A stretch of DNA of 64,000 nt from Lelliottia amnigena (GTDB taxonomy: Bacteria > Pseudomonadota > Gammaproteobacteria > Enterobacterales > Enterobacteriaceae), in contig LR134135.1 in NCBI GenBank assembly GCA_900635465.1, positions 4,092,001 through 4,156,000 of the forward strand, in the 5' to 3' direction. Below, one piece after another: positions 1-64,000 of this stretch. The notes beneath the pieces are model-generated. The model had not been told where the DNA came from and ran no database searches. It saw only the letters and a list, made by a program, of their open reading frames with translations. The stretch's first letter is position 1. The number at the start of each line of letters is the position of its first letter. Both the position numbers and the translations under genes were made by a program.

Positions 1-663
1 AATCAGCAGCGGCCACAGATACTGGTTCCAGCCGTAGATAAAGGTGATCACGAACAGCGCCGCAAGGTTGGTTTTGGAGAGCGGCAGCACGATGTCACGG
101 AAAAAGCGCATCGGTGACGCACCGTCGATTCGCGCCGCTTCAATCAGCTCGTCCGGCAACGTCATAAAGAACTGGCGGAACAAAAACGTCGCCGTTGCTG
201 ACGCCATCAGCGGCAGCGTTAGACCCGCGTAACTGTCGAGCATTTTCAGGTTGGCGATCACTTCGACCGTCGGGAAAATACGCACTTCAACCGGCAGCAT
301 CAGGGTGATAAAAATCATCCAGAAGAACAGGTTGCGCAGCGGAAAACGGAACCAAACGATGGCGAACGCAGAGAGCATCGACACCACAATTTTGCCGACC
401 GTGATGCCGAACGCCATGATGAAGCTGTTCAGCATCATCAGCCAGAACGGCGCGCTATTCGCGCCCACGCCCTGCGTCCAGATGGTCGCCATGTTTTCAA
501 AAAGATGACCACCGGGGATCAGCGTCATCGGCGTTTCAAACACGGCTTTAGTGTCCAACGTGGCGGCCACAAAGGCGATGTACAGCGGGAAGAGGATGAC
601 GATAATCCCCAGAATCAGCATGGTGTGGCTGAAAATCGTCAGCCCCGGACGGTTCTCAATCAT
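1..663 (-). CDS. ugpE: Glycerol-3-phosphate ABC importer, inner-membrane permease UgpE (3' end outside window)
   Basis: UgpE pairs with UgpA to form the membrane channel of the sn-glycerol-3-phosphate (and glycerophosphodiester) importer. Reading the minus strand from the ATG at 661-663 gives a protein that starts [18 protein letters not shown] and follows E. coli UgpE closely as far as the window edge. It includes the ABC-permease coupling (EAA) loop, [14 protein letters not shown], about 60 residues before the cut. The start overlaps the ugpA stop as ATGA, so the two genes are translationally coupled. The C-terminal part, roughly 60 residues, lies outside the window. No defect is visible in the part present. 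Confidence 0.95.
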
Positions 664-1547
664 TGGTAGCGCACCTTACTTTCGACATAGCGGAACTGAA
701 CCACCGTCAGCACAATCACCAGCAGCATCAGCACCACCGACTGGGCAGCAGACGCAGAGAGATCCAGACCCGCAAACCCTTCGCGGTAAATTTTATAAAT
801 CAAGGTCGTCGTGGCCTGCACCGGCCCACCGGCGGTGGCGGCGTCGATCACCGGGAAGGTATCGAAGAAGGCGTAGACCAGGTTGACCACCAGCAGGAAA
901 AAACTCACCGGGGCGATCAGCGGCAGTGCCAGCTTAAAGAAGCGACGGATCGGGCCTGCGCCGTCAATTGCGGCGGCTTCAACCAGCGATCGCGGAATGG
1001 ATTGCAGCGCGGCAAAGAAGAATAAGAAGTTGTAGCTGATCTGCTTCCAGACCGAGGCGAAAACCACCAGAAACATCGCCTGGCCGCTGTTTTGCGCATG
1101 GTTCCAGTCGTATCCCATCTCACCGAGGAAATGGGTTATTAATCCGCGTCCTGGGTTAAACAGGAAAATCCACAGCACGGCGGCAACGGCAGGCGCAACG
1201 GCGTACGGCAGCAGCATTAGCGTTTGATAAATACGACTGCCGCGCACCACGTAATCCACCAGGGCGGCGAAGAACAGCGAGGCCAGGAGACCACTGACGG
1301 TCACCATGGTGCTGAATTTTATCGTCGTCCAGAAGGAATCGATGTAGTAGCTGTCGTGCCACAACGCAGCGAAGTTATCCAGACCCACGAACTGGCTGGA
1401 CAAACCGAAAGGATCGACACTTTGTACCGAGTACCACAGCGCTTCGCCGGCAGGCCAGATAAAGAAGATGACGGTGATAATCAGCTGCGGGGCGACCAGC
1501 AGATACGGCAGCCAGCGCGAACGGAACACCGGACGGGATGATGACAT
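660..1547 (-). CDS. ugpA: Glycerol-3-phosphate ABC importer, inner-membrane permease UgpA
   Basis: First membrane permease of the Ugp importer, 295 residues, the same length as E. coli UgpA and nearly identical to it throughout. The N-terminus [16 protein letters not shown] is followed by several hydrophobic helices and the ABC-permease coupling loop [16 protein letters not shown] near residue 200. It lies downstream of ugpB, separated by a REP element, and overlaps ugpE by four bases, which fits the operon ugpB-ugpA-ugpE. The ATPase gene ugpC would lie to the left of the window. Expression should depend on PhoB through the boxes in front of ugpB. Confidence 0.97.
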
Positions 1548-1569
1548 AAAGGGACTCTTTTCCAGAAAA

Positions 1570-1702
1570 CGCCGGGTGGCAGCGTCGCCTTACCCGGCCT
1601 ACAAGGTACATTTTCTCCCTCTCCCAGTGGGAGAGGGTTTAGTGAGGGCATCAGCTCGCACTAAACCTGTAGACCGGATAAGCGCAGCGCCATCCGGCAA
1701 AA
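1570..1702. repeat. REP/BIME element with an additional palindrome
   Basis: Two REP-type sequences lie in opposite orientation at 1571-1602 (gccgggtggc...cccggcctac) and about 1669-1700 (tagaccggataagcg...ccatccggca). Between them, at 1617-1637, is the perfect palindrome ccctctcccagtgggagag plus flanking gg, followed by the gtgagggcatc motif that recurs elsewhere in the window. The unit fills the ugpB-ugpA gap. Such BIMEs usually stabilise upstream mRNA or attenuate downstream expression, which would help the binding protein be made in excess over the permeases. Confidence 0.8.
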
Positions 1703-1705
1703 GCA

Positions 1706-3022
1706 TTAAGACTTCGTTGACTGCTCAAAGCGACGCAGCAGCAGATTTCCGCGCTCTACCGCAGAATCCAGCGCCTGCTGAGGGGTTTTCTTACCGGTCC
1801 ACACGCTTTCCAGCTCCTCATCCACGATGGTACGAATCTGCGGCATATTGCCCAGACGCAGGCCTTTCGTGAACGGCAACGGCGGCTTGTTCATCATCTG
1901 ACGCGTGGCAATATCAGCGCCTGGGTTTTTCTCATAGAAACCCTGCTCGCGAGTCAGATCGTACGCGGCTTTGGTAATAGGCAGATAACCGGTTTTCTGG
2001 TGCCATTCAGCCGCGTTTTCAGGTTTTGCCAGGAAGTCGAGGAACTCCGCGACGCCTTTGTAGGTGCCCTTGTCTTTGCCCTGCATCACCCACAGGCTCG
2101 CCCCGCCGATGATGGCGTTCTGCGGCGCGCCTTTCACGTCTGCGTCGTACGGCATCATGCCCACGCCGTAGTTGAATTTAGCGTAGTGACGGATGTCCGC
2201 CAGCGAGCCGGAAGAGGCGGTCGTGATCGCGCAATCGCCGTTGTAGAACTTCTCGGTTGATTCGTCTTTACGCCCGAAATAGCTGAAATCGCCCTTCTTA
2301 TTCAGGGCTTCCAGCAGCGCGATATGTTTGACCTGCTCTGGCTTATTGAACTCCAGAACCGCATCAGTGCCGTCGAAACCGTTATTTTTGGTCGCCACGG
2401 GCAGACCATGCCAGGCGCTGAAGTTCTCGATCTGGATCCAGCCCTGCCAGCCGCTCGCGTAGCCACACTTCATGCCTGCTGCTTTCAGCTTCGCGGTGTA
2501 GTCCGCCAGGTCCTGCCAGGTTTTCGGCGGCTGATCCGGGTTTAAACCGGCTTTCTTGAAGGCGTCTTTGTTGTAATACAGCACCGGCGTGGAGCTGTTA
2601 AACGGCTGAGACAGCAGGTGGCCGGTTTTGGAATCGGTGTAGTAACCGGAAACGGTCGGCACGAACTGAGATTCGTCAAAGTTGATGCCCGCATCTTTGA
2701 ACACTTCGTACACCGGTTTGATGGCTTTGGACGCCATCATGGTCGCGGTGCCGACTTCGTAAACCTGGAGCAACGCCGGAGCATTGCCGGTACGGAACGC
2801 CGCGATACCTGCGCTCAGGCTCTGCTCGTAGTTGCCTTTGTACACCGGCACAATTTTGTAATCCGGGTGGGTGTCGTTGAAACGCTGCGCCAGGGAGTCA
2901 ACTTCTTTACCCAGTTCCCCTTCCATGGAATGCCAGAACGGAATGGACGTGACAGCCATTGCGTTCGTCGCAAAAGCCAGACCGATTGCCAGACCCAAAG
3001 CTGTGTGTCGTAACGATGTCAT
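1706..3022 (-). CDS. ugpB: Periplasmic glycerol-3-phosphate-binding protein UgpB
   Basis: Periplasmic solute-binding protein that delivers sn-glycerol-3-phosphate to UgpAEC. With the start at 3022 the protein has 438 residues, the same length as E. coli UgpB, and begins [17 protein letters not shown], a signal peptide ending near [14 protein letters not shown] purine-rich GAGAG lies about 7 bases before this ATG. An in-frame ATG exists at 3028, and the frame is open further upstream to 3085, but those would add residues in front of the signal peptide. Family hallmarks such as [20 protein letters not shown] and [15 protein letters not shown] are present. First gene of the ugp operon. Confidence 0.96.
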
Positions 3023-3096
3023 TGTCATCTCTCTTTTTTGTGCCGGATGCGCGATATCACGCGTTTTATGCTCGCGAGGTAACATGACATGTTCGA

Positions 3097-3136
3097 ATGA
3101 CAGAAAAATAACTGTTTAATTACAAATAAGTGACAA
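3097..3136 (-). promoter_or_regulatory. Tandem Pho boxes upstream of ugpB
   Basis: On the minus strand four heptamers recur every 11 bases: TTGTCAC (3136-3130), TTGTAAT (3125-3119), CAGTTAT (3114-3108) and CTGTCAT (3103-3097), each followed by a 4-base AT-rich spacer in all but the last. This is the layout of two adjacent PhoB boxes (consensus CTGTCAT-N4-CTGTCAT). PhoB control of ugp is established in E. coli, and the position about 75-115 bases before the ugpB start fits. Confidence 0.8.
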
Positions 3137-3195
3137 CCAGGAGGCAGCGGGATGATGGTACGGTGAAGGTAATATGGCGGGAATAATAATGTTGT

Positions 3196-3463
3196 GCGGC
3201 CAGATGCCCTCACCCCGGCCCTCTCCCACAGGGAGAGGGAGAAAGCACTAAAAAAGGCAACGTGCGTTGCCTTTTGCTTTGAGCGGATGCGGCCAGATGC
3301 CCTCACCCCGGCCCTCTCCCACGGGAGAGGGAGAACGCACTAAAAAAGCAACGTGCGTTGCTTTTTGCTTTGAGCGGATGCGGCCTGATGCCCTCAACTC
3401 AGCCCTCTCCGCAGGAGAAGGGGAAAACATTAAAAAGGCAACATACGTTGCCTTTTGTTTTTA
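3196..3463. repeat. Three tandem ~92-bp units: REP-like palindrome plus terminator-like hairpin
   Basis: Units start near 3196, 3289 and 3380. Each has gcggccagatgccctcacc, then an arm-loop-arm palindrome (ccctctcccac(a)gggagaggg, degenerate in unit 3), then a second hairpin, ggcaac-gtgc-gttgcc, flanked by A and T runs. The A/T flanks make the second hairpin a plausible terminator in both directions, so the last copy could end the liv transcript right after livF. The same composite recurs at 21.1 and 31.5 kb. Confidence 0.85.
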
Positions 3464-3464
3464 C

Positions 3465-4178
3465 CTAGCCACCCAGATAAGCGCTGCGCACCGCTTCGTT
3501 CGCAAGCAGCGCATCGCCTGTGTCTTCCAGCACCACGCGGCCGTTTTCCAGCACGTAGCCGCGATCGGCGAGCTTCAGCGCCTGGTTGGCGTTTTGCTCG
3601 ACGAGGAAGATAGTCATGCCTTCTTTACGCAACTGTTCAATGGTGTCGAAAATCTGCTGGATGATGATCGGTGCAAGTCCGAGCGATGGCTCATCGAGCA
3701 GCAGCAAACGCGGCTGGCTCATCAGCGCACGACCGATCGCCAGCATCTGCTGTTCCCCGCCGGACATGGTGCCCGCACGCTGAATACGACGTTCATACAG
3801 GCGCGGGAAGAGTTCATACACCCACTTCATACGGGACTGGTATTGGTCGCGCTCAACAAAGAAGCCGCCCATTGCCAGGTTCTCTTCCACCGTCATTCGC
3901 GAGAAGACACGACGCCCTTCCGGCACAATCGCTACCGCTTCGCGCATGATTTTCGCGGTCTGCCAGTCGGTAATGTCTTTTCCATCAAAGACGATACGCC
4001 CGCTGGTGGCGCGCGGATCGCCGCACAAGGTGCCGAGCAGCGTGGTTTTACCCGCACCGTTTGCGCCAATCAGAGTGACGATTTCGCCCTGATTAATGTG
4101 CAGGCTCACGTCATGCAGCGCCTGAATTTTGCCGTAGTGGGCACTGACTTTGTCAAAAGATAACATCGCTTTTTCCAT
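3465..4178 (-). CDS. livF: Branched-chain amino-acid ABC importer, ATPase LivF
   Basis: One of the two cytoplasmic ATPases that power Leu/Ile/Val (LivJ) and Leu (LivK) uptake. The protein has 237 residues, as in E. coli. Walker A GANGAGKT is at 38-45, the ABC signature MSGGEQQ at 138-144 and Walker B LLLLDEP at 158-164. The start at 4178 (MEKAMLSFDKVSAHYG) matches the E. coli N-terminus and sits one base after the livG stop; an in-frame upstream start at 4190 would lie inside livG. Last gene of livKHMGF, followed by a terminator-bearing repeat array. Confidence 0.97.
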   Translation of the reverse strand: MEKAMLSFDKVSAHYGKIQALHDVSLHINQGEIVTLIGANGAGKTTLLGTLCGDPRATSGRIVFDGKDITDWQTAKIMREAVAIVPEGRRVFSRMTVEENLAMGGFFVERDQYQSRMKWVYELFPRLYERRIQRAGTMSGGEQQMLAIGRALMSQPRLLLLDEPSLGLAPIIIQQIFDTIEQLRKEGMTIFLVEQNANQALKLADRGYVLENGRVVLEDTGDALLANEAVRSAYLGG

Positions 4179-4179
4179 C

Positions 4180-4947
4180 TTATGCCTCACCCAAATAGGC
4201 GCGGATCACGTCCGGGTTGTGTCGAATTTCGTCCGGCGTACCGTTCGCCAGCGGCGTACCCTGGTTGACCACGTAGATACGATCGGAGATCCCCATCACC
4301 AGCTTCATATCGTGCTCAATCAGCAGGATAGTGGTGTTGTGATGGTTACGCAGCTCGACGATCAGTTCGTCCAGCTCTTTGGTCTCTTTCGGGTTCAAGC
4401 CTGCGGCGGGTTCATCCAGCATCAGAATTTCTGGCTGCGTCACCATGCAGCGGATAATCTCCAGACGACGCTGATCGCCATAGGCGAGGTTGCTCGCCTG
4501 ACGGTTAGCGTGCTGAAGCAAGCCGATACGGTCGAGCCAGGTCGCCGCACGATCCAGGGCTTCGGCCTGCGCACGACGGAAGGCAGGGGTTTTCAGTAAG
4601 CCCGAGAAAACACCGGTTTTAAGCTGCTGATGCTGTGCCACCAGCAGGTTTTCAATCACCGTCATCTCACGGAACAGACGCACGTGCTGGAAGGTCCGCA
4701 CCACGCCCATCCGCGCGATTTGCTGCCCCGGTAAGCCTTCGAGGTGCTTGTCGCCCAGCATGATGGTCCCGCCCGTTGGCTTATAAAACCCGGTCAGGCA
4801 GTTGAAAACGGTGGTTTTCCCTGCGCCGTTCGGGCCAATCAGGGAGACGATCTCTTTTGGATGCAAATCCAGCGACACGTTGTTGACCGCCAGCAGGCCG
4901 CCAAAACGCATCATCAGGCCGTTCACGGTTAATAATGGCTGACTCAT
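4180..4947 (-). CDS. livG: Branched-chain amino-acid ABC importer, ATPase LivG
   Basis: Second ATPase of the Liv importer, 255 residues as in E. coli. Walker A GPNGAGKT is at 38-45, the signature LAYGDQR at 154-160 is the variant typical of LivG-type subunits, and Walker B ends in LMLDEP at 175-180. The C-terminal [19 protein letters not shown] segment carries the switch histidine. The gene overlaps the livM stop by four bases and is followed one base later by livF, so the operon is tightly coupled. Confidence 0.97.
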
Positions 4948-6221
4948 GCCTGTTCTCCTTTCGCCTGAGCGTTTTTCAGCTTCAGCTGTGGACGGGTCAT
5001 CGGCAGCAAGCCTTGCGGACGCCAGATCATCATCAGCACCATCAAACCACCCAGCATTAACATGCTGTATTCATTAAAGTCGCGCATCAGTTCGCGGGAA
5101 ACGACCAGCAAAATCGCCGCGAGGATAACCGCAAACTGCGAGCCCATTCCGCCCAGCACGACGATCGCCAGCACGAAAGCCGACTCGGCAAAGGTGAACG
5201 ATTCCGGGCTGACGAAGCCCTGGCGCGCGGCAAACAGCGTTCCGGCAAAACCCGCAAACGCGGCGCTGATGGTGAACGCCGTCAGCTTGATGCGGGTCGG
5301 GTTCAGACCCAGTGAACGGCAGGCGATTTCGTCCTCTCGCAAGGCTTCCCACGCACGGCCCAGCGGCATCCGCAGCAGGCGGTTAATCACGAACAGCGTC
5401 ATCACGACCAGCAGCAGCGCCACCAGATAGAGCCAAATCACGCGGTCCGACGGGTCATATTTAATGCCGAAGAAGTTGCTGAACGTATCCCACCCGCCTT
5501 CGCGCGCGGTACGGCTGAACTCCAGACCGAAGAACGTCGGTTTAGGGATCTGGCTGACGCCATTCGGACCGCCGGTGATTTCGGTGTTATTCAGCAGCAG
5601 GATACGGACGATCTCCCCGAAGCCCAGCGTCACGATCGCCAGATAGTCTCCCCGCAAGCGCAGCACCGGGAAGCCCAGCAGGAAACCTGCGGCAGCGGAC
5701 ACCAGCCCCGCCAGCGGCAGACAGGTCCAGAAGCCGAGACCGTAATAGTGGTTCAGCAGCGCAAAGGTGTACGCGCCGATAGCGTAGAAACCGCCGTAGC
5801 CGAGCACCAGCAGGCCAGACAACCCCACCACCACGTTCAGGCCAAGACCCAAAATCACATAGATCATGGTCAGCGTGGCGATATCCACCGTGCCGCGCGA
5901 CACCATAAACGGCCAGGCCACCGCCGCGACCAGCAGCGCGACCAGGAACAGCTTCTGCTTAACGGACGAGCCATCAATAGCCGGTAAAACAAATTTTGGT
6001 CCGGAGACGTTTTTCAACGTTTTCTGGAATACCGGGCGCAGCAGCTGGAACAAAAAGACCACCGCGGTGCCAACAAACACCCACTGCCAGCGGATATCAG
6101 ACGCGACATCCACCACCAGTTTGGTGCCGTTAAGTTCTAACTGCACGCCCATGAAGACGCCCGCGAGAACAAAGAACATGGCGGCGGAGAGCAACGCCAT
6201 CGCAAAATGCATTGGTTTCAT
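4944..6221 (-). CDS. livM: Branched-chain amino-acid ABC importer, permease LivM
   Basis: Inner-membrane permease of the Liv importer that pairs with LivH. It has 425 residues, the length of E. coli LivM, with an N-terminal extension holding two hydrophobic segments before the permease domain. The conserved [20 protein letters not shown] stretch lies near residues 125-145 and the coupling loop [19 protein letters not shown] near 310-330. Start and stop overlap livH and livG by four bases each. Nothing irregular was seen. Confidence 0.97.
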
Positions 6222-7144
6222 ACTTTTTCGACCTCCGGACGGCCCAGAATCCCGGTAGGCATCACCAGCAGCACGCCAATCAGCAGCGCAAACGACACCA
6301 CATCTTTATATTCCGTACTCAGATACGCCGAGGAGAGCGCTTCGGCCACGCCCAGAATCAGGCCGCCAATCATCGCGCCAGGAATGCTGCCGATCCCGCC
6401 CAGCACCGCTGCGGTGAAGGCTTTCATCCCGGCCATAAAGCCGATGTACGGGTTAATCACGCCGTAGAACTGGCCGAGCAGAACGCCCGCCACCGCCGCC
6501 ATCGCCGCGCCAATCACAAAGGTCAGCGCAATCACGCGGTCAGTGTTGATACCGAGCAGGCTCGCCATTTTCAGGTCTTCTGCACAGGCACGACAGGCGC
6601 GTCCCATGCGGGAATAACGGATAAAAATGGTCAGCGCCAGCATCGCCAGGAAGGTCACAATCCAGATAACCAGCTGCATGGTGGTGATAGAGGCAGAGAA
6701 GTTTTCACTTGCGCCGACAATCCACTGGCCGTTAAACAGGCTTGGCAGCGCCACGTCGCGGGAGCCTTCGGTCAGGCTGACGTAGTTTTGCAGGAATATC
6801 GACATCCCGATGGCGGAGATCAGCGCGATCAGGCGTTTGGAGCTGCGCACTGGCCGATAGGCCACGCGTTCGATGCTCCAGCCGTAGGCGCTGGCAATCA
6901 CAATCGCACCCACAAATCCGGCGGCGACCAGCAGCCAGCTGCTGTCGATGCCCATCATCATCAGCGCGGCAATGATCATAAAGGAGACATAACTGCCGAT
7001 CATGTAGACCTCGCCGTGGGCGAAGTTGATCATGCCGATAATGCCGTACACCATCGTATAACCGATGGCGATCAGCGCGTAGGTGCTTCCCAGCGTGACG
7101 CCGTTAAACATCTGCTGCAAGAAATAGAGAAACTGCTCTGACAT
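6218..7144 (-). CDS. livH: Branched-chain amino-acid ABC importer, permease LivH
   Basis: Inner-membrane permease of the Liv importer, 308 residues as in E. coli. The N-terminus [20 protein letters not shown] is characteristic, and the coupling loop [20 protein letters not shown] lies near residues 184-203. It is separated from livK by about 60 bases that contain a strong GC hairpin, so livK may be transcribed and stabilised at a higher level than livHMGF. It overlaps livM by four bases. Confidence 0.97.
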
Positions 7145-7162
7145 AAGGAAACCTTTTTAAAT

Positions 7163-7183
7163 CCGCCCGCTGAATGCGGGCGG
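7163..7183 (-). terminator. GC-rich intercistronic hairpin between livK and livH
   Basis: The perfect stem ccgcccgc-tgaat-gcgggcgg lies in the livK-livH gap. On the minus strand it is followed by ATTTAAAAAGG rather than a clean T run. It is more likely an mRNA-stabilising or partially terminating hairpin, giving more binding protein than permease, than a full terminator. Confidence 0.5.
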
Positions 7184-7205
7184 CGGGATAACTTGTCTTC
7201 AGGCG

Positions 7206-8315
7206 TTATTTCGCGACGGTTGAGGAACCGTCGGCATGCCACTGGAAGACACCAAATTCAAATCCCTTCAGATCGCCTTTCTCATCCCAGTTCAGCGGCC
7301 CAATCACGGTATTCGCACCGTGAGCTTTTAAATCTTTGATTAAATCCAGCGGCGCTTTGCTGCCGGTGCGTTCCAGGGCGGTAGCCAGAGACTGCACGGC
7401 GGCATAGGTGATCCACACATACGGACCACTCGGATCTTTTTTCTGCGCATTGAGCGCGTCTACGATAGCTTTATTCGACGGTTCCTGGTCATAGCGTTTT
7501 GGCATCGTCACCAGCATGCCTTCGCCTGCATTCCCCGCAATATTAGACAGCGAGGCGTTACCCACCCCTTCCGGCCCCATAAACTGCGTTTTCAGACCGG
7601 TTGCCCGCGCCTGGCGCAGCATCTGGCCCATCTCCGGGTAATAACCGCCGTAGTAAACGAAGTCGATATTCTCTTTTTGCAGACGGGCCAGCAGCGCTGA
7701 GAAATCTTTCTCGCCCGCAGTGATACCGTCGAAGAAGACCACGTTAGCGCCGCCTTTTTTCAGGTTCTCTTGTACGGAACGCGCCAGGCCTTCGCCGTAT
7801 TGCTGTTTATCGTGAATGATCGCGATGCGCTGCGGTTTCACTTTTTCCAGAATGTATTTAGCCGCTGTCGGTCCCTGTGAAGAGTCCAGGCCGGCGGTAC
7901 GCATGATGTGCTGATAGCCACGCTGAGTCAGTTCCGGGTTGGTCGCACCTGGCGTTATCATCAGAATGCCTTCGTCTTCGTAGATGTCGGAAGCGGGCTG
8001 TGTGGAGGATGAGCAGAGGTGACCGATCACATACTGAATGCCATCGTTAACGATTTTGTTGGCCACGGCGACGGCTTGTTTAGGGTCACAGGCATCGTCG
8101 TATTCCACGCCGACCAGTTTGTCGCCTTTGATGCCGCCCTTGGCGTTGATGTCTTTGATTGCCTGACGCGCGCCGTTAAATTCCATATCACCCCACTGGG
8201 CAACCGGACCGGACATCGCACCCACCACGGCAATTTTAATCTCTTCCGCCATAGCTGCCTGCGAAATCGCCAGTGCAACCATTCCCGCGATAAATGCTTT
8301 CGCGTTCCTTTTCAT
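7206..8315 (-). CDS. livK: Leucine-specific periplasmic binding protein LivK
   Basis: Periplasmic leucine-binding protein for LivHMGF. Starting at 8315 the product has 369 residues, as in E. coli, and begins [18 protein letters not shown] with cleavage expected after AMA. The ligand-binding landmarks of the family are intact ([40 protein letters not shown] with the Cys pair). An open extension to 8375 would put about 20 residues in front of the signal peptide and is not used. It is about 80% identical by eye to LivJ encoded at 9.45-10.55 kb; the two are ancient paralogues. First gene of livKHMGF. Confidence 0.96.
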
Positions 8316-8738
8316 CTCTGAATCCCCATTCGTGATGTCGTGTATATATTTTGTTTTATTATGGTTAAAAAGCATTCTGTACTTTTAATGAACAACGCTA
8401 TTTTTACCAGTGCCTTTAATGGTTTAGCGCAGTTTTTTGCCAAAAACCAGACTAAAATCTCTATTTTTCAGGCGATTAAGCAAAGATAATATTCTGAAAT
8501 CAGACAGAGATAAACAAATAAAAGCGCAGTTTGCAGCATAAAATAACGGTACAAAGCGCCGAATAAATCACTACCCATTAGGTTAAAATTCTGCTTATTT
8601 TTCGATCCCTGCGTTTTATAGCTGCTCTTTTTGCTGCCAAAAAAGTAATCACCTGGAGAATGGATTTAAAAAGTGGAAGCCGCTGGTGAGATAAATTGAG
8701 TACACTGCCTTACTCTTTTTGATTTGGACAAGCAGCTA
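8316..8738. other. Divergent livK / panM promoter region
   Basis: This is 423 bases without a gene, AT-rich compared with its flanks, between the divergent livK and panM starts. It should hold the livK promoter and, in E. coli, leucine/Lrp-dependent control sites. I could not assign a specific operator with confidence. A GGGGATT stretch just before the livK ATG is its likely ribosome-binding site. Confidence 0.5.
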
Positions 8739-9122
8739 ATGAAACTGACTATCCTTCGTCTGGTGTCCTTTAGCGACCAGGATCTTATCGACCTGGGCAA
8801 AATCTGGCCGGAATATTCCCCCTCTTCGCTCGCTGTTGATGAACATCATCGTATCTACGCCGCCCGTTTTAACGAACGCTTGCTGGGCGCAGTGCGCGTC
8901 ACGCTGAGCGGTACGCGAGGCGCGCTGGATTCTCTGCGCGTGCGGGATGTCACACGACGTCGTGGCGTGGGGCAATATTTGGTCGAAGAAGTGATTCGCC
9001 ATCATCCAGACGTGACGTCCTGGTGGATGGCCGATGTCGGCGTCGAAGACCGCAATACAATGGCGGCGTTTATGCAGGCGCTGGGATTTGTGGATGTGGA
9101 GATGGGATGGGAAAAGCGGTAA
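8739..9122 (+). CDS. panM: PanD maturation/regulatory acetyltransferase-fold protein PanM (YhhK)
   Basis: PanM is a GNAT-fold protein that triggers autocleavage of pro-PanD (aspartate decarboxylase) and acts as a CoA-sensing brake on pantothenate synthesis. The start at 8739 gives 127 residues, as in E. coli, beginning MKLTILRLVSFSDQDLIDLG; a frame extension to 8724 has no ribosome site. The acetyl-CoA loop appears as RDVTRRRGVGQYLVEEV near residues 68-84. It sits alone on the plus strand between two minus-strand liv units, as in E. coli. Confidence 0.94.
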   Translation: MKLTILRLVSFSDQDLIDLGKIWPEYSPSSLAVDEHHRIYAARFNERLLGAVRVTLSGTRGALDSLRVRDVTRRRGVGQYLVEEVIRHHPDVTSWWMADVGVEDRNTMAAFMQALGFVDVEMGWEKR

Positions 9123-9131
9123 GTTTTTTGC

Positions 9132-9260
9132 GGTCTGATGCCCTCACCCCGGCCCTCTCCCACGGGAGAAGGAGCAAAAACCGCACCGCGCACTTCCCCT
9201 GTCCCACGCGGAGAGGAAGACAAAACCGTATCGCGCAATTCCTCTCTCCCGCGGGGAGAA
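9132..9260. repeat. Degenerate REP-like palindromes between panM and livJ
   Basis: One good copy, tgatgccctcacc...ccctctcccacgggagaagg (about 9137-9173), is followed by two decayed copies, cctgtcccacgcggagagg and cctctctcccgcggggagaa. They belong to the same family as the arrays at 3.2, 21.1 and 31.5 kb. No credible gene is encoded here; the open frames crossing it are repeat artefacts. Confidence 0.7.
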
Positions 9261-9369
9261 GGCGGTATGAGCAAGAACGACGTTGCCGTTTGCACAGCAG
9301 ACACGCAACAACGCATCTCAGACCTTTTCACGACAATGTCGCGTGCAGGCAGGTGGCAAGTGATGAAAA

Positions 9370-9402
9370 CCCCGGAAGCTTACATCAGTAAGAGACCGGG
9401 GT
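9370..9402 (-). terminator. Putative terminator of livJ
   Basis: On the minus strand AACCCCGG...CCGGGGTTTT forms an 8-bp GC-rich stem with a 17-base loop that can itself pair (CTTACTGATGTAAG) and a TTTT tail. It lies about 50 bases beyond the livJ stop, as expected for its transcription terminator. Confidence 0.6.
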
Positions 9403-9449
9403 TGAATCACGCAGTCAACGCACCTGCGGCACGAAAGGCGACGGGAAAA

Positions 9450-10550
9450 TTATTTCGCGTCAGTCGCCGTACCGTCTGCATGCCAGGTAAAGACACCGAA
9501 CTCAAAGCCTTTCAGATCGCCCTTCTCGTCCCAGGACAGCGGCCCCATAACGGTTTCAACAGAGTTAGCTTTCAGGTATTTAGCGATTTCAGCCGGATCG
9601 GCTGACTGGTTCAGACCCGCCTGCAGAGACTGCAGCGCAGCGTAGGTAGTCCAGACGAACGCGCCGCTCGGATCTTGTTTCTTGGCTTTGATCGCGTCTA
9701 CGATAGGTTTGTTTGCCGGAACCTGATCGTAGTTCTTCGGTTTGGTCACTAACATGCCTTCTGCGGATTCGCCGGCGATATTAGACAGCGAAACGTTCGC
9801 CACGCCTTCTGGGCCCATGAAGTGGGTTTTCAGGCCAGCGGCACGCGCCTGACGCAGAATCTGACCCATTTCCGGGTGATAACCACCGTAGTAAACGAAA
9901 TCGATGTTCTCTTTCTTCAGACGCGCTACCAGCGTGGAGAAGTCTTTCTCCCCGGCGGTGATGCCATCAAAGAACACCACGTTAGCATTGGCTTTCTTCA
10001 GGTTATCCTGCACGGAACGCGCCAGGCCTTCGCCGTACTGCTGCTTATCATGGATGATCGCGATGCGCTTCGGCTTCACGTTCTCCACGATGTATTTTGC
10101 CGCCGTTGGGCCCTGATCGGAGTCCAGACCGGTGGTACGCATCACCATTTTATAACCGCGAGCCGTCAGCTCTGGCGCAGTGGCGGCTGGGGTGATCATC
10201 AGAATGCCTTCGTCTTCGTAGATATCAGACGCGGGCTGAGTGGAGGAAGAGCACAGGTGACCGATGACGTATTTGATCCCGTCGTTCACCACTTTGTTCG
10301 CAACCGCGACCGCTTGTTTCGGGTCACAGGCATCATCATATTTTACGATTTGCAGTTTCTCGCCTTTGATTCCGCCTTTGGCATTAATGTCTGCAACCGC
10401 TTGTTCTGCACCCGTAAATTCCTGATCGCCGTACTGCGCTACCGGACCGGACATCGCACCGACAACGGCCACTTTAATATCTGCCTGAGCCATCGTGCTA
10501 AATGCCAACGCGATACATCCTGCCAGTAACGCTTTACCCTTCATATTCAT
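9450..10550 (-). CDS. livJ: Leu/Ile/Val periplasmic binding protein LivJ
   Basis: Periplasmic binding protein for leucine, isoleucine and valine that feeds LivHMGF. The start at 10550 gives 366 residues (367 in E. coli), beginning [17 protein letters not shown], with signal cleavage after AQA. GGGGA lies 8 bases before this ATG. A second ATG two codons later, preceded by AGGA at 5 bases, could also be used and would not change the mature protein. The [20 protein letters not shown] segment with its cysteine is intact. It is a single-gene unit ending in the hairpin at 9370-9402. Confidence 0.96.
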
Positions 10551-10717
10551 CCTGAGATTCCCCATTATTATGGTTATAACGATTGTTGTGATGTTGTTGT
10601 GCAGCGCTTTATTTCAATTATAGGTGTACCGTTCGCGCATTTTCAGCACACTCTGCTAAAACATACCCCATTTTTATGATTTTGGAATAGCTAATTTGAA
10701 ATGAATATATGATAAGC

Positions 10718-10737
10718 CCGACAGCGTTGGCTGCCGG
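10718..10737 (-). terminator. Possible terminator after the GABA-type aminotransferase gene
   Basis: The minus strand reads CCGGCAGC-CAAC-GCTGTCGG, an 8-bp stem with one G-U pair, just beyond the aminotransferase stop. The following GCTTATC is a weak T tract, so the assignment is tentative. Confidence 0.4.
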
Positions 10738-10747
10738 ACGGAGCGCT

Positions 10748-12013
10748 TTAACGTGTCAGCGAGGCAGAGATAATATCCAGCGCTTTGCGGAACTGTGCTT
10801 CAGGAATGGTGAGCGGATAGAGGAAACGAATCACGTTACCGTACACGCCGCAGCTCAGCAGCAGCAGACCTTCCTGCAACGCGCGGTTCTGCACCTCGCG
10901 GGTAAATTCTGGGGACGGCTGTCCGGTTTGCGGGTCATTGAATTCGACCGCCACCATCGACCCTTGAGCGCGAATATCGGCAATAAACGGGCAATCAGAT
11001 TTGGCTTTGTTCAGCACTTCGACCAGATGATGGCCCAGATGCGCCGCACGGGTGCAGAGATCCTCTTCATCAATGACGTCCAGCACTGCCAGCGCAGCGG
11101 CGATCGCCAGCGGGTTACCGGCGTAAGTCCCGCCCAACCCCCCCGGCGCAGGGGCATCCATCACGTCGGCACGACCAGACACTGCCGAGAGCGGCATTCC
11201 GCCCGCCAGACTTTTCGCCATGGTAATTAAATCAGGCTTCACGCAGTGGTGTTCCATCGAAAACAGTTTTCCAGTACGGGCAAAGCCACTTTGCACTTCA
11301 TCCGCAATCAGCAAAATGCCGTGGGTATCGCACAGCGCACGCAGCCCTTGCATAAAATCGGCCGGAGCAACGTTAAACCCGCCTTCCCCCTGAACCGGTT
11401 CAAGAATAATAGCGGCCACCTGATCGGGCGCGATATCGGCTTTGAAGATGCGCTCAACGCTTTTCAACGCCTCTTGCGAGCTGACGCCGTGCAGCATGTT
11501 GGGATATTGCGCGTGATAGACCGAGCCAGGGAACGGGCCGAAGCCGAGTTTATACGGTGCCACTTTGCCGGTGAGGGCCATGGTCATAAAGGTACGGCCA
11601 TGGAACGCACCGCCAAAGGTAATGAGTCCGGGGCGTTTAGTGTAAGCCCGCGCGATTTTAACGGCATTTTCGACAGCTTCTGCGCCCGTCGAGAAGAACG
11701 CCGTTTTGGCTGGCCCGTCGATCGGCACGCGGGCGTTGATACGTTCCGCCAAGGCGATATAGCTCTCGTAAGGCACAATCTGCCAGGCCGTATGGGTAAA
11801 GGATTGCAGCTGATTTTCAATGGCGGCGATCACTTTAGGATGGCGATGACCGGTATTGAGCACCGCGATGCCCGCCGCGAAGTCGATCACTTCGTTGCCT
11901 TCCACATCCCACAGGGTCGCATTTTCGGCTTTGTCGGCGTAAAAGCCACACATGACGCCGACGCCACGCGGCGTGGCCTGTAAACGCCGGTCATTCAATT
12001 CGTTATTTTTCAC
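10748..12013 (-). CDS. 4-aminobutyrate-type PLP aminotransferase (PuuE/GabT family)
   Basis: A class-III PLP-dependent aminotransferase of 421 residues that should move the omega-amino group of GABA (or a similar omega-amino acid) to 2-oxoglutarate. It resembles E. coli PuuE along its whole length, starting at TPRGVGVMCGFYADKAENAT. The PLP lysine is K267 in DLITMAKSLAGG, the ring-stacking aspartate is D238 in IADEVQSGFARTGK, and STGAEAVENAVK (109-120) binds the phosphate. It lies between livJ and rpoH, with no puu or gab genes in sight, so its pathway is open. E. coli K-12 lacks a gene here. I leave the symbol blank because puuE, gabT and goaG paralogues cannot be separated by eye. Confidence 0.9.
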   Translation of the reverse strand: MKNNELNDRRLQATPRGVGVMCGFYADKAENATLWDVEGNEVIDFAAGIAVLNTGHRHPKVIAAIENQLQSFTHTAWQIVPYESYIALAERINARVPIDGPAKTAFFSTGAEAVENAVKIARAYTKRPGLITFGGAFHGRTFMTMALTGKVAPYKLGFGPFPGSVYHAQYPNMLHGVSSQEALKSVERIFKADIAPDQVAAIILEPVQGEGGFNVAPADFMQGLRALCDTHGILLIADEVQSGFARTGKLFSMEHHCVKPDLITMAKSLAGGMPLSAVSGRADVMDAPAPGGLGGTYAGNPLAIAAALAVLDVIDEEDLCTRAAHLGHHLVEVLNKAKSDCPFIADIRAQGSMVAVEFNDPQTGQPSPEFTREVQNRALQEGLLLLSCGVYGNVIRFLYPLTIPEAQFRKALDIISASLTR

Positions 12014-12120
12014 CCCATCCCCCTAAAATTGTCAGCAAGCTAAACTTACAGCGCATCTGTAAGTGTTTGCCACGGGGGAGATATTCGCCAGAGCGGCGCA
12101 GAAAAATAAGCGGGGGAGCA

Positions 12121-12153
12121 GAAAAACAAAACCCCCAGATTTTCATCCAGGGG
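12121..12153 (-). terminator. rho-independent terminator of rpoH
   Basis: The minus strand has CCCCTGGAT-GAAA-ATCTGGGGG, a nine-pair stem (two G-U pairs) with a GAAA tetraloop, followed by TTTTGTTTTTC. It lies about 20 bases past the rpoH stop. Confidence 0.85.
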
Positions 12154-12174
12154 TTATCGGGGACTTCGCGGGGA

Positions 12175-13033
12175 TTACGCTTCGATAGCGGCGCGAAGTT
12201 TTTTCATGGCGTTCTTTTCAAGCTGACGTACACGTTCAGCGGAGACGCCGTAGCGGTCTGCCAGTTCCTGCAGCGTGGACTTGTTGTCTTCGTCCAGCCA
12301 GCGGGCGCGGATAATCGCCTGGCTACGCTCGTCGAGACCTTCCATCGCGTGGGTCAGTTTGTTCGCGGCCTGATCTTCCCAGTTGTCCTCTTCGATGCCG
12401 TCGGCAAAGTTAGAGGTTTTATCCTGCAAATACAGAACCGGTGCCATCGGCTGGCTATCCTGCGCATCGTCGTCGGAGGACATATCAAACGTCATGTCCT
12501 GCGCGGCCATACGGGATTCCATCTCACGCACGTCTTTACTGGAAACACCCAATTCACGCGCAACCATTTCGACTTCATCCTGGTTGAACCAGCCCAGACG
12601 CTGCTTGGCTTTACGCAGGTTGAAGAACAGTTTGCGCTGCGCTTTGGTGGTCGCAACTTTCACGATACGCCAGTTACGCAGAACGTATTCGTGAATTTCA
12701 GCTTTAATCCAGTGCACGGCGAAAGAAACCAAGCGCACACCCCACTTCCGGGTTGAAGCGACGTACAGCCTTCATGAGGCCGATGTTGCCTTCCTGAATC
12801 AAATCCGCCTGCGGTAGGCCGTAGCCCGAATAATTACGAGCAACGTGAACAACAAAGCGCAGGTGAGACAGGATCAGCGTCTTAGCTGCTTCCAGATCGC
12901 CCTGGTAATGCAGCTTTTCAGCAAGCTCCTTTTCTTCCTCGGCCGTCAACATCGGCCAGGTGTTAGCGGCCCGGATGTAAGATTCCAGGTTACCAACAGG
13001 GGCTAAAGCTAAAGTTTGCATTTCTTTGGTCAT
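12175..13033 (-). CDS. rpoH: Heat-shock sigma factor RpoH (sigma-32); frame broken by one extra base
   Basis: RpoH directs RNA polymerase to heat-shock promoters. Two overlapping frames together give the protein: [20 protein letters not shown] up to RRFNPEVG, then [20 protein letters not shown] to [13 protein letters not shown]. The join needs removal of one C from the CCCC run at 12740-12743 (GGGTGTGCG in E. coli). The corrected length is 285 residues (284 in E. coli). The RpoH box [13 protein letters not shown] and the region-4 helix-turn-helix are present. RpoH is needed for growth above about 20 C, so a real null is unlikely; I treat this as a sequence error. AGGA overlaps the start region. 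In E. coli the 5' mRNA is a thermosensor. Confidence 0.93.
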
Positions 13034-13290
13034 TCATTCCTCTCAATATAGTGTCTTCTGGCGGTGGTTTGTCCCCATCAGGCAACAAGCATGCCAAAGC
13101 ATTTGAGCAGTGAGACTAACATTCACTCTTTTATCAGACCGTGATTTTATCCACAAGTTCCATGTACCGCTGTGAATACATTACGCACAAAATGTGACAT
13201 GGAGTGCGGTTCGCGGGAGAAGAGTGAACAGATACTCTTTCCCTGCCGAGTGAAGTACTCATTGCAGGGAAAGATTATATCAGAAAATTT

Positions 13291-14348
13291 TTATTGGGGG
13301 GTAAAGTGGCGTAAATGTTGGACGGTTGCGAGCCATGCAGCGACCCAGCCGATCATCGAACACACCAGCAGTAATAACAGGCACTCATCGAAGCCTAACC
13401 CACTGATATCAAACTTAGTTCCAAAAACTTGCGCCACTTCAGTTACCGCAGACGAAAGCCGCATCACCAAAATTTCTGACAATATCAGTGAAAGAAATGC
13501 CCCCGGAAAAACCGAGCAATGCGCCACCGTAAAGGAACGGACGCAGGATGAATCCATCCGTCGCACCAATCAGTTTTTGCACGTTAATCGTATCGCGACG
13601 GGCAAAGATACTCAGGCGCACGCTGTTACCGATGACGAGGAAGACCGCCGCCACCATCAACACGCCAATCATCGCCGCCACGCGTCCCACCAGGCCGGTG
13701 AGTGACGCCAGACGTGCAAACCAGCTGTCGTCCATGCGCACTTCATCAATACCCTTCACCTGGCTGATACGATCGCGCAAGGTGTTCAGCGATTCCGTAC
13801 CCTGGAAATCAAGCTTAGGAATGACCACCGCCACGGCGGGCAACGGGTTTTCTTCAAGCATGTCCAGCGCGCCACCAAAGCCAGACCAGTTGCGGAACTC
13901 GCCCAACGCCTCGTCGCGCGAGAGATAGTTAACCTTCTCCACGCCCTGTTCAGACTGGAGTTGTCCCACCACCTGCGCTGCTGCGTTATCGTCGAGCGCT
14001 TTGTCCAGATACACCGTGATTTGCGGCGAAGGATAATATTGCGACGCGGCCTGATTGACGTTTTTGTAGACCATGTAGCAAACGCTCGGCAACGTCAGGG
14101 AGATGGCAATCACCATCACCGTCAGGAACGTAGCCAGCGGCTTGCTTTTCAGATCCTGCAACGCGCCCCTGGAAGGCGTAACGCACCTGCTCATTAAATA
14201 CGTTGGTTTTCCGCGACTGCGGTTTCGGCGACGATTTGGCGCGTTTTGGCGCGTTTCGGTTGCCGTCACCACCGCCCTGCGAAGGACGGAAACGGTCAAA
14301 TCGATTACCAAACTGCCGAATCTGGTTTATTGCATCGCGCTTATTCAC
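13291..14348 (-). CDS. ftsX: Cell-division ABC-like membrane protein FtsX; two extra bases
   Basis: FtsX, with the ATPase FtsE, links the Z ring to activation of EnvC and the amidases at the septum. The product is spread over three frames: [14 protein letters not shown]...[21 protein letters not shown]...GALLGFSG, and [13 protein letters not shown]...LRHFTPQ. Removing one base from the CCCC at 14166-14169 and one from the CCCCC at 13500-13504 restores 351 residues (352 in E. coli). The start is GTG at 14348, overlapping the ftsE TGA (GTGA). Four membrane helices and the periplasmic loop between TM1 and TM2 are recognisable. Conserved and essential at low osmolarity; probably intact in the cell. 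Confidence 0.93.
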
Positions 14349-15010
14349 TCAGGCCTCCCGTGCAAATGACCGTCGCTCCAGCGACAGCATGCGGTACGAA
14401 CGACGCGAGATAAGGCCGATGTCGTGCGTTGCCATCAGTACCGTCACGCCGACGCGGTTAAACTCTTCAAACAGACGCAAGATCCCTTCCGAGAGTGGCA
14501 TCGTCCAGGTTACCGGTCGGTTCGTCCGCCAGCAAAACGGCAGGTTTGTTGACCACCGCACGAGCAATACCCACGCGCTGTTGTTCACCGCCGGAGAGCT
14601 GAATCGGGAAATTTTTCGCTTTGTCCAACAGCCCGACTTTATCCAGCGCCGCTGACACACGACGGCGAATATCATCAAAGCTGGCACCCGCAATAATCAA
14701 CGGAATGGCTACGTTATCGAAAACAGTGCGATCCATCAGCAGGTGGTGATCCTGGAAAATCATCCCGATCTGGCGACGTAAAAACGGCACCTCACGGTTT
14801 TTCAGGCGGCTAATATCGTGGCCGCCAAATAAGATTTTCCCGGCGCTTGGCCGCTCGATCCCACAGATAAGCTTGAGCAGGGTACTTTTTCCCGCGCCGG
14901 AATGGCCGGTCAGGAATGCCATCTCGCCTGGCTGCAGGTGAAATGTCACTCCCTGCAACGCTTGTCTCCCACCCGAGATAGGCCTTGCTGACATGTTCAA
15001 AGCGAATCAT
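14345..15010 (-). CDS. ftsE: Cell-division ATPase FtsE; three extra bases
   Basis: Cytoplasmic ABC ATPase partner of FtsX. Walker [10 protein letters not shown], signature LSGGEQQ and Walker [14 protein letters not shown] can all be read, but in three frames. One extra base lies at each of 14972-14974 (after [13 protein letters not shown]), 14497-14498 (within GNLDDALSEG) and 14378-14379 (near MLSLSDGHLHG). The corrected protein has 220 residues ending GHLHGRPE, against 222 in E. coli. It starts at 15010, two bases after the ftsY stop region, and its TGA overlaps the ftsX GTG. Three independent breaks in a 660-base gene of an essential operon argue for sequencing error. Confidence 0.92.
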
Positions 15011-15012
15011 TG

Positions 15013-16550
15013 TTAATCCTCTCGGGCAAAAAGTGCCTCAATAAAGTCGTCCGATTTAAACGGACGCAAATCCTCGATACGTTCGCCGACACCAATGTAG
15101 CGGATTGGAATACCGAACTGATCCGCCACGGAGAAGATCACTCCCCCTTTCGCGGTGCCGTCCAGTTTAGTCCAGCGTAATGCCGGTCAGCCCTACCGCC
15201 TCATGGAACAGCTTCGCCTGGCTGATAGCGTTCTGCCCGGTGCTGGCGTCCAGAGTCAGCATAATTTCATGCGGCGCGTCCTTCGTCCAGCTTCTTCATC
15301 ACACGGACGATTTTTTTCAGTTCTTCCATCAGGTGCGATTTATTCTGCAAACGACCTGCGGTATCGGCAATCAACACGTCCACGTTACGCGCCTTCGCCG
15401 CCTGAATGGCATCGAAGATAACCGACGCGGAATCTGCGCCCGTATGCTGCGCAATCACCGGAATGTCGTTACGCTGGCCCCAGACCTGGAGCTGCTCAAC
15501 GGCCGCCGCACGGAAGGTATCGCCCGCCGCCAGCATGACCGATTTACCCTGCTGCTCAAACTGACGCGCCAGCTTGCCGATCGTGGTGGTTTTACCCACG
15601 CCGTTCACGCCAACCATCAGAATAACAAACGGTGTTTTGCCTTCAATATTAAGCGGTTCGTCAACTTTTGCGAGAATTTCGCCCATCTCGTCTTTCAGCA
15701 GACCGTAAAGCGCCTCGGCATCGCGCAGCTGTTTACGGCTCGCGCCTTCAGTCAGGCTGGCGATGATTTTACGGGTCGTCTCTACGCCGACATCCGCGAT
15801 CAGCAGCTGTTCTTCCAGCTCTTCGAACAGATCATCGTCGATCTTTTTGCCGCGGAACAGACTGATAAATCCGGAACCGAGATTTTCTTTGGTCTTCAGC
15901 AGGCTGCGTTTCAGGCGGGCGAAGAAACCTTCTTTGGTTGGTTTTTCCTGCTCCTGAACGATCTCTTCGACAGGTTCGTCCGCGTCTGCGACCGGAACAA
16001 CGATTTCCGCTTCTTCTGCGGCAACCGCTGCCAGCGCCTGCGCTTCCAGCTCTTCGTCAGTGATATCGGCGTCGTTGTCGGCCTCTTCAGCCACGTTTTG
16101 TTCTACGAATTCTTCTTCAACCGTTTCGACGATCTCAACGGTCTCGGCTTCTGCCTGCCACTCTTCCGGCACAATTTCTTCCGCTTTCACCTCTTCCGGA
16201 AGCGGTAATTCTTCGTGTTCAACCACAGCGCGCGGGGTTTCTTCAACCACCGGCTCAACAACCGCGTCGACAACAGGCTCTGCAACAGCCGGTTCGGCTT
16301 CTACGGGCTGCGGCTTTTCGCTTTCCTGAACCTGCTCAGTCACCTCAACAACGTCTTCGGCGAAGGCTTCAGTTTCAGCGTCGCTGTGAGTCTGTTCTTC
16401 CGCCTCGACTATCGCTGCCGTTTCAACGGGCGTTTCTGGCTGTGATTGTTCTTCAACCGTCTGTTGCTCTTCGGTTTTTTGTTCTGTTTCTTGCTCTTTT
16501 TCACCAAAGCCCAACCAGGAAAAGAAGCCACGTTTTTTTTGTTTTGCCAT
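15013..16550 (-). CDS. ftsY: SRP receptor GTPase FtsY; two extra bases
   Basis: FtsY receives SRP-ribosome complexes at the inner membrane. The N-terminal acidic A domain is seen at about residues 20-190 (very rich in Glu and Val). It is followed by the NG GTPase domain with [15 protein letters not shown] (G1), DTAGR (G3) and, after correction, [10 protein letters not shown]. The frame is lost at 15280-15281 (after MKKLDE) and at 15172-15173 (before TKLDG), one extra base each. The corrected length is 511 residues; E. coli has 497, the difference lying in the variable A domain. First gene of ftsYEX and divergent from rsmD. Essential, so most likely intact in the organism. Confidence 0.93.
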
Positions 16551-16688
16551 CTGCGACTACACCCCTTGCGGTTAATTTCTGGCGCTATATACATGGAAGC
16601 TATAAAAATGATGAAATAGTCTAACACTTTACTTAATTGACATCACCGCCTGGAATCGCAGGCCAATTGTTAGCAGAGCTTTCCAGAA

Positions 16689-17288
16689 ATGAAGAAAACA
16701 AACCGCCCGGCCGGACAAATTCGCATTATCGGCGGCCAGTGGCGTGGCCGTAAACTCCCTGTGCCCGATAGCCCAGGTCTGCGCCCCACGACCGATCGCG
16801 TCAGAGAAACACTGTTTAACTGGCTGGCCCCATCGATGGTAGACGCGAAATGCCTGGACTGCTTCGCGGGAAGCGGCGCACTGGGCCTTGAAGCCCTGTC
16901 GCGGTATGCCGCCAGCGCCACGCTGCTGGAGATGGAGCGTGGCGTTGCGCAGCAATTACAGCAAAATCTCGCTACGCTCAAAGCAACGAATGCCAAAGTC
17001 GTCACGACCAATACCCTTGCTTTTCTCGCGCAGCCGGGCACGCCGCACGACGTGGTGTTCATCGATCCGCCGTTCCGTAAAGGGCTGCTGGAAGAGACAC
17101 TCACGCTTCTGGAAAATAACGGCTGGCTGGCGGATGACGCGCTAATTTACGTTGAAAGCGAAGTCGAAAACGGCTTACCGCCGGTGCCCATGCACTGGAA
17201 CTTACATCGTGAACAGGTCGCCGGGCAGGTTGCCTATCGTTTATATCACCGTGAAGTACAAGGAGAGTCTCATGCCGATACTGATTAA
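16689..17288 (+). CDS. rsmD: 16S rRNA (guanine-966-N2)-methyltransferase RsmD
   Basis: RsmD methylates G966 of 16S rRNA in the 30S subunit using SAM. It has 199 residues, beginning MKKTNRPAGQIRIIGGQWRG. The SAM-binding motif is DCFAGSGALGLEALSR (about 57-72) and the catalytic DPPF motif lies in VVFIDPPFRKG (about 118-128). It is divergent from ftsY, which matches E. coli. The 3' end overlaps yhhL by 17 bases, suggesting coupled translation. No irregularities. Confidence 0.95.
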   Translation: MKKTNRPAGQIRIIGGQWRGRKLPVPDSPGLRPTTDRVRETLFNWLAPSMVDAKCLDCFAGSGALGLEALSRYAASATLLEMERGVAQQLQQNLATLKATNAKVVTTNTLAFLAQPGTPHDVVFIDPPFRKGLLEETLTLLENNGWLADDALIYVESEVENGLPPVPMHWNLHREQVAGQVAYRLYHREVQGESHADTD

Positions 17289-17553
17289 TTTTGGGCGCTT
17301 GCTGATGGTGGGCGTTTGGGCGTTTCTGATCCTGAATCTGGTCCATCCGTTCCCGCGTCCGCTGAACATTTTCGTCAACGTGGCGCTGATATTCACCGCG
17401 TTTATGCATGCCCTGCAGATGGTGATGCTGAAAAACGGCTTGCCGAAAGACAGCCCGCCGATGACGGGTTGGCAGCAGCTGCGCGTGTTTATTTTTGGCG
17501 TGTTCGAGCTGCTGGTGTGGATGAAAAAGTTTAAGGCGCAGACTAAGAAATAA
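17272..17553 (+). CDS. yhhL: DUF1145-type small inner-membrane protein YhhL
   Basis: Small membrane protein of unknown function, 93 residues, with two predicted membrane helices (about 6-24 and 32-50) and a basic C-terminus (KKFKAQTKK). The start at 17272 is set by AAGGAGAG 6-8 bases upstream inside rsmD; the longer open frame from 17152 is only rsmD shadow. It matches E. coli YhhL, found in the same place after rsmD. Confidence 0.88.
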   Translation: MPILINFGRLLMVGVWAFLILNLVHPFPRPLNIFVNVALIFTAFMHALQMVMLKNGLPKDSPPMTGWQQLRVFIFGVFELLVWMKKFKAQTKK

Positions 17554-17557
17554 GGCG

Positions 17558-17602
17558 TCTGATGCCCTCACCCTAACCCTCTCCCAAAGGAGAGGGCAAA
17601 AA
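17558..17602. repeat. Single REP-like palindrome after yhhL
   Basis: tgatgccctcaccctaacc followed by ccctctcccaaaggagaggg: one copy of the palindrome family seen elsewhere in the window. It sits between the convergent yhhL and yhhM genes. Confidence 0.75.
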
Positions 17603-17670
17603 AGAACACACCCGTATTGCCAGAAACCGCACCAAACAGTCCCCTCGCACCGCAGGATCGACAGGGAAAA

Positions 17671-18031
17671 CTACGGCTCCGCCGTGAACCCCTCAAACCG
17701 CGATCCCTTGTAACTCAGCGTCCCTTTCTCCCCTACCGTGAGCTGGTGATACTGCTTTTCATCGACGCGAAACGTCGTCTCCAGCCCGCCGCTTTGCGGC
17801 TTAAAACTCACCTCATAACGCATCGCTGTGCCAGCGGGCGTCACCTGCTGCTGGCGGAGAGCGCCGGTTATCAAGCGCTTTCTCGCGTTTGTTGCTCACC
17901 ACCACGCGTTTTTGCAGAAGCGGTGCGGCGTCGTTATCGGCCCTTTCACGACGCTGCTGCACAAAACGAAACGAGGCGGCAATCACTATGATCGCCACCA
18001 CGATAATCAAAAAAATCGGCATTTTGCTCAT
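17671..18031 (-). CDS. yhhM: DUF2500 membrane-anchored protein YhhM; one extra base
   Basis: Protein of unknown function with one N-terminal membrane helix (MSKMPIFLIIVVAIIVIAAS) and a soluble domain that reads VTPAGTAMRYEVSFKPQSGG in another frame. An extra base at 17856-17857 separates NRRS from the following RQQQVTPAG. The corrected length is 119 residues, identical to E. coli YhhM. It is convergent with yhhL. It has the same type of break as its neighbours, so it is probably a read error. Confidence 0.85.
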
Positions 18032-18160
18032 TGTTGAATCCCATCAGATTATGCGGAAATCAGGATACCTCGCCGGATCCGGCATTGCCAAACGCCCGCC
18101 CGCGTCACTACACTGAATCAGAGAATGTTTATTCAAAAATAACAGATACAGGGAGTTAAT

Positions 18161-18788
18161 ATGCTTTGGTCATTTATCGCTGTCTGTTTTTCCGCATGGC
18201 TCTACGTCGATGCGTCGTATCGCGGTCCCGTGTGGCAGCGCTGGTTGTTTAAGCCCGTCACGTTACTGCTATTGCTGTTACTCGCCTGGCAGGCGCCGAT
18301 GTTCAACGCAGTGAGTTATCTGGTGCTGGCTGGCCTGTGCGCCTCGCTGATTGGCGATGCCTTAACGCTGCTCCCGCGTCAGCGCGTGTTATACGCCGTC
18401 GGGGCATTTTTCCTCTCACATCTGCTGTACACCATTTATTTCGCCAGCCAGATGACGCTGTCCTTCTTCTGGCCGCTGCCGCTGGTTCTGCTGGTGATTG
18501 GTGCGCTGCTGGTCGCCGTTGTCTGGTCGCGCCTCGAAGAGATGCGCTGGCCGGTGTGTACGTTTATCGCCATGACGCTGGTGATGGTCTGGCTCGCCGG
18601 TGAACTGTGGTTCTTCCGCCCAAACCGCACCAGCGATGTCGGCTTTCTTTGGTGCGACGCTGCTGTTGCTGGGGAATATCGTCTGGCTGGGTAGCCATTA
18701 TCGTCGCCGTTTCCGCGCGGATAACGCCATTGCGGCGGCCTGCTACTTTGGCGGCCACTTCCTGATCGTGCGTTCGCTGTATATCTAA
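18161..18788 (+). CDS. yhhN: TMEM86/lysoplasmalogenase-family membrane protein YhhN; one extra base
   Basis: Polytopic inner-membrane protein of the YhhN/TMEM86 family; animal homologues hydrolyse lysoplasmalogen, while the bacterial function is unproven. The first part runs [20 protein letters not shown] to AGELWFFRP and the rest, [17 protein letters not shown] to [10 protein letters not shown], lies in another frame. Removing one A from AAA at 18622-18624 joins them to 208 residues, exactly the E. coli length. About eight helices are predicted. It lies just before the zntA promoter, with the stop 6 bases from its -35 box. Confidence 0.87.
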
Positions 18789-18794
18789 TAACCC

Positions 18795-18826
18795 TTGACT
18801 CTGGAGTCGACTCCAGAGTGTATGCT
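18795..18826 (+). promoter_or_regulatory. zntA promoter with ZntR operator (20-bp spacer)
   Basis: The -35 TTGACT (18795-18800) and -10 TATGCT (18821-18826) are 20 bp apart, too long for normal sigma-70 use. The spacer carries a perfect dyad, actctggag-tcga-ctccagagt, at 18798-18819. This is the MerR-family layout: ZntR bound to zinc twists the DNA to align the two boxes. The dyad is that known for E. coli zntA. Confidence 0.93.
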
Positions 18827-18863
18827 GCGGTTAATGAGAAAATTATCATTACCGGAGAGTGCC

Positions 18864-21054
18864 ATGTCGACTCCAGACACATCTAAAAAAGTGCCGCAAT
18901 TCTCGGCACTCAAACTCAGCCCCGTCCCCGCCAAAGAGGATTGCTGCAGTGCAGGTACGTGCGACACACAGAGCGCGCCAGCACTGCCCGCCAGCGGTGA
19001 GCGTTACACGTGGGTCGTCAACGGAATGGACTGCGCCGCCTGCGCCCGCAAAGTGGAAAACGCGGTAAAACAGGTCGCGGGCGTCAACCACGTGCAGGTA
19101 CTGTTCGCCACGGAAAAGCTGCTGGTCAGTGCAGAAAATGACGTGAGTGCCGACGTCGAAGCGGCGGTCACTAAAGCCGGGTATTCCCTCAGGGCCGAAG
19201 ATGCGCCCGCCGAAAAAGTCTCTCCCTTGCGTGAAAATCTGGCCGCTCATCACGCTGATTATCATGATGGCGTTAAGCTGGGGGCTGGAACATTTCAACC
19301 ATCCTTTAGGCAATCTGGCGTTTATCGCCACCACGCTGGTGGGGCTGTTCCCTATTGCGCGTCAGGCGCTGCGCCTGATGAAAAGCGGGAGCTGGTTTGC
19401 GATTGAAACGCTGATGAGCGTCGCGGCCATCCGGCGCGCTGTTTATCGGGGCGACGGCAGAAGCCGCAATGGTCCTGCTGCTGTTCCTGGTAGGCGAACG
19501 CCTTGAAGGCTGGGCGGCGAGTCGCGCGCGCAAAGGCGTCAGCGCGTTAATGGCGTTAAAACCTGAAACCGCCACGCGGGTTTTCGACGGCGAGCGTCAG
19601 ACCGTGGCGATCAACACGCTGCGTCCGGGCGATGTGATTGAAGTGGCGGCCGGCGGCCGTCTGCCTGCCGATGGCACATTGATCACCGCCACGGCAAGTT
19701 TTGATGAAAGCGCGCTGACCGGCGAATCCATTCCCGTTGAGCGTGCAACGGGTGAAAAAGTGCCTGCGGGCGCCACCAGCGTTGACCGTCTGGTGCAGCT
19801 CAGCGTGCTCTCCGAACCGGGTGAAAGCGCCATCGACCCGCATTCTGAAACTCATTGAAGAAGCCGAAGAGCGCCGCGCGCCCGTCGAGCGTTTTATTGA
19901 CCGTTTCAGCCGAATTTACACCCCAGTGATTATGCTGATCGCCCTGCTGGTGACGATTGTCCCGCCGCTGCTTTTCGCCGCCTCCTGGCAGGAGTGGATT
20001 TACAAAGGGCTGACGCTGCTGCTGATCGGTTGTCCGTGCGCACTGGTAATTTCGACGCCTGCAGCGATCACCTCCCGGGCTGGCCGCTGCGGCGCGCCGT
20101 GGGGCATTGATTAAAGGCGGCGCGGCGCTGGAGCAATTGAGCCAGATTCAGCACGTCGCTTTTGATAAGACCGGCACGCTGACCGTGGGCAAACCGCAGG
20201 TCACCGGTATTTATCCGCTTGAATCGACCGAAGACGCTCTGCTGACGCTGGCCGCCGCCGTCGAACAGGGTTCTACTCACCCGCTGGCGCAGGCGATTGT
20301 GCGTGAAGCGCAGTCGCGCGGCTTAACTCTTCCGGCAGCAAATGAGCAGCGTGCGCTGGTCGGTTCAGGAATTGAAGCCGACGTAGACGGGAAAAAAGTC
20401 CTTATCACCGCCGCTGATAAATTCCCGTCGCAGGCGTTGAGCCAGCAAATTAGTGAGCTGGAACAGGCCGGGCAGACCGTCATCATTGTGGCTGTAGACG
20501 GCATCGCAAAAGGCATTCTGGCGCTGCGCGATACGCTGCGTGACGATGCCAAAGAGGCCGTTGATGCGCTGCATCAGCTGGGTATTCAGGGTGTGATCCT
20601 GACAGGGGATAATCCACGCGCCGCTGCCGCCATTGCCAATGAGCTGGGCCTTGAATTCAAAGCCGGACTCTTGCCCGCGGATAAAGTGCAGGCCGTCACC
20701 GCGCTCAACGGCCAGGCCCCGCTGGCGATGGTGGGCGATGGCATCAACGACGCCCCGGCGATGAAAGCCTCGACCATCGGGATCGCCATGGGCAGCGGTA
20801 CCGATGTGGCGCTGGAAACGGCCGACGCCGCGCTGACTCATAATCGCCTGACCGGGCTGGCACAGATGATCGGTCTGGCGCGCGCGACGCGTGCCAATAT
20901 CCGCCAAAACATTGGTATTGCGCTGGGGCTGAAAGGGATTTTCCTGGTCACCACGCTGTTGGGCATAACTGGACTGTGGCTGGCCGTGCTGGCGGATACC
21001 GGTGCGACGGTGCTGGTGACCGCAAATGCGCTGCGGTTGCTGCGAAAGAAATAG
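18864..21054 (+). CDS. zntA: Zn(II)/Cd(II)/Pb(II)-exporting P-type ATPase ZntA; four extra bases
   Basis: ZntA pumps Zn, Cd and Pb out of the cytoplasm. An N-terminal metal-binding domain carries GMDCAAC (54-60) after a CCSAGTC cluster. Later come the intramembrane metal site GCPCAL, the phosphorylation motif DKTGT and the hinge GDGINDAP. The gene is read in several frames because of extra bases at 19241-19242, 19431-19432, 19837-19839 and 20074-20076. Removing them gives 728 residues (732 in E. coli) without any other gap. The start at 18864 has GGAGAG 5 bases upstream and lies 37 bases after the -10 box. It is controlled by the ZntR operator upstream, so it is likely functional in the cell. 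Confidence 0.93.
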
Positions 21055-21059
21055 AGCGG

Positions 21060-21233
21060 ACTGGTGCCCTCACCCCAACCCTCTCCCACGGGGAGAGGGA
21101 GAAATGACTCACACGGCAACCGACGTTGCCGTTTTTTACCTTGTGCAGTCTGATGCCCTCACCCCAACCCTTTCCCACAGGGAGAGGGAGAAATGACTCA
21201 AACGGCAACCGACGTTGCCGTTTTTTTACCTTG
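21060..21233. repeat. Two tandem ~90-bp units of palindrome plus terminator hairpin
   Basis: Each unit has gccctcaccccaacc, the palindrome ccctctcccacggggagag (second unit ccctttcccacagggagag), then acggcaac-cgac-gttgccgt followed by T6-T7. The hairpins have A-rich left flanks and strong T tails, so they can end zntA on the plus strand and probably the TRAP operon on the minus strand. Confidence 0.85.
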
Positions 21234-22520
21234 TCACTGCATCCCCAGAACCCCCGGTAACCACAATGATATCGCTGGGATATACGTCACCATCCCCAGC
21301 ACCACCAGCAGCATGGCGTAAAACGGCAACATCGCGCGCATTACGGTTTCGATGCGCTGTTTACTCACCGCGCTGGCGACAAACAGCACCGAGCCAACCG
21401 GCGGCGTAATCAGTCCGATCCCCAGATTGACCATCATGATCATCCCGAAGTGCACCGGATCGATACCCAGCGAGTTGGTCACCGGCAAGAGTACTGGCGT
21501 CAAAATCAGGATCAGCGGCGCCATGTCCATCAGCGTGCCAATCAGCAGCAGCATGATGTTGAGGTACATCAGGATCACGTACTTGTTATCGGACAGCGAT
21601 GTAAAGAACTCGGTGATCCGCATCGGCAGTTGCATGTAGGTCATCACCGCACCAAACGCGGCCGCAAAGCCAATCAGGATCATCACGATCGTGACCGTTT
21701 TCACCGTGCGGCACATCAGTTTCGGCAGCTCTTTCCACTTGTAGTCGCGATAGATAAACATGGTGACGAAAAACGCCCACAGACAGGCGACTGCCGCCGA
21801 TTCTGTCGCGGTGAATATCCCAGACAAAATTCCGCCCAGAATGATCACCACCGTCAACAGCCCCCACAGCGCATCGAAGAAAATCTTCACCGCCTGCTTA
21901 AAGGGGATTCTTTCACCTTTCGGATAGCCGCGTTTGTGCGCAAAACCGAGGCACAGAACCATCAGGCTTACACCGAGCAATAACCCTGGTAGTACGCCTG
22001 CGATAAACAGCGTGGCGATCGACACCGTGCCTCCCGCCGCCAGCGAGTAAATCACCGAGTTATGGCTGGGTGGAATCAAAATCGCCTGCACCGATCCGCT
22101 GGCCGTCACCGCGGCGGCGTACTCGCGCGGATACCCCTTTTTCTCCATTTCGGGGATCATCACGCTGCCGATTGATGCCGTATCCGCTACCGATGAACCG
22201 GAAATCGCGCCGAAAAACGTCGATGCGACGATATTGACCAGCGACAGGCCGCCACGAATAAAGCCGACGAAAATGTACGCAAAGTTCACCAGCCGTCGCG
22301 CAATGCCTCCTTCTGCCATGATCGCGCCCGCCAGGATAAAGAACGGGATCGCCAGCAGCGTGAATTTATTCACCCCGCTGGTAATCTGGATCATCAATGC
22401 TTCCAGCGGCAGATCAATCCATAGCGCACCCGCAACCGCACTTAGCCCGACGGCGAAGGCCACCGGCATCCCCAGCGCCAGTAAAATGGCGAGGGTGAAT
22501 AACAAAATAAATGCATCCAT
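21234..22520 (-). CDS. TRAP transporter large membrane subunit (DctM/SiaM type)
   Basis: Large membrane component of a tripartite ATP-independent periplasmic transporter, which imports an organic acid with a sodium gradient. It has 428 residues, normal for DctM, with 11-12 hydrophobic helices. Typical segments are AGAIMAEGGIARRLVNFAY and IGSVMIPEMEKKGYPREYAA and, near the C-terminus, NLGIGLITPPVGSVLFVASA. The start MDAFILLFTLAILLALGMPV is 10 bases after the stop of the small subunit. The subunit order on the minus strand (P, Q, M) is that of dctPQM operons. Not an E. coli zntA-tusA neighbour; likely an insertion. The substrate cannot be told. Confidence 0.92.
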   Translation of the reverse strand: MDAFILLFTLAILLALGMPVAFAVGLSAVAGALWIDLPLEALMIQITSGVNKFTLLAIPFFILAGAIMAEGGIARRLVNFAYIFVGFIRGGLSLVNIVASTFFGAISGSSVADTASIGSVMIPEMEKKGYPREYAAAVTASGSVQAILIPPSHNSVIYSLAAGGTVSIATLFIAGVLPGLLLGVSLMVLCLGFAHKRGYPKGERIPFKQAVKIFFDALWGLLTVVIILGGILSGIFTATESAAVACLWAFFVTMFIYRDYKWKELPKLMCRTVKTVTIVMILIGFAAAFGAVMTYMQLPMRITEFFTSLSDNKYVILMYLNIMLLLIGTLMDMAPLILILTPVLLPVTNSLGIDPVHFGMIMMVNLGIGLITPPVGSVLFVASAVSKQRIETVMRAMLPFYAMLLVVLGMVTYIPAISLWLPGVLGMQ

Positions 22521-22530
22521 TGTTCACCCC

Positions 22531-23040
22531 TTAACTGTGGTTACCGATCAACACGACCGGACGGTTTTCCTGCGAGCCAAACAGCAAACGCTCAATGACA
22601 AACAGGATCATAATGGCCGAACCTACCGGCAACGGCAGATAGCTTTCACCCGACGTGAGGATGGGGAACTCTGCGACGGGCTGTTCCCACAGTTCGATAC
22701 ACAGCAGCAGGCTGTACCAGAAGATCAATGCGGAAATGAGCAACATCAGCAGATCCACGATCCGCGCGCACAGGTTTTTGAGCATGTCGGGCAGACGATC
22801 GGTGAGCATATTCACCGCAATATGCGACCCGGCGCGATACCCCACCGCCGCGCCGATAAAGGTGAAAGTCACCATGCAAATAATCGCGATCGGTTCCGGC
22901 CAGGATTCCCCGCGATTGAGCACATAGCGCGAGAAAATGCCGATGGGGATAACAATCGTCATGACCAGTAGCGACACGCCCGCGACGCCCATGGCGAAGA
23001 GGTACAGGCGGTCCATCCACTTCAGGTAGAGTTCGGACAT
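22531..23040 (-). CDS. TRAP transporter small membrane subunit (DctQ type)
   Basis: Small membrane subunit of the TRAP transporter, 169 residues with four hydrophobic helices, typical of DctQ. The conserved segment SRYVLNRGESWPEPIAIICM lies near residues 37-56 and GYRAGSHIAVNML near 66-78. It lies between the binding-protein gene (25 bases upstream) and the large subunit (10 bases downstream), which supports one transcript. It acts as a partner for DctM in the inner membrane. Confidence 0.9.
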   Translation of the reverse strand: MSELYLKWMDRLYLFAMGVAGVSLLVMTIVIPIGIFSRYVLNRGESWPEPIAIICMVTFTFIGAAVGYRAGSHIAVNMLTDRLPDMLKNLCARIVDLLMLLISALIFWYSLLLCIELWEQPVAEFPILTSGESYLPLPVGSAIMILFVIERLLFGSQENRPVVLIGNHS

Positions 23041-23065
23041 ACGTCCTCCACGAACACGTTAGGGT

Positions 23066-24049
23066 TTACTGGACGTCCGCGATGGCCTGCATCAGTTCCT
23101 TGTGCTTATCGCCGTACTGCGCGCGCACCGGTTCAGTCGCCTTGATAAACACCGCTTTGTCGATGTCGTGGAATTGCACGCCGCCCGCTTTCATTTTATC
23201 CAGCGCCTGCTGGTTGTAAGCGTCCCAGAGTTTGCGCTGCTCAAATTGCGCCTCACGCGCCAGAGTTTTGATTTTCTGCTGATCGTCAGCGCTGAGTTTG
23301 TCCCATTTCACTTTGGAGTAGAGCAGCATTTCCGGCGTGATGAAGTGGCCGCTGAGGGTGTAGTTTTTAGCAACCGGCATGTAGTTATGCGCCACAAAGG
23401 TTGGCGGGTTGTTTTCCGCGCCGTCAATCACCCCGGTTTGCATCCCGCTATAGACTTCGCTGACGCCCATCGCTACCGAGTTGGCCCCCATCGCTTTCAA
23501 GGTTGCCAGTGCGACCGGGCTGCCCTGCACGCGGATTTTCTTGCCCTGCAGGTCTTCTGGTTTGACGATCGGCTCTTTGGTGATCAGATTACGCGTGCCG
23601 GAGTCCATCCAGCCCAGAAACACCAGGCGCGATTTCGGGTTAGCCGTCAGTTTTTCGCCAATCTCTTTGCCGATATCACCGTCAATCACCTTGTGCATGT
23701 GGTCTTCGTCGCGGAACACGTACGGCAGAGTAAAGACCTCGATATCCGGTAAAATCGCCGCCACAGGCGCCATTGAGACGCGAATGATATCGATAGCGCC
23801 CATCTGCGCCTGTTCAATCATTTGCTTTTCATCGCCCAGGACGCCGCCAGGGAAAACTTTAATCTCCAGCTTGCCATCGGTTTGTTGGTTGAGTTTTTCA
23901 CCCATGTTTTGCACGGCCACCACGTTTGGGTAGCCTTCAGGATGAACATCAGCAGCTTTGATCGTTTGCGCTGCCGCCGTGGTGGCGAACAGCAGTGACG
24001 CGGTGGACAGGCACAACGAGGCCAGTAACGGCTTAAGGGTCGTTTTCAT
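23066..24049 (-). CDS. TRAP transporter periplasmic substrate-binding protein (DctP type)
   Basis: Periplasmic receptor of the TRAP system, 327 residues, with a signal peptide (MKTTLKPLLASLCLSTASLL, cleavage near AAAQ). The conserved arginine that clamps the substrate carboxylate is in GKKIRVQGSPVALATLKAMG, and VIDGAENNPPTFVAHNYM is the second family hallmark. These features suggest an organic acid substrate (C4-dicarboxylate, sugar acid or similar) but do not decide which. First gene of the operon; about 145 bases separate it from tusA, both transcribed leftward. No local regulator gene is present. Confidence 0.92.
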   Translation of the reverse strand: MKTTLKPLLASLCLSTASLLFATTAAAQTIKAADVHPEGYPNVVAVQNMGEKLNQQTDGKLEIKVFPGGVLGDEKQMIEQAQMGAIDIIRVSMAPVAAILPDIEVFTLPYVFRDEDHMHKVIDGDIGKEIGEKLTANPKSRLVFLGWMDSGTRNLITKEPIVKPEDLQGKKIRVQGSPVALATLKAMGANSVAMGVSEVYSGMQTGVIDGAENNPPTFVAHNYMPVAKNYTLSGHFITPEMLLYSKVKWDKLSADDQQKIKTLAREAQFEQRKLWDAYNQQALDKMKAGGVQFHDIDKAVFIKATEPVRAQYGDKHKELMQAIADVQ

Positions 24050-24195
24050 CGGGTCAACTCCAGGGTAGTGAGATAAGCGTTAAAACGTTGTTTTATTTTT
24101 ACGCTTAAAAATTAGACTACGTCCTGGAAAGCGGGGGTGAAGCAACTCACAAAAGCGATAAATTTTGAAACGATGGTTTGAAATCGTAGATTCGA

Positions 24196-24441
24196 TCACG
24201 CGCCTTTGCGTAAAAGATAGCGATACGGCAGCGCGTCGGTCTCTTTCGCGATCAGCTCATGTTCCATAAAAGTACAAAAACCGGGGATGTCTCGCGTGGT
24301 CGCCGGATCGTCAGCGATAATCAGCAGCGTTTCGCCGGTTTGCATCGTGCGCACGGTTTTACGCACCATCATAACAGGCTCCGGGCAGCGAAGGCCCTGG
24401 GCATCAAGGGTGTGGTCTGGAGTGGAAAACAGGTCGGTCAT
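24196..24441 (-). CDS. tusA: Sulfur-carrier protein TusA (SirA)
   Basis: TusA accepts persulfide sulfur from IscS and passes it to TusBCD for 2-thiouridine formation in tRNA. With the start at 24441 it has 81 residues, as in E. coli, and begins [20 protein letters not shown]; the active cysteine is C19 in [12 protein letters not shown]. The frame is open five more codons upstream, but the alignment favours 24441. It is divergent from yhhQ, as in E. coli. Confidence 0.95.
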
Positions 24442-24619
24442 CATCGTCTCAATCATCTAAAAACGGCTGTAGTTTACGCCGCGTTTTGGGCAAAGCAAAC
24501 CAGGTTAACGATTGCGTGAAATTAGCCATTGCAATGTACAGGCAAAGCAGTATTATGCGGCCGGTTCAGAATCTGGGCCATCAGGCCTCGTTGTTGAAGC
24601 CTAAGGTGTCAGATTCAAA

Positions 24620-24654
24620 TTGGGTTCCCTCACCCCAAACATTAATCAAAAAGG
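24620..24654 (+). promoter_or_regulatory. Candidate preQ1-I riboswitch controlling yhhQ
   Basis: Just before yhhQ lies TTGGG (24620-24624), a 9-base loop starting TTC, CCCAA (24634-24638) and an A-rich tail ACATTAATCAAAAAGG. This is the fold of preQ1-I aptamers: a 5-bp stem, then a tail folding back so that AGG (24652-24654) pairs with CCT in the loop. The AAGG is also the yhhQ ribosome-binding site, seven bases before the ATG, so ligand binding would hide it. YhhQ imports queuosine precursors, so feedback by preQ1 is sensible. Confidence 0.72.
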
Positions 24655-24661
24655 TCACAAT

Positions 24662-25327
24662 ATGACGCAGTTCTCTCAATCGCAGCGCGTAAAAGCGTTG
24701 TTCTGGCTATCGCTTTTTCATCTGCTGGTGATTACCTCCAGCAACTATCTGGTGCAGCTCCCGATCGCCATTTTTGGTTTTCATACCACCTGGGGCGCAT
24801 TCAGTTTCCCGTTTATTTTTCTCGCGACTGATTTAACCGTGCGCATTTTTGGCGCGCCGCTGGCTCGACGCATTATTTTTGCGGTGATGCTGCCTGCGCT
24901 GTTCGTGTCGTATGGCATTTCATCACTTTTTTATATGGGAAGCTGGCAAGGTTTCGAGGCGCTACTGCACTTCAACCTGTTTGTTGCCCGTATCGCCGCC
25001 GCAAGCTTTATGGCCTATGCGCTGGGACAGATTCTTGACGTCCATGTATTTAACCGTCTGCGTCAAAACCATCGCTGGTGGATGGCACCGACCGCCTCAA
25101 CGCTGTTCGGTAACGTGAGCGACACGCTGGCCTTCTTCTTTATTGCCTTCTGGCGCAGCCCCGATGCATTTATGGCCGAGCACTGGATGGAAATCGCGCT
25201 GGTCGATTACTGCTTCAAGGTGCTTATTAGCATCGTGTTCTTCCTGCCGATGTACGGCGTATTGTTAAATATGCTGCTGAAAAGGCTGGCAGATAAATCT
25301 GAAATCACGGCATTGCAGGCTGGTTAA
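24662..25327 (+). CDS. yhhQ: Queuosine-precursor (7-cyano-7-deazaguanine) transporter YhhQ
   Basis: Inner-membrane transporter (DUF165/QPTR family) for preQ0/preQ1 salvage into tRNA queuosine. The start at 24662 gives 221 residues, as in E. coli, with AAGG seven bases upstream; the frame opens earlier at 24620, but that lies in the riboswitch. About six helices are predicted, and the family-typical SSNYLVQLPIAIFGFHTTWG and SDTLAFFFIAFWRSPDAF are conserved. It is divergent from tusA and has a preQ1-I-like leader. Confidence 0.94.
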   Translation: MTQFSQSQRVKALFWLSLFHLLVITSSNYLVQLPIAIFGFHTTWGAFSFPFIFLATDLTVRIFGAPLARRIIFAVMLPALFVSYGISSLFYMGSWQGFEALLHFNLFVARIAAASFMAYALGQILDVHVFNRLRQNHRWWMAPTASTLFGNVSDTLAFFFIAFWRSPDAFMAEHWMEIALVDYCFKVLISIVFFLPMYGVLLNMLLKRLADKSEITALQAG

Positions 25328-25399
25328 ACGTTCGCTTTATCAGTTGTGATAAGATGGATGAATGAGCCGTTATGGCCGTTTATCGAAAGGAAGAAGTCA

Positions 25400-25957
25400 A
25401 TGCGCAATCTGGTTAAGTATGTCGGGATTGGCCTGCTGGTCGTGGGTCTTGCGGCCTGTGATAACAGCGACACCAAAACACCTGTTCAGGGCGCGGCCGC
25501 AGAAAGTAATGCGACCGGCCAGGCGGTCGAGCTGATGGATGGCAAACTCAGTTTCGCCCTGCCAGCGGATATGACCGATCAGAGCGGTAAGCTGGGGACG
25601 CAGGCGAATAATATGCACGTCTATTCCGATGCAACCGGACAGAAAGCCGTGATTGTGATTGTGGGCGACGACTCCAACGAAGATCTGGCCGTGCTGGCAA
25701 AGCGTCTGGAAGATCAGCAGCGTAGCCGCGACCCGCAGCTCCAGGTTGTGACCAACAAGTCTATCGACTTGAAAGGCCACACGTTGCAACAGCTGGACAG
25801 CATCATCTCCGCGAAGGGCCAGACCGCTTACTCTTCCGTGGTGCTCGGTAAAGTAGATGGCAAACTGCTGACCCTGCAGATCACGCTGCCAGCAGAAGAT
25901 CAGCAGAAAGCACAAACCACGGCTGAAAACATCATCAATACCATCGTCATCAAGTAA
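25400..25957 (+). CDS. dcrB: Inner-membrane lipoprotein DcrB
   Basis: DcrB is a lipoprotein needed for infection by phages C1 and C6 and linked to envelope lipoprotein maturation. The product has 185 residues, as in E. coli. The lipobox LAAC ends at C20, followed by DNSD, so Asp at +2 predicts inner-membrane retention. A GGAAGAAG ribosome site precedes the ATG at 25400. The gene is convergent with yhhS, overlapping by 8 bases; its terminator hairpin lies within the yhhS 3' end. Confidence 0.94.
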
Positions 25958-27179
25958 TTTTTGATGAGGATTCAACGGCCTCCGGCGTTTGCGTCGGGGG
26001 CCGTTTTTTTAAGCGCCACGTCAGCAGTAATGCCACCCCCACCAGCCCCGCCGCTGCCAGATAAATCACCGGCACGCCCGCCCACGCCATCAGCAGCCCT
26101 GCCAGCGGGCCCGTCACGCCCAGCGACATATCCATAAACACCGTGTAGGTGGCCAGTGCCGATCCCTGGTTTTGCTGCGGTACCGCTTTAACCGCCACCA
26201 CGCCGAGCGCGGGAAAGACCAATGAAAATCCTGCGCCCGCGAGGAACACGCCAATCTTCGCTATCCATGGTTCGTCGGCGATCCCGGTCAACAGCAGGCC
26301 GATAATCTCAACGGCGAAGCAAATCATCGCCACGTTCAGGCCGCCAAGGCGATTGATGCCGTTCGGGAACAGCAAACGCGCCCCGACAAACGCGCAGCTA
26401 AACAGCGTCAGCGCGAACGCCGCGCCATCCCAGCCTTTGGCGTCGTAGAACAGCGTGATAAAGGTGGCGATCACGCCAAAACCGGCGGAGGCGAGCGCCA
26501 GCGCCATGCCGTACGGCCAGACGCGCCCGAGAACGGCGCGAAACGGCAGCGGCTTGCCTTTCGTGGCTTTGACTTTTGGTCGTGGAATCGCCAGCAAAAT
26601 AGCAATAAACGCGACGGCCATAATGGTCAGAGCCAGGCCGTGCAGCCCGCCCCACGCATAGCACAGCACCCCAAGCGGTGCGCCGAGCGCCATCGCGCCG
26701 TAAGTCACGATCCCGTTCCACGAAATCACGCGGCCAATGTGCGCATTACCGACGACGCCCACGCCCCACAGCGTTGAGCCCGTTCCCGCCAGGCTTTGCC
26801 CTATTCCCAAAATCACGCGCCCAAGGCACAGCAGCGCCAGACTCATTATCGGCCAGCCGCTGGTGGTGGCTGCCAGCAAATAACTCAGGCCGCTCAGGAA
26901 ACAGCCGCATAATCCAACCACCACGATACTTTTTGGTCCAAACAGGTCGGCATAACGCCCTGACTGTGGACGGCTCAACAGCGTGGCGAAATATTGCAGG
27001 CTGATCACCAGCCCCGCCCAGAAGGCGCTGTATCCCATCACGTCGTGGACATAACCGGGCAAGACCGCCAGCGGCAGACCAATGGTGAGATAGCTGGCGA
27101 AGTTAAACATGACAACAGAAACAATGCGCAGATTGAGGCGCAATCCGCTAAGCGCCGGTTCGGCGGCAGGTACGGGCAT
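25950..27179 (-). CDS. yhhS: MFS transporter YhhS
   Basis: Major facilitator protein with 12 predicted helices, 409 residues (405 in E. coli), beginning [20 protein letters not shown]. The motif-A-like loop [15 protein letters not shown] lies after TM2. E. coli YhhS is linked to arabinose and glyphosate efflux when overexpressed; the native substrate is not known. It is divergent from yhhT and overlaps dcrB tail to tail. Well conserved, with no breaks. Confidence 0.94.
25975..26010 (+). terminator. dcrB terminator inside the yhhS 3' end
   Basis: acggcc-tccggcg...cgggggccgt followed by seven T residues: a GC-rich hairpin with a strong U tract on the plus strand, 18 bases after the dcrB stop. 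It also encodes the yhhS C-terminus on the other strand. Confidence 0.8.
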
Positions 27180-27323
27180 GACTTTCTACCTGGATTTTTG
27201 CAACAGTGTTTCACTATTACCACGTCACGCGGTGAAAATCAGCAGCGACTTTCAGATTAACAGCCTCAAGCGAAGCGCATCGCAGGCACTACACTTAACG
27301 GGCATACAACATAAGGAATCAGC

Positions 27324-28373
27324 ATGACATCCGCTCAGCCCGATAAAACGGGTCTCCATATTCTGTTAAAACTCGCCTGTCTGGTGGTGATCCTCGCGGG
27401 GATCCATGCCGCAGCCGATATTATTGTTCAACTTTTACTGGCGCTCTTTTTCGCTATCGTTCTCAATCCATTAGTCACCTGGTTTATCCGTCGGGGCATC
27501 AGACGGCCCGTGGCGATCACCATCGTTGTCCTGGTCATGCTGATCGTGCTGACAGCGCTGTTCGGCGTGCTGGCGGCCTCGCTCAGTGAATTTTCTACCA
27601 TGCTCCCAAAATACAACAAAGAACTGACCCGCAAGGCGCTGGAATTACAGGAGATGCTGCCGTTCCTCAATCTTCACATGTCGCCTGAACGCATGTTGCA
27701 GCGCATGGATTCAGAAAAAATCATGACCTTCGCCACCACGCTGATGACCGGGCTTTCTGGTGCGATGGCCAGCATTTTGCTGCTGGTGATGACGGTGGTC
27801 TTTATGCTGTTTGAGGTGCGCCATGTGCCGTACAAACTGCGCTTTGCGCTCAATAATCCGCAAATTCATATTGCGGGCCTGCACCGCGCGCTAAAAGGCG
27901 TATCCAAATATCTGGCGCTGAAAACGCTACTGAGCCTGTGGACCGGCGTGATTGTGTGGCTGGGGCTGACGCTCATGGGCGTACAGTTCGCGCTGATGTG
28001 GGGCGTGCTGGCGTTTCTGATGAACTACGTGCCCAATATCGGCGCGGTGCTTTCCGCCGTGCCGCCGATGATCCAGGCGTTTCTGTTCAACGGTTTTTAC
28101 GAATGCATGCTGGTCGGCGCGCTATTCCTGGTGGTGCATATGATCCTGGGCAATATCGTAGAGCCACGCATGATGGGCCACCGCCTGGGCATGTCAACGA
28201 TGGTCGTCTTCCTGTCATTATTAATCTGGGGATGGCTACTCGGCCCGGTCGGGATGCTGCTTTCCGTACCGCTCACCAGCGTCTGTAAAATATGGATGGA
28301 AACCACCAAAGGCGGCGGCAAACTGGCGATTCTTCTTGGACCTGGGCGACCCAAAAGCCGGCTTCCGGGGTAA
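27324..28373 (+). CDS. yhhT: AI-2E (PerM/TqsA)-family inner-membrane transporter YhhT
   Basis: Putative permease of the AI-2E transporter family, 349 residues as in E. coli YhhT. It begins MTSAQPDKTGLHILLKLACL with a clustered N-terminal helix set, a soluble amphipathic middle (about 85-140, with NLHMSPERMLQRMDSEKIM) and C-terminal helices including MNYVPNIGAVLSAVPPMIQ. TqsA exports AI-2 and other members are Na+/H+ antiporters; the role of YhhT is not established. AAGGAA lies 6 bases before the start. Confidence 0.93.
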   Translation: MTSAQPDKTGLHILLKLACLVVILAGIHAAADIIVQLLLALFFAIVLNPLVTWFIRRGIRRPVAITIVVLVMLIVLTALFGVLAASLSEFSTMLPKYNKELTRKALELQEMLPFLNLHMSPERMLQRMDSEKIMTFATTLMTGLSGAMASILLLVMTVVFMLFEVRHVPYKLRFALNNPQIHIAGLHRALKGVSKYLALKTLLSLWTGVIVWLGLTLMGVQFALMWGVLAFLMNYVPNIGAVLSAVPPMIQAFLFNGFYECMLVGALFLVVHMILGNIVEPRMMGHRLGMSTMVVFLSLLIWGWLLGPVGMLLSVPLTSVCKIWMETTKGGGKLAILLGPGRPKSRLPG

Positions 28374-28518
28374 ATTTAGCTTCATAAAAACATGACCACA
28401 GTGATACCGTGCCCCTCTCGTCATCAACGCGTTATTTGGGTCGTACGATAGGAGCCTACGGGCGCGGGAAGCATGGCGCGGCCGGTCGACGCTCAATTTA
28501 AGACAAGCTGATGAGTAA

Positions 28519-28638
28519 TTTGGCGCTTTAGATTATATTATGGGGGAAGCACGTCAGATTGACTGTGAATATCTGCAAAGCAATAATTTCGCCTTTGGCG
28601 GCATTAACACCTCCATCATCATTAAACGTTGGGCGTAA
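28519..28638 (+). pseudogene. 3' remnant of a beta-ketoacyl-ACP synthase gene
   Basis: Reading 28519-28638 gives a 39-residue tail, ALDYIMGEARQIDCEYLQSN then NFAFGGINTSIIIKRW, ending at TAA 28636-28638. The N-(S/N)-F-(A/G)-FGG-x-N-(T/A)-S pattern is the C-terminal signature of FabB/FabF-type ketosynthases. A stop (TAA 28516-28518) lies directly upstream and the rest of the enzyme is missing. In related enterobacteria a ketosynthase of an aryl-polyene-type cluster sits next to acpT; this looks like the scar of a deletion of that cluster. Confidence 0.8.
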
Positions 28639-28640
28639 CT

Positions 28641-29222
28641 ATGTACCAGTTGGTACTGGGAAAAATTTCGACTCTTAACGCTGACCCTTTGGTGTCAGCG
28701 CTTGCAGACAGGGCACCGCTGGGTGCACGTCGTGCCCGCTGGTTGGCGGGGCGAACGCTGCTTACGCGCGCCTTATCACCCGCGTCGTTGCCGGAAATCG
28801 TTTTTGGCGAGCAGGGAAAACCCGCATTTGTCGATGCAAATCCCTTCTGGTTCAACCTGAGCCATAGCGGCGATGACATCGCCCTGCTGGTGAGCGACGA
28901 AGGCGAAGTGGGCTGCGATATCGAAGTGATTCGACCACGCGATAACTGGCAAGCACTCGCCAATGCCGTTTTTAGCGTCGCGGAACATGACGAGCTGGAG
29001 CGCGAAACGCCAGAGGAAAAACTGTCGGCGTTCTGGCGCATCTGGACGCGCAAAGAGGCGATAGTGAAACAACGCGGCGGCAGCGCCTGGCAAATTGTCA
29101 GTATCGACAGCACCTTCAAATCCGCCCTGAGCGTCAGCCACTGTCAGTTTGGCGCGCTGAGTCTGGCGGTCTGCACCCCTACCCCCTTTACGCTCGACGA
29201 CAACGCCGTCACGGTCCTCTGA
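28641..29222 (+). CDS. acpT: 4'-phosphopantetheinyl transferase AcpT
   Basis: AcpT attaches the phosphopantetheine arm of CoA to a carrier protein. The start at 28641 gives 193 residues (195 in E. coli), two bases after the ketosynthase remnant stop. Sfp-type motifs are present: FNLSHSGDD (about 72-80), GCDIEVIRP with the Mg-binding DxE, and FWRIWTRKEAIVKQRGGS (about 132-149). AcpT normally serves carrier proteins of the neighbouring aryl-polyene or fatty-acid-like cluster, of which only the remnant is left here, so its present partner is unclear. It has no RBS of its own beyond the overlapping tail, consistent with former translational coupling. Confidence 0.93.
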   Translation: MYQLVLGKISTLNADPLVSALADRAPLGARRARWLAGRTLLTRALSPASLPEIVFGEQGKPAFVDANPFWFNLSHSGDDIALLVSDEGEVGCDIEVIRPRDNWQALANAVFSVAEHDELERETPEEKLSAFWRIWTRKEAIVKQRGGSAWQIVSIDSTFKSALSVSHCQFGALSLAVCTPTPFTLDDNAVTVL

Positions 29223-29290
29223 TTCCGGCATAGAAGTTCCCCTCTGCTACGCTTTATGGTCTGCACTTTTATCATCAAAAGGAACAGACC

Positions 29291-30085
29291 ATGAAAATCG
29301 ATCTTACGGGGAAAGTCGCACTTGTCACCGCCTCTACCGGCGGCATCGGATTTGCCATTGCACGCGGCCTGGCAGAAAGCGGGGCTGAAGTGATTATTAA
29401 TGGACGCAGCGTAGAGTCCGTCAATAAGGGCATTCAGCAGCTTCAGCAGGTAGTGCCTGGCGTTCAGGTTCGCGCGGCGATTGCCGATCTCAGCACACCT
29501 GACGGCGTCGAATCGCTGCTAAAAGTGGCGTCTAATGTCGATATTCTGGTGAACAACGCCGGGATTTACGGCCCACAGGATTTTTACGCTACCGACGACG
29601 ACACCTGGAATAACTACTGGCAAACCAACGTGATGTCTGGCGTCCGGCTGTCGCGCGCGCTGCTGCCCGGGATGGTGCAAAAAGGCTGGGGCCGCGTGGT
29701 GTTTATCTCTTCTGAATCGGCCTGCAACATTCCCGCAGACATGATCCACTACGGCGTGACGAAAACGGCGCAGCTGTCGCTGGCACGCGGTCTGGCGAAA
29801 TTCGTCGCCGGAAGCGGCGTCACGGTGAACAGCGTCTTGCCGGGTCCGACTATGTCAGATGGTTTTGCCGAGATGATGAAAGACGAGAGGGAGAAAACCG
29901 GGAAATCGCTGGAAACATTGGCGAAAGAATTCGTCATGGCCAATCGTCCAGCCTCGATTATCCAGCGTGCCGCCACGGTGGAAGAAGTGGCAAACATGGT
30001 GGTTTATGTTTGCTCAACTCAGGCTTCCGCCACCACCGGCGCAGCGCTGCGTGTCGATGGTGGTGTCGTGGACGATATTATTTAA
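29291..30085 (+). CDS. SDR-family NAD(P)-dependent oxidoreductase
   Basis: Classical short-chain dehydrogenase, 264 residues. The cofactor loop TASTGGIG is at 13-20, NNAG at 88-91, the catalytic serine at about 140-141 (FISSESACN) and Y154-x3-K158 (HYGVTKTA). The reaction is NAD(P)-dependent oxidation or reduction of a hydroxyl or keto group; the substrate is unknown. N40-G-R-S after the second strand favours NADP. AAAGGAAC is the ribosome site. It is a stand-alone gene, convergent with the NlpC/P60 gene 4 bases downstream, and not part of the E. coli K-12 backbone at this place. Confidence 0.9.
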   Translation: MKIDLTGKVALVTASTGGIGFAIARGLAESGAEVIINGRSVESVNKGIQQLQQVVPGVQVRAAIADLSTPDGVESLLKVASNVDILVNNAGIYGPQDFYATDDDTWNNYWQTNVMSGVRLSRALLPGMVQKGWGRVVFISSESACNIPADMIHYGVTKTAQLSLARGLAKFVAGSGVTVNSVLPGPTMSDGFAEMMKDEREKTGKSLETLAKEFVMANRPASIIQRAATVEEVANMVVYVCSTQASATTGAALRVDGGVVDDII

Positions 30086-30089
30086 TGAC

Positions 30090-30605
30090 TCAACCGGTGA
30101 TCCGGCGAGCGGTAATAAAGTGCGAATGCCAGTAATCGTTCGCCAGCGTTGAGACCGTGACGCCCTGGCTGGTGGAGGCGTGGATAAACTGACGATTGCC
30201 GATATACACCCCCACGTGGCGTCGGTTAGGCCCGGTCTGGAAGAAAATCAGATCCCCGGCTTTAAGACGGTGTTCCGCTACCTGAACGCCACGGTGGATC
30301 TGCTCCCCGGTGGTACGCGGCAGCGAAAGATGCGCCGCGTCACTGAATAAATGCTGCATCAGCGCGGAGCAATCCACGCCACGATGGCTGGTGCCGCCCC
30401 ACTTGTAGTCCGTCCCTTTCCATTTTTGGTATTGCGTCAGGATCCGTCCACGAAGCGGGCCGGTATCCTTATGCTCCAGCGCGGTCTTCGCGGTAGACGC
30501 AGAAAGCGGATGATGTTGCGATAACATCGATGCGGGCAGTTGAAAACTTAATGCAGCAGAGGCAAAACTTAACGCGATTATTGAAATAAGAAGTCTAAAA
30601 ATCAT
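30090..30605 (-). CDS. Secreted NlpC/P60 peptidoglycan hydrolase
   Basis: Predicted periplasmic cysteine peptidase that cuts murein stem or cross-link peptides. It has 171 residues with a signal peptide (MIFRLLISIIALSFASAALS) and an NlpC/P60 domain from about residue 55. The catalytic triad is visible as C79 in RGVDCSALMQ, H130 in RRHVGVYIG and H142 in FIHASTSQG. It is related to E. coli MepS and NlpC in size and order of motifs, but it is a separate paralogue. Convergent with the SDR gene and divergent from the HAD gene. Confidence 0.9.
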   Translation of the reverse strand: MIFRLLISIIALSFASAALSFQLPASMLSQHHPLSASTAKTALEHKDTGPLRGRILTQYQKWKGTDYKWGGTSHRGVDCSALMQHLFSDAAHLSLPRTTGEQIHRGVQVAEHRLKAGDLIFFQTGPNRRHVGVYIGNRQFIHASTSQGVTVSTLANDYWHSHFITARRITG

Positions 30606-30843
30606 AACGATAACTTAAATTGAGTGAATTTTTCCTTACCAGTGAGGAGACCGTGTTCCCCCGAATCACCTTTCGAGGTGGCGATAATATAGACAGATCG
30701 TTTTTTGAACAAAGCCTGATGAATCCAATATCGGACTCAGCGAGTGTCGCAAGAATGAGAAAAAAATCGGCGTGGTATAAGGACTGGAGAGGTAAAGCAG
30801 GTAAACTAATGAGCAGAATGTGTATTTCAGCTAAGACGTATTT

Positions 30844-31506
30844 ATGACCAATATGATTGCCGATGAGGCAGTGGCCAAATCCCGAGTGCTGTCCGTTTTT
30901 GATTTTGATGGAACGTTGACGCATCACGACAGTTTTATCCCTTTCCTGCGTTTTGCCTTTGGTAAACGTTATTTTGCCGGGCGTCTGGTGCGTATGGCGC
31001 TACCCACCCTTCACTGCGTCCGCCGCAAACTGACGCGCGATGAGCTCAAGGAAGTGCTGATTAAAACCTTCCTGACGGGCGTGGATGAGCACTGGATGCG
31101 CGAGCAGGCGGAACTGTTTTGCGAGAAATACTGGAACAAACTGATGCGTCCGGCAGGGGTTATGGCGGTTGCGGCTGAAGTGAATTCCGGCGCAGAAGTG
31201 ACGATCTGTTCAGCGTCGCCCGCGCTGGTTCTCCAACCATGGGCCGATAAGCTCGGCATTAAGCTGATTGGTACGCAATTGGAAGTGGCAGACGGCAAAC
31301 TGACCGGGCGTATCACCGGGCACAACTGCCGTTGCGCGCAGAAGGTGGCCCGACTTGAGCGTGTGTATGGCAATCTGAGCGATTATCACCTGCGCGCCTG
31401 GGGCGATACGCGTGGTGATCATGAGCTGCTGGCCGCGGCACAAGATCCCCACTGGCGTCATTTCCATCCGCCTAAAGCGCGTCGTCATTCACCGATCAAG
31501 AACTAG
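30844..31506 (+). CDS. HAD-superfamily IB phosphatase
   Basis: Haloacid dehalogenase-type hydrolase of subfamily IB (SerB/PgpC-like), 220 residues. Motif I DFDGTL (20-25) has the nucleophile D20 and acid D22, motif II is TICSASPALV and motif IV is GDTRGDHELL. It resembles the family that includes phosphatidylglycerophosphatase PgpC and phosphoserine phosphatase-like proteins; the real substrate is unknown. Several N-terminal starts are possible (30844 or the ATG three codons later). It is followed by a triple repeat array with terminator hairpins shared with the convergent terC gene. Confidence 0.85.
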   Translation: MTNMIADEAVAKSRVLSVFDFDGTLTHHDSFIPFLRFAFGKRYFAGRLVRMALPTLHCVRRKLTRDELKEVLIKTFLTGVDEHWMREQAELFCEKYWNKLMRPAGVMAVAAEVNSGAEVTICSASPALVLQPWADKLGIKLIGTQLEVADGKLTGRITGHNCRCAQKVARLERVYGNLSDYHLRAWGDTRGDHELLAAAQDPHWRHFHPPKARRHSPIKN

Positions 31507-31778
31507 CTGCGGCCTGTTGCCCTCACCCCGTCCTCTCCCACGGGGAGAGGGAGTAAACACAAATGGCAACCTCAGTTGCCGTTTTGCTTTTACCTTACGC
31601 GGTCTGTTGCCCTCACCCCGACCTTCTCCTACGGGGAGAGGGAGTAAACACAAACGGCAACCTCAGTTGCCGTTTTGCTTTTACCTTGCGCGGTCTGTTG
31701 CCCTCACCCCGACCTTCTCCTACGGGGAGAGGGAGCAAACACAAACGGCAACCTCAGTTGCCGTTTTGCTTTTACCTT
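31507..31778. repeat. Three tandem ~90-bp units between the HAD and terC genes
   Basis: Units begin near 31515, 31604 and 31695 with ctgttgccctcacccc. Each has the cctctcccacggggagaggg-type palindrome and then aacggcaac-ctca-gttgccgtt with A and T flanks. Units 2 and 3 are nearly identical, indicating recent tandem copying. The last hairpin overlaps the terC stop and can act as a two-way terminator for the convergent genes. Confidence 0.88.
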
Positions 31779-32800
31779 TCGGCTCGTTTCCCCGGGAACA
31801 TCACGCTCACGATAATTCCCAGTGCCAGCACGCCCAATACCACAAACAGACTTGCCGTGGCGGAAATGCTATAGCCGTGATGCCAGAAGTGATCTGTTGC
31901 ATTCAGCCCCAGCTTAAAGGCAACGAAGAACAGCAGCAGAACCACTGATTTCTCCAGATGCACCAGATACTGCTTCAGCGCTTCGAGCACAAAATAGAGC
32001 GTACGCAATCCGAGGATCGCGAACATCATGGCGCTGTAGATAATCAGCGGTTCACGGCTAACGGCGATAATCGCCGGCACGGAGTCAAACGCAAACATCA
32101 CGTCAGACAGCTCAACTACCGCAACGCACAGCAGCAGCGGTGTGGCGTAGCGTTTCGCTTTCTTCACCCGGCCAACCATCACGTCCTCGTTTTCGGGTTT
32201 CTCAAGCTCTGCATCTACCTCTTTTTGCGTCAGAAGAAATGCGTTACTGCTGATCTTCGGCCAGACCGGATAAAAGCGTTTCACCAGTCGATAGGCCAGA
32301 TGATGCGAGTAATCCTCGACCTCATCGCTCTCTTCGTTGCGTCTGAGCATCATCAGCGCCGTCCAGCCCACCACCAGCGCGAAGATCACTTCCACGTATG
32401 GCCCAAGACTCAACAGGCTGGTGCCGATGGCCACAAAAATCCCGCGGAACACAATCGCCCCCAGAACGCCCCAGTACAGTACCCGGTGACGATATTTATC
32501 CGGCACCCCGAACCAGGCGAAAATCGCCATCATCACGAACAGGTTATCAACCGAGAGCACCTCTTCCAGCGCATAACCGGTGAGGAACAAACTCGCCACC
32601 TCTGCGCCGTGGTGAACGTACAGAAACCCCGCGAAGGCCATTGCCATCATGACCCAAAAAATGGACCACATCGCGGCGCTTTTCAGCGAAATAGGTTTGT
32701 CGTGACGGTGCATGAAGAGGTCGATAAACATCGCCCCCACGGCCATCACAACAAAGACAACGACGGTTTCCGTCGGGAAACCGAGATGAGCAGAAGCCAT
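31772..32800 (-). CDS. terC: TerC/Alx-family integral membrane protein
   Basis: Membrane protein of the TerC family, 342 residues with about nine helices. Two acidic membrane motifs are conserved, EEVLSVDNLFVMMAIF (about 82-97) and VVELSDVMFAFDSVPAI (about 221-237), which resemble metal-binding sites. Family members include the tellurite-resistance protein TerC and the Mn exporter Alx. This one is closer to plasmid-type TerC (start MASAHLGFPTETVVVF), but no other ter genes are nearby, so tellurite resistance is not implied. Roles in metallating exported proteins have been shown for other members. The leader has no obvious Mn riboswitch. Confidence 0.85.
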   Translation of the reverse strand: MASAHLGFPTETVVVFVVMAVGAMFIDLFMHRHDKPISLKSAAMWSIFWVMMAMAFAGFLYVHHGAEVASLFLTGYALEEVLSVDNLFVMMAIFAWFGVPDKYRHRVLYWGVLGAIVFRGIFVAIGTSLLSLGPYVEVIFALVVGWTALMMLRRNEESDEVEDYSHHLAYRLVKRFYPVWPKISSNAFLLTQKEVDAELEKPENEDVMVGRVKKAKRYATPLLLCVAVVELSDVMFAFDSVPAIIAVSREPLIIYSAMMFAILGLRTLYFVLEALKQYLVHLEKSVVLLLFFVAFKLGLNATDHFWHHGYSISATASLFVVLGVLALGIIVSVMFPGKRAER

Positions 32801-33256
32801 GACACAACCCTTTTTGAAGACAAATACAACCCATGCAGACTGGCGGAGCCAGTAAAGTAAAGAGTGGACTGTTTACGCACTCCTAAACATCCAGAGCACA
32901 ACAGTCAACTCGAGAAAGTGTTGTACTTTACCTCAGAAGGCAAGCGTTATACATCTGCTGTGCTGACTTCAATTTCCAGCTGGGACACGTGCTTTTTGCA
33001 ATGGTTAGCGCAATGAGATTTCACAAAAAAGCACTTTTTTGAAAGATACAATTTCGCGATGCGTCATACCGGTCCATTATCATTCCAATATCAATCAATG
33101 GGTTGCAAGTGGCTGGAAATAGAGTCGCTCTCTTTAGCAAGGCATCTATTACTTATAAAGATGTAGATAAATGAAATCCCTGGCAGCAGGTGATGGAAAA
33201 AGAACAATAACTGAATTCAGAAGGCCCACCTGTTCAGTGAGCCTTCTAAATTACCC
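32801..33256. other. Leader of terC and downstream flank of the invasin-like gene
   Basis: 456 bases without a gene. It contains the terC promoter region and, at its right end, the hairpin that follows the invasin-like gene. GC drops from about 32.9 kb rightwards, marking the start of the accessory island. I see no tRNA gene, integrase or repeat that would define an attachment site. Confidence 0.5.
33219..33247 (-). terminator. Hairpin after the invasin-like gene
   Basis: agaaggc...gccttct is a perfect 7-bp stem with a 15-base loop, 10 bases beyond the invasin stop on the minus strand. The tail TGAATTC is poor in T, so termination may be weak. Confidence 0.5.
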
Positions 33257-36200
33257 CTAGTCCCTGGAAGTGAATGTGGCATTCACCGAAGTTTTCCCTG
33301 CGGTGGTTGGTACATCGGAGTTTGTCACCTCTGCAACGAGCAGCAGTACGCCGAGAGTGTTTGAGAAAACATCAGAGGTTAAACTGCCATCAGCACCGGT
33401 TTTACCTTTAGAAGGATTAAAGGTTGTCGTGATACTGAGATCATTATCCCTCAGGCTCAGAGCAACGCCGGGCATCGGATCATTATTAACATCATAAGCA
33501 GTAACCTTAACAACATTTGGCGTTGAAGAGCCCAACCCACCATGTCCGTCAACTAACATCGTCATCGTTAGGTGATCAACGATGAAAGTGAAGGTGGTTT
33601 TTTGAACCTGCGGCATGGTATTTCCTACTCTTGCGCTCAGATTCACTGTCTCAGCAACAACATCGGTCAATGATACGATAGCTTTACCATTCGCATCTGA
33701 CTGGCTGGTCGTGGCTGACAAAGTGGCGTTGCCACCCACATTCCAGTCGACTGTACTGCCTGAGACAATATTGCCATTCGCATCCGTCACTGTCGCTGTG
33801 GCACGGTTTTGCGCTGTACCATTTGCAGTATGGTTATCATCATCAATAGTCAGGGACGAAACATGTGCAGTTGCGGTATTCGCCACAAAACTACTGGTTT
33901 TTGACTGGCCGTTGTCAGCGCCACCCGATTTTGCCGTCAGCGTCACCGTTTCCGCGTGCGTATCTGTAAACGACATCTCTGCCTGTCCGCTGGCATTCGT
34001 CGTACTGCTTACCGATGTCAGTCCGGCACTGCCCGTGATGCTCCAGGTTACAACCGTGTTCGCCAGAATATTATTTCCACTGTCCGTCACCGTTGCGGTT
34101 GCATGGTTCTGCGCCACACCGTCAGCCACACTACCATCTTTATCAATGGTCAATGCAGAGACATGTGCAGTGGCACCGTCTGCGATGAATGTCGTAGCCT
34201 GCGTTTTCTCCGCTGTACTGCCAACTCTTGCGCTCAGATTCACTGTCTCAGCAACAACATCGGTCAATGATACGATAGCTTTGCCATTCGCATCTGACTG
34301 GCTGGTCGTGGCTGACAAAGTGGCGCTGCCACCCACATTCCAGTCGACTGTACTGCCTGAGACAATATTGCCATTCGCATCCGTTACTGTCGCTGTGGCA
34401 CGGTTTTGCGCTGTACCATTTGCAGTATGGTTATCATCATCAATAGTCAGGGACGAGACATGTGCAGTTGCGGTATTCGCCACAAAACTACTGGTTTTTG
34501 ACTGGCCGTTGTCAGCGCCACCCGATTTTGCCGTCAGCGTCACCGTTTCCGCGTGCGTATCTGTAAACGTCATCTTTGCCTGTCCGCTGGCATTCGTCGT
34601 ACTGCTTACCGATGTCAGTCCGGCACTGCCCGTGATGCTCCAGGTTACAACCGTGTTCGCCAGTATGTTATTTCCACTGTCCGTCACCGTTGCGGTTGCA
34701 TGGTTCTGCGCCACACCGTCAGCCACACTACCATCTTTATCAATGGTCAATGCAGAGACATGTGCAGTGGCACCGTCTGCGATGAATGTGGCTACGGTGT
34801 GCTCCGATCGATTTCCTGCACTCGCCGTTACCGTAACATCTTCCGCCACGTTATCCGCGAGATTAAGGGTGGCAATTCCCTTACTATTCGTAACAGCAAC
34901 CTGAGGCGTCAGCATAGCGGCAGTGCTACTATTGAGACTCCAGTTTACACTCACGCCTTCCATCGAATGATTGTCAGCATCGGTGATGAGAGCCTGAGCG
35001 ATATTTGCGGTAGTTCCGTTTGCCGCTGCATTATTAGTCGACATAGAGACGGCAACATTATTGACAATCTGATCTGTAAAAACAGAATTAACCGACTCTT
35101 TTTTTCCTCCCGCACTTGCGCTTAGCTTTACCGTACCGGCCGTTGCGCTAGAAAAGTGAATAGTTGCATGGCCTTTGCTGTCAGTGCTGGTGTCGCTACT
35201 CACAATTTTAGCTCCGTTCCCAGTCGTCCAGATCACGGGGATTCCTGCTATTGGTTTTCCGCTTGTATCTGTGAGCGTTGCCAAACCCACATTCTGGTCG
35301 AGACCATCAGCTTTACTGTTATTTTTCGTCAACGAGAGATCTAGCGCTGCAACAGATTGGGTAAATGATGACGTGGTATGTCGAGTGATTGTTTCTGATG
35401 TCGCGCTAACGATAACCTGTTCCGCAGTTGTGTTGCTCAGATTAACGGAAGCATTGCCGTTAGCGTCTGTGATTCCCGTTGTCATATTGAGCTTCGCGGT
35501 TCCTGTCACGCTCCAGACATTCGAAGCATTTGCCACAGATTTACCATCAGAAGTAACCGCGTGGAGCGTCACTGTATTCGTCTTATCGCCATCGGCAGGA
35601 CTATTGTCCTTAATCGTCGTCAGCACCATATCAGCCAGAACTGCAGAAGTTTCTTTCTTTTTATATTGGAGAATTATTTCATTATTGCGATTAACAATAT
35701 CATTGCGACTGCCTGCGAGACTTCTCCGTAAAGCAACCTGATCAGGAGAGATTTGCGACTGCCATGACTGATCCAATGTATAATGAAGATTCAGGCTTAC
35801 TTTTGTTTCATCCAAAGAATCCTGACCACGTTTATAATCTAATGCAGCGGTAATTAATGGAATTGGCGTGTAATTTAATCCGACTGTGACGGCCGATGGG
35901 TTGCTCTGCAAATGATCTTTATCGAATAACGCCACCTTGTCGCCATAATATTCTTCATACATGGCTTTTAACCCTAGCTGTGGGCAAGCAGGAAAATAGT
36001 TTTCCATTCGAATATCAAACCCGTCGGCAGGTTTCTCATGGTAGTTATCAAAATCCCTTGAACTATGCCATTCGGTAGTACCAACATAAGTATTAGCTGA
36101 TAATTTTAAATAATCCGTCCAAGCTTCTGCGCCGAAACCAACGCGGCGATTTTTACCTGTGAAATCATTATCAAAAAATACATTTCCTCCGAACATCCAC

Positions 36201-36667
36201 TTCTGGGTATAAAATGTACGAACACCCACGCCAACATTTCCTGTCGTGCGACCATCGGGAGCACGCAACCCTATCTGGGCAAATAGAGTTGACTTTTAAT
36301 TTTCATAAACAGGCGTAAGAAAATCGAAAGAACTGTTATCCCAGTGTCCGTCATTATCAACATTCAGATTGATTTGCGCAGTACCGAAATAACTTAACCA
36401 TTCCTCAACGGTTGTGACTGCTGCACCAGTAGCCATACTAGTGGCCGTATTTTTAATTCCATTGATGCCGTTAGTTGCAGTGCTATCAGCAAATCTCTGA
36501 GCTTCTGAAGAAAAAGGGATAACTATATTAGTTTCTTCGATATTTCCGGCTCCAGCAAGCACACTTGGAGCAATTATTGGGTATAACTGCATTGCAATCA
36601 ATAACTTAGAAAAAAATCTACGTAGTTTACCCTTAGAATTCAGCCACAATGATTCCATTTTCGACAT
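33257..36667 (-). pseudogene. Invasin/intimin-like inverse autotransporter adhesin, interrupted by an in-frame TAA
   Basis: One reading frame of 1,136 codons contains a single TAA at 36296-36298, between PVYEN and KSTLFAQIGLRAPDGR. Before it are a signal sequence (RRFFSKLLIAMQLYPIIAPS) and the start of the inverse-autotransporter beta domain. After it the barrel continues (GFGAEAWTDYLKLSANTYVG, FDIRMENYFPACPQLGLKA, AVTVGLNYTPIPLITAALDY). Next come about eight Ig-like (Big_1) domains of about 100 residues, ending NATFTSRD. There is no C-type lectin tip and no clear LysM. The family inserts its barrel in the outer membrane and exports the Ig rod for adhesion. As sequenced, the protein stops at 124 residues. 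The start at 36667 follows GAGGATAGG; a frame to 36730 is open. Confidence 0.88.
33615..34808 (-). repeat. 597-bp tandem duplication within the invasin-like gene
   Basis: The segment 33615-34211 is repeated at 34212-34808 with an offset of 597 bases (199 codons, two Ig domains). Only a handful of differences are visible, for example EMSFTD versus KMTFTD and GGNATL versus GGSATL. The near identity, including silent positions, points to a recent duplication or gene conversion; such repeats allow rod length to change by recombination. Confidence 0.9.
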
Positions 36668-37052
36668 CCTATCCTCAACAAAAGTGAAATTTTTATTATG
36701 TTTACCACTACTAGCACTCATTAATCCCAATGAGTTAAAAATGATTATAATTAATAAAAAACATGAAAAATAGACTGTAATAAGTATTTTGCAAATATAA
36801 CGCTATCGACACTCATTAATAAATCAAAATAGTTTATCTCAACGAAATATAATATCAGAAAAACTTTCGAAAAAATAACATCCCATTAACACCGCTTCTT
36901 GTCCAGGCACTAACATAAGTGACTTAATTTAGCATCTTTAAATTTGGCTTTAGCCCATTTATTCGCACGGAATTATTTTAAATTACATTGGCTCACTTAA
37001 GAGCATTAATAACGAAAATTCATTTTAAAACCACTATAGAAGGAAATAACAG
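36668..37052. other. Divergent promoter region between the invasin-like gene and the Ig-like operon
   Basis: 385 very AT-rich bases between divergent genes. Several TA-rich -10-like sequences exist on both strands, but I cannot single out a promoter. AAGGAA at 37041-37046 is the ribosome site for the gene at 37053. The shared upstream region suggests joint control of the adhesin and the leftward-facing operon, and its AT content suggests H-NS silencing (inference). Confidence 0.5.
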
Positions 37053-38075
37053 ATGCTTTTCGAAGATAAAAACAGAGTTAGCGTTGTTCGCGTCTCACCT
37101 GTGGATGCAGTGCCTGGTGTAACAACTACCATCACACTTTCAGCTACAGTCGTTGATATCGATAATGTGCCAGTGTCAGGTGCCACCGTAACATGGCACA
37201 ACACGCTGGATGAAGTTGGGGTAAATGAAACATCAGATACAGACGCCTCTGGTGTAGCAATACTGGACGTTAAGCTCACTGACCTTACTGCGGGCCTCAG
37301 TGTTTTTCCTTTTATTGCTTATCTGGATTCAGACCCTTCGACTGGCGCTACAGGCACTATTCGCCTCGCCAGTACAGATAATCCCATCCCACAGATCAAT
37401 GACGGCGGTGATTTTAAAATCGACCAGTATGACATCGCAAGCGGTGTGACTATCACTATCCAGGCATATCCAGATGCTACCCGTGGCGATTTGGTGAATT
37501 TTTATTGGGATGATATTCACTCACTTGGGAAAACTATTGCGGATCCTGCAACAGATTTCCCGTGGGTCATTAATGCTAAGACTTCGCTCCCGCCAGAATG
37601 TCTGGTCAACGGTCAGTACTCACTCTACTACCAGTTTAGGGACAGCAATGGCAACTTCGGTGTTTCCATGCCAAGGAAGGAAACTGTAAATGGCAGCCAA
37701 CCAGCGCCAACTCTGTTGGCTCCTGATTTCCCTGAAGCCGACGGCAACGGCGGCTGGATTAATTCCATGCTGGCGCTGAATGGCACACCTGCCAGTGTGA
37801 CGTGGAAAAATATGCAAAAAGGTGATTTGGTAAATCTCACCTGGGTTGTTTATGACCAAAATGGCGTGCAGTTGCTACTGGACGATCAGTTGGCAGGTAC
37901 CGTCACCGATGAGCAGGTCACCGCGGGTAGTATGGATATTACTGTTCCATCTACTGATATCCCTCAGGGGATACAGAATGGTTCGGCCAAGGCCTGGTTC
38001 ACCATGACCCCAGCTAACGGTAGTGATTTGCAATCCTCAGCTGTGGCTAATGTCGGTATTGATACTAAAGCATAA
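37053..38075 (+). CDS. Ig-like domain protein without signal peptide (island gene A)
   Basis: 340-residue acidic beta-rich protein of unknown function. Residues 1-105 look like a Big_1-type Ig domain (VSVVRVSPVDAVPG, SGATVTWHNT, TDASGVAILDVKLT). Residues 110-220 and 225-340 are two copies of a ~115-residue module with the pattern PxFPEAxxN...GDLVNxxW...YxxYxF, also found four times in gene B. The N-terminus MLFEDKNRVSVVRVSPVD has no hydrophobic stretch, so Sec export is not predicted. AAGGAA 7 bases before the ATG supports this start. First of three same-strand genes; a hairpin separates it from gene B. Confidence 0.8.
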   Translation: MLFEDKNRVSVVRVSPVDAVPGVTTTITLSATVVDIDNVPVSGATVTWHNTLDEVGVNETSDTDASGVAILDVKLTDLTAGLSVFPFIAYLDSDPSTGATGTIRLASTDNPIPQINDGGDFKIDQYDIASGVTITIQAYPDATRGDLVNFYWDDIHSLGKTIADPATDFPWVINAKTSLPPECLVNGQYSLYYQFRDSNGNFGVSMPRKETVNGSQPAPTLLAPDFPEADGNGGWINSMLALNGTPASVTWKNMQKGDLVNLTWVVYDQNGVQLLLDDQLAGTVTDEQVTAGSMDITVPSTDIPQGIQNGSAKAWFTMTPANGSDLQSSAVANVGIDTKA

Positions 38076-38081
38076 CTCTCT

Positions 38082-38109
38082 TGCCCACATACTTAGCCGC
38101 ATGTGGGCA
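38082..38109 (+). terminator. Intercistronic hairpin between genes A and B
   Basis: tgcccacat...atgtgggca is a perfect 9-bp stem with a 10-base loop, 6 bases after the stop of gene A. There is no T run after it, so it is probably an attenuator or mRNA-stabilising element. A similar tgcccata...tatgggca pair follows gene C at 42497-42541. Confidence 0.5.
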
Positions 38110-38134
38110 CTTATCAAACTAAAACGTGACGCTT

Positions 38135-40207
38135 ATGAACACGACAAATGCAGGCATTATTTCTCTTTATCCCCCAATGCTGCCGCAAATGACAGCAGAC
38201 AATGTCATTAATGTCGCAGATCTGATTAACGATGGCGGTGTGATAGTTGTGATAAACGAGCCCCAAGATGCTTTACGTGGGGATTATCTGACTTTGTACT
38301 GGAATGGTACTGCCGCAAATACGCTTTATACAGGAACCAATACACCTTCAGACTCTTATCCCTGGACGACAATTATCCCCTCTAGCGCCGTGCCGGATGG
38401 GAGTTATCAGGTTTATTATACTCGAGTAGATCAAGCCGCCAATATTGCGTCATCACTCATGACTACCGCAATCGTGCGTCGCAGCGATACGGGCGATCTG
38501 CCGGCCCCAGATTTCCCTGAAGCTAACAATAATACGATTACAGCTGATGACATTTATGACGACAGCACACCCGTTCATATTCCTGTTTATTCAGGAATGA
38601 CATCTGGCGATCAGGTTACGATTTATTGGGCGGGTACAGATCATTACAACCAACCAGTCCCAGCCAGCGTTACTAGTCTTTCTTATATTGTTAAGGCAAA
38701 CGATCTGATCAACGGATTTTCGGTGAATATTCTCGCACCCTATGTTTCCGTCATTGGCGTCGGAACAGCCTCATCCTGGTATTCAGTCCTCCCTGTGGGT
38801 GGCGTGGCCAAAAACTCCGACACAGCCGTAGTACAGATTGATATCACTCAGATCTCATTGATTGCCCCTATTTTCACTGAAGGTAATGACGGTTGGATCG
38901 ATACCAACGAAGCCGTTAACGGTACGCCAATTGCTGTACCCGCTTATTCGGGGATCTCTGTCGGAGATGTTGTCACTGTCAGTTGGCAAGGCTATACCGG
39001 GAATAACCCCGTGGCTGGCAGCAGCGGTAGTGCATCACCACATGCTGTATCTGGCTCTGAAATCATCACCGGATTTCAAGTCACATTACCTTACGCAAAT
39101 ATGGCCCCCATTGGGGTTGGGACCCTACAGGCCTGGTATCAAGTCGACTATTCCGGTAGCAGTCAGCAAGGTATCTCGGCAGCAGCCCAGGTAAATTTGG
39201 ATATTCTCCATCCTGGAATGCTGCCACCCCCCACTTTCCCTGCTGCTGCTGGGGATAACACGATCACCTCCGCAGAAGTTACCGCAGGCAACGGAACAGA
39301 AATGGATGTGACGTATAGCGGTATGACCACTGGAGATATTGTCACCGCCTTCTGGTTAGGCTATGTGACCTCGCCAGGAACACCTGTTCCCGGCACTCAG
39401 TGGACACAAACTCGAACGTTGACAGCTCAGGAAGCCCAATTATCACTCGCTGTCTTTCATATTCCCGCCAGCGCTATCACACCTGTGGGCAAAGGCTACG
39501 GAGAAGGTAAATATCAAGTTATGTTTAATAATCAAGGTGGTACAGCATCTTCAGTCGCGGCAGATGTTAAACTCGATTTATCATCTGTAGCAGAATTATC
39601 GATGAGTTGTAGCACAGGCGCCCCAATATTCGATCCAACGGTGATGGTTCGCCCCCTCAATACTGTCGTGATGTCTGGCCCTCCGGGTGCGGACGTTGAG
39701 TTATCTCTTGCCACAGGTTCTAGTGCCTGGTTTAACCCTAATGGAACCCAAACCCTACACCTACGTTTAGACAGTAATGGTCGAGCTTCAGCAGATGTGT
39801 ATTCCTTAGCTGTAGGTAACGTTCTGGTAAGTGCTTACGTAATTACAAATCCTATTCTCAGCGCCGCAGCCAGTATGACTTTCACGAATTGGATTAATGG
39901 AAATGGCGATTTACAGTTTTATGGATTCACTACCGGCGCAAGTGCAGATGGAATAATGCCGTGCTGTGTATGGTTGAAAACGTCATCCTCCATTACCGCG
40001 ACACAGGCCAGACTGACGTTGAATACCGGCGACGCTATTATCACTCAATCTGGGATCAAAATTGCCTTTATTGATATTAGTACCAGCCATGCGGGTGGTT
40101 TCGATGTTATCGACACAGTTGTGGAAACTGTCGCTTTTACGCTTTCTTTGCCTGATGTATCGAATGCCAACGTAACCGGCTCCTTATCATTTATTACCCC
40201 CCTTTAA
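38135..40207 (+). CDS. Large repeat protein of the same family (island gene B)
   Basis: 690 residues from the ATG at 38135 (a GTG at 38126 is also possible; neither has a good ribosome site). Residues 1-485 consist of four ~115-residue modules, each with an opening like LPAPDFPEANNNTITADDI, a core YSGMTSGDQVTIYWAG and an ending like VVQIDIT. The modules diverge but keep their spacing. Residues about 490-690 form Ig/Big-like domains (MSGPPGADVELSLATGSSAW). No signal peptide, membrane segment or catalytic motif was seen, and only a few cysteines are present. It looks like a secreted or surface structural protein, but the route is unknown. Confidence 0.78.
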   Translation: MNTTNAGIISLYPPMLPQMTADNVINVADLINDGGVIVVINEPQDALRGDYLTLYWNGTAANTLYTGTNTPSDSYPWTTIIPSSAVPDGSYQVYYTRVDQAANIASSLMTTAIVRRSDTGDLPAPDFPEANNNTITADDIYDDSTPVHIPVYSGMTSGDQVTIYWAGTDHYNQPVPASVTSLSYIVKANDLINGFSVNILAPYVSVIGVGTASSWYSVLPVGGVAKNSDTAVVQIDITQISLIAPIFTEGNDGWIDTNEAVNGTPIAVPAYSGISVGDVVTVSWQGYTGNNPVAGSSGSASPHAVSGSEIITGFQVTLPYANMAPIGVGTLQAWYQVDYSGSSQQGISAAAQVNLDILHPGMLPPPTFPAAAGDNTITSAEVTAGNGTEMDVTYSGMTTGDIVTAFWLGYVTSPGTPVPGTQWTQTRTLTAQEAQLSLAVFHIPASAITPVGKGYGEGKYQVMFNNQGGTASSVAADVKLDLSSVAELSMSCSTGAPIFDPTVMVRPLNTVVMSGPPGADVELSLATGSSAWFNPNGTQTLHLRLDSNGRASADVYSLAVGNVLVSAYVITNPILSAAASMTFTNWINGNGDLQFYGFTTGASADGIMPCCVWLKTSSSITATQARLTLNTGDAIITQSGIKIAFIDISTSHAGGFDVIDTVVETVAFTLSLPDVSNANVTGSLSFITPL

Positions 40208-40230
40208 TTCAAAATATTATGGATAATATT

Positions 40231-42438
40231 ATGTCATCAATTGATTCATCAGGCATGAGCCTGCTTTTTTATACCGGTGCGAACTATAGTGGTAACTACA
40301 CCAGCGTGGCACACGGTGTGATGGGTACGCTTACCAACACATCTATCGGTTGGGCCTATAACTCTGTTGCAATGTCCGATATGCACGCCGCCGTTCTGAG
40401 TCAGGTCAACATTAACGACAGCAGTATTAATTATCAGCAGCATATTGAAGATGTTATTACCGCGAATATTTCCAGCCTGCCGGCACTCTATCCGTCAGCC
40501 CAACTTCCGTTGCAGTACCTGGGGCTAGACCCAGCAGTTGTCGCCGTTGTCTGGCTGGAAATGGATGATAACCAGGCCTCACCGAACGCGCTGGCATCCA
40601 CTTCTCAGGTTGGTGGTAGTACAACAAATGTCACCACACTTACCCTTCCTGGGCACCGCGGCATGTTGAGCTTTGTCCCTCTGGCCGAAGGTAGCTCTGT
40701 AGTGGCAAACTGCCGCCTCGGGGATTACAACACGGCCAGCGGAACAGTTAACTGGGCCGGAAACGGCACGGTAGTGCTGGAGTATCTGGGTGGAATGATC
40801 AAGCTCATCAGCACTTCAGGCTTCCCGACGGGCTGGTCGTTTGGCGCACCGCAGATGAATTCGGACGGTAGCTGGAAAGTGGTACTGAACGGTGGTTCAA
40901 CCTCTGCAGATTTTATCAGCGATCTAACCTCTGACAAAACCAGCATTGCGGATAATGGTGCCGATATCGCCACCCTTACGGCGACAGTGAAGGACAGCAT
41001 CAATGGTCTGGTGAAAAGCGGTGTAACGGTAAACTGGAGCAGTACACTGGGCAATCTAAACACCCTGTCATCCGTAACGGATAGCAACGGCCAGGCTAAC
41101 GTTCAGCTAAGCGACAATGACGCACCAGGCACAGCCACCGTAACAGCGGCCATCAGCGGCAACAGCAAATCGGTCAACGTAATTGTCTCAGCAGGCCCGG
41201 CTGGGTTGTCGTTATATAGCGACTTCAACTGGCAGGGAAGCAGTATGGTGTTGACCGAACAGCAGAGCACTTTATTGCGTGATCCGTTGTATTCCTGGAA
41301 CTGGAAGTCGGTAAAAACCGGCAGTGAACGACTGATGGCACACTCTTTACTCACGTTGGATACCTCCACTTTTGACTTCCGCACCTACCGGGACAGCTAT
41401 ATCATTACGGATGTGTCAGACCTGACGGCCGACTTCCCGGCGATACTCTCTGCCCCGACGGTGCAAGGCACCACGCTGGGTGAAAACGATGTGGTCGTGC
41501 GCGTACTGCTGCTCCCGGATGACAAAACTCAGAAAGTGGTGGCCTGCGCCACCCAGACCTGGCCTCAGGTTATGAATACTGCGAGTGTGGCGAACGGCGT
41601 GTCGTCAGTCGAGGGAATACTGGTAGTACTTAACAAAACCAAAGGTCTTGTCACCGTGCCGCTACAGTTGGGGGTAATGGATGATAACGGTCTGGTGGCA
41701 TGGCAATACACTACCACTTTGGTTGCCAGCTGGGATGAATCCCGTCAAATACCTTTAGTCGTACTGGGCAACGATGCCCCCACAGACTGGATACTGTACC
41801 CGGCTCAGCCAACAGCGAATGCGGGAGAGTTTAAAACGGCGCTTTCGGGTGTTCTAATTCAAAATAAATTTACCATGTACTGCGTGACGGATGCTGTTAC
41901 CACGATGGTTCAGTCGAATGCAGTCAACCCAATTGGTTTTCACGGTACGCCGGGAGCAGAAATTACCGTTTCTGTAGACGGTCCGGCTTCCGTGGTCACC
42001 ACAAATCCGGTCATTCTGGATGATCTGGGCTATGGTCGCGTCGATATTTCCAGTTCCCAGGCAGTAACCGTTGTTGTAACAGCCGTCGGCTCAGGATATA
42101 CCGTTGTGGACAGCATGAAATTTGTGAGTGCTTATACCGTATCAAGTTTTGGCAATTATCAACTCACGCAGAATGCTCCTGCAGACGGCAGAACACCGAA
42201 TATGGTATATGGCTATGATACTGCGAGATACCCTATGTACGTCGATCAGCATGCAGTATATGACACAGGCACAAATTCCAAGATACCATCGACAACCACT
42301 TTTGCTCTTGAAGTGACTGATACGTTTTCTGAAGATGTCAATGTGCATGTTTACAATAATGCGTATCCACTTGGAAAAATGAATTTTGTGGAATTCACTA
42401 CACCAGAAATGGAAAATGATTACATTCACAAAGAATGA
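40231..42438 (+). CDS. betagamma-crystallin-like / Ig-like protein (island gene C)
   Basis: 735 residues from the ATG at 40231, which has GGA 7 bases upstream; an ATG at 40219 is in frame but lacks a ribosome site. Residues about 9-55 (SLLFYTGANYSGNYTSVAHG) and about 333-385 (LSLYSDFNWQGSSMVLTEQQ) resemble Greek-key betagamma-crystallin motifs (Y/F-x5-Y/F/W-x-G). Between them, about 240-330, is a Big_1-like Ig domain (SDKTSIADNGADIATLTATV). A C-terminal domain (HGTPGAEITVSVDG) is related to the end of gene B. No signal peptide. Function is unknown; betagamma-crystallins often bind Ca2+ and stabilise extracellular proteins. Confidence 0.75.
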   Translation: MSSIDSSGMSLLFYTGANYSGNYTSVAHGVMGTLTNTSIGWAYNSVAMSDMHAAVLSQVNINDSSINYQQHIEDVITANISSLPALYPSAQLPLQYLGLDPAVVAVVWLEMDDNQASPNALASTSQVGGSTTNVTTLTLPGHRGMLSFVPLAEGSSVVANCRLGDYNTASGTVNWAGNGTVVLEYLGGMIKLISTSGFPTGWSFGAPQMNSDGSWKVVLNGGSTSADFISDLTSDKTSIADNGADIATLTATVKDSINGLVKSGVTVNWSSTLGNLNTLSSVTDSNGQANVQLSDNDAPGTATVTAAISGNSKSVNVIVSAGPAGLSLYSDFNWQGSSMVLTEQQSTLLRDPLYSWNWKSVKTGSERLMAHSLLTLDTSTFDFRTYRDSYIITDVSDLTADFPAILSAPTVQGTTLGENDVVVRVLLLPDDKTQKVVACATQTWPQVMNTASVANGVSSVEGILVVLNKTKGLVTVPLQLGVMDDNGLVAWQYTTTLVASWDESRQIPLVVLGNDAPTDWILYPAQPTANAGEFKTALSGVLIQNKFTMYCVTDAVTTMVQSNAVNPIGFHGTPGAEITVSVDGPASVVTTNPVILDDLGYGRVDISSSQAVTVVVTAVGSGYTVVDSMKFVSAYTVSSFGNYQLTQNAPADGRTPNMVYGYDTARYPMYVDQHAVYDTGTNSKIPSTTTFALEVTDTFSEDVNVHVYNNAYPLGKMNFVEFTTPEMENDYIHKE

Positions 42439-42840
42439 TTTAATCAGCAAAGAACTATATACGAAGATTTACTATAATAATAATTAGATATCCCCATGCC
42501 CATAGACAACTTTTCTAGATGGGAGAGTACGCTTATGGGCACTTTAGAATGGGTTTATTATAATTCGGATTTCAAATACAAATAAAATTTATCCAATAAT
42601 ATGCAATTGCACAATTATTAAACTTGCTTTTTATTTATTTGACAGAATAAGGACTAACGAGACAACTTCAACAAATGGGGTTCGTCCTTGTTGAAAAGAG
42701 CTCTTTAGAGAGTGAATTTTAAACTGAAATCATTAGCTCACATTCTTTTGTAAGAGTCTGACAGCAACAAGATGTAAAAATATATCAGAAATAATCACCC
42801 TATAAACAATTTAATAAAGTGATACTAAAAGGAATTATCA
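42439..42840. other. AT-rich spacer between gene C and the holin-like gene
   Basis: 402 bases without a gene. It contains the inverted repeat tgcccata...tatgggca (42497-42541) and a second one, ttcaacaa...ttgttgaa (42667-42695). Neither has a T run. AAAGGAATTATCA directly before 42841 is the ribosome site of the next gene. Confidence 0.55.
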
Positions 42841-43194
42841 ATGAGTGGTAAAATAACCCTAGGCACTTTGCTTTCAGCATTAATTTCAGAGCCTGTCGAA
42901 GTTATAAAAATATTTTTAATACTTACTTTAGGCGAGTTGGGGCGATGGTTGTATGGTGGGGGCCGCATAAGAGAAATGGCGGGGGATTTAATTATCAGCC
43001 TACTTCTTTTTTACTTAATTCGCCCCCATATTATTCAACTTTCTGAAATGATAGGGACGAAAGTTTCCTCCGGCGCTATTGCTATCTGCATTGCATTAAT
43101 TGGTTCACATGGAATAAGCCAGATTCTAATTTATGCGATTAAGAAAAGAACTGGGGTTGATATAGCAAAATTTCTATTTCGAAATAAACATTAA
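42841..43194 (+). CDS. Small holin-like membrane protein (LydA / holin superfamily III resemblance)
   Basis: 117 residues with three predicted helices at about 21-37, 49-66 and 77-100, a Gly/Arg-rich loop (GRWLYGGGRIREMAGDL) between the first two and a basic tail (KKRTGVDIAKFLFRNKH). Size, topology and the pattern resemble phage LydA-type holins, which form lesions in the inner membrane and let an endolysin reach the wall. The family call is by eye and needs a profile search. It follows gene C on the same strand and has its own good ribosome site. The lysozyme gene 2.8 kb downstream is its natural partner. Confidence 0.65.
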   Translation: MSGKITLGTLLSALISEPVEVIKIFLILTLGELGRWLYGGGRIREMAGDLIISLLLFYLIRPHIIQLSEMIGTKVSSGAIAICIALIGSHGISQILIYAIKKRTGVDIAKFLFRNKH

Positions 43195-44392
43195 TTTTAG
43201 TTATCCAAATTAGATTCTTACAACGATAACTATCTGTACAAACAATTAGTTATAAGCACCCATTATATTTGGAGAATAATATTTATTATTAATACGAAAG
43301 CAGATAAAAACACAATATCAACAATGGCATAGAGTGACCAGACTGAAGATTTTGCGTGTAATGTGATAGACAGGTTAAAAATCCAACAAGGCTTAAATTT
43401 CTAGCTTGTGAAAGTCTCTACACCAGCTAATTTAATATTAATTAGATAGTAAATAACAACTAGAATTAACTATCCTTCGTCAAAAGAAAGTTTCCGTAAC
43501 AAAAAATATTTTTCAGATCAGAGCCTTAAGTCCCTATAATCACACCGGTCGACTCAGGGTTATAGGATACCGTAATAATATTTTCAGCAACATTATTGAG
43601 TCAAAAACTTGGCATTTTTTTATTGTTTGCATTAATATGAAATCAGTTAATAGTTATCAGTAACACTTTTAATCTCTTAAGCAGCTGCTCACGATACGTC
43701 AATGGATCCCTACAGGAAATACTAACAAATTTGGCGCATTGCACAATTCCCCTTCAAAAAATTCATTTTTTATGAAGAAAGCATTAAAATTTGAGCATTA
43801 TTGCCGTCAAGAGTAGCGCAGGAACCAGGAGAGGTAATTGCGCGCTTATGCATTTTACCGCAACAATCAAAATGGCACGTTCAAAAATTAAACACTCTCT
43901 AAAAAATCAAATGATAATTACATTTAAACTAATTTGAGAAAAATATTGTGGGAATTCACTAAAAAAATAAAATATTGCAGTTACTCTATAGAGTTATATA
44001 AACAACTAACCACACACAACTCAATTATTTCAAAAGAATCATATTCAAAAAAAACCTATGTATAAGATAACTGGATGAATATACTTAAAAAAAACAAATC
44101 TGACAACATAAAAATAAACCGACGCTTTTCATTTAATGCAGCGCTAATAGCATTGTGCAATTATTGGTAAACTACTATTAGTGATACCCCCCATAACATG
44201 GGCCCGCCAAAAGTAAAATGGCGTAACCATATGAAAGGTAGCATTATTTTTTTAATTGCAAATGGTAATCTATATTAGTTAGATATTGAGTGAAGCTTGA
44301 CAAAATTTTTCACTCCTTTCCCTCCTTTTTTTGTTCTTAATGACTTATACTCGTTTACTCTTATAATGGACGAATCATAAATACCTTTTAAA
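43195..44392. other. 1.2-kb AT-rich region without a recognisable gene
   Basis: I found no convincing coding sequence; the longest plausible reading is a 31-codon frame from 44074 (MNILKKNKSDNIKINRRFSF). There is an inverted repeat cctataa...ttatagg (about 43533-43568). The base composition is far more AT-rich than the backbone. It could hold decayed genes, an sRNA or binding sites for silencers; none can be named. Confidence 0.5.
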
Positions 44393-44692
44393 ATGAACGA
44401 AATCCTGTCATTGCAAAATTTGCCACTTTTGTTAACCGTATGCAAAATCATTACCAAGAACACAGTACAAGAACTGTTTATAGAAACCGTTACTCACGAT
44501 GAAATGGTTTATCTTCAAAGAGTTAATGAAATTTGTTCGGAAGAGTTTAGATTTAAGATCGATGAATGCCGAATGTCAGTAGTTATTACTAAACCAATGC
44601 AGTCTCTGATGTGTATCCTTCCTAAATACACACCAGAGTTTGAAGCTCTGCATCCAATTATTAAAGAGTTTGGATTAAAATACGAACTATAA
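44393..44692 (+). CDS. Small protein of unknown function next to the LysR gene
   Basis: 99 residues, MNEILSLQNLPLLLTVCKII onward, mixed charge, no membrane segment and no recognised motif. Codon use and length are compatible with a real gene, but there is no clear ribosome site. It is convergent with the LysR-type gene, with stops only 4 bases apart. It could be a partner or a target of that regulator; nothing in the sequence decides. Confidence 0.45.
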   Translation: MNEILSLQNLPLLLTVCKIITKNTVQELFIETVTHDEMVYLQRVNEICSEEFRFKIDECRMSVVITKPMQSLMCILPKYTPEFEALHPIIKEFGLKYEL

Positions 44693-44696
44693 TTTT

Positions 44697-45575
44697 TTAT
44701 TTTGTAATTGACATCAACATATCGGTTATACTTGATATGATTGTTTTATTTTTTTGTCTTTTGTTCACATAAAGACCAGTCTTAATTCGTACATTTGGGA
44801 CTTTAATTTTACATGTCCCTGGCGGAGAAAAGTAGGAGCTTAAACATTCAGGAAGAAGCATCATACCTTCCCCCCGCACAGACAGAAATAAGCATCGATG
44901 TAGTATCTCTATCTGTTTCTCTAATATCAATGTATGGCGCAAAATCCCGTATACTTTTTGCTATAATCCCTTTTAGCTCTGGTGAAAAAACATCCTTCCT
45001 GATTAACAACTTAATATCCTTTATACTTTCAAAATCTTTTAAAGATTTTTCATGAATGCCCTCAGGCATTAATAAAAAAAGCCCTTCCTCACTTACTTTA
45101 TGAAAAACAAAATTTCTGTCAGAGCAATTTCGCGAAAAGAGATTATACCTACATCAGGATTTGTTTTTAGCGACTGAATTTCGTTACAAGAGACTGAAAC
45201 TCGCCTACAACTTATTGAACAATTAGACTTACTTAACAATGAAGATATGTGCTGGTAGATAACAAATGGAACGCTAATATCACAAAGTAATTCGAACCTG
45301 GTAAGGTTTGCCGAAATGCCAAACTCGCTTTCTATAGCACAAAGAAGATCATAAACGGGTTTAATTTTTTCATATAAGTTAAATGCCAGTTCAGTTGGCT
45401 CTAGGTGGTTGTATTTTCTAACAAATAACTTCCCACCAGCCTTTTCTTCCAACTCATACATAACTCGAGTTAAAGGTGAGCGAGTAACACATAACTGGTC
45501 AGCAGCATGATTAATGCACCGAGTTTCGAAACAAACTATGAAATATTTTAATTTTTTCGACATTAGCAAAGCCAT
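44697..45575 (-). CDS. LysR-type transcriptional regulator, split by two compensating frameshifts
   Basis: The N-terminal winged helix reads KLKYFIVCFETRCINHAADQ and LCVTRSPLTRVMYELEEKAG, typical of LysR regulators. The effector-binding half continues in two other frames: FVFHKVSEEGLFLLMPEGI up to SMLISVCAG, then GMMLLPECLSSYFSPPG. Restoring one base near 45119-45123 (REIAL-DRNF) and removing one G from the six-base run at 44870-44875 gives one 292-residue protein. The start at 45575 follows GGAG at 5 bases. It is divergent from the lysozyme gene. It is either a decayed regulator or two sequence errors; the length after repair (a normal LysR length) speaks for the latter or a very recent loss. 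Confidence 0.75.
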
Positions 45576-46033
45576 GCATACTCCGTTTAAATTTTTCAAG
45601 TTTTAGCATGAGAATAAAATATATGCATAATTAGATCATACCATTAAGCCGGATGTGTATGACGCTTTCATATATCTTTCAAAATCCCCTTGCAATCAAA
45701 ATACAGTATACGTGTACTCTACTTGCGCAAAAATGACTTATCAAATGAATAATAATGGCACATTTTTTATGTTGCTTAAATTCTTCGTTTTTGCTCTCAC
45801 TCAACTGTGTTAACCGAGATTTTTCATAGCAAACATTTTTCCATGCACATTTCTGTGCGAAAAATAGACAATATAGAAATAAAAATGCGGCACACTATAT
45901 ATTCTCATAGAACTTCTTTTTAATAAAACAGATTAAGCACGTTTAAGAAATAAATAATTAAAATAAAACCATTTTGTTACTAACGCAGCTATGCCTTTAC
46001 AAGATATTAAACACAAGTGAGGAGATAAAACTG
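45576..46033. other. Divergent promoter region between LysR gene and lysozyme gene
   Basis: 458 AT-rich bases between divergently transcribed genes, the classic place for LysR-type control of the neighbour. I see no clear T-N11-A dyad that I would defend. GAGGAG about 9 bases before the lysozyme ATG is its ribosome site. A 26-codon hydrophobic frame at 45733-45813 lacks a ribosome site and was not called. Confidence 0.45.
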
Positions 46034-46507
46034 ATGAATCAGAAAAATGAAATTATTGCGTTATTACGCTATGAAGAAGGTGTCCGGTATACACCTTACA
46101 TTGACAGTCTTGGCTATCCGACCAGTGGGGTGGGCTTTAAACTTGGGCCACATGGCGCTTCGCTAAAAAATTATACATTTACGCTTAACGATAAGACCAT
46201 TGACGCCTGGCTGAATAACAACATTGAACGTGTGCAAGCTGCCATGATTCAAAACCATGAGATTGCTGGTGCACTTTCACATTGTAGTCAACCCCGGAAG
46301 GATATTCTCACATCGATGGCATATCAGATGGGTGTCGGCGGACTTGGAGGATTCCACCAAATGCTTAAAATGATTACACAAGAAAACTGGGATGGTGCAG
46401 CGTTACAAATGTTGAATAGCGTTTGGGCACGGCAGACACCGGACAGAGCCAGACGCCACGCTGAAGTAATGAAATCTGGAGAATGGCAACCCACATATTT
46501 TGTATGA
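46034..46507 (+). CDS. T4-type lysozyme / endolysin (GH24 family)
   Basis: 157-residue muramidase-like protein. The N-terminal stretch YEEGVRYTPYIDSLGYPTSG aligns with T4 lysozyme, giving the catalytic triad E15, D24 and T30 (T4: E11, D20, T26). The C-terminal half has the helical DILTSMAYQMGVGGLGGFHQ and WARQTPDRARRHAEVM segments of the family. There is no signal peptide or SAR helix, so it would need a holin to reach peptidoglycan. It starts at 46034 after a GAGGAG site; the open frame to 45974 is not supported. No spanin genes or other phage genes lie nearby. It may be a prophage relic or a secretion endolysin. Confidence 0.85.
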   Translation: MNQKNEIIALLRYEEGVRYTPYIDSLGYPTSGVGFKLGPHGASLKNYTFTLNDKTIDAWLNNNIERVQAAMIQNHEIAGALSHCSQPRKDILTSMAYQMGVGGLGGFHQMLKMITQENWDGAALQMLNSVWARQTPDRARRHAEVMKSGEWQPTYFV

Positions 46508-46698
46508 TTTAATTAACCCACATGGCTATGTGGCGCAACAAATAACGGGCGGTACCATTTATGAATACCAAATAACGGTATAAATTATTGTTGTTAATAT
46601 TTACTTCATTCGAGATCCCCAAAACAATTAGTGAGCGACATTGCGCAATCAGGCAATATGGCCTGTTAGTTAGAACGCTGCTGTATCTCGGGTTCATA

Positions 46699-47895
46699 TT
46701 ATCGCACATGAGCCAGCGCCTGCGCACAGGCCCAGGCGCTGGCCCACGCCCACTGGAAGTTATACCCGCCAAGCCAGCCGGTCACATCCATCACTTCACC
46801 AATAAAGTACAGCCCTGGCACGTTGCGGGCTTCCATGGTGCGTGAAGAGAGTTCATCGGTGTCGACACCGCCGAGCGTCACTTCCGCTGTGCGATACCCT
46901 TCGGTGCCGTTTGGCTGAACGCGCCAGTTCGTCAGCGTGTCGACCAGCGCTTGCTGCTCGCGGCTGTTGAGCTGCTTGAGCGTCACATCCGGAATTTGCC
47001 CCAGCAGCTGCAGGCACTCAATCAAACGCTTCGGCAGTTGCATCGCCAGCGTATTTTTCAAACTTTGATTCGGATGTTCAGCGCGTTGCTCGGTGATAAA
47101 GCTGTCCAGATCGCAATCCGGCACCAAATTCACCGTCACAAATTCACCCGGCTGCCAGTAGCTGGAAATTTGTAACACCGCCGGTCCAGAGAGACCGCGA
47201 TGGGTGAAGAGCAGATTTTCGCGAAAAAGCGTCCCGTCTTCCGCGGTGATGGTAGACGAAACCGATACGCCGGAGAGCGTCTGGAGCTGTTCCAGCAGCG
47301 GCTTGTGCAGCGTAAAGGGCACCAGCCCGGCGCGCGTGGGCAAGACCTTCAGGCCAAACTGCTCCGCAATTTTGTAGCCAAACGGCGTAGCGCCCAGCCC
47401 AGGCATCGACAGACCGCCGCTGGCAATCACCAGATTATCGGCGCTCACGGTGTCACCGTTCAGCTCCAGGGTATAGCCGTCGTCATCGCGGGTCACGTTC
47501 AGCACGTCGGTGCGCAGGCGCGTGATAACGCCGCCCTTTTCGCATTCTGCCACCAGCATATCGACAATCTGCTGTGCGGAATCATCGCAGAACAGCTGTC
47601 CCAGCGTTTTCTCGTGCCAGGCAATGCCGTGTTTCCCCACCAGTTCAATGAAATCCCACTGGGTATAACGCGCCAGGGCAGATTTGCAAAAATGACGGTT
47701 TTGGCTCAAATACGCGGCGGGTTCAACATATAAGTTAGTAAAATTACAGCGCCCCCCGCCAGACATCAGAATCTTGCGTCCAGGCCTCTTGCCATTATCC
47801 AGCAGCAGCACACGTCGACCCGCCTGTCCGGCCATTGCCGCACAGAACATACCCGCCGCACCGGCGCCAATTACAACGGCATCAAACCTTTCCAC
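46699..47895 (-). CDS. yhiN: HI0933/BaiN-family flavoprotein YhiN
   Basis: FAD-dependent protein of unknown physiological role, 398 residues (400 in E. coli). The dinucleotide-binding motif is DAVVIGAGAAGMFCAAMAGQ near the N-terminus, followed by GRKILMSGGGRCNFTN. The C-terminal GLYFIGEVMDVTGWLGGYNF is the second FAD motif. Related proteins include the bile-acid-pathway flavoprotein BaiN. It is divergent from pitA, as in E. coli, and marks the return to backbone sequence. Confidence 0.93.
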   Translation of the reverse strand: MERFDAVVIGAGAAGMFCAAMAGQAGRRVLLLDNGKRPGRKILMSGGGRCNFTNLYVEPAAYLSQNRHFCKSALARYTQWDFIELVGKHGIAWHEKTLGQLFCDDSAQQIVDMLVAECEKGGVITRLRTDVLNVTRDDDGYTLELNGDTVSADNLVIASGGLSMPGLGATPFGYKIAEQFGLKVLPTRAGLVPFTLHKPLLEQLQTLSGVSVSSTITAEDGTLFRENLLFTHRGLSGPAVLQISSYWQPGEFVTVNLVPDCDLDSFITEQRAEHPNQSLKNTLAMQLPKRLIECLQLLGQIPDVTLKQLNSREQQALVDTLTNWRVQPNGTEGYRTAEVTLGGVDTDELSSRTMEARNVPGLYFIGEVMDVTGWLGGYNFQWAWASAWACAQALAHVR

Positions 47896-48125
47896 ATCAA
47901 AATCCTCTTGTTTTACCGGCGCGAATTGTAAAGTTTCCTATGTGGTCGCACCAGCGCAAATATCCGATATCTCAGTCATTTACTTGAAATATAAAATATA
48001 TTTCTTTACCGGACACATACAAAGCAGAAGGTATATCAAAAAAAAGCTATATTTCACTTTGCCCGTTGCGCGTTTGTCCTGGATAATGCGCCGCGTTCAT
48101 GTCCTCCAAAATGGCGTAACGTCCT

Positions 48126-49625
48126 ATGCTACATTTGTTTGCTGGTCTGGATTTACATACCGGACTTTTATTATTGCTTGCTCTGGCATTTGTCTTGTTC
48201 TATGAAGCTATCAATGGCTTCCACGATACGGCGAACGCAGTAGCTACCGTTATCTATACTCGTGCTTTACGATCGCAAGTTGCGGTTGTGATGGCGGCTG
48301 TATTTAACTTCTTTGGTGTTCTCCTTGGTGGTCTAAGCGTAGCCTACGCCATCGTTCACATGCTGCCTACAGACCTCCTTCTGAATATGAGTTCAGCCCA
48401 TGGTCTGGCGATGGTATTTTCAATGCTGCTTGCCGCGATTATCTGGAACCTCGGAACCTGGTATTTCGGTCTGCCTGCATCCAGTTCTCACACGCTGATC
48501 GGCGCGATTATCGGTATTGGGTTAACCAACGCCCTGATGACCGGTACGTCAGTCGTTGATGCGCTGAATATCCCGAAAGTGATGGGGATTTTTGGTTCGC
48601 TTATCATTTCCCCCATCGTGGGCCTGGTCGTTGCGGGTGGATTGATTTTCATCCTGCGCCGTTACTGGAGCGGAACCAAAAAACGCGCCCGTATTCACCT
48701 GACGCCCGCAGAGCGTGAAAAGAAAGACGGCAAGAAAAAGCCGCCATTCTGGACGCGTATTGCTCTGATTATTTCCGCTATTGGTGTGGCCTTCTCTCAT
48801 GGCGCGAACGACGGCCAGAAAGGCATTGGCCTGGTGATGCTGGTATTGATTGGCGTAGCGCCGGCAGGTTTCGTGGTTAACATGAACGCCTCCGGCTACG
48901 AAATCACCCGTACCCGCGATGCCATCAATAACGTCGAAGTTTACTTCCAGCAGCATCCTGCGCTGTTGAAGAAAGCCACCGGCGTTGACCAGTTGATTCC
49001 TTCGCCTGAACCGGGTGTGTCCACCGCACCTGGCGAGTTCCATTGCCATCCGGCAAACGCGATCAACGCGCTGGAACGTGTGAAGGTGATGCTGGGTGAT
49101 ATCGAAAGCTACGACAAACTGTCCGTCGATCAACGTGGTCAGCTGCGTCGTATCATGCTCTGCATCTCTGATGTGACTGATAAAGTCGCGAAGTTGCCAG
49201 AAGTGAACGCAGACGATAAGCGCCTGCTGAAGAAACTGAAAGGCGATATGCTCAATACCATTGAGTACGCGCCAATCTGGATCATCATGGCGGTCGCGCT
49301 GGCGCTGGGTATCGGTACGATGATTGGCTGGCGTCGTGTTGCTACTACTATCGGTGAAAAGATCGGTAAGAAAGGCATGACGTATGCGCAAGGTATGTCC
49401 GCGCAGATGACGGCTGCGGTCTCTATCGGTCTGGCGAGTTACACCGGCATGCCGGTCTCCACCACTCACGTACTGTCTTCGTCCGTGGCGGGTACCATGA
49501 TTGTTGACGGTGGCGGTCTGCAACGCAAAACCGTGACCAACATTCTGATGGCCTGGGTGTTTACCCTGCCGGCGTCAATTCTGCTGTCAGGCGGTCTGTA
49601 CTGGATCTCCCTGAAGCTGATTTAA
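48126..49625 (+). CDS. pitA: Low-affinity inorganic phosphate / metal-phosphate symporter PitA
   Basis: PitA imports neutral metal-phosphate complexes with protons and is a route for zinc entry. It has 499 residues, as in E. coli. Duplicated family signatures are present: [15 protein letters not shown] near the N-terminus and [18 protein letters not shown] in the middle, with a large cytoplasmic loop (about 270-390) between membrane halves. It begins [20 protein letters not shown] and is followed by a strong terminator. Confidence 0.96.
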
Positions 49626-49640
49626 CGAAAAGCGTGCATA

Positions 49641-49674
49641 AAAAAGCGGGTCAGGAAACTGACCCGCTTTTTTT
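49641..49674 (+). terminator. pitA terminator
   Basis: aaaaagcgggtca-ggaaac-tgacccgcttttttt: an 8-bp GC-rich stem extended by A-T pairs with a T7 tail, 16 bases after the pitA stop. The A run lets it serve uspB on the other strand too. Confidence 0.93.
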
Positions 49675-49690
49675 ATCCTCATTTTCATAC

Positions 49691-50026
49691 TCAATGCCAG
49701 ATCAGGAGCGCCACCATACTCACCACAACCAGTCCACACAGGGCGCTGGTCAAAATGAACTGACAACGTAAACGCTCGCAACGACGGATAAATTCATCGT
49801 CATGATGATCGCGATAGCGTTGGGCGTAGATGTACCACACCAGACGCATCTGTTTGCTGGGCTGTCCATGCGACGTGAAGAAGCCTCCACCATCCACATA
49901 CTGATAAAGCAACGGATCGCAACCACGAAGTACCACTAATAGCGCGCGTAATGATGAGAAATAACGCGCCATATTCACTATGCAAACCACACATAACGCC
50001 CAAAACAATGCGACAGTGCTAATCAT
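49691..50026 (-). CDS. uspB: Universal stress protein B, membrane protein UspB
   Basis: Small inner-membrane protein of 111 residues, as in E. coli, with helices near both ends ([20 protein letters not shown] and [20 protein letters not shown]). The start at 50026 is chosen by homology; the frame is open to 50050. In E. coli it is RpoS-dependent and mutants are ethanol-sensitive in stationary phase; the mechanism is unknown. It is divergent from uspA and convergent with pitA, sharing its terminator. Confidence 0.94.
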
Positions 50027-50309
50027 ACTTCCTCCCCGGCGTCCGCCCACGAAGCAAGGCTTCTGGACAACCGCACCCCAATGCCCTGACAGACAGTTCA
50101 GTGAAAGAATGACGAAAGTCGATCGGGTTCACGTTTAATTATCCGAACGGCTCATTCAATAGTGTAGGAGATCCGCTAATTTTTTTGCCACAAGGTTAAT
50201 CGTTATCAACACCAAAGCTTGATAATTTTCGCTAACTGGGCCGTAATAAAGACAGATAGACGACGGCTTCACTCATGGGTCATCGATAACTTAAGGAAGG
50301 AGTAACACT

Positions 50310-50747
50310 ATGGCTTACAAACACATTCTTATCGCGGTAGACCTCTCTCCTGAGAGCAAAGTGCTGGTTGATAAAGCGGTATCCATGGCACGTCCCTATA
50401 ACGCGAAAGTTTCTTTGATTCACGTTGATGTGAATTACTCCGATCTCTACACCGGCCTCATCGACGTCAATCTTGGCGACATGCAGAAGCGCATTTCTGA
50501 AGAAACTCACCACGCGTTAACTGAGTTGTCCACCAACGCGGGATACCCGATTACCGAAACTTTAAGCGGTAGCGGCGATCTCGGCCAGGTGCTGGTTGAT
50601 GCGATTAAGAAATACGATATGGATTTGGTGGTTTGCGGTCATCACCAGGATTTCTGGAGCAAACTGATGTCTTCTGCGCGTCAGCTGATTAACACCGTTC
50701 ACGTTGATATGCTGATCGTCCCACTGCGTGACGAAGAAGACGAGTAA
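50310..50747 (+). CDS. uspA: Universal stress protein A
   Basis: Cytoplasmic stress protein of the UspA fold, 145 residues (144 in E. coli, one extra Asp in the RDEEDE tail). The N-terminal [20 protein letters not shown] and [20 protein letters not shown] are almost unchanged. Like E. coli UspA it lacks the ATP-binding G-2x-G-9x-G-S/T motif seen in other Usp proteins. AAGGAAGGAG precedes the start. It is induced by growth arrest in E. coli. The E. coli neighbour dtpB is missing; rsmJ follows directly. Confidence 0.96.
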
Positions 50748-50756
50748 TTCTGTATC

Positions 50757-50850
50757 CCTTCACCCCAGCCCTCTCCCCATAGGGGAGAGGGCGTAAAGAC
50801 AGCTCCGGCTACTTCCCTCTCCCTGTGGGAGAGGGTTATAGGGTGAGGGC
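50757..50850. repeat. Two REP-like palindromes in opposite orientation
   Basis: ccttcaccccagccctctccccataggggagaggg (about 50757-50791) is followed by the reverse-oriented ccctctccctgtgggagaggg...gtgagggcatca (about 50814-50852). The pair lies between the convergent uspA and rsmJ genes. Confidence 0.8.
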
Positions 50851-50851
50851 A

Positions 50852-51616
50852 TCAGCCCGCACTCACCTCAGCCGTTCCCGAATAAATATCAAACCGGTGC
50901 CCTTTGGTCACCACGGCATTTGTCGTCACCACGTCCGCCAGCGGCGGTGCGTAATCAGGGCGCTTCACCACCACCCGTTTTGTGGCCAGCAACCGCGCAG
51001 GTTCCAGCAAACCATCCGCATCTAAATCCGGTCCCACCAGCGACTGAAACACGCGCATCTCTTTTTTGACCAGCGCGCTTTTCTGCTTATGCGGGAACAT
51101 CGGATCGAGATACACCACCTGCGGACGCGGCGTGATATCCGTCAATGCCGTCAGGCTCGACGCATGAATCAGCCGTAAACGTTCCTGTAACCACGCGCCT
51201 ATCTCTGGATCGGCATAGCCGCGCGCCAGACCATCGTCGAGCAGCGCCGCGACCACCGGGTTACGCTCCAGCATACGCACGCGACAGCCCACGGACGCCA
51301 GCACAAAGGCGTCGCGGCCCAGCCCCGCCGTTGCATCCACCACGTCCGGCAGATAACGCCCTTTGACACCCACCGCTTTCGCTACCGCTTCCCCGCGACC
51401 GCCGCCAAACTTACGCCGATGCGCCATCGCGCCGTCAACGAAATCAACAAAGATGCCGCCGAGCTTGGGCTCATCACGCTTACGCAGTTCAAGATGTTCC
51501 GGCGTCATCACCAGCGCCATCAAATTTTGTTCATCGTGTTCAAGCCCCCAGCGGGCCGCAAGAACAGATAAGGCGCCGTCTCCGGCGCCTGTTTCATCGA
51601 CTAAGCAGATTTTCAC
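50852..51616 (-). CDS. rsmJ: 16S rRNA (guanine-1516-N2)-methyltransferase RsmJ
   Basis: RsmJ (YhiQ) methylates G1516 of 16S rRNA. A GTG start at 51616 yields 254 residues (250 in E. coli), beginning [20 protein letters not shown]; the open frame to 51679 lies inside prlC. The SAM site is [20 protein letters not shown] and the catalytic motif is [20 protein letters not shown]. It starts 7 bases after the prlC stop, so it is probably co-transcribed with prlC from the heat-shock promoter. Confidence 0.94.
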
Positions 51617-51623
51617 GCTGCGA

Positions 51624-53666
51624 TCAGCCTTTGATACCGTAATGCTCAAGCATCGCGTCCAGCTGCGGCTCGCGGCCACGGAAGCGTTTGAACAGCTCCA
51701 TTGGCTCCTCAGCCCCCCCGCGCGTCAGGATGTTATCCAGGAACGACTGACCGGTTTCACGGTTGAAGATCCCTTCTTCTTCGAAGCGAGAGTAGGCATC
51801 TGCGGCCAGCACGTCTGCCCACAGATAGCTGTAATAGCCTGCCGCGTATCCGCCAGCAAAGATATGGCTAAACGCGTGCGGGAATCGGCCCCACGTAGGA
51901 CCAGGGATCAGCGCGACCTGCTTTTTAATTTCAGCCAGGGTTTCGAGGATTTTTGCCCCCTGCTCTGGGCTGAATTCGGCATGCAGACGGAAATCGAACA
52001 GACCGAACTCCAGCTGGCGCAGGATAAACATCGCCGCCTGGTAGTTTTTCGCGGCCAGCATTTTATCCAGCAGCGCTTTTGGCAGCGGCTCGCCTGTTTC
52101 GTAATGGCCAGAGATAAACGCCAGCGCGTCCGGCTCCCAGCACCAGTTTTCCATAAACTGACTTGGCAGCTCGACGGCATCCCACGGAACACCGCTGATA
52201 CCCGACACACCCGCCGCTTCAATACGCGTCAGCATATGATGCAGACCGTGGCCGAATTCGTGGAACAGAGTGATCACTTCATCGTGCGTGAATAGCGCAG
52301 GCTTGCCGCTAACCGGACGGTTAAAGTTACAGGTCAGGTAAGCGACCGGTTTTTGCAACGAACCGTCGGCTTTACGCATCTGGCCGACGCAGTCGTCCAT
52401 CCATGCGCCGCCGCGTTTGTTTTCACGCGCATACAGATCCAGATAGAAACTGCCGCGCAGTTCGTTTTTCTCGTCATACAGCTCGAAGAAACGCACTTCC
52501 GGATGCCAGACATCCACGTCGGTACGCTCTTTGGCGGTAATGCCGTAAATGCGTTTCACCACTTCAAACAGGCCGTTTACGGCTTTGTTCTCGGGGAAGT
52601 ACGGACGCAGCTGTTCATCGCTGATGCTGTACAAATGCTGTTTCTGTTTTTCGCTGTAGTAGGCGATGTCCCACGGTTGCAGGTCGTCGACGCCAAACTC
52701 AGCGTTCGCAAATGCGCGCAGCTGTGCCAGCTCTTTTTCGCCCTGCGGACGCGCACGTTTTGCCAGATCGGTTAAGAACTCCAGAACCTGCTGTGGGTTT
52801 TCCGCCATTTTGGTGGCGAGGGATTTTTCGGCGTAGCTGTCGAAGCCCAGCAGCTGTGCCAGCTCGTGGCGCAGCGCGAGGATTTCGGCCATCACCGGGC
52901 TGTTGTCCCATTTCCCGGCATTTGGGCCCTGATCAGACGCACGCGTACTGTACGCGCGGTACAACTCTTCACGCAGCGCCTGATTGTCACAATAGGTCAT
53001 GACCGGCAGATAGCTCGGGATATCAAGCGTTAACAGGAAACCTTCCTGCTCTTTCGCTTCGGCCTGCGCTTTGGCCGCCGCCAGCGCGCTCTCCGGCATG
53101 CCCGCCAGTTCAGATTCGTCGGTAATCAGTTTCGACCAGCCCATGGTGGCATCAAGAACGTTGTTGCTGTACTGATTGCCCAGCTCTGACAGACGCGCGG
53201 CGATTTCGCCGTAGCGCGTTTGTTTCTCTTTTGGCAGGCCAATCCCGGACAGTTCAAAATCGCGCAGCGCGTTATCGACCGCTTTTTTCTGGGCGATATC
53301 CAGTTTGGCGTAGTTCTCACCGTCGCGCAGATCGCGATAGGCGTTGTACAACCCTTCGTGCTGACCCACCCAGGTGCTGTATTCCGACAGCAGCGGCAGC
53401 GTTTGCTCGTAGGCTTCGCGCAGTTCCGGGCTGTTTTTTACGGAGTTCAGATGGCTGACCGGTGAGAAAAGGCGACCCAACACGTCATCCACTTCGGCCA
53501 GCGTCTGGCACAAATTCTCCCAGGTGTACGGTCCGCCCTTCGCGACCACGCTTTCTACCGCCGTGCGGCAATCGTCCAGCGCTTTGGTGACGGCTGGAAC
53601 GACATGCTCTGGCTGGATTTTAGAAAACGGCGGTAACGAGAAAGGCGTCAGTAATGGATTGGTCAT
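51624..53666 (-). CDS. prlC: Oligopeptidase A PrlC
   Basis: Cytoplasmic M3-family zinc metallopeptidase that degrades signal peptides and small peptides. It has 680 residues, as in E. coli, from [20 protein letters not shown]. The zinc site HEFGH is near residue 469 ([20 protein letters not shown]), with the third ligand Glu about 25 residues later. The start at 53666 is preferred over the open frame to 53705. A sigma-32 promoter lies about 65-90 bases upstream, and rsmJ follows in the same direction. Confidence 0.96.
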
Positions 53667-53729
53667 AAGCGCTGTCCTGTAGAAATAGATGAATGAAGCG
53701 CGCATCCGGCGCTGTGCATATTGTTTGTA

Positions 53730-53757
53730 GAATGGGGTTAAGTGTAGTGAATTTCAA
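53730..53757 (-). promoter_or_regulatory. sigma-32 (heat-shock) promoter of prlC
   Basis: On the minus strand TTGAAA (53757-53752) is followed after 14 bases by CCCCATTC (53737-53730), close to the RpoH consensus CTTGAAA-N13-15-CCCCATnT. prlC is a known heat-shock gene in E. coli. Confidence 0.82.
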
Positions 53758-53879
53758 TGCCAAACGTTGCGCTTTCGCGGCGGCGATGACTTTTCTGTAT
53801 ACTGTGGCGATATGCTATTTTTTGCCCGACCGCGCACCGCGATCCGGCTCTACGTTTACTTACTGGAACACCTTTACCC

Positions 53880-54722
53880 ATGCTCAGTTATCGCCACAGC
53901 TACCACGCGGGCAACCACGCCGATGTCCTCAAACATACCGTTCAGAGCCTGATTATCGAGTCTCTGAAAGAGAAAGATAAACCCTTTCTCTATCTGGACA
54001 CCCACGCGGGCGCGGGCCGCTACCAGTTAAGCAGTCAGCACGCGGAGCGTACCGGTGAATATCTGGAAGGTATCGCTCGCATCTGGCAGCAGGACTCTCT
54101 CCCCGCCGAGCTGGAGCCGTACATCAACGTAGTGAAGCATTACAACCGCAGCGGCCAGTTGCGCTACTACCCTGGCTCCCCGCTGATTGCTCGCCAGCTG
54201 TTGCGCGAACATGACAGCCTGCAGCTGACCGAACTGCACCCAAGCGATTTCCCGCTGCTGCGCTCTGAATTCCAAAAAGACGCCCGCGCGCGCGTGGAAA
54301 AAGCTGATGGTTATCAGCAGCTTAAATCCAAACTGCCGCCGGTTTCCCGTCGTGGTCTGATATTGATCGACCCACCCTACGAAATCAAAACTGACTATCA
54401 GGCGGTAGTGACCGGTATTCACGAAGGCTATAAACGCTTCGCGACCGGCACTTACGCACTGTGGTATCCGGTGGTGTTGCGCGCGCAAATCAAACGCATG
54501 ATCAAAGAACTGGAAGCGACAGGCATTCGTAAAATCATGCAGATTGAACTGGCTGTACGTCCTGATAGCGATCAGCGCGGCATGACGGGCTCGGGCATGA
54601 TCGTGGTTAACCCACCGTGGAAGCTCGAAGCACAAATGAACAACGTGCTGCCGTGGCTGCACAAAACGCTGGTGCCAGGCGGAATTGGCCATGCCACAGT
54701 CAGCTGGATCGTGCCGGAGTAA
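53880..54722 (+). CDS. rlmJ: 23S rRNA (adenine-2030-N6)-methyltransferase RlmJ
   Basis: RlmJ (YhiR) methylates A2030 of 23S rRNA. It has 280 residues, as in E. coli, starting MLSYRHSYHAGNHADVLKHT. The SAM motif is YLDTHAGAGRYQL and the catalytic D-P-P-Y is in GLILIDPPYEIKTDYQ near residue 164. It is divergent from prlC and followed by gor 70 bases later, possibly in one transcript. Confidence 0.95.
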   Translation: MLSYRHSYHAGNHADVLKHTVQSLIIESLKEKDKPFLYLDTHAGAGRYQLSSQHAERTGEYLEGIARIWQQDSLPAELEPYINVVKHYNRSGQLRYYPGSPLIARQLLREHDSLQLTELHPSDFPLLRSEFQKDARARVEKADGYQQLKSKLPPVSRRGLILIDPPYEIKTDYQAVVTGIHEGYKRFATGTYALWYPVVLRAQIKRMIKELEATGIRKIMQIELAVRPDSDQRGMTGSGMIVVNPPWKLEAQMNNVLPWLHKTLVPGGIGHATVSWIVPE

Positions 54723-54793
54723 TCGCAGTCATCGGTGGAAACTATTGATTTCAGGTATACAATCGCGGCAATCAGAAATTAAGGACAAGACCC

Positions 54794-56146
54794 ATGAGCA
54801 AGCATTATGACTACATCGCCATTGGCGGCGGCAGCGGCGGTATCGCCTCTATTAACCGTGCAGCCATGTACGGCCAGAAATGTGCGCTGATCGAAGCCAA
54901 AGAGCTGGGCGGCACCTGCGTTAACGTCGGTTGTGTACCGAAAAAAGTGATGTGGCATGCTGCGCAAATTCGCGAAGCCATCCACATGTACGGCCCGGAT
55001 TACGGTTTTGACACCACTATTAATCACTTCGACTGGGACAAGCTCATTGCCAGCCGTACCGCCTATATCGACCGTATTCACACGTCGTACGATAACGTGC
55101 TGGGTAAAAATAATGTCGATGTCATCAAAGGTTTTGCGCGCTTCGTCGATGCCAAAACGATCGAAGTGAATGGCGAGACGATCACTGCCGATCACATCCT
55201 GATCGCCACCGGTGGCCGTCCGAGCCATCCGAACATTCCGGGCGTTGAATTCGGTATCGACTCAGACGGTTTCTTCGAGCTGCCAGCGCTGCCGAAACGC
55301 GTTGCCGTGGTTGGTGCGGGTTATATCGCCGTGGAACTGGCGGGCGTGATCAACGGGCTGGGCGCGGAAACGCATCTGTTTGTGCGTAAACACGCGCCGC
55401 TGCGCAGCTTTGATCCGCTGATCGTCGAGACGCTGGTTGAAGTGATGAATACCGAAGGCCCGACGCTGCACACCCACGCGGTGCCGAAAGCCATCGAGAA
55501 AAACGCCGACGGTAGCCTGACGCTGCAATTAGACGACGGCCGCAGCCAGACCGTTGACTGCCTGATTTGGGCGATTGGTCGCGAACCGGCTAACGACAAT
55601 TTCAACCTGGCGGTGACCGGCGTTAAAACGAACGAGAAAGGATATATCGACGTCGATAAATTCCAGAACACCAGCGTTCCGGGCATTTATGCGGTCGGTG
55701 ATAACACCGGTGCCGTTGAGCTGACGCCTGTCGCCGTGGCAGCGGGTCGTCGTCTGTCAGAACGTTTGTTCAATAACAAGCCGGACGAGCATCTGGATTA
55801 CAGCAACATTCCAACCGTGGTCTTCAGCCATCCGCCAATCGGCACCGTCGGTTTAACCGAGCCGCAGGCGCGCGAGCAGTATGGTGACGACCAGGTGAAA
55901 GTGTACAAATCGTCATTCACCGCGATGTATACCGCCGTCACTTCGCATCGCCAGCCATGCCGTATGAAGCTGGTTTGCGTGGGGCCGGAAGAAAAAATCG
56001 TCGGCATCCATGGCATTGGCTTTGGTATGGACGAGATCCTGCAAGGCTTTGCGGTGGCGCTGAAAATGGGTGCAACGAAGAAAGACTTCGACAATACCGT
56101 GGCGATTCACCCTACCGCCGCAGAAGAATTTGTCACCATGCGTTAA
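54794..56146 (+). CDS. gor: Glutathione reductase Gor
   Basis: Flavoenzyme that reduces glutathione disulfide with NADPH in the cytoplasm. It has 450 residues, as in E. coli. The FAD motif is [16 protein letters not shown], the redox disulfide is C42-x4-C47 in [13 protein letters not shown], the NADPH motif is [14 protein letters not shown] and the C-terminal acid-base histidine is in [20 protein letters not shown] precedes the ATG. It ends in a clear terminator. Confidence 0.97.
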
Positions 56147-56155
56147 TGCAACTTC

Positions 56156-56189
56156 ACGAAAAACTGGCTGTAAGAGGCCAGTTTTTCGT
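56156..56189 (+). terminator. gor terminator
   Basis: acgaaaaactggc-tgtaagag-gccagtttttcgt: a long A-T/G-C stem with a T5 tract, about 10 bases after the gor stop. Confidence 0.88.
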
Positions 56190-56455
56190 CTGTCGATGTG
56201 CAATATATCGACTCATCACTCAATACCTGTTCACTCCCTCCTGTTGAAAATGTCATTATTTTATTTCCGGCTGCTTATTATCGTCAGTTTTTTAAGATCT
56301 CGCTTCCTTTTTCCATATATTTGTCACGTAATTAATAGTTAATGATAACTGATAGATGATCGTAATAAATGACGATACACTCAACGTTCTAATTTAATTA
56401 TTTTGTAAGACTCCTCTCTTTTACAGGCAGACAACAGACATGAAAGCAGGTGAAA

Positions 56456-57424
56456 ATGACGGGAAGTTCAGGATTACATTCACTTAAAACATTGAGCTGT
56501 TTTGCCGCAGTGACATTTTTTTCAACCAGTCAGGCCTGCACAACGGAATGTTTGTTTGAACCCAATGTCGTCAATATTTTTTATTTGATCTCCATGGTGT
56601 CCAAACCGTTATTTTTCATCATAATGGGTTATATTGATGAGCTTGATCATTTATCCCCGGCACAATTTTTTGCGAAAGTCAGATCGGTTTTAGGCATTCT
56701 CATTTTCTGGAGTGCTGTGCTGACCTTGCTGAGTTCAAGAAGCCTTGAGGCGAGTTATTTACTGCAAAGCGGGATCCTCATCAACATGGCGGCGATCTAT
56801 TTTCTCTACCCGTTCCTTGTAAAAGGAAAGGATAAGCTGAACGTGTTGATATTGCTGGTGCTGGTAGGTTTACTGGGACTGCTAACGTTTGACGTATTAC
56901 GTGCCTCTACGCCTAACGCAGGTATCGACATTTTTACGGATTATACCTCAATATGGGTTTGGCCCGGATATTACATTCTTGGCCATGTGTTTGCTGGCAA
57001 GCCATTCAGACGTTTTATGAACAACCCAGCCATTACTAAACTGGCAAAAATCCTGTTATTCCCTGCCTTAATGAGTCTCTATTTCAGCGAACTGTATCTG
57101 GTAAACCATCAAACCGTTTATGTGAGCCCATGGCTTCTGCTTGAGCATTCTCAATTATTCATTCTATGCACTATTTTATTTATTATCTTCAATCGCACAG
57201 CCATAAAATCGAAGGCCATTAAAAAGACGATAAACTTTATGGGTCCAACGATGGTGGGTGTCTACATTATTCATTACAGCGTTTATTATATTCTGGTCAG
57301 AGTATATGAACTCTTTAATCTGGGGATAACGCTGCACTCGCTGGTACTTGTTTTTCTCTTATCCGTGGTGATATCACGGTTGCTATCACAGAATAAATAT
57401 ACGTCGAAAATAATCACCTTCTGA
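56456..57424 (+). CDS. Membrane acyltransferase-3 family protein (WecH/OafA-like)
   Basis: 322-residue polytopic protein with about ten hydrophobic helices. The N-terminal LKTLSCFAAVTFFSTSQACT, the VSKPLFFIIMGYI segment and the C-terminal MGPTMVGVYIIHYSVYYILV fit the acyltransferase-3 family, which O-acylates surface sugars. The expected H in the first helix region (usually R-x10-H) is not clearly present, so activity is uncertain. ATG 56456 has AGG 6 bases upstream; GTG 56450 is an alternative. The gene is AT-rich compared with gor and preceded by about 260 AT-rich bases. It is a likely acquired gene, convergent with the gltS-like gene. Confidence 0.7.
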   Translation: MTGSSGLHSLKTLSCFAAVTFFSTSQACTTECLFEPNVVNIFYLISMVSKPLFFIIMGYIDELDHLSPAQFFAKVRSVLGILIFWSAVLTLLSSRSLEASYLLQSGILINMAAIYFLYPFLVKGKDKLNVLILLVLVGLLGLLTFDVLRASTPNAGIDIFTDYTSIWVWPGYYILGHVFAGKPFRRFMNNPAITKLAKILLFPALMSLYFSELYLVNHQTVYVSPWLLLEHSQLFILCTILFIIFNRTAIKSKAIKKTINFMGPTMVGVYIIHYSVYYILVRVYELFNLGITLHSLVLVFLLSVVISRLLSQNKYTSKIITF

Positions 57425-57434
57425 AGGTTTGCTT

Positions 57435-58643
57435 CTATCTCATCAGCAGCGCAACCAGCGAGGAGTTGGCAATATCCAGGAAGAGTGCGGCTACCAGCGA
57501 CAAAAGGATAAACGCTTTTGGTGAGGAGCCATGCATTGCTGTTGTCGTCGACATATTGGTAAAGGCTGTTGCAGTCGAGCCTAGCGCGATCCCCGCAAAA
57601 CCGGAGGCGATGACGGCGGAATCGTAGTCTCTGCCCATCAGCGGAAAAACAATCAGAAGGATATACAGCACAGCGATAACAACGTGAAGCAAGAACAGAA
57701 CCAGAACGGCCAATCCGACGTCCGCGAGCTGCCAGAGCTGCATGCCGATCAGCGAAAGTGCCAGAAAAAGTTCAAGCGACAAATCTGAGATCAGCGCCAG
57801 CGCACGGGTCCTGGCCGGCATGGCGATGCGCGGAAATAGCCGGGGGACGCCATTTGCAATGACCATCGCCATGACCAGGGCAGAGACAAACAGCGGCATT
57901 TTTATGCCCATATATTGCAGCACCGCGTCCATGCCATAACCCGATAAAATGGCAATATGGATAAAGGCGATCGTCCGCAACAGAACGAAATGGTTAATAT
58001 CGTTTGCGCCATCACTGCCCAGGGCTTCAGGAAGACCAACAACGGGAAGCGATGCGCCGGTCGCTTTTAAGCGAAAGCGCGAAATAAGCCGGTGCGCGAG
58101 CGGCCCTCCGATCAGGCTCCCTGCAATCAACCCAAGCGTGGCAACGGCAATTCCAATCTCATGCGCATTTTCAATACCATAATGCGCATCAATCATCGGT
58201 GCCCAGGCAATGGCTGTTCCATGTCCTCCTGTTAACGCAAGCGATCCCAGCAGTATGCTTAGCGATGGAGGTAGCGAAAAGGCAGACACGACGGAGCTGG
58301 AAACCAGATTTTGAAGAACCATGAGTCCACTGGTCAGGCAGAAAAGAATGCACAGGGACTTTCCCCCGCGCGACACATCGGATAATCGAATATTGAGTCC
58401 AATGCTGGTGAAAAAATACAGGAGTAAAATATCGCGCGCACAGAGATCAAAACTAAGGTGGATATTCGTCAACGTATACAACAGACCGCAAACACTGGCG
58501 ACCACCAGGCCGCCAGTGACTACGTTTGGGATCCCCCAGGTGTGAAACGCCTTCAGGGCCTGGTTGATCCTTATCCCCAGATACAGGGACAGGATCGCTA
58601 CCGTCATGGAAACAAGAAGCGGTATTTCAATGAGGATGACCAT
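57435..58643 (-). CDS. GltS-family sodium/glutamate symporter
   Basis: Membrane symporter of the ESS/GltS family, 402 residues with two inverted sets of helices. The two re-entrant-loop signatures are visible: SLALTGGHGTAIAWAPMIDA near residue 140 and ASGFAGIALGSTATAFTNMS near residue 350. Glutamate uptake with Na+ is known for GltS; this sequence is divergent from E. coli GltS, so its substrate could be a related acid. It follows the MFS gene by 16 bases on the same strand, as the third gene of a guaD-MFS-gltS unit. Confidence 0.87.
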   Translation of the reverse strand: MVILIEIPLLVSMTVAILSLYLGIRINQALKAFHTWGIPNVVTGGLVVASVCGLLYTLTNIHLSFDLCARDILLLYFFTSIGLNIRLSDVSRGGKSLCILFCLTSGLMVLQNLVSSSVVSAFSLPPSLSILLGSLALTGGHGTAIAWAPMIDAHYGIENAHEIGIAVATLGLIAGSLIGGPLAHRLISRFRLKATGASLPVVGLPEALGSDGANDINHFVLLRTIAFIHIAILSGYGMDAVLQYMGIKMPLFVSALVMAMVIANGVPRLFPRIAMPARTRALALISDLSLELFLALSLIGMQLWQLADVGLAVLVLFLLHVVIAVLYILLIVFPLMGRDYDSAVIASGFAGIALGSTATAFTNMSTTTAMHGSSPKAFILLSLVAALFLDIANSSLVALLMR

Positions 58644-58659
58644 AGCCCTAACGCTCCGC

Positions 58660-59953
58660 TCACGCCGACCGTTGCGTCGGGTAGGATTCTTTCATAAAGA
58701 ACCCCAGCACCACCGGAATAGCGGCACAGAACAGAAGTGGCATCGCCGCAGCCTGCGCGATATCAAACAGACCCATATCCGTACCCGCTGCCATGCCTCG
58801 CTCGATGATCACGCCGGGGCGGCTCATCATGAAGCCCGCGAGGATAAACGACACACCGTTAACGATAGCGGCTGAAGTACCGACCTGATCTGGCTTCACG
58901 ACGTCAGCGGCAGAACTGAACGGCAACATTGAACCGGAAGAGCCGAGCCCGAACAGGAAACACGTTACCAGAGCGAAGAGTAAACCTGGGTTTGGTACAT
59001 AGAGCAGCGCCAGCAGCGTAACCAGCTGAATAGCCGCTCCCCGCAATCATCAACGGTTTGCGCTTCTGAGTGATATCCGAGATTCGCGGGACAATGGCCG
59101 AGCCTACCGCCATACCAAGGAAGATGAGTGAGCCGCCGAAATTGGCCCATCCCGGATCGAAACCGTGAACTGACTGAAGAAGACGGCGCGCCCAGATAAT
59201 CCCCATCGACAGCCATGTCGCGAACGTGGTGGCGCTCATGATCGACACGACGATGATGTGCGGCATTTTTCCCACGGTGATGATGTTCTTCACTACCGAT
59301 TTCAGGAAAACGCCTGCCCCGTCCTGACCCATTCCTGTCGCCGGCGTGCGGTTGCGGACAAACACAAAAGCCAGTATCGCCAACAGCACCCCAAAGACGG
59401 CATAGCTGTTGAAGAAAATGCGCCAGTGCATTTGATCCAGCCCGATGTTGATCAGGTTTTGTGAGAAGGAAGACCCCGTCGAGGCCACCACCTGAACCAG
59501 GCCGAACATCACGCTGTATTTAGCCAACCCAAACCATTGCCCTCCAATAAATCCGGCGCCTACAAAGCCACAACAGGCGCCGCAGGCAATCACGAACTGC
59601 GCCACCAGCAACATTTCAAAACTTTGCGCATTGGCAAAAATGAAAATCCCGACGGTCACCAGTGAGATCGCGACTGGCGTGACCCGCCCGGCGCCCAGCC
59701 TGTCCAGTAATGCTCCGCTGAAAAACTGCCCTACCGCGAAGACCCACGTGTACACCGCCGCCACCATACTGACCTGTGCGATGGTAAGTCCGATATCCTG
59801 CTGAACGCGGAGGTTAGACGCGGAATAGCCCGTCTGGAAGCTGAAGAGAAATACGACGAAAGTGACCCCCAGAGCCCAAATCCACCAGGCTTTTGCGCCG
59901 CCCACGGGCTGCTCGTCACATCGTGTTGTCTGGCTGGATATTACATTTTTCAT
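58660..59953 (-). CDS. MFS permease of the guanine-deaminase unit; one extra base
   Basis: Major facilitator with twelve helices. The first frame runs MKNVISSQTTRCDEQPVGGA to QKRKPLMIAG. The rest, AAIQLVTLLALLYVPNPGLL to FMKESYPTQRSA, is in another frame. Removing one base from CCCC at 59039-59042 (GCGGGAGCG expected) joins them to 430 residues, normal for MFS. The loop GALLDRLGAGRV after TM2 is the MFS A-motif. The substrate is unknown; its position between guanine deaminase and a symporter suggests uptake of a purine or a linked nitrogen source. The break could be real or an error like those at 12-20 kb. Confidence 0.8.
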
Positions 59954-59977
59954 TTCCAGTCTCCCCTTGAGGTATGC

Positions 59978-60007
59978 ACCTTATCCGGAATCCATCCTGG
60001 ATAAGGT
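59978..60007 (-). terminator. Intercistronic hairpin between guanine deaminase and MFS genes
   Basis: accttatcc-ggaatccatcct-ggataaggt: a perfect 9-bp stem in the 76-base gap. No T run on the minus strand, so it is likely a processing or stabilising hairpin rather than a terminator. Confidence 0.5.
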
Positions 60008-60029
60008 ATTTGTCATTTTTGAAATCGCT

Positions 60030-61268
60030 TTAGCCTCTGCTATAGCGTTTAATGCCGGCGATATACGTCGCCTGAATTGCCCGGTCATCCCCCAGCGTCA
60101 TTTGTACAAACAACGCCTCGTGGATGTCCTTCACGAACTGCATGCGATAATCGATAATTGGCGTCGATTTCATGTCGAGTACAACGATGTCTGCCTCCAT
60201 TCCGGGGGCGATGCTGCCGACCTTGTCGTCGATATACATTGCCTGTGCGGTACCCCGCGTTGCCATGTAGTACGCCTGCGCGGCAGTAAGCGCGTAATCA
60301 TTGAGCTGTGCGGCTTTATAAGCTTCATTGAGCGTGGTTAACATCGAGAAAGATGTTCCGGCGCCAAGATCGGTCCCGATCCCCACGCGAACAGGGCGTT
60401 CTTCCTGCATCGCGCGTCTGGCGTTGAAAAAACCGCTCCCGAGGAAGAAATTCGAGGTTGGACAATGCGCGATAGCCGAACCCGTTTGATGCATCGTGCA
60501 TAATTCATCTTCGGTTAAATGGATGCCGTGACCGAATACCGCGCGCGGGCGGCACAATCCATAATGATCGTAAACATCGAGATACCCTTTTCGTTCCGGA
60601 AATAACGACTTAACCCACTCGATCTCCTCGAGGTTTTCTGCAATGTGCGTCTGCATGTAGCAATCCGGGTATTCGTCCCAGAGTGCGCCAGCAACGGCAA
60701 GCTGTTCAGGTGAGCTGGTAGGCGCGAAACGTGGCGTAATGGCGTACATGATGCGATTGTGACCATGCCATTTTTCGATGAGGGCTTTTGACTCCTCGTA
60801 GCTGGTCTGGGCGGTGTCGAGCAGGTAGTCCGGCGCGTTGCGGTCCATCATCACCTTACCCCCGGCGATCCGCATACCGAGACGGTCTGCTTCTTCAAAA
60901 AGCGCGTCAACCGACTGCGGGTAAACGGTGCAATACACGCAGCTGGTGGTGATTCCGTTTTTCAGACACTCGTTAAGAAACATTTTCGCCACCGCGCTGG
61001 CGAACGTCTTATCGGCATATCGCCTCTCCATCGGGAAGGTGTATGTATTAAGCCAGTCGAGCAGTTGCTCACCGAAGGCGCCGATCATGGGCGTTTGAGG
61101 AAAATGGACGTGACTATCAAGAAACCCTGCCGAGATTAGCGAGTCGGGACCATAATTCGTAATCTCAATGTCAGGCGGAAGCTGCTTTTCAATCACCTCT
61201 GCGGAGCCGAAATGGGTGATTTTTCCGCCGCCAAATGCGACGATCCCATCGGGTTCATATACCATCAC
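60030..61268 (-). CDS. guaD: Guanine deaminase (amidohydrolase); N-terminus uncertain
   Basis: Zn-dependent enzyme converting guanine to xanthine. The metal site HxH is in FLDSHVHFPQTPMIGAFGEQ, with later ligands in MQTHIAENLEEIEWVKSLFP and FGHGIHLTEDELCTM and the aspartate in GIGTDLGAGTSFSM. KVMMDRNAPDYLLDTAQTSY is typical of guanine deaminases. From the GTG at 61268 it has 412 residues and lacks the first strands of the amidohydrolase beta-sandwich. The frame stays open to 61376 and encodes matching sequence (AIRGPVLTFTGDPF), but without a start codon. First gene of a unit with MFS and gltS-like genes. Confidence 0.9.
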   Translation of the reverse strand: MMVYEPDGIVAFGGGKITHFGSAEVIEKQLPPDIEITNYGPDSLISAGFLDSHVHFPQTPMIGAFGEQLLDWLNTYTFPMERRYADKTFASAVAKMFLNECLKNGITTSCVYCTVYPQSVDALFEEADRLGMRIAGGKVMMDRNAPDYLLDTAQTSYEESKALIEKWHGHNRIMYAITPRFAPTSSPEQLAVAGALWDEYPDCYMQTHIAENLEEIEWVKSLFPERKGYLDVYDHYGLCRPRAVFGHGIHLTEDELCTMHQTGSAIAHCPTSNFFLGSGFFNARRAMQEERPVRVGIGTDLGAGTSFSMLTTLNEAYKAAQLNDYALTAAQAYYMATRGTAQAMYIDDKVGSIAPGMEADIVVLDMKSTPIIDYRMQFVKDIHEALFVQMTLGDDRAIQATYIAGIKRYSRG

Positions 61269-61376
61269 CTCATCAGGTGCTTGTTTGAAAGGATCTCCTG
61301 TAAAGGTCAGTACGGGGCCACGGATTGCCGCTTCAGGTTTTACGGTATGGGGACATTCATACGTTATTATCTCCCT

Positions 61377-62440
61377 TTATTGTGTAGAATTAAAAACAGG
61401 TGTGCAGGTCAAATCTGCATGTAAACCAGAATCTGGTCGTGAATAGCTGCCCATAAGAAACATCATTTATTAGGCGGCATTAACCTTCACAAAAATGATA
61501 TTCCCTCCTTTTGAACACGCTTCATTCACTTATTTTCTTTCACTTCATTTTTTATTAACACTATCGACATATTTTCTCCATAAAATTTAATACAATGTGT
61601 ACCGTATCAGGTTCGCCCAGCTCACGTCGCATGTAGAGGTTAATATCAAATAAGGATGATGTTATATTAGCCGTGTTCGCAACGCGATCGCGTCATTATC
61701 TTCATTTTCACAACTCTATAAGAAAAAAGGATTACTCACTCACAATGCATTAATTTTTATGAATAATGCGTCAGCTGCAAATGCCGTTAAAAAGGGAGCT
61801 ATCTTTGTCCTTCAGGTTTCAGATTATGCCGATTAAATTACAGGAAAAAAGAAGAAATGACTCTATTGTATTGTCTCGTTTTGTATTTTAATCAGCTTAA
61901 ATATATACATCCTGAAATTACATTTACGCTAATTTTAAAATGTATCATCAGTTTAAAATTTAAAAAATACCTGCCATGCGCGACTATAATTCATTCATTC
62001 TGATCAACACATAATTAACATCAGCAAACTAAAAATATACATTTAAATATCATAAGAACGCCGTAAGAATTCAAAACGCCAGGTGATATGTTCATTGCGC
62101 ATTATTAAACCTTCGCAAATATCACGACAACACAATAAGGGAGGCGGTACGAACGTCGTTTTACACCCGTTGCCCTCTTATGAAGCAGAGTTCGCGTTAA
62201 CATACATAAATCGTTGCAAAACGAATGCTCTGAATTTCACTCATCGTCTATACTGCAGAAATTGCGAGTAAAATACTTTAAATCAATCTGTTACGCGATT
62301 TTAGGGGTCTTAATATCCACTAATGATATGTGATCTACCGCACACTTCGCACCCCACAGACCGAAGCGAGTGTCTAAGCTTATTCTATGTCCGGGAAACA
62401 CCCGTATTTGTGACAATGCAAACCGGAGGTCCTAACCACC
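61377..62440. other. AT-rich intergenic region between guaD and treF
   Basis: Just over 1 kb without a credible gene. It holds the promoter and AAAGGGAG ribosome site of guaD on the left and the treF leader on the right. The composition is AT-rich up to about 62.3 kb. Short frames (for example 62083-62271) have no ribosome site or recognisable product. No operator could be assigned. Confidence 0.55.
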
Positions 62441-64000
62441 ATGTTCAACCAGAAATTACATGCTGCAGACATTATCGAGTTCGAAATCGCAGAAGAGCTG
62501 CGCTATGAGACCGATCCCTGCGAATTGAAACTGGATGAGATGATCGAGGCGGAGCCGGAACCAGAGATGATCGAGGGGCTGCCTGCATCCGATGCGCTCA
62601 CCCCTGCCGATCGTTATCTGGAACTTTTTGAGCACGTGCAATCGACGCGCCTGTTTGCGGACAGCAAAACGTTCCCTGACTGCGCGCCGAAGATGGATCC
62701 GTTGGATATTCTGATTCGCTACCGTAAAGTTCGCCGTCATCGCGACTTTGATTTGCAGCGCTTCGTTGAGAATCACTTCTGGATGCCGGAAAACCTGACA
62801 ACTGAATATGTCTCCGACCCCAGTCTGTCGCTCAAAGAGCATATTGATAATCTGTGGCCGGTGCTGACGCGCGAGCCGCAGGATCACATCCCATGGTCAT
62901 CACTGCTGGCGCTGCCGCAGGCGTATATCGTGCCGGGGGGACGATTTAGCGAAACCTACTATTGGGATTCGTATTTCACCATGCTGGGCCTCGCGGAAAG
63001 CGGGCGCAACGATCTGCTCAAGTGTATGGCGGATAATTTCGCGTGGATGATTGAGCGCTACGGCCATATCCCGAACGGCAACCGAACCTATTATCTCAGC
63101 CGTTCACAGCCGCCGGTATTTGCGTTGATGGTTGAGCTGTTTGAAGAGGACGGCGTGCGCGGCGCGAAGCGTTATCTGGATCACCTGATGATGGAGTACG
63201 CATTCTGGATGGACGGCGCGGATTCGCTGATTCCGAACCAGGCTTACCGTCACGCGGTGCGTATGCCGGATGGCTCGCTGCTCAACCGCTATTGGGACGA
63301 CCGCGATACTCCGCGTGATGAGTCGTGGGTAGAAGACGTTGAAACGGCCAAGCACTCAGGCCGTCCGCCGAACGAAGTGTATCGCGATCTCCGCGCAGGC
63401 GCGGCGTCCGGCTGGGATTACTCTTCTCGCTGGCTGCGCGATGCCGGGCGGCTCGCCAGCATCCGTACCACGCAATTTATCCCCATCGATTTGAACGCGT
63501 TCTTGTTCAAACTCGAAAGCGCGATTGCCAATATTTCGGCATCGAAAGGCGATAAAGAGACGTCTGAGCTTTTCCGTCAGAAAGCCAACGATCGCCGTGC
63601 CGCCGTGAACCGATTCCTGTGGGATGACGAAAACGGCTGTTATCGCGATTACGACTGGCGTCGCGAAGAGATGGCGCTTTTTTCTGCCGCCAGCATCGTA
63701 CCGCTGTATGTCGGGATGGCGACGCATGAACAGGCCGACCGCCTGGCAGATACGGTCAAAGCCCGCCTGCTCACGCCGGGCGGAATTATGGCGACGGAGC
63801 ACGAAACCGGCGAGCAGTGGGATAAACCCAACGGCTGGGCACCGCTGCAATGGATGGCCGTCCAGGGATTCAAGCAGTACGGCAATGATTCATTGGGAGA
63901 TGAGATCGCCTGGAGCTGGCTGCAAACGGTGAATCACTTCTACAAAGCGCATCACAAGCTGATTGAAAAGTATCACATTGCCAGCAGCACACCGCGCGAA
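62441..64000 (+). CDS. treF: Cytoplasmic trehalase TreF (3' end outside window)
   Basis: TreF hydrolyses trehalose to two glucose molecules in the cytoplasm. The frame from ATG 62441 ([20 protein letters not shown]) runs open for 520 codons to the window edge; E. coli TreF has 549. GH37 signatures are present: [20 protein letters not shown] and, near the end, [14 protein letters not shown]. The catalytic acid Asp lies in [11 protein letters not shown] and the base Glu falls past the edge or near it. GGAGGT lies 11 bases upstream of the ATG, a rather long spacing. In E. coli it is RpoS-dependent. Confidence 0.95.

What the first reader, a model, noticed from the sequence alone, without database searches (positions are those of the whole stretch)
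37053..46507. Candidate holin/endolysin-coupled export cassette for large leaderless Ig/betagamma-crystallin proteins
Seen: three same-strand genes for 340-, 690- and 735-residue beta-rich proteins without signal peptides, followed by a three-helix holin-like protein (42841-43194) and a T4-type lysozyme with an intact E-D-T triad (46034-46507), with a LysR-type regulator divergent from the lysozyme. No capsid, tail, integrase or spanin genes are nearby. Known: type 10 secretion uses holin plus endolysin to release large proteins (ChiWXYZ in Serratia, TcdE, TtsA). Inference: the cassette may release these adhesin- or matrix-like proteins. Alternative: holin and lysozyme are prophage leftovers.
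Basis: partly seen in the sequence, partly recalled or inferred. Interest (0 to 1): 0.82.

Follow-up and report, generated by a model that had tools for sequence, protein, structure and literature searches.

The report
Lysis-coupled release of adhesin partner proteins
Beside a surface adhesin, this bacterium carries large proteins without an export tag together with cell-bursting genes of the kind some bacteria use to release proteins; related bacteria repeat the combination with different bursting genes, but here the adhesin and the regulator genes look damaged.

Summary
The genes are real. Three leaderless Ig-type genes (37053-42438) precede a holin-like gene (42841-43194), a LysR gene (44697-45599) and a T4-type lysozyme (46034-46507).

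Prophage leftovers are unlikely. The holin had no match in 50,697 phage records, and its nearest relatives lie beside the same LysR type. Six of 17 other holin clusters share an exact longest-contig length with a lysozyme cluster. Lysis genes occur in 5 of the 17 IAT/Ig loci, with different holins and endolysins. A LysR profile from such loci found an M15 endolysin near 8 of 20 new LysR genes. One relative couples holin and LysR to a 1488-residue glycosidase without visible leader.

I read this as a type-10-secretion-like cassette releasing partners of an IAT. Against it: 12 of 17 loci show no local lysis genes, no spanin was seen, the lysozyme type also occurs in prophage-like settings, and here LysR is decayed and the IAT has an in-frame stop. 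Secretion is untested.

The parts
33257..36730 (-). inverse autotransporter (invasin/intimin type) with Big_1 stalk; frame interrupted by TAA at 36296-36298
   Evidence: IAT_beta in both pieces, eight Big_1 stretches; two ORFs of one frame; 68% identical over 436 residues to the IAT of L132
37053..38075 (+). 340-aa leaderless Ig-type protein
   Evidence: Big_1 1e-6, below Pfam's cut-off; leaderless on a crude scale
38126..40207 (+). 693-aa leaderless repeat protein; its family recurs beside IATs
   Evidence: family in 15 of 198 genomes at E 1e-3 and, by profile, 25 of 392 at E 1e-8; 17 of 21 strong Ig stretches have an IAT
40219..42438 (+). 739-aa leaderless protein with an intimin-like Ig domain at about 229-326
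42841..43194 (+). holin-like membrane protein, 117 aa
   Evidence: PHROG126 weak alone, 10 of 12 family members; 17 other clusters at 55-73% identity
44393..44692 (+). 99-aa protein of unknown function, convergent with LysR
   Evidence: tblastn match 40% over 42 residues, E 5e-6, just beyond the LysR gene of L210
44697..45599 (-). LysR-type regulator, pseudogene (7 in-frame stops)
   Evidence: N part 74% identical to the intact LysR of L132; one clade with other lysis-linked LysRs
46034..46507 (+). T4-type lysozyme (endolysin), 157 aa
   Evidence: PF00959 3.9e-9; aligned to T4 lysozyme; clusters share contig lengths with holin clusters

Best explanation
This is a holin/endolysin (type-10-secretion-like) release module for leaderless Ig-type proteins that act as soluble partners of a surface inverse autotransporter. 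Proposed working: a LysR regulator switches the module on, probably in a minority of cells. The Ig proteins fold in the cytoplasm because they lack a Sec signal. The holin opens the inner membrane, the T4-type lysozyme cuts the wall, and the cell lets the Ig proteins out. The adhesin reaches the surface separately by the Sec/Bam route, and the released proteins bind its Ig stalk on the same or sister cells, as I recall for the Zir proteins. Shown: gene content; missing leaders on a crude scale; recurrence of IAT with Ig genes; lysis genes in 5 of 17 such loci; linkage of this holin type to this LysR type, and of holin to lysozyme by shared contig lengths. Inferred: release, regulation, docking, subpopulation. 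In this genome LysR is decayed and the IAT interrupted, so the local copy may no longer work.
For: IAT in 17 of 21 strong Ig stretches, lysis genes in 5 of those 17, with non-homologous holins and endolysins; endolysins in 3 of 13 groups besides the window against about 1.4% per 20 kb (P about 7e-4, indicative). 33 of 35 Ig ORFs without, 15 of 16 IATs with, an N-terminal hydrophobic core. Holin family without phage, plasmid or E. coli match; IAT, holin and LysR side by side in L132 and L133; holin and LysR with an M15 endolysin and a 1488-aa glycosidase in L134. Holin and lysozyme share six exact contig lengths. LysR clade 100/99 and M15 endolysin near 8 of 20 new LysR genes.
Against: 12 of 17 IAT/Ig loci show no lysis genes in the fetched stretch. 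No convincing spanin-like lipoprotein ORF in 42400-46600. Holin and lysozyme here are 2.8 kb apart with a decayed regulator between. The close lysozyme clade also occurs in prophage-like settings. The four weaker holin matches have no match to this LysR nearby. 12 of 20 new LysR genes have no M15 endolysin within 4.5 kb. No experiment.
Confidence: 0.6

Rival explanations
1. The lysis genes are a genuine LysR-linked lysis or release module, but it serves other cargo or programmed lysis (DNA release, giant Rhs/Tc-like proteins elsewhere); its place beside the Ig genes is incidental, as genomic islands collect both.
For: Some LysR-holin-endolysin cassettes have an ordinary gene as neighbour, such as a chemotaxis receptor (L218) or ribonucleotide reductase (L229), others an Rhs-repeat giant (L223). 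12 of 17 IAT/Ig loci show no lysis genes. The lysozyme type lies beside genes that look Tc/Rhs-like in L181-L184 (by eye).
Against: Lysis genes inside IAT/Ig clusters arose with at least three unrelated endolysins, and in L061 and L040 the holin ORF starts 58 and 93 bases after an Ig gene on the same strand. The LysR type occurs in 8 of 11 Ig-positive and 12 of 279 other genomes (with a sampling caveat).
Confidence: 0.2
2. Holin and lysozyme are prophage leftovers that happen to lie beside an adhesin island.
For: The lysozyme clade occurs in phage-like contigs at 64-68% identity and in prophage-like settings of G356 (L178, L179). Prophages lie near some relatives (L132, L133).
Against: The holin had no match in 50,697 phage records and in L132 and L133 sits between IAT and LysR, not in the prophage part. 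Six holin clusters share contigs with lysozyme clusters. No close lysozyme relative in the 39 other genomes of the genus searched (only weak matches, 26-36% identity, in 4).
Confidence: 0.12
3. The Ig proteins leave through the inverse autotransporter itself, as ZirS does through ZirT, and the lysis genes are irrelevant.
For: IAT is the commonest neighbour; ZirT/ZirS is a described IAT plus secreted partner pathway (PMC2270342, passages).
Against: ZirS needs a cleaved Sec signal, whereas 33 of 35 Ig ORFs show no N-terminal hydrophobic core on the scale used.
Confidence: 0.08

Closest known systems
Type 10 secretion: Serratia marcescens ChiWXYZ with LysR-type ChiR, Salmonella chitinase operon, Yersinia entomophaga YenLC (PMC9527704, PMC10109510, PMC10847048, PMC13284979; passages only)
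   Same: Holin and wall hydrolase genes outside a phage, large cargo gene close by, LysR-type regulator as in Serratia
   Different: Cargo are Ig-type proteins beside an inverse autotransporter; no spanin seen here; regulator decayed in this genome; secretion not shown
ZirTSU of Salmonella (PMC2270342 and PMC6714894, passages)
   Same: Inverse autotransporter with separate secreted partner proteins; Ig-like domains
   Different: ZirS has a cleaved Sec signal and lies 26 bp downstream of zirT; here the partners lack a visible leader, are divergent from the IAT, and lysis genes follow
Lysis cassettes inside Tc toxin loci (PMC10847048, passages)
   Same: The window lysozyme type lies beside genes that look Tc/Rhs-like in L181-L184 (by eye), with a PHROG198 holin in L184
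   Different: No such giant gene among the ORFs examined in 33257-46507
T4 lysozyme / phage GH24 endolysins
   Same: Fold family and catalytic residues
   Different: At most 55% identical to annotated phage records; 57-72% identical relatives in bacterial records

Membership tests
Type 10 secretion system | holin gene and peptidoglycan hydrolase gene together outside a phage | tested here: met
   Both present; six shared contig lengths elsewhere; holin not in phage records. The lysozyme type alone does occur in prophage-like settings
Type 10 secretion system | spanin genes (present in the Serratia and Yersinia cassettes) | tested here: inconclusive
   No convincing lipobox ORF in 42400-46600; Rz present in L112. 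The passages on the Salmonella chitinase operon name only a holin and a hydrolase
Type 10 secretion system | cargo gene in close vicinity | tested here: met
   Ig genes directly upstream on the same strand; vicinity only, not proof of cargo
Type 10 secretion system | dedicated regulator | tested here: inconclusive
   LysR of a lysis-linked clade, but a pseudogene here
Type 10 secretion system | release of cargo depends on holin and hydrolase | not testable with these tools
   needs mutants
ZirTSU pathway | inverse autotransporter present | tested here: met
   interrupted frame
ZirTSU pathway | partner carries a Sec signal | tested here: not met
   crude hydropathy scale; contrast with ZirS
Inverse autotransporter | N-terminal IAT beta-barrel followed by Ig passenger | tested here: met
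   in two pieces
Inverse autotransporter | one open reading frame | tested here: not met
   in-frame TAA at 36296-36298
Prophage remnant | phage structural or integration genes beside the lysis genes | tested here: inconclusive
   None recognised among the ORFs scanned; not every neighbouring ORF was scanned
betagamma-crystallin | crystallin domain in the 739-aa protein | tested here: inconclusive
   No sequence match; model match to 5z6d for 368-548 only; residues 1-62 under pLDDT 50

The most novel reading that the evidence does not exclude
A lysis-driven shared-adhesin system: LysR-switched cells burst through a holin and an interchangeable endolysin to give away leaderless Ig proteins that dock on inverse autotransporters of surviving kin; holin and endolysin were replaced repeatedly in evolution while the LysR switch and the cargo logic stayed.
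Probability: 0.35. Interest if true: 0.82.

Novelty: new variant of a known kind. Interest (0 to 1): 0.64.

Why it matters
Type 10 secretion is described for chitinases and toxins (passages). If it also releases adhesin partners, cell lysis becomes a route for building surface or matrix structures, and a set of unnamed leaderless Ig proteins of Enterobacteriaceae gets an exit route. It would also give a marker, one LysR subfamily, that helps to find lysis cassettes whatever their holin or endolysin (8 of 20 new genes).

Tried and rejected
Local prophage block: not favoured, see rivals. One operon from the Ig genes to the lysozyme: not supported; promoter-like sites 33 against 28.5 expected, terminator-like 5 against 8.7. 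Naming the host: no tool named the genome; it is listed with family f1, and yhiN-pitA-uspB is 79.1% identical to E. coli. Ig693 in phages: no match in 50,697 records; in E. coli genomes: no match; in IMG/VR: none of 13 candidate stretches confirmed; in plasmids: 9 of 72,556 records. The Ig739 cassette protein has no full-length match in the other 39 relatives.

Dropped or judged by eye. One search was given 39 of the stretches I held; near-duplicates (L055, L056, L058-L060, L110, L114) and short loci were left out. The amidase match in L038, L039 and L092 was not counted as a lysis gene; I take it for the housekeeping amidase AmiD from recalled gene order. Prophage-like, Tc/Rhs-like, spv-like and Salmonella-like are my readings of translations, not scans (an Rhs-repeat match was scanned for L211 and L223 only). 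The likeness of the L132 holin to one named Cronobacter sakazakii is by eye. APP as crystallin-like, the T4 triad and the Zir docking model are recalled.

Limits of counts. Of the 7 genomes with a holin match the three best have the LysR neighbour, the four others (L050, L137, L138, L139) have no match to the window's LysR, IAT or Ig proteins at E 1e-4. Only 120 of 263 lysozyme clusters were listed, and the shared contigs could not be fetched. The 20 new LysR places exclude G138 and the window copy; two lie at contig starts (L210, L220), two in spv-like loci (L226, L227), and in L225 the lysozyme is on the same contig but about 25 kb away. Three of the eight positives are one genus, and their M15 genes had already appeared. 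The tree had only six outgroups, those at hand. For the co-occurrence test I assumed that G156 and G260 were among the 290 genomes, as genomes without a match are not all listed; G329 and G426 are Ig-positive too and were left out because I could not tell. The Ig-positive cut-off was E below 1e-20. The P is indicative: I first noticed lysis genes by reading gene lists, M15_4 and amidase families were not in the background, and the Pantoea plasmid is not one of the 25 genomes. My notebook says 6 stops in LysR and 14 of 15 IATs; the right figures are 7 and 15 of 16.

Papers. Only passages of PMC2270342, PMC10109510, PMC9527704, PMC10847048, PMC13284979, PMC6714894 and PMC10778856 were seen; all others only as search listings. 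I found no paper that joins inverse autotransporters with type 10 secretion or endolysins: searches (0 papers; 2 papers, co-mentions by their listing; 2 papers, both on type 10 release; 165 papers, 15 listed; PMC10778856 sets T10SS aside). The library lacks most subscription journals.

Full report

What was missed. Immediately left and divergent lies an inverse autotransporter (33257-36730) whose frame is interrupted by one TAA at 36296-36298. The LysR gene is a pseudogene with seven in-frame stops. GC falls from about 0.55 in most of the window to 0.32-0.51 in 2-kb windows between 35 and 46 kb, as expected of an acquired island.

The Ig genes keep company with the adhesin. The 693-aa family was found in 15 of 198 genomes (E 1e-3) and, by profile, in 25 of 392 (E 1e-8), in 9 of 72,556 plasmid records, and not in phages or E. 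coli. I tabulated 39 stretches. Of 21 with a strong Ig match (E at most 1e-20), 17 also hold an inverse autotransporter. In L040, L061 and L111 it is divergent as here; in L042 it is on the same strand. On a crude hydropathy scale 33 of 35 Ig ORFs lack an N-terminal hydrophobic core, while 15 of 16 IATs with their own N terminus have one. The two Ig exceptions are the 332-aa ORF of L040 and the 923-aa ORF of L046, whose starts are uncertain.

Lysis genes recur in some of these loci. Besides the window, four of the 17 carry them: L040 (Franconibacter pulveris: PHROG198 holin, a small membrane protein, M15_3 endolysin), L061 (Lelliottia: PHROG198 holin and a small membrane protein, no endolysin seen), L042 (an Enterobacterales MAG: GH24 lysozyme, no intact holin seen) and L112 (Pantoea ananatis plasmid: holin, amidase, lysozyme, Rz spanin). 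In L061 and L040 the holin ORF begins 58 and 93 bases after an Ig gene. The other twelve show none. Grouped by genus or plasmid, endolysins occur in 3 of 13 groups apart from the window. PF00959 and PF08291 gave 86 matches in 25 genomes, about 1.4% per 20 kb, so 3 or more of 13 has P about 7e-4. I first noticed the lysis genes by reading gene lists, so this P is only indicative.

The holin does not look like a phage leftover. It has no match in phages, plasmids or E. coli DNA. Its family search gave 17 other clusters at 55-73% identity, some named Enterobacter sp. 22452, Citrobacter and Cronobacter. Seven of 392 genomes have a match; the three best (window, G356, G424) have a related LysR gene next to it, the four weaker ones do not, and one of those four lies in what looks like a prophage. 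Two viral-collection contigs show IAT, holin and an intact LysR gene side by side, with phage genes only beyond LysR. That LysR is 74% identical to the window's N-terminal part. L134 (G356) joins holin and LysR to an M15 endolysin, a weakly CBM-like protein and a 1488-aa protein with alpha-fucosidase, glucoamylase and F5/8C domains and no visible leader, an arrangement like the chitinase release cassettes.

Holin and lysozyme are probably a pair. Six of 17 other holin clusters have the same longest-contig length, to the base, as a lysozyme cluster: 1179, 1972, 6184, 19585, 270895 (Citrobacter amalonaticus in both) and 457817 (Enterobacter sp. 22452 in both). On a 1179-base contig the two genes must be neighbours. 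Eleven clusters showed no such coincidence; only 120 of 263 lysozyme rows were listed, and the contigs could not be fetched. The lysozyme clade itself is shared: in 392 genomes the nine closest places, in eight genomes, include the window, two prophage-like settings (L178, L179), four Tc/Rhs-like islands (L181-L184), a phage-remnant-like setting (L185) and a contig end (L180) (by eye); phage-like contigs of the viral collection carry it at 64-68%.

One LysR subfamily marks such cassettes. The six lysis-linked LysRs form one clade (100/99) against six outgroups at hand. A profile of five of them, searched in 290 genomes, gave 22 places at E at most 1e-35; 20 were new. Eight of these 20, in six genera, have an M15-type endolysin within 4.5 kb (L213, L214, L215, L217, L218, L222, L223, L229); the other 12 do not. 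Holins were confirmed at L213, L217, L218, L223 and L229, endolysins by PHROG at L213 and L222 and by Pfam at the places of L214, L215 and L217; the other M15 genes rest on tblastn. L223 has an Rhs-repeat giant close by, L218 and L229 ordinary genes. The three Pseudescherichia genomes have their IAT/Ig locus without lysis genes but a LysR-M15 cassette elsewhere. Across genomes the LysR type is present in 8 of 11 Ig-positive and 12 of 279 other genomes (P about 2e-8; by genus 6 of 9 against 8 of 145, P about 1e-5), with the sampling caveat under Tried and rejected.

Mechanism. Passages describe type 10 systems as holin plus hydrolase near large cargo, lytic in Yersinia entomophaga and Serratia (PMC10847048), judged non-lytic in Salmonella (PMC10109510), with a LysR-type ChiR in Serratia (PMC13284979). 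In Serratia the chitinases themselves cross the inner membrane by Sec (PMC9527704). ZirT is an inverse autotransporter that translocates a Sec-exported partner (PMC2270342). The best fit here is a type-10-like exit for leaderless partners of an inverse autotransporter. Exit, docking and regulation are inferred. With LysR decayed and the IAT interrupted (or misread by the assembly, which I could not check), the window copy may be a relic; the gene order of relatives carries the argument.

Verdict. I call it a new variant of type 10 secretion in gene arrangement, not a tested member.

Noticed in passing
44393-44692: A 99-aa protein of unknown function ends 5 bases from the LysR gene end; a relative (40% over 42 residues) lies in the same convergent place in L210.
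   Followed up: partly
L211:6889-7164, L212:7484-7759, L213:8858-9130, L216:7322-7594, L218:7275-7565: A different conserved small protein of about 90 aa (54-91% identical) is convergent with the same LysR subfamily in five loci.
   Followed up: partly
L112:8668-10795; L045:6075-8064; L096:5834-7938: Glycan-modifying genes (in L112 PHROG families incl. methyltransferase and sialyltransferase; alike by eye in L045 and L096) lie beside the Ig genes; the Ig proteins may be glycosylated.
   Followed up: no
L112:15849-17645: A lipoxygenase-family gene lies between the Ig genes and the lysozyme of the Pantoea ananatis plasmid; possible extra cargo.
   Followed up: no
L040:4416-5030 and 7687-8367: Two IprA-like regulators lie inside the Franconibacter cluster; similar genes by eye beside the IAT in L038, L039, L042 and L092.
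   Followed up: partly
L108:8632-14083 (G000:C1:4344000-4363999): A second inverse autotransporter in the same genome.
   Followed up: no
L224:7302-8165 (G000:C1:1743313-1744158): A second LysR of the same subfamily, without stops, in the same genome; no lysis gene matched within 4.5 kb.
   Followed up: partly
L040:11832-14198: The Ig739-type partner carries RCC1-like repeats (PF13540 5.5e-19); several relatives list the same domain.
   Followed up: no
L050:7297-9511 and L221:4903-6346: Repetitive translations that look like CRISPR arrays (by eye).
   Followed up: no
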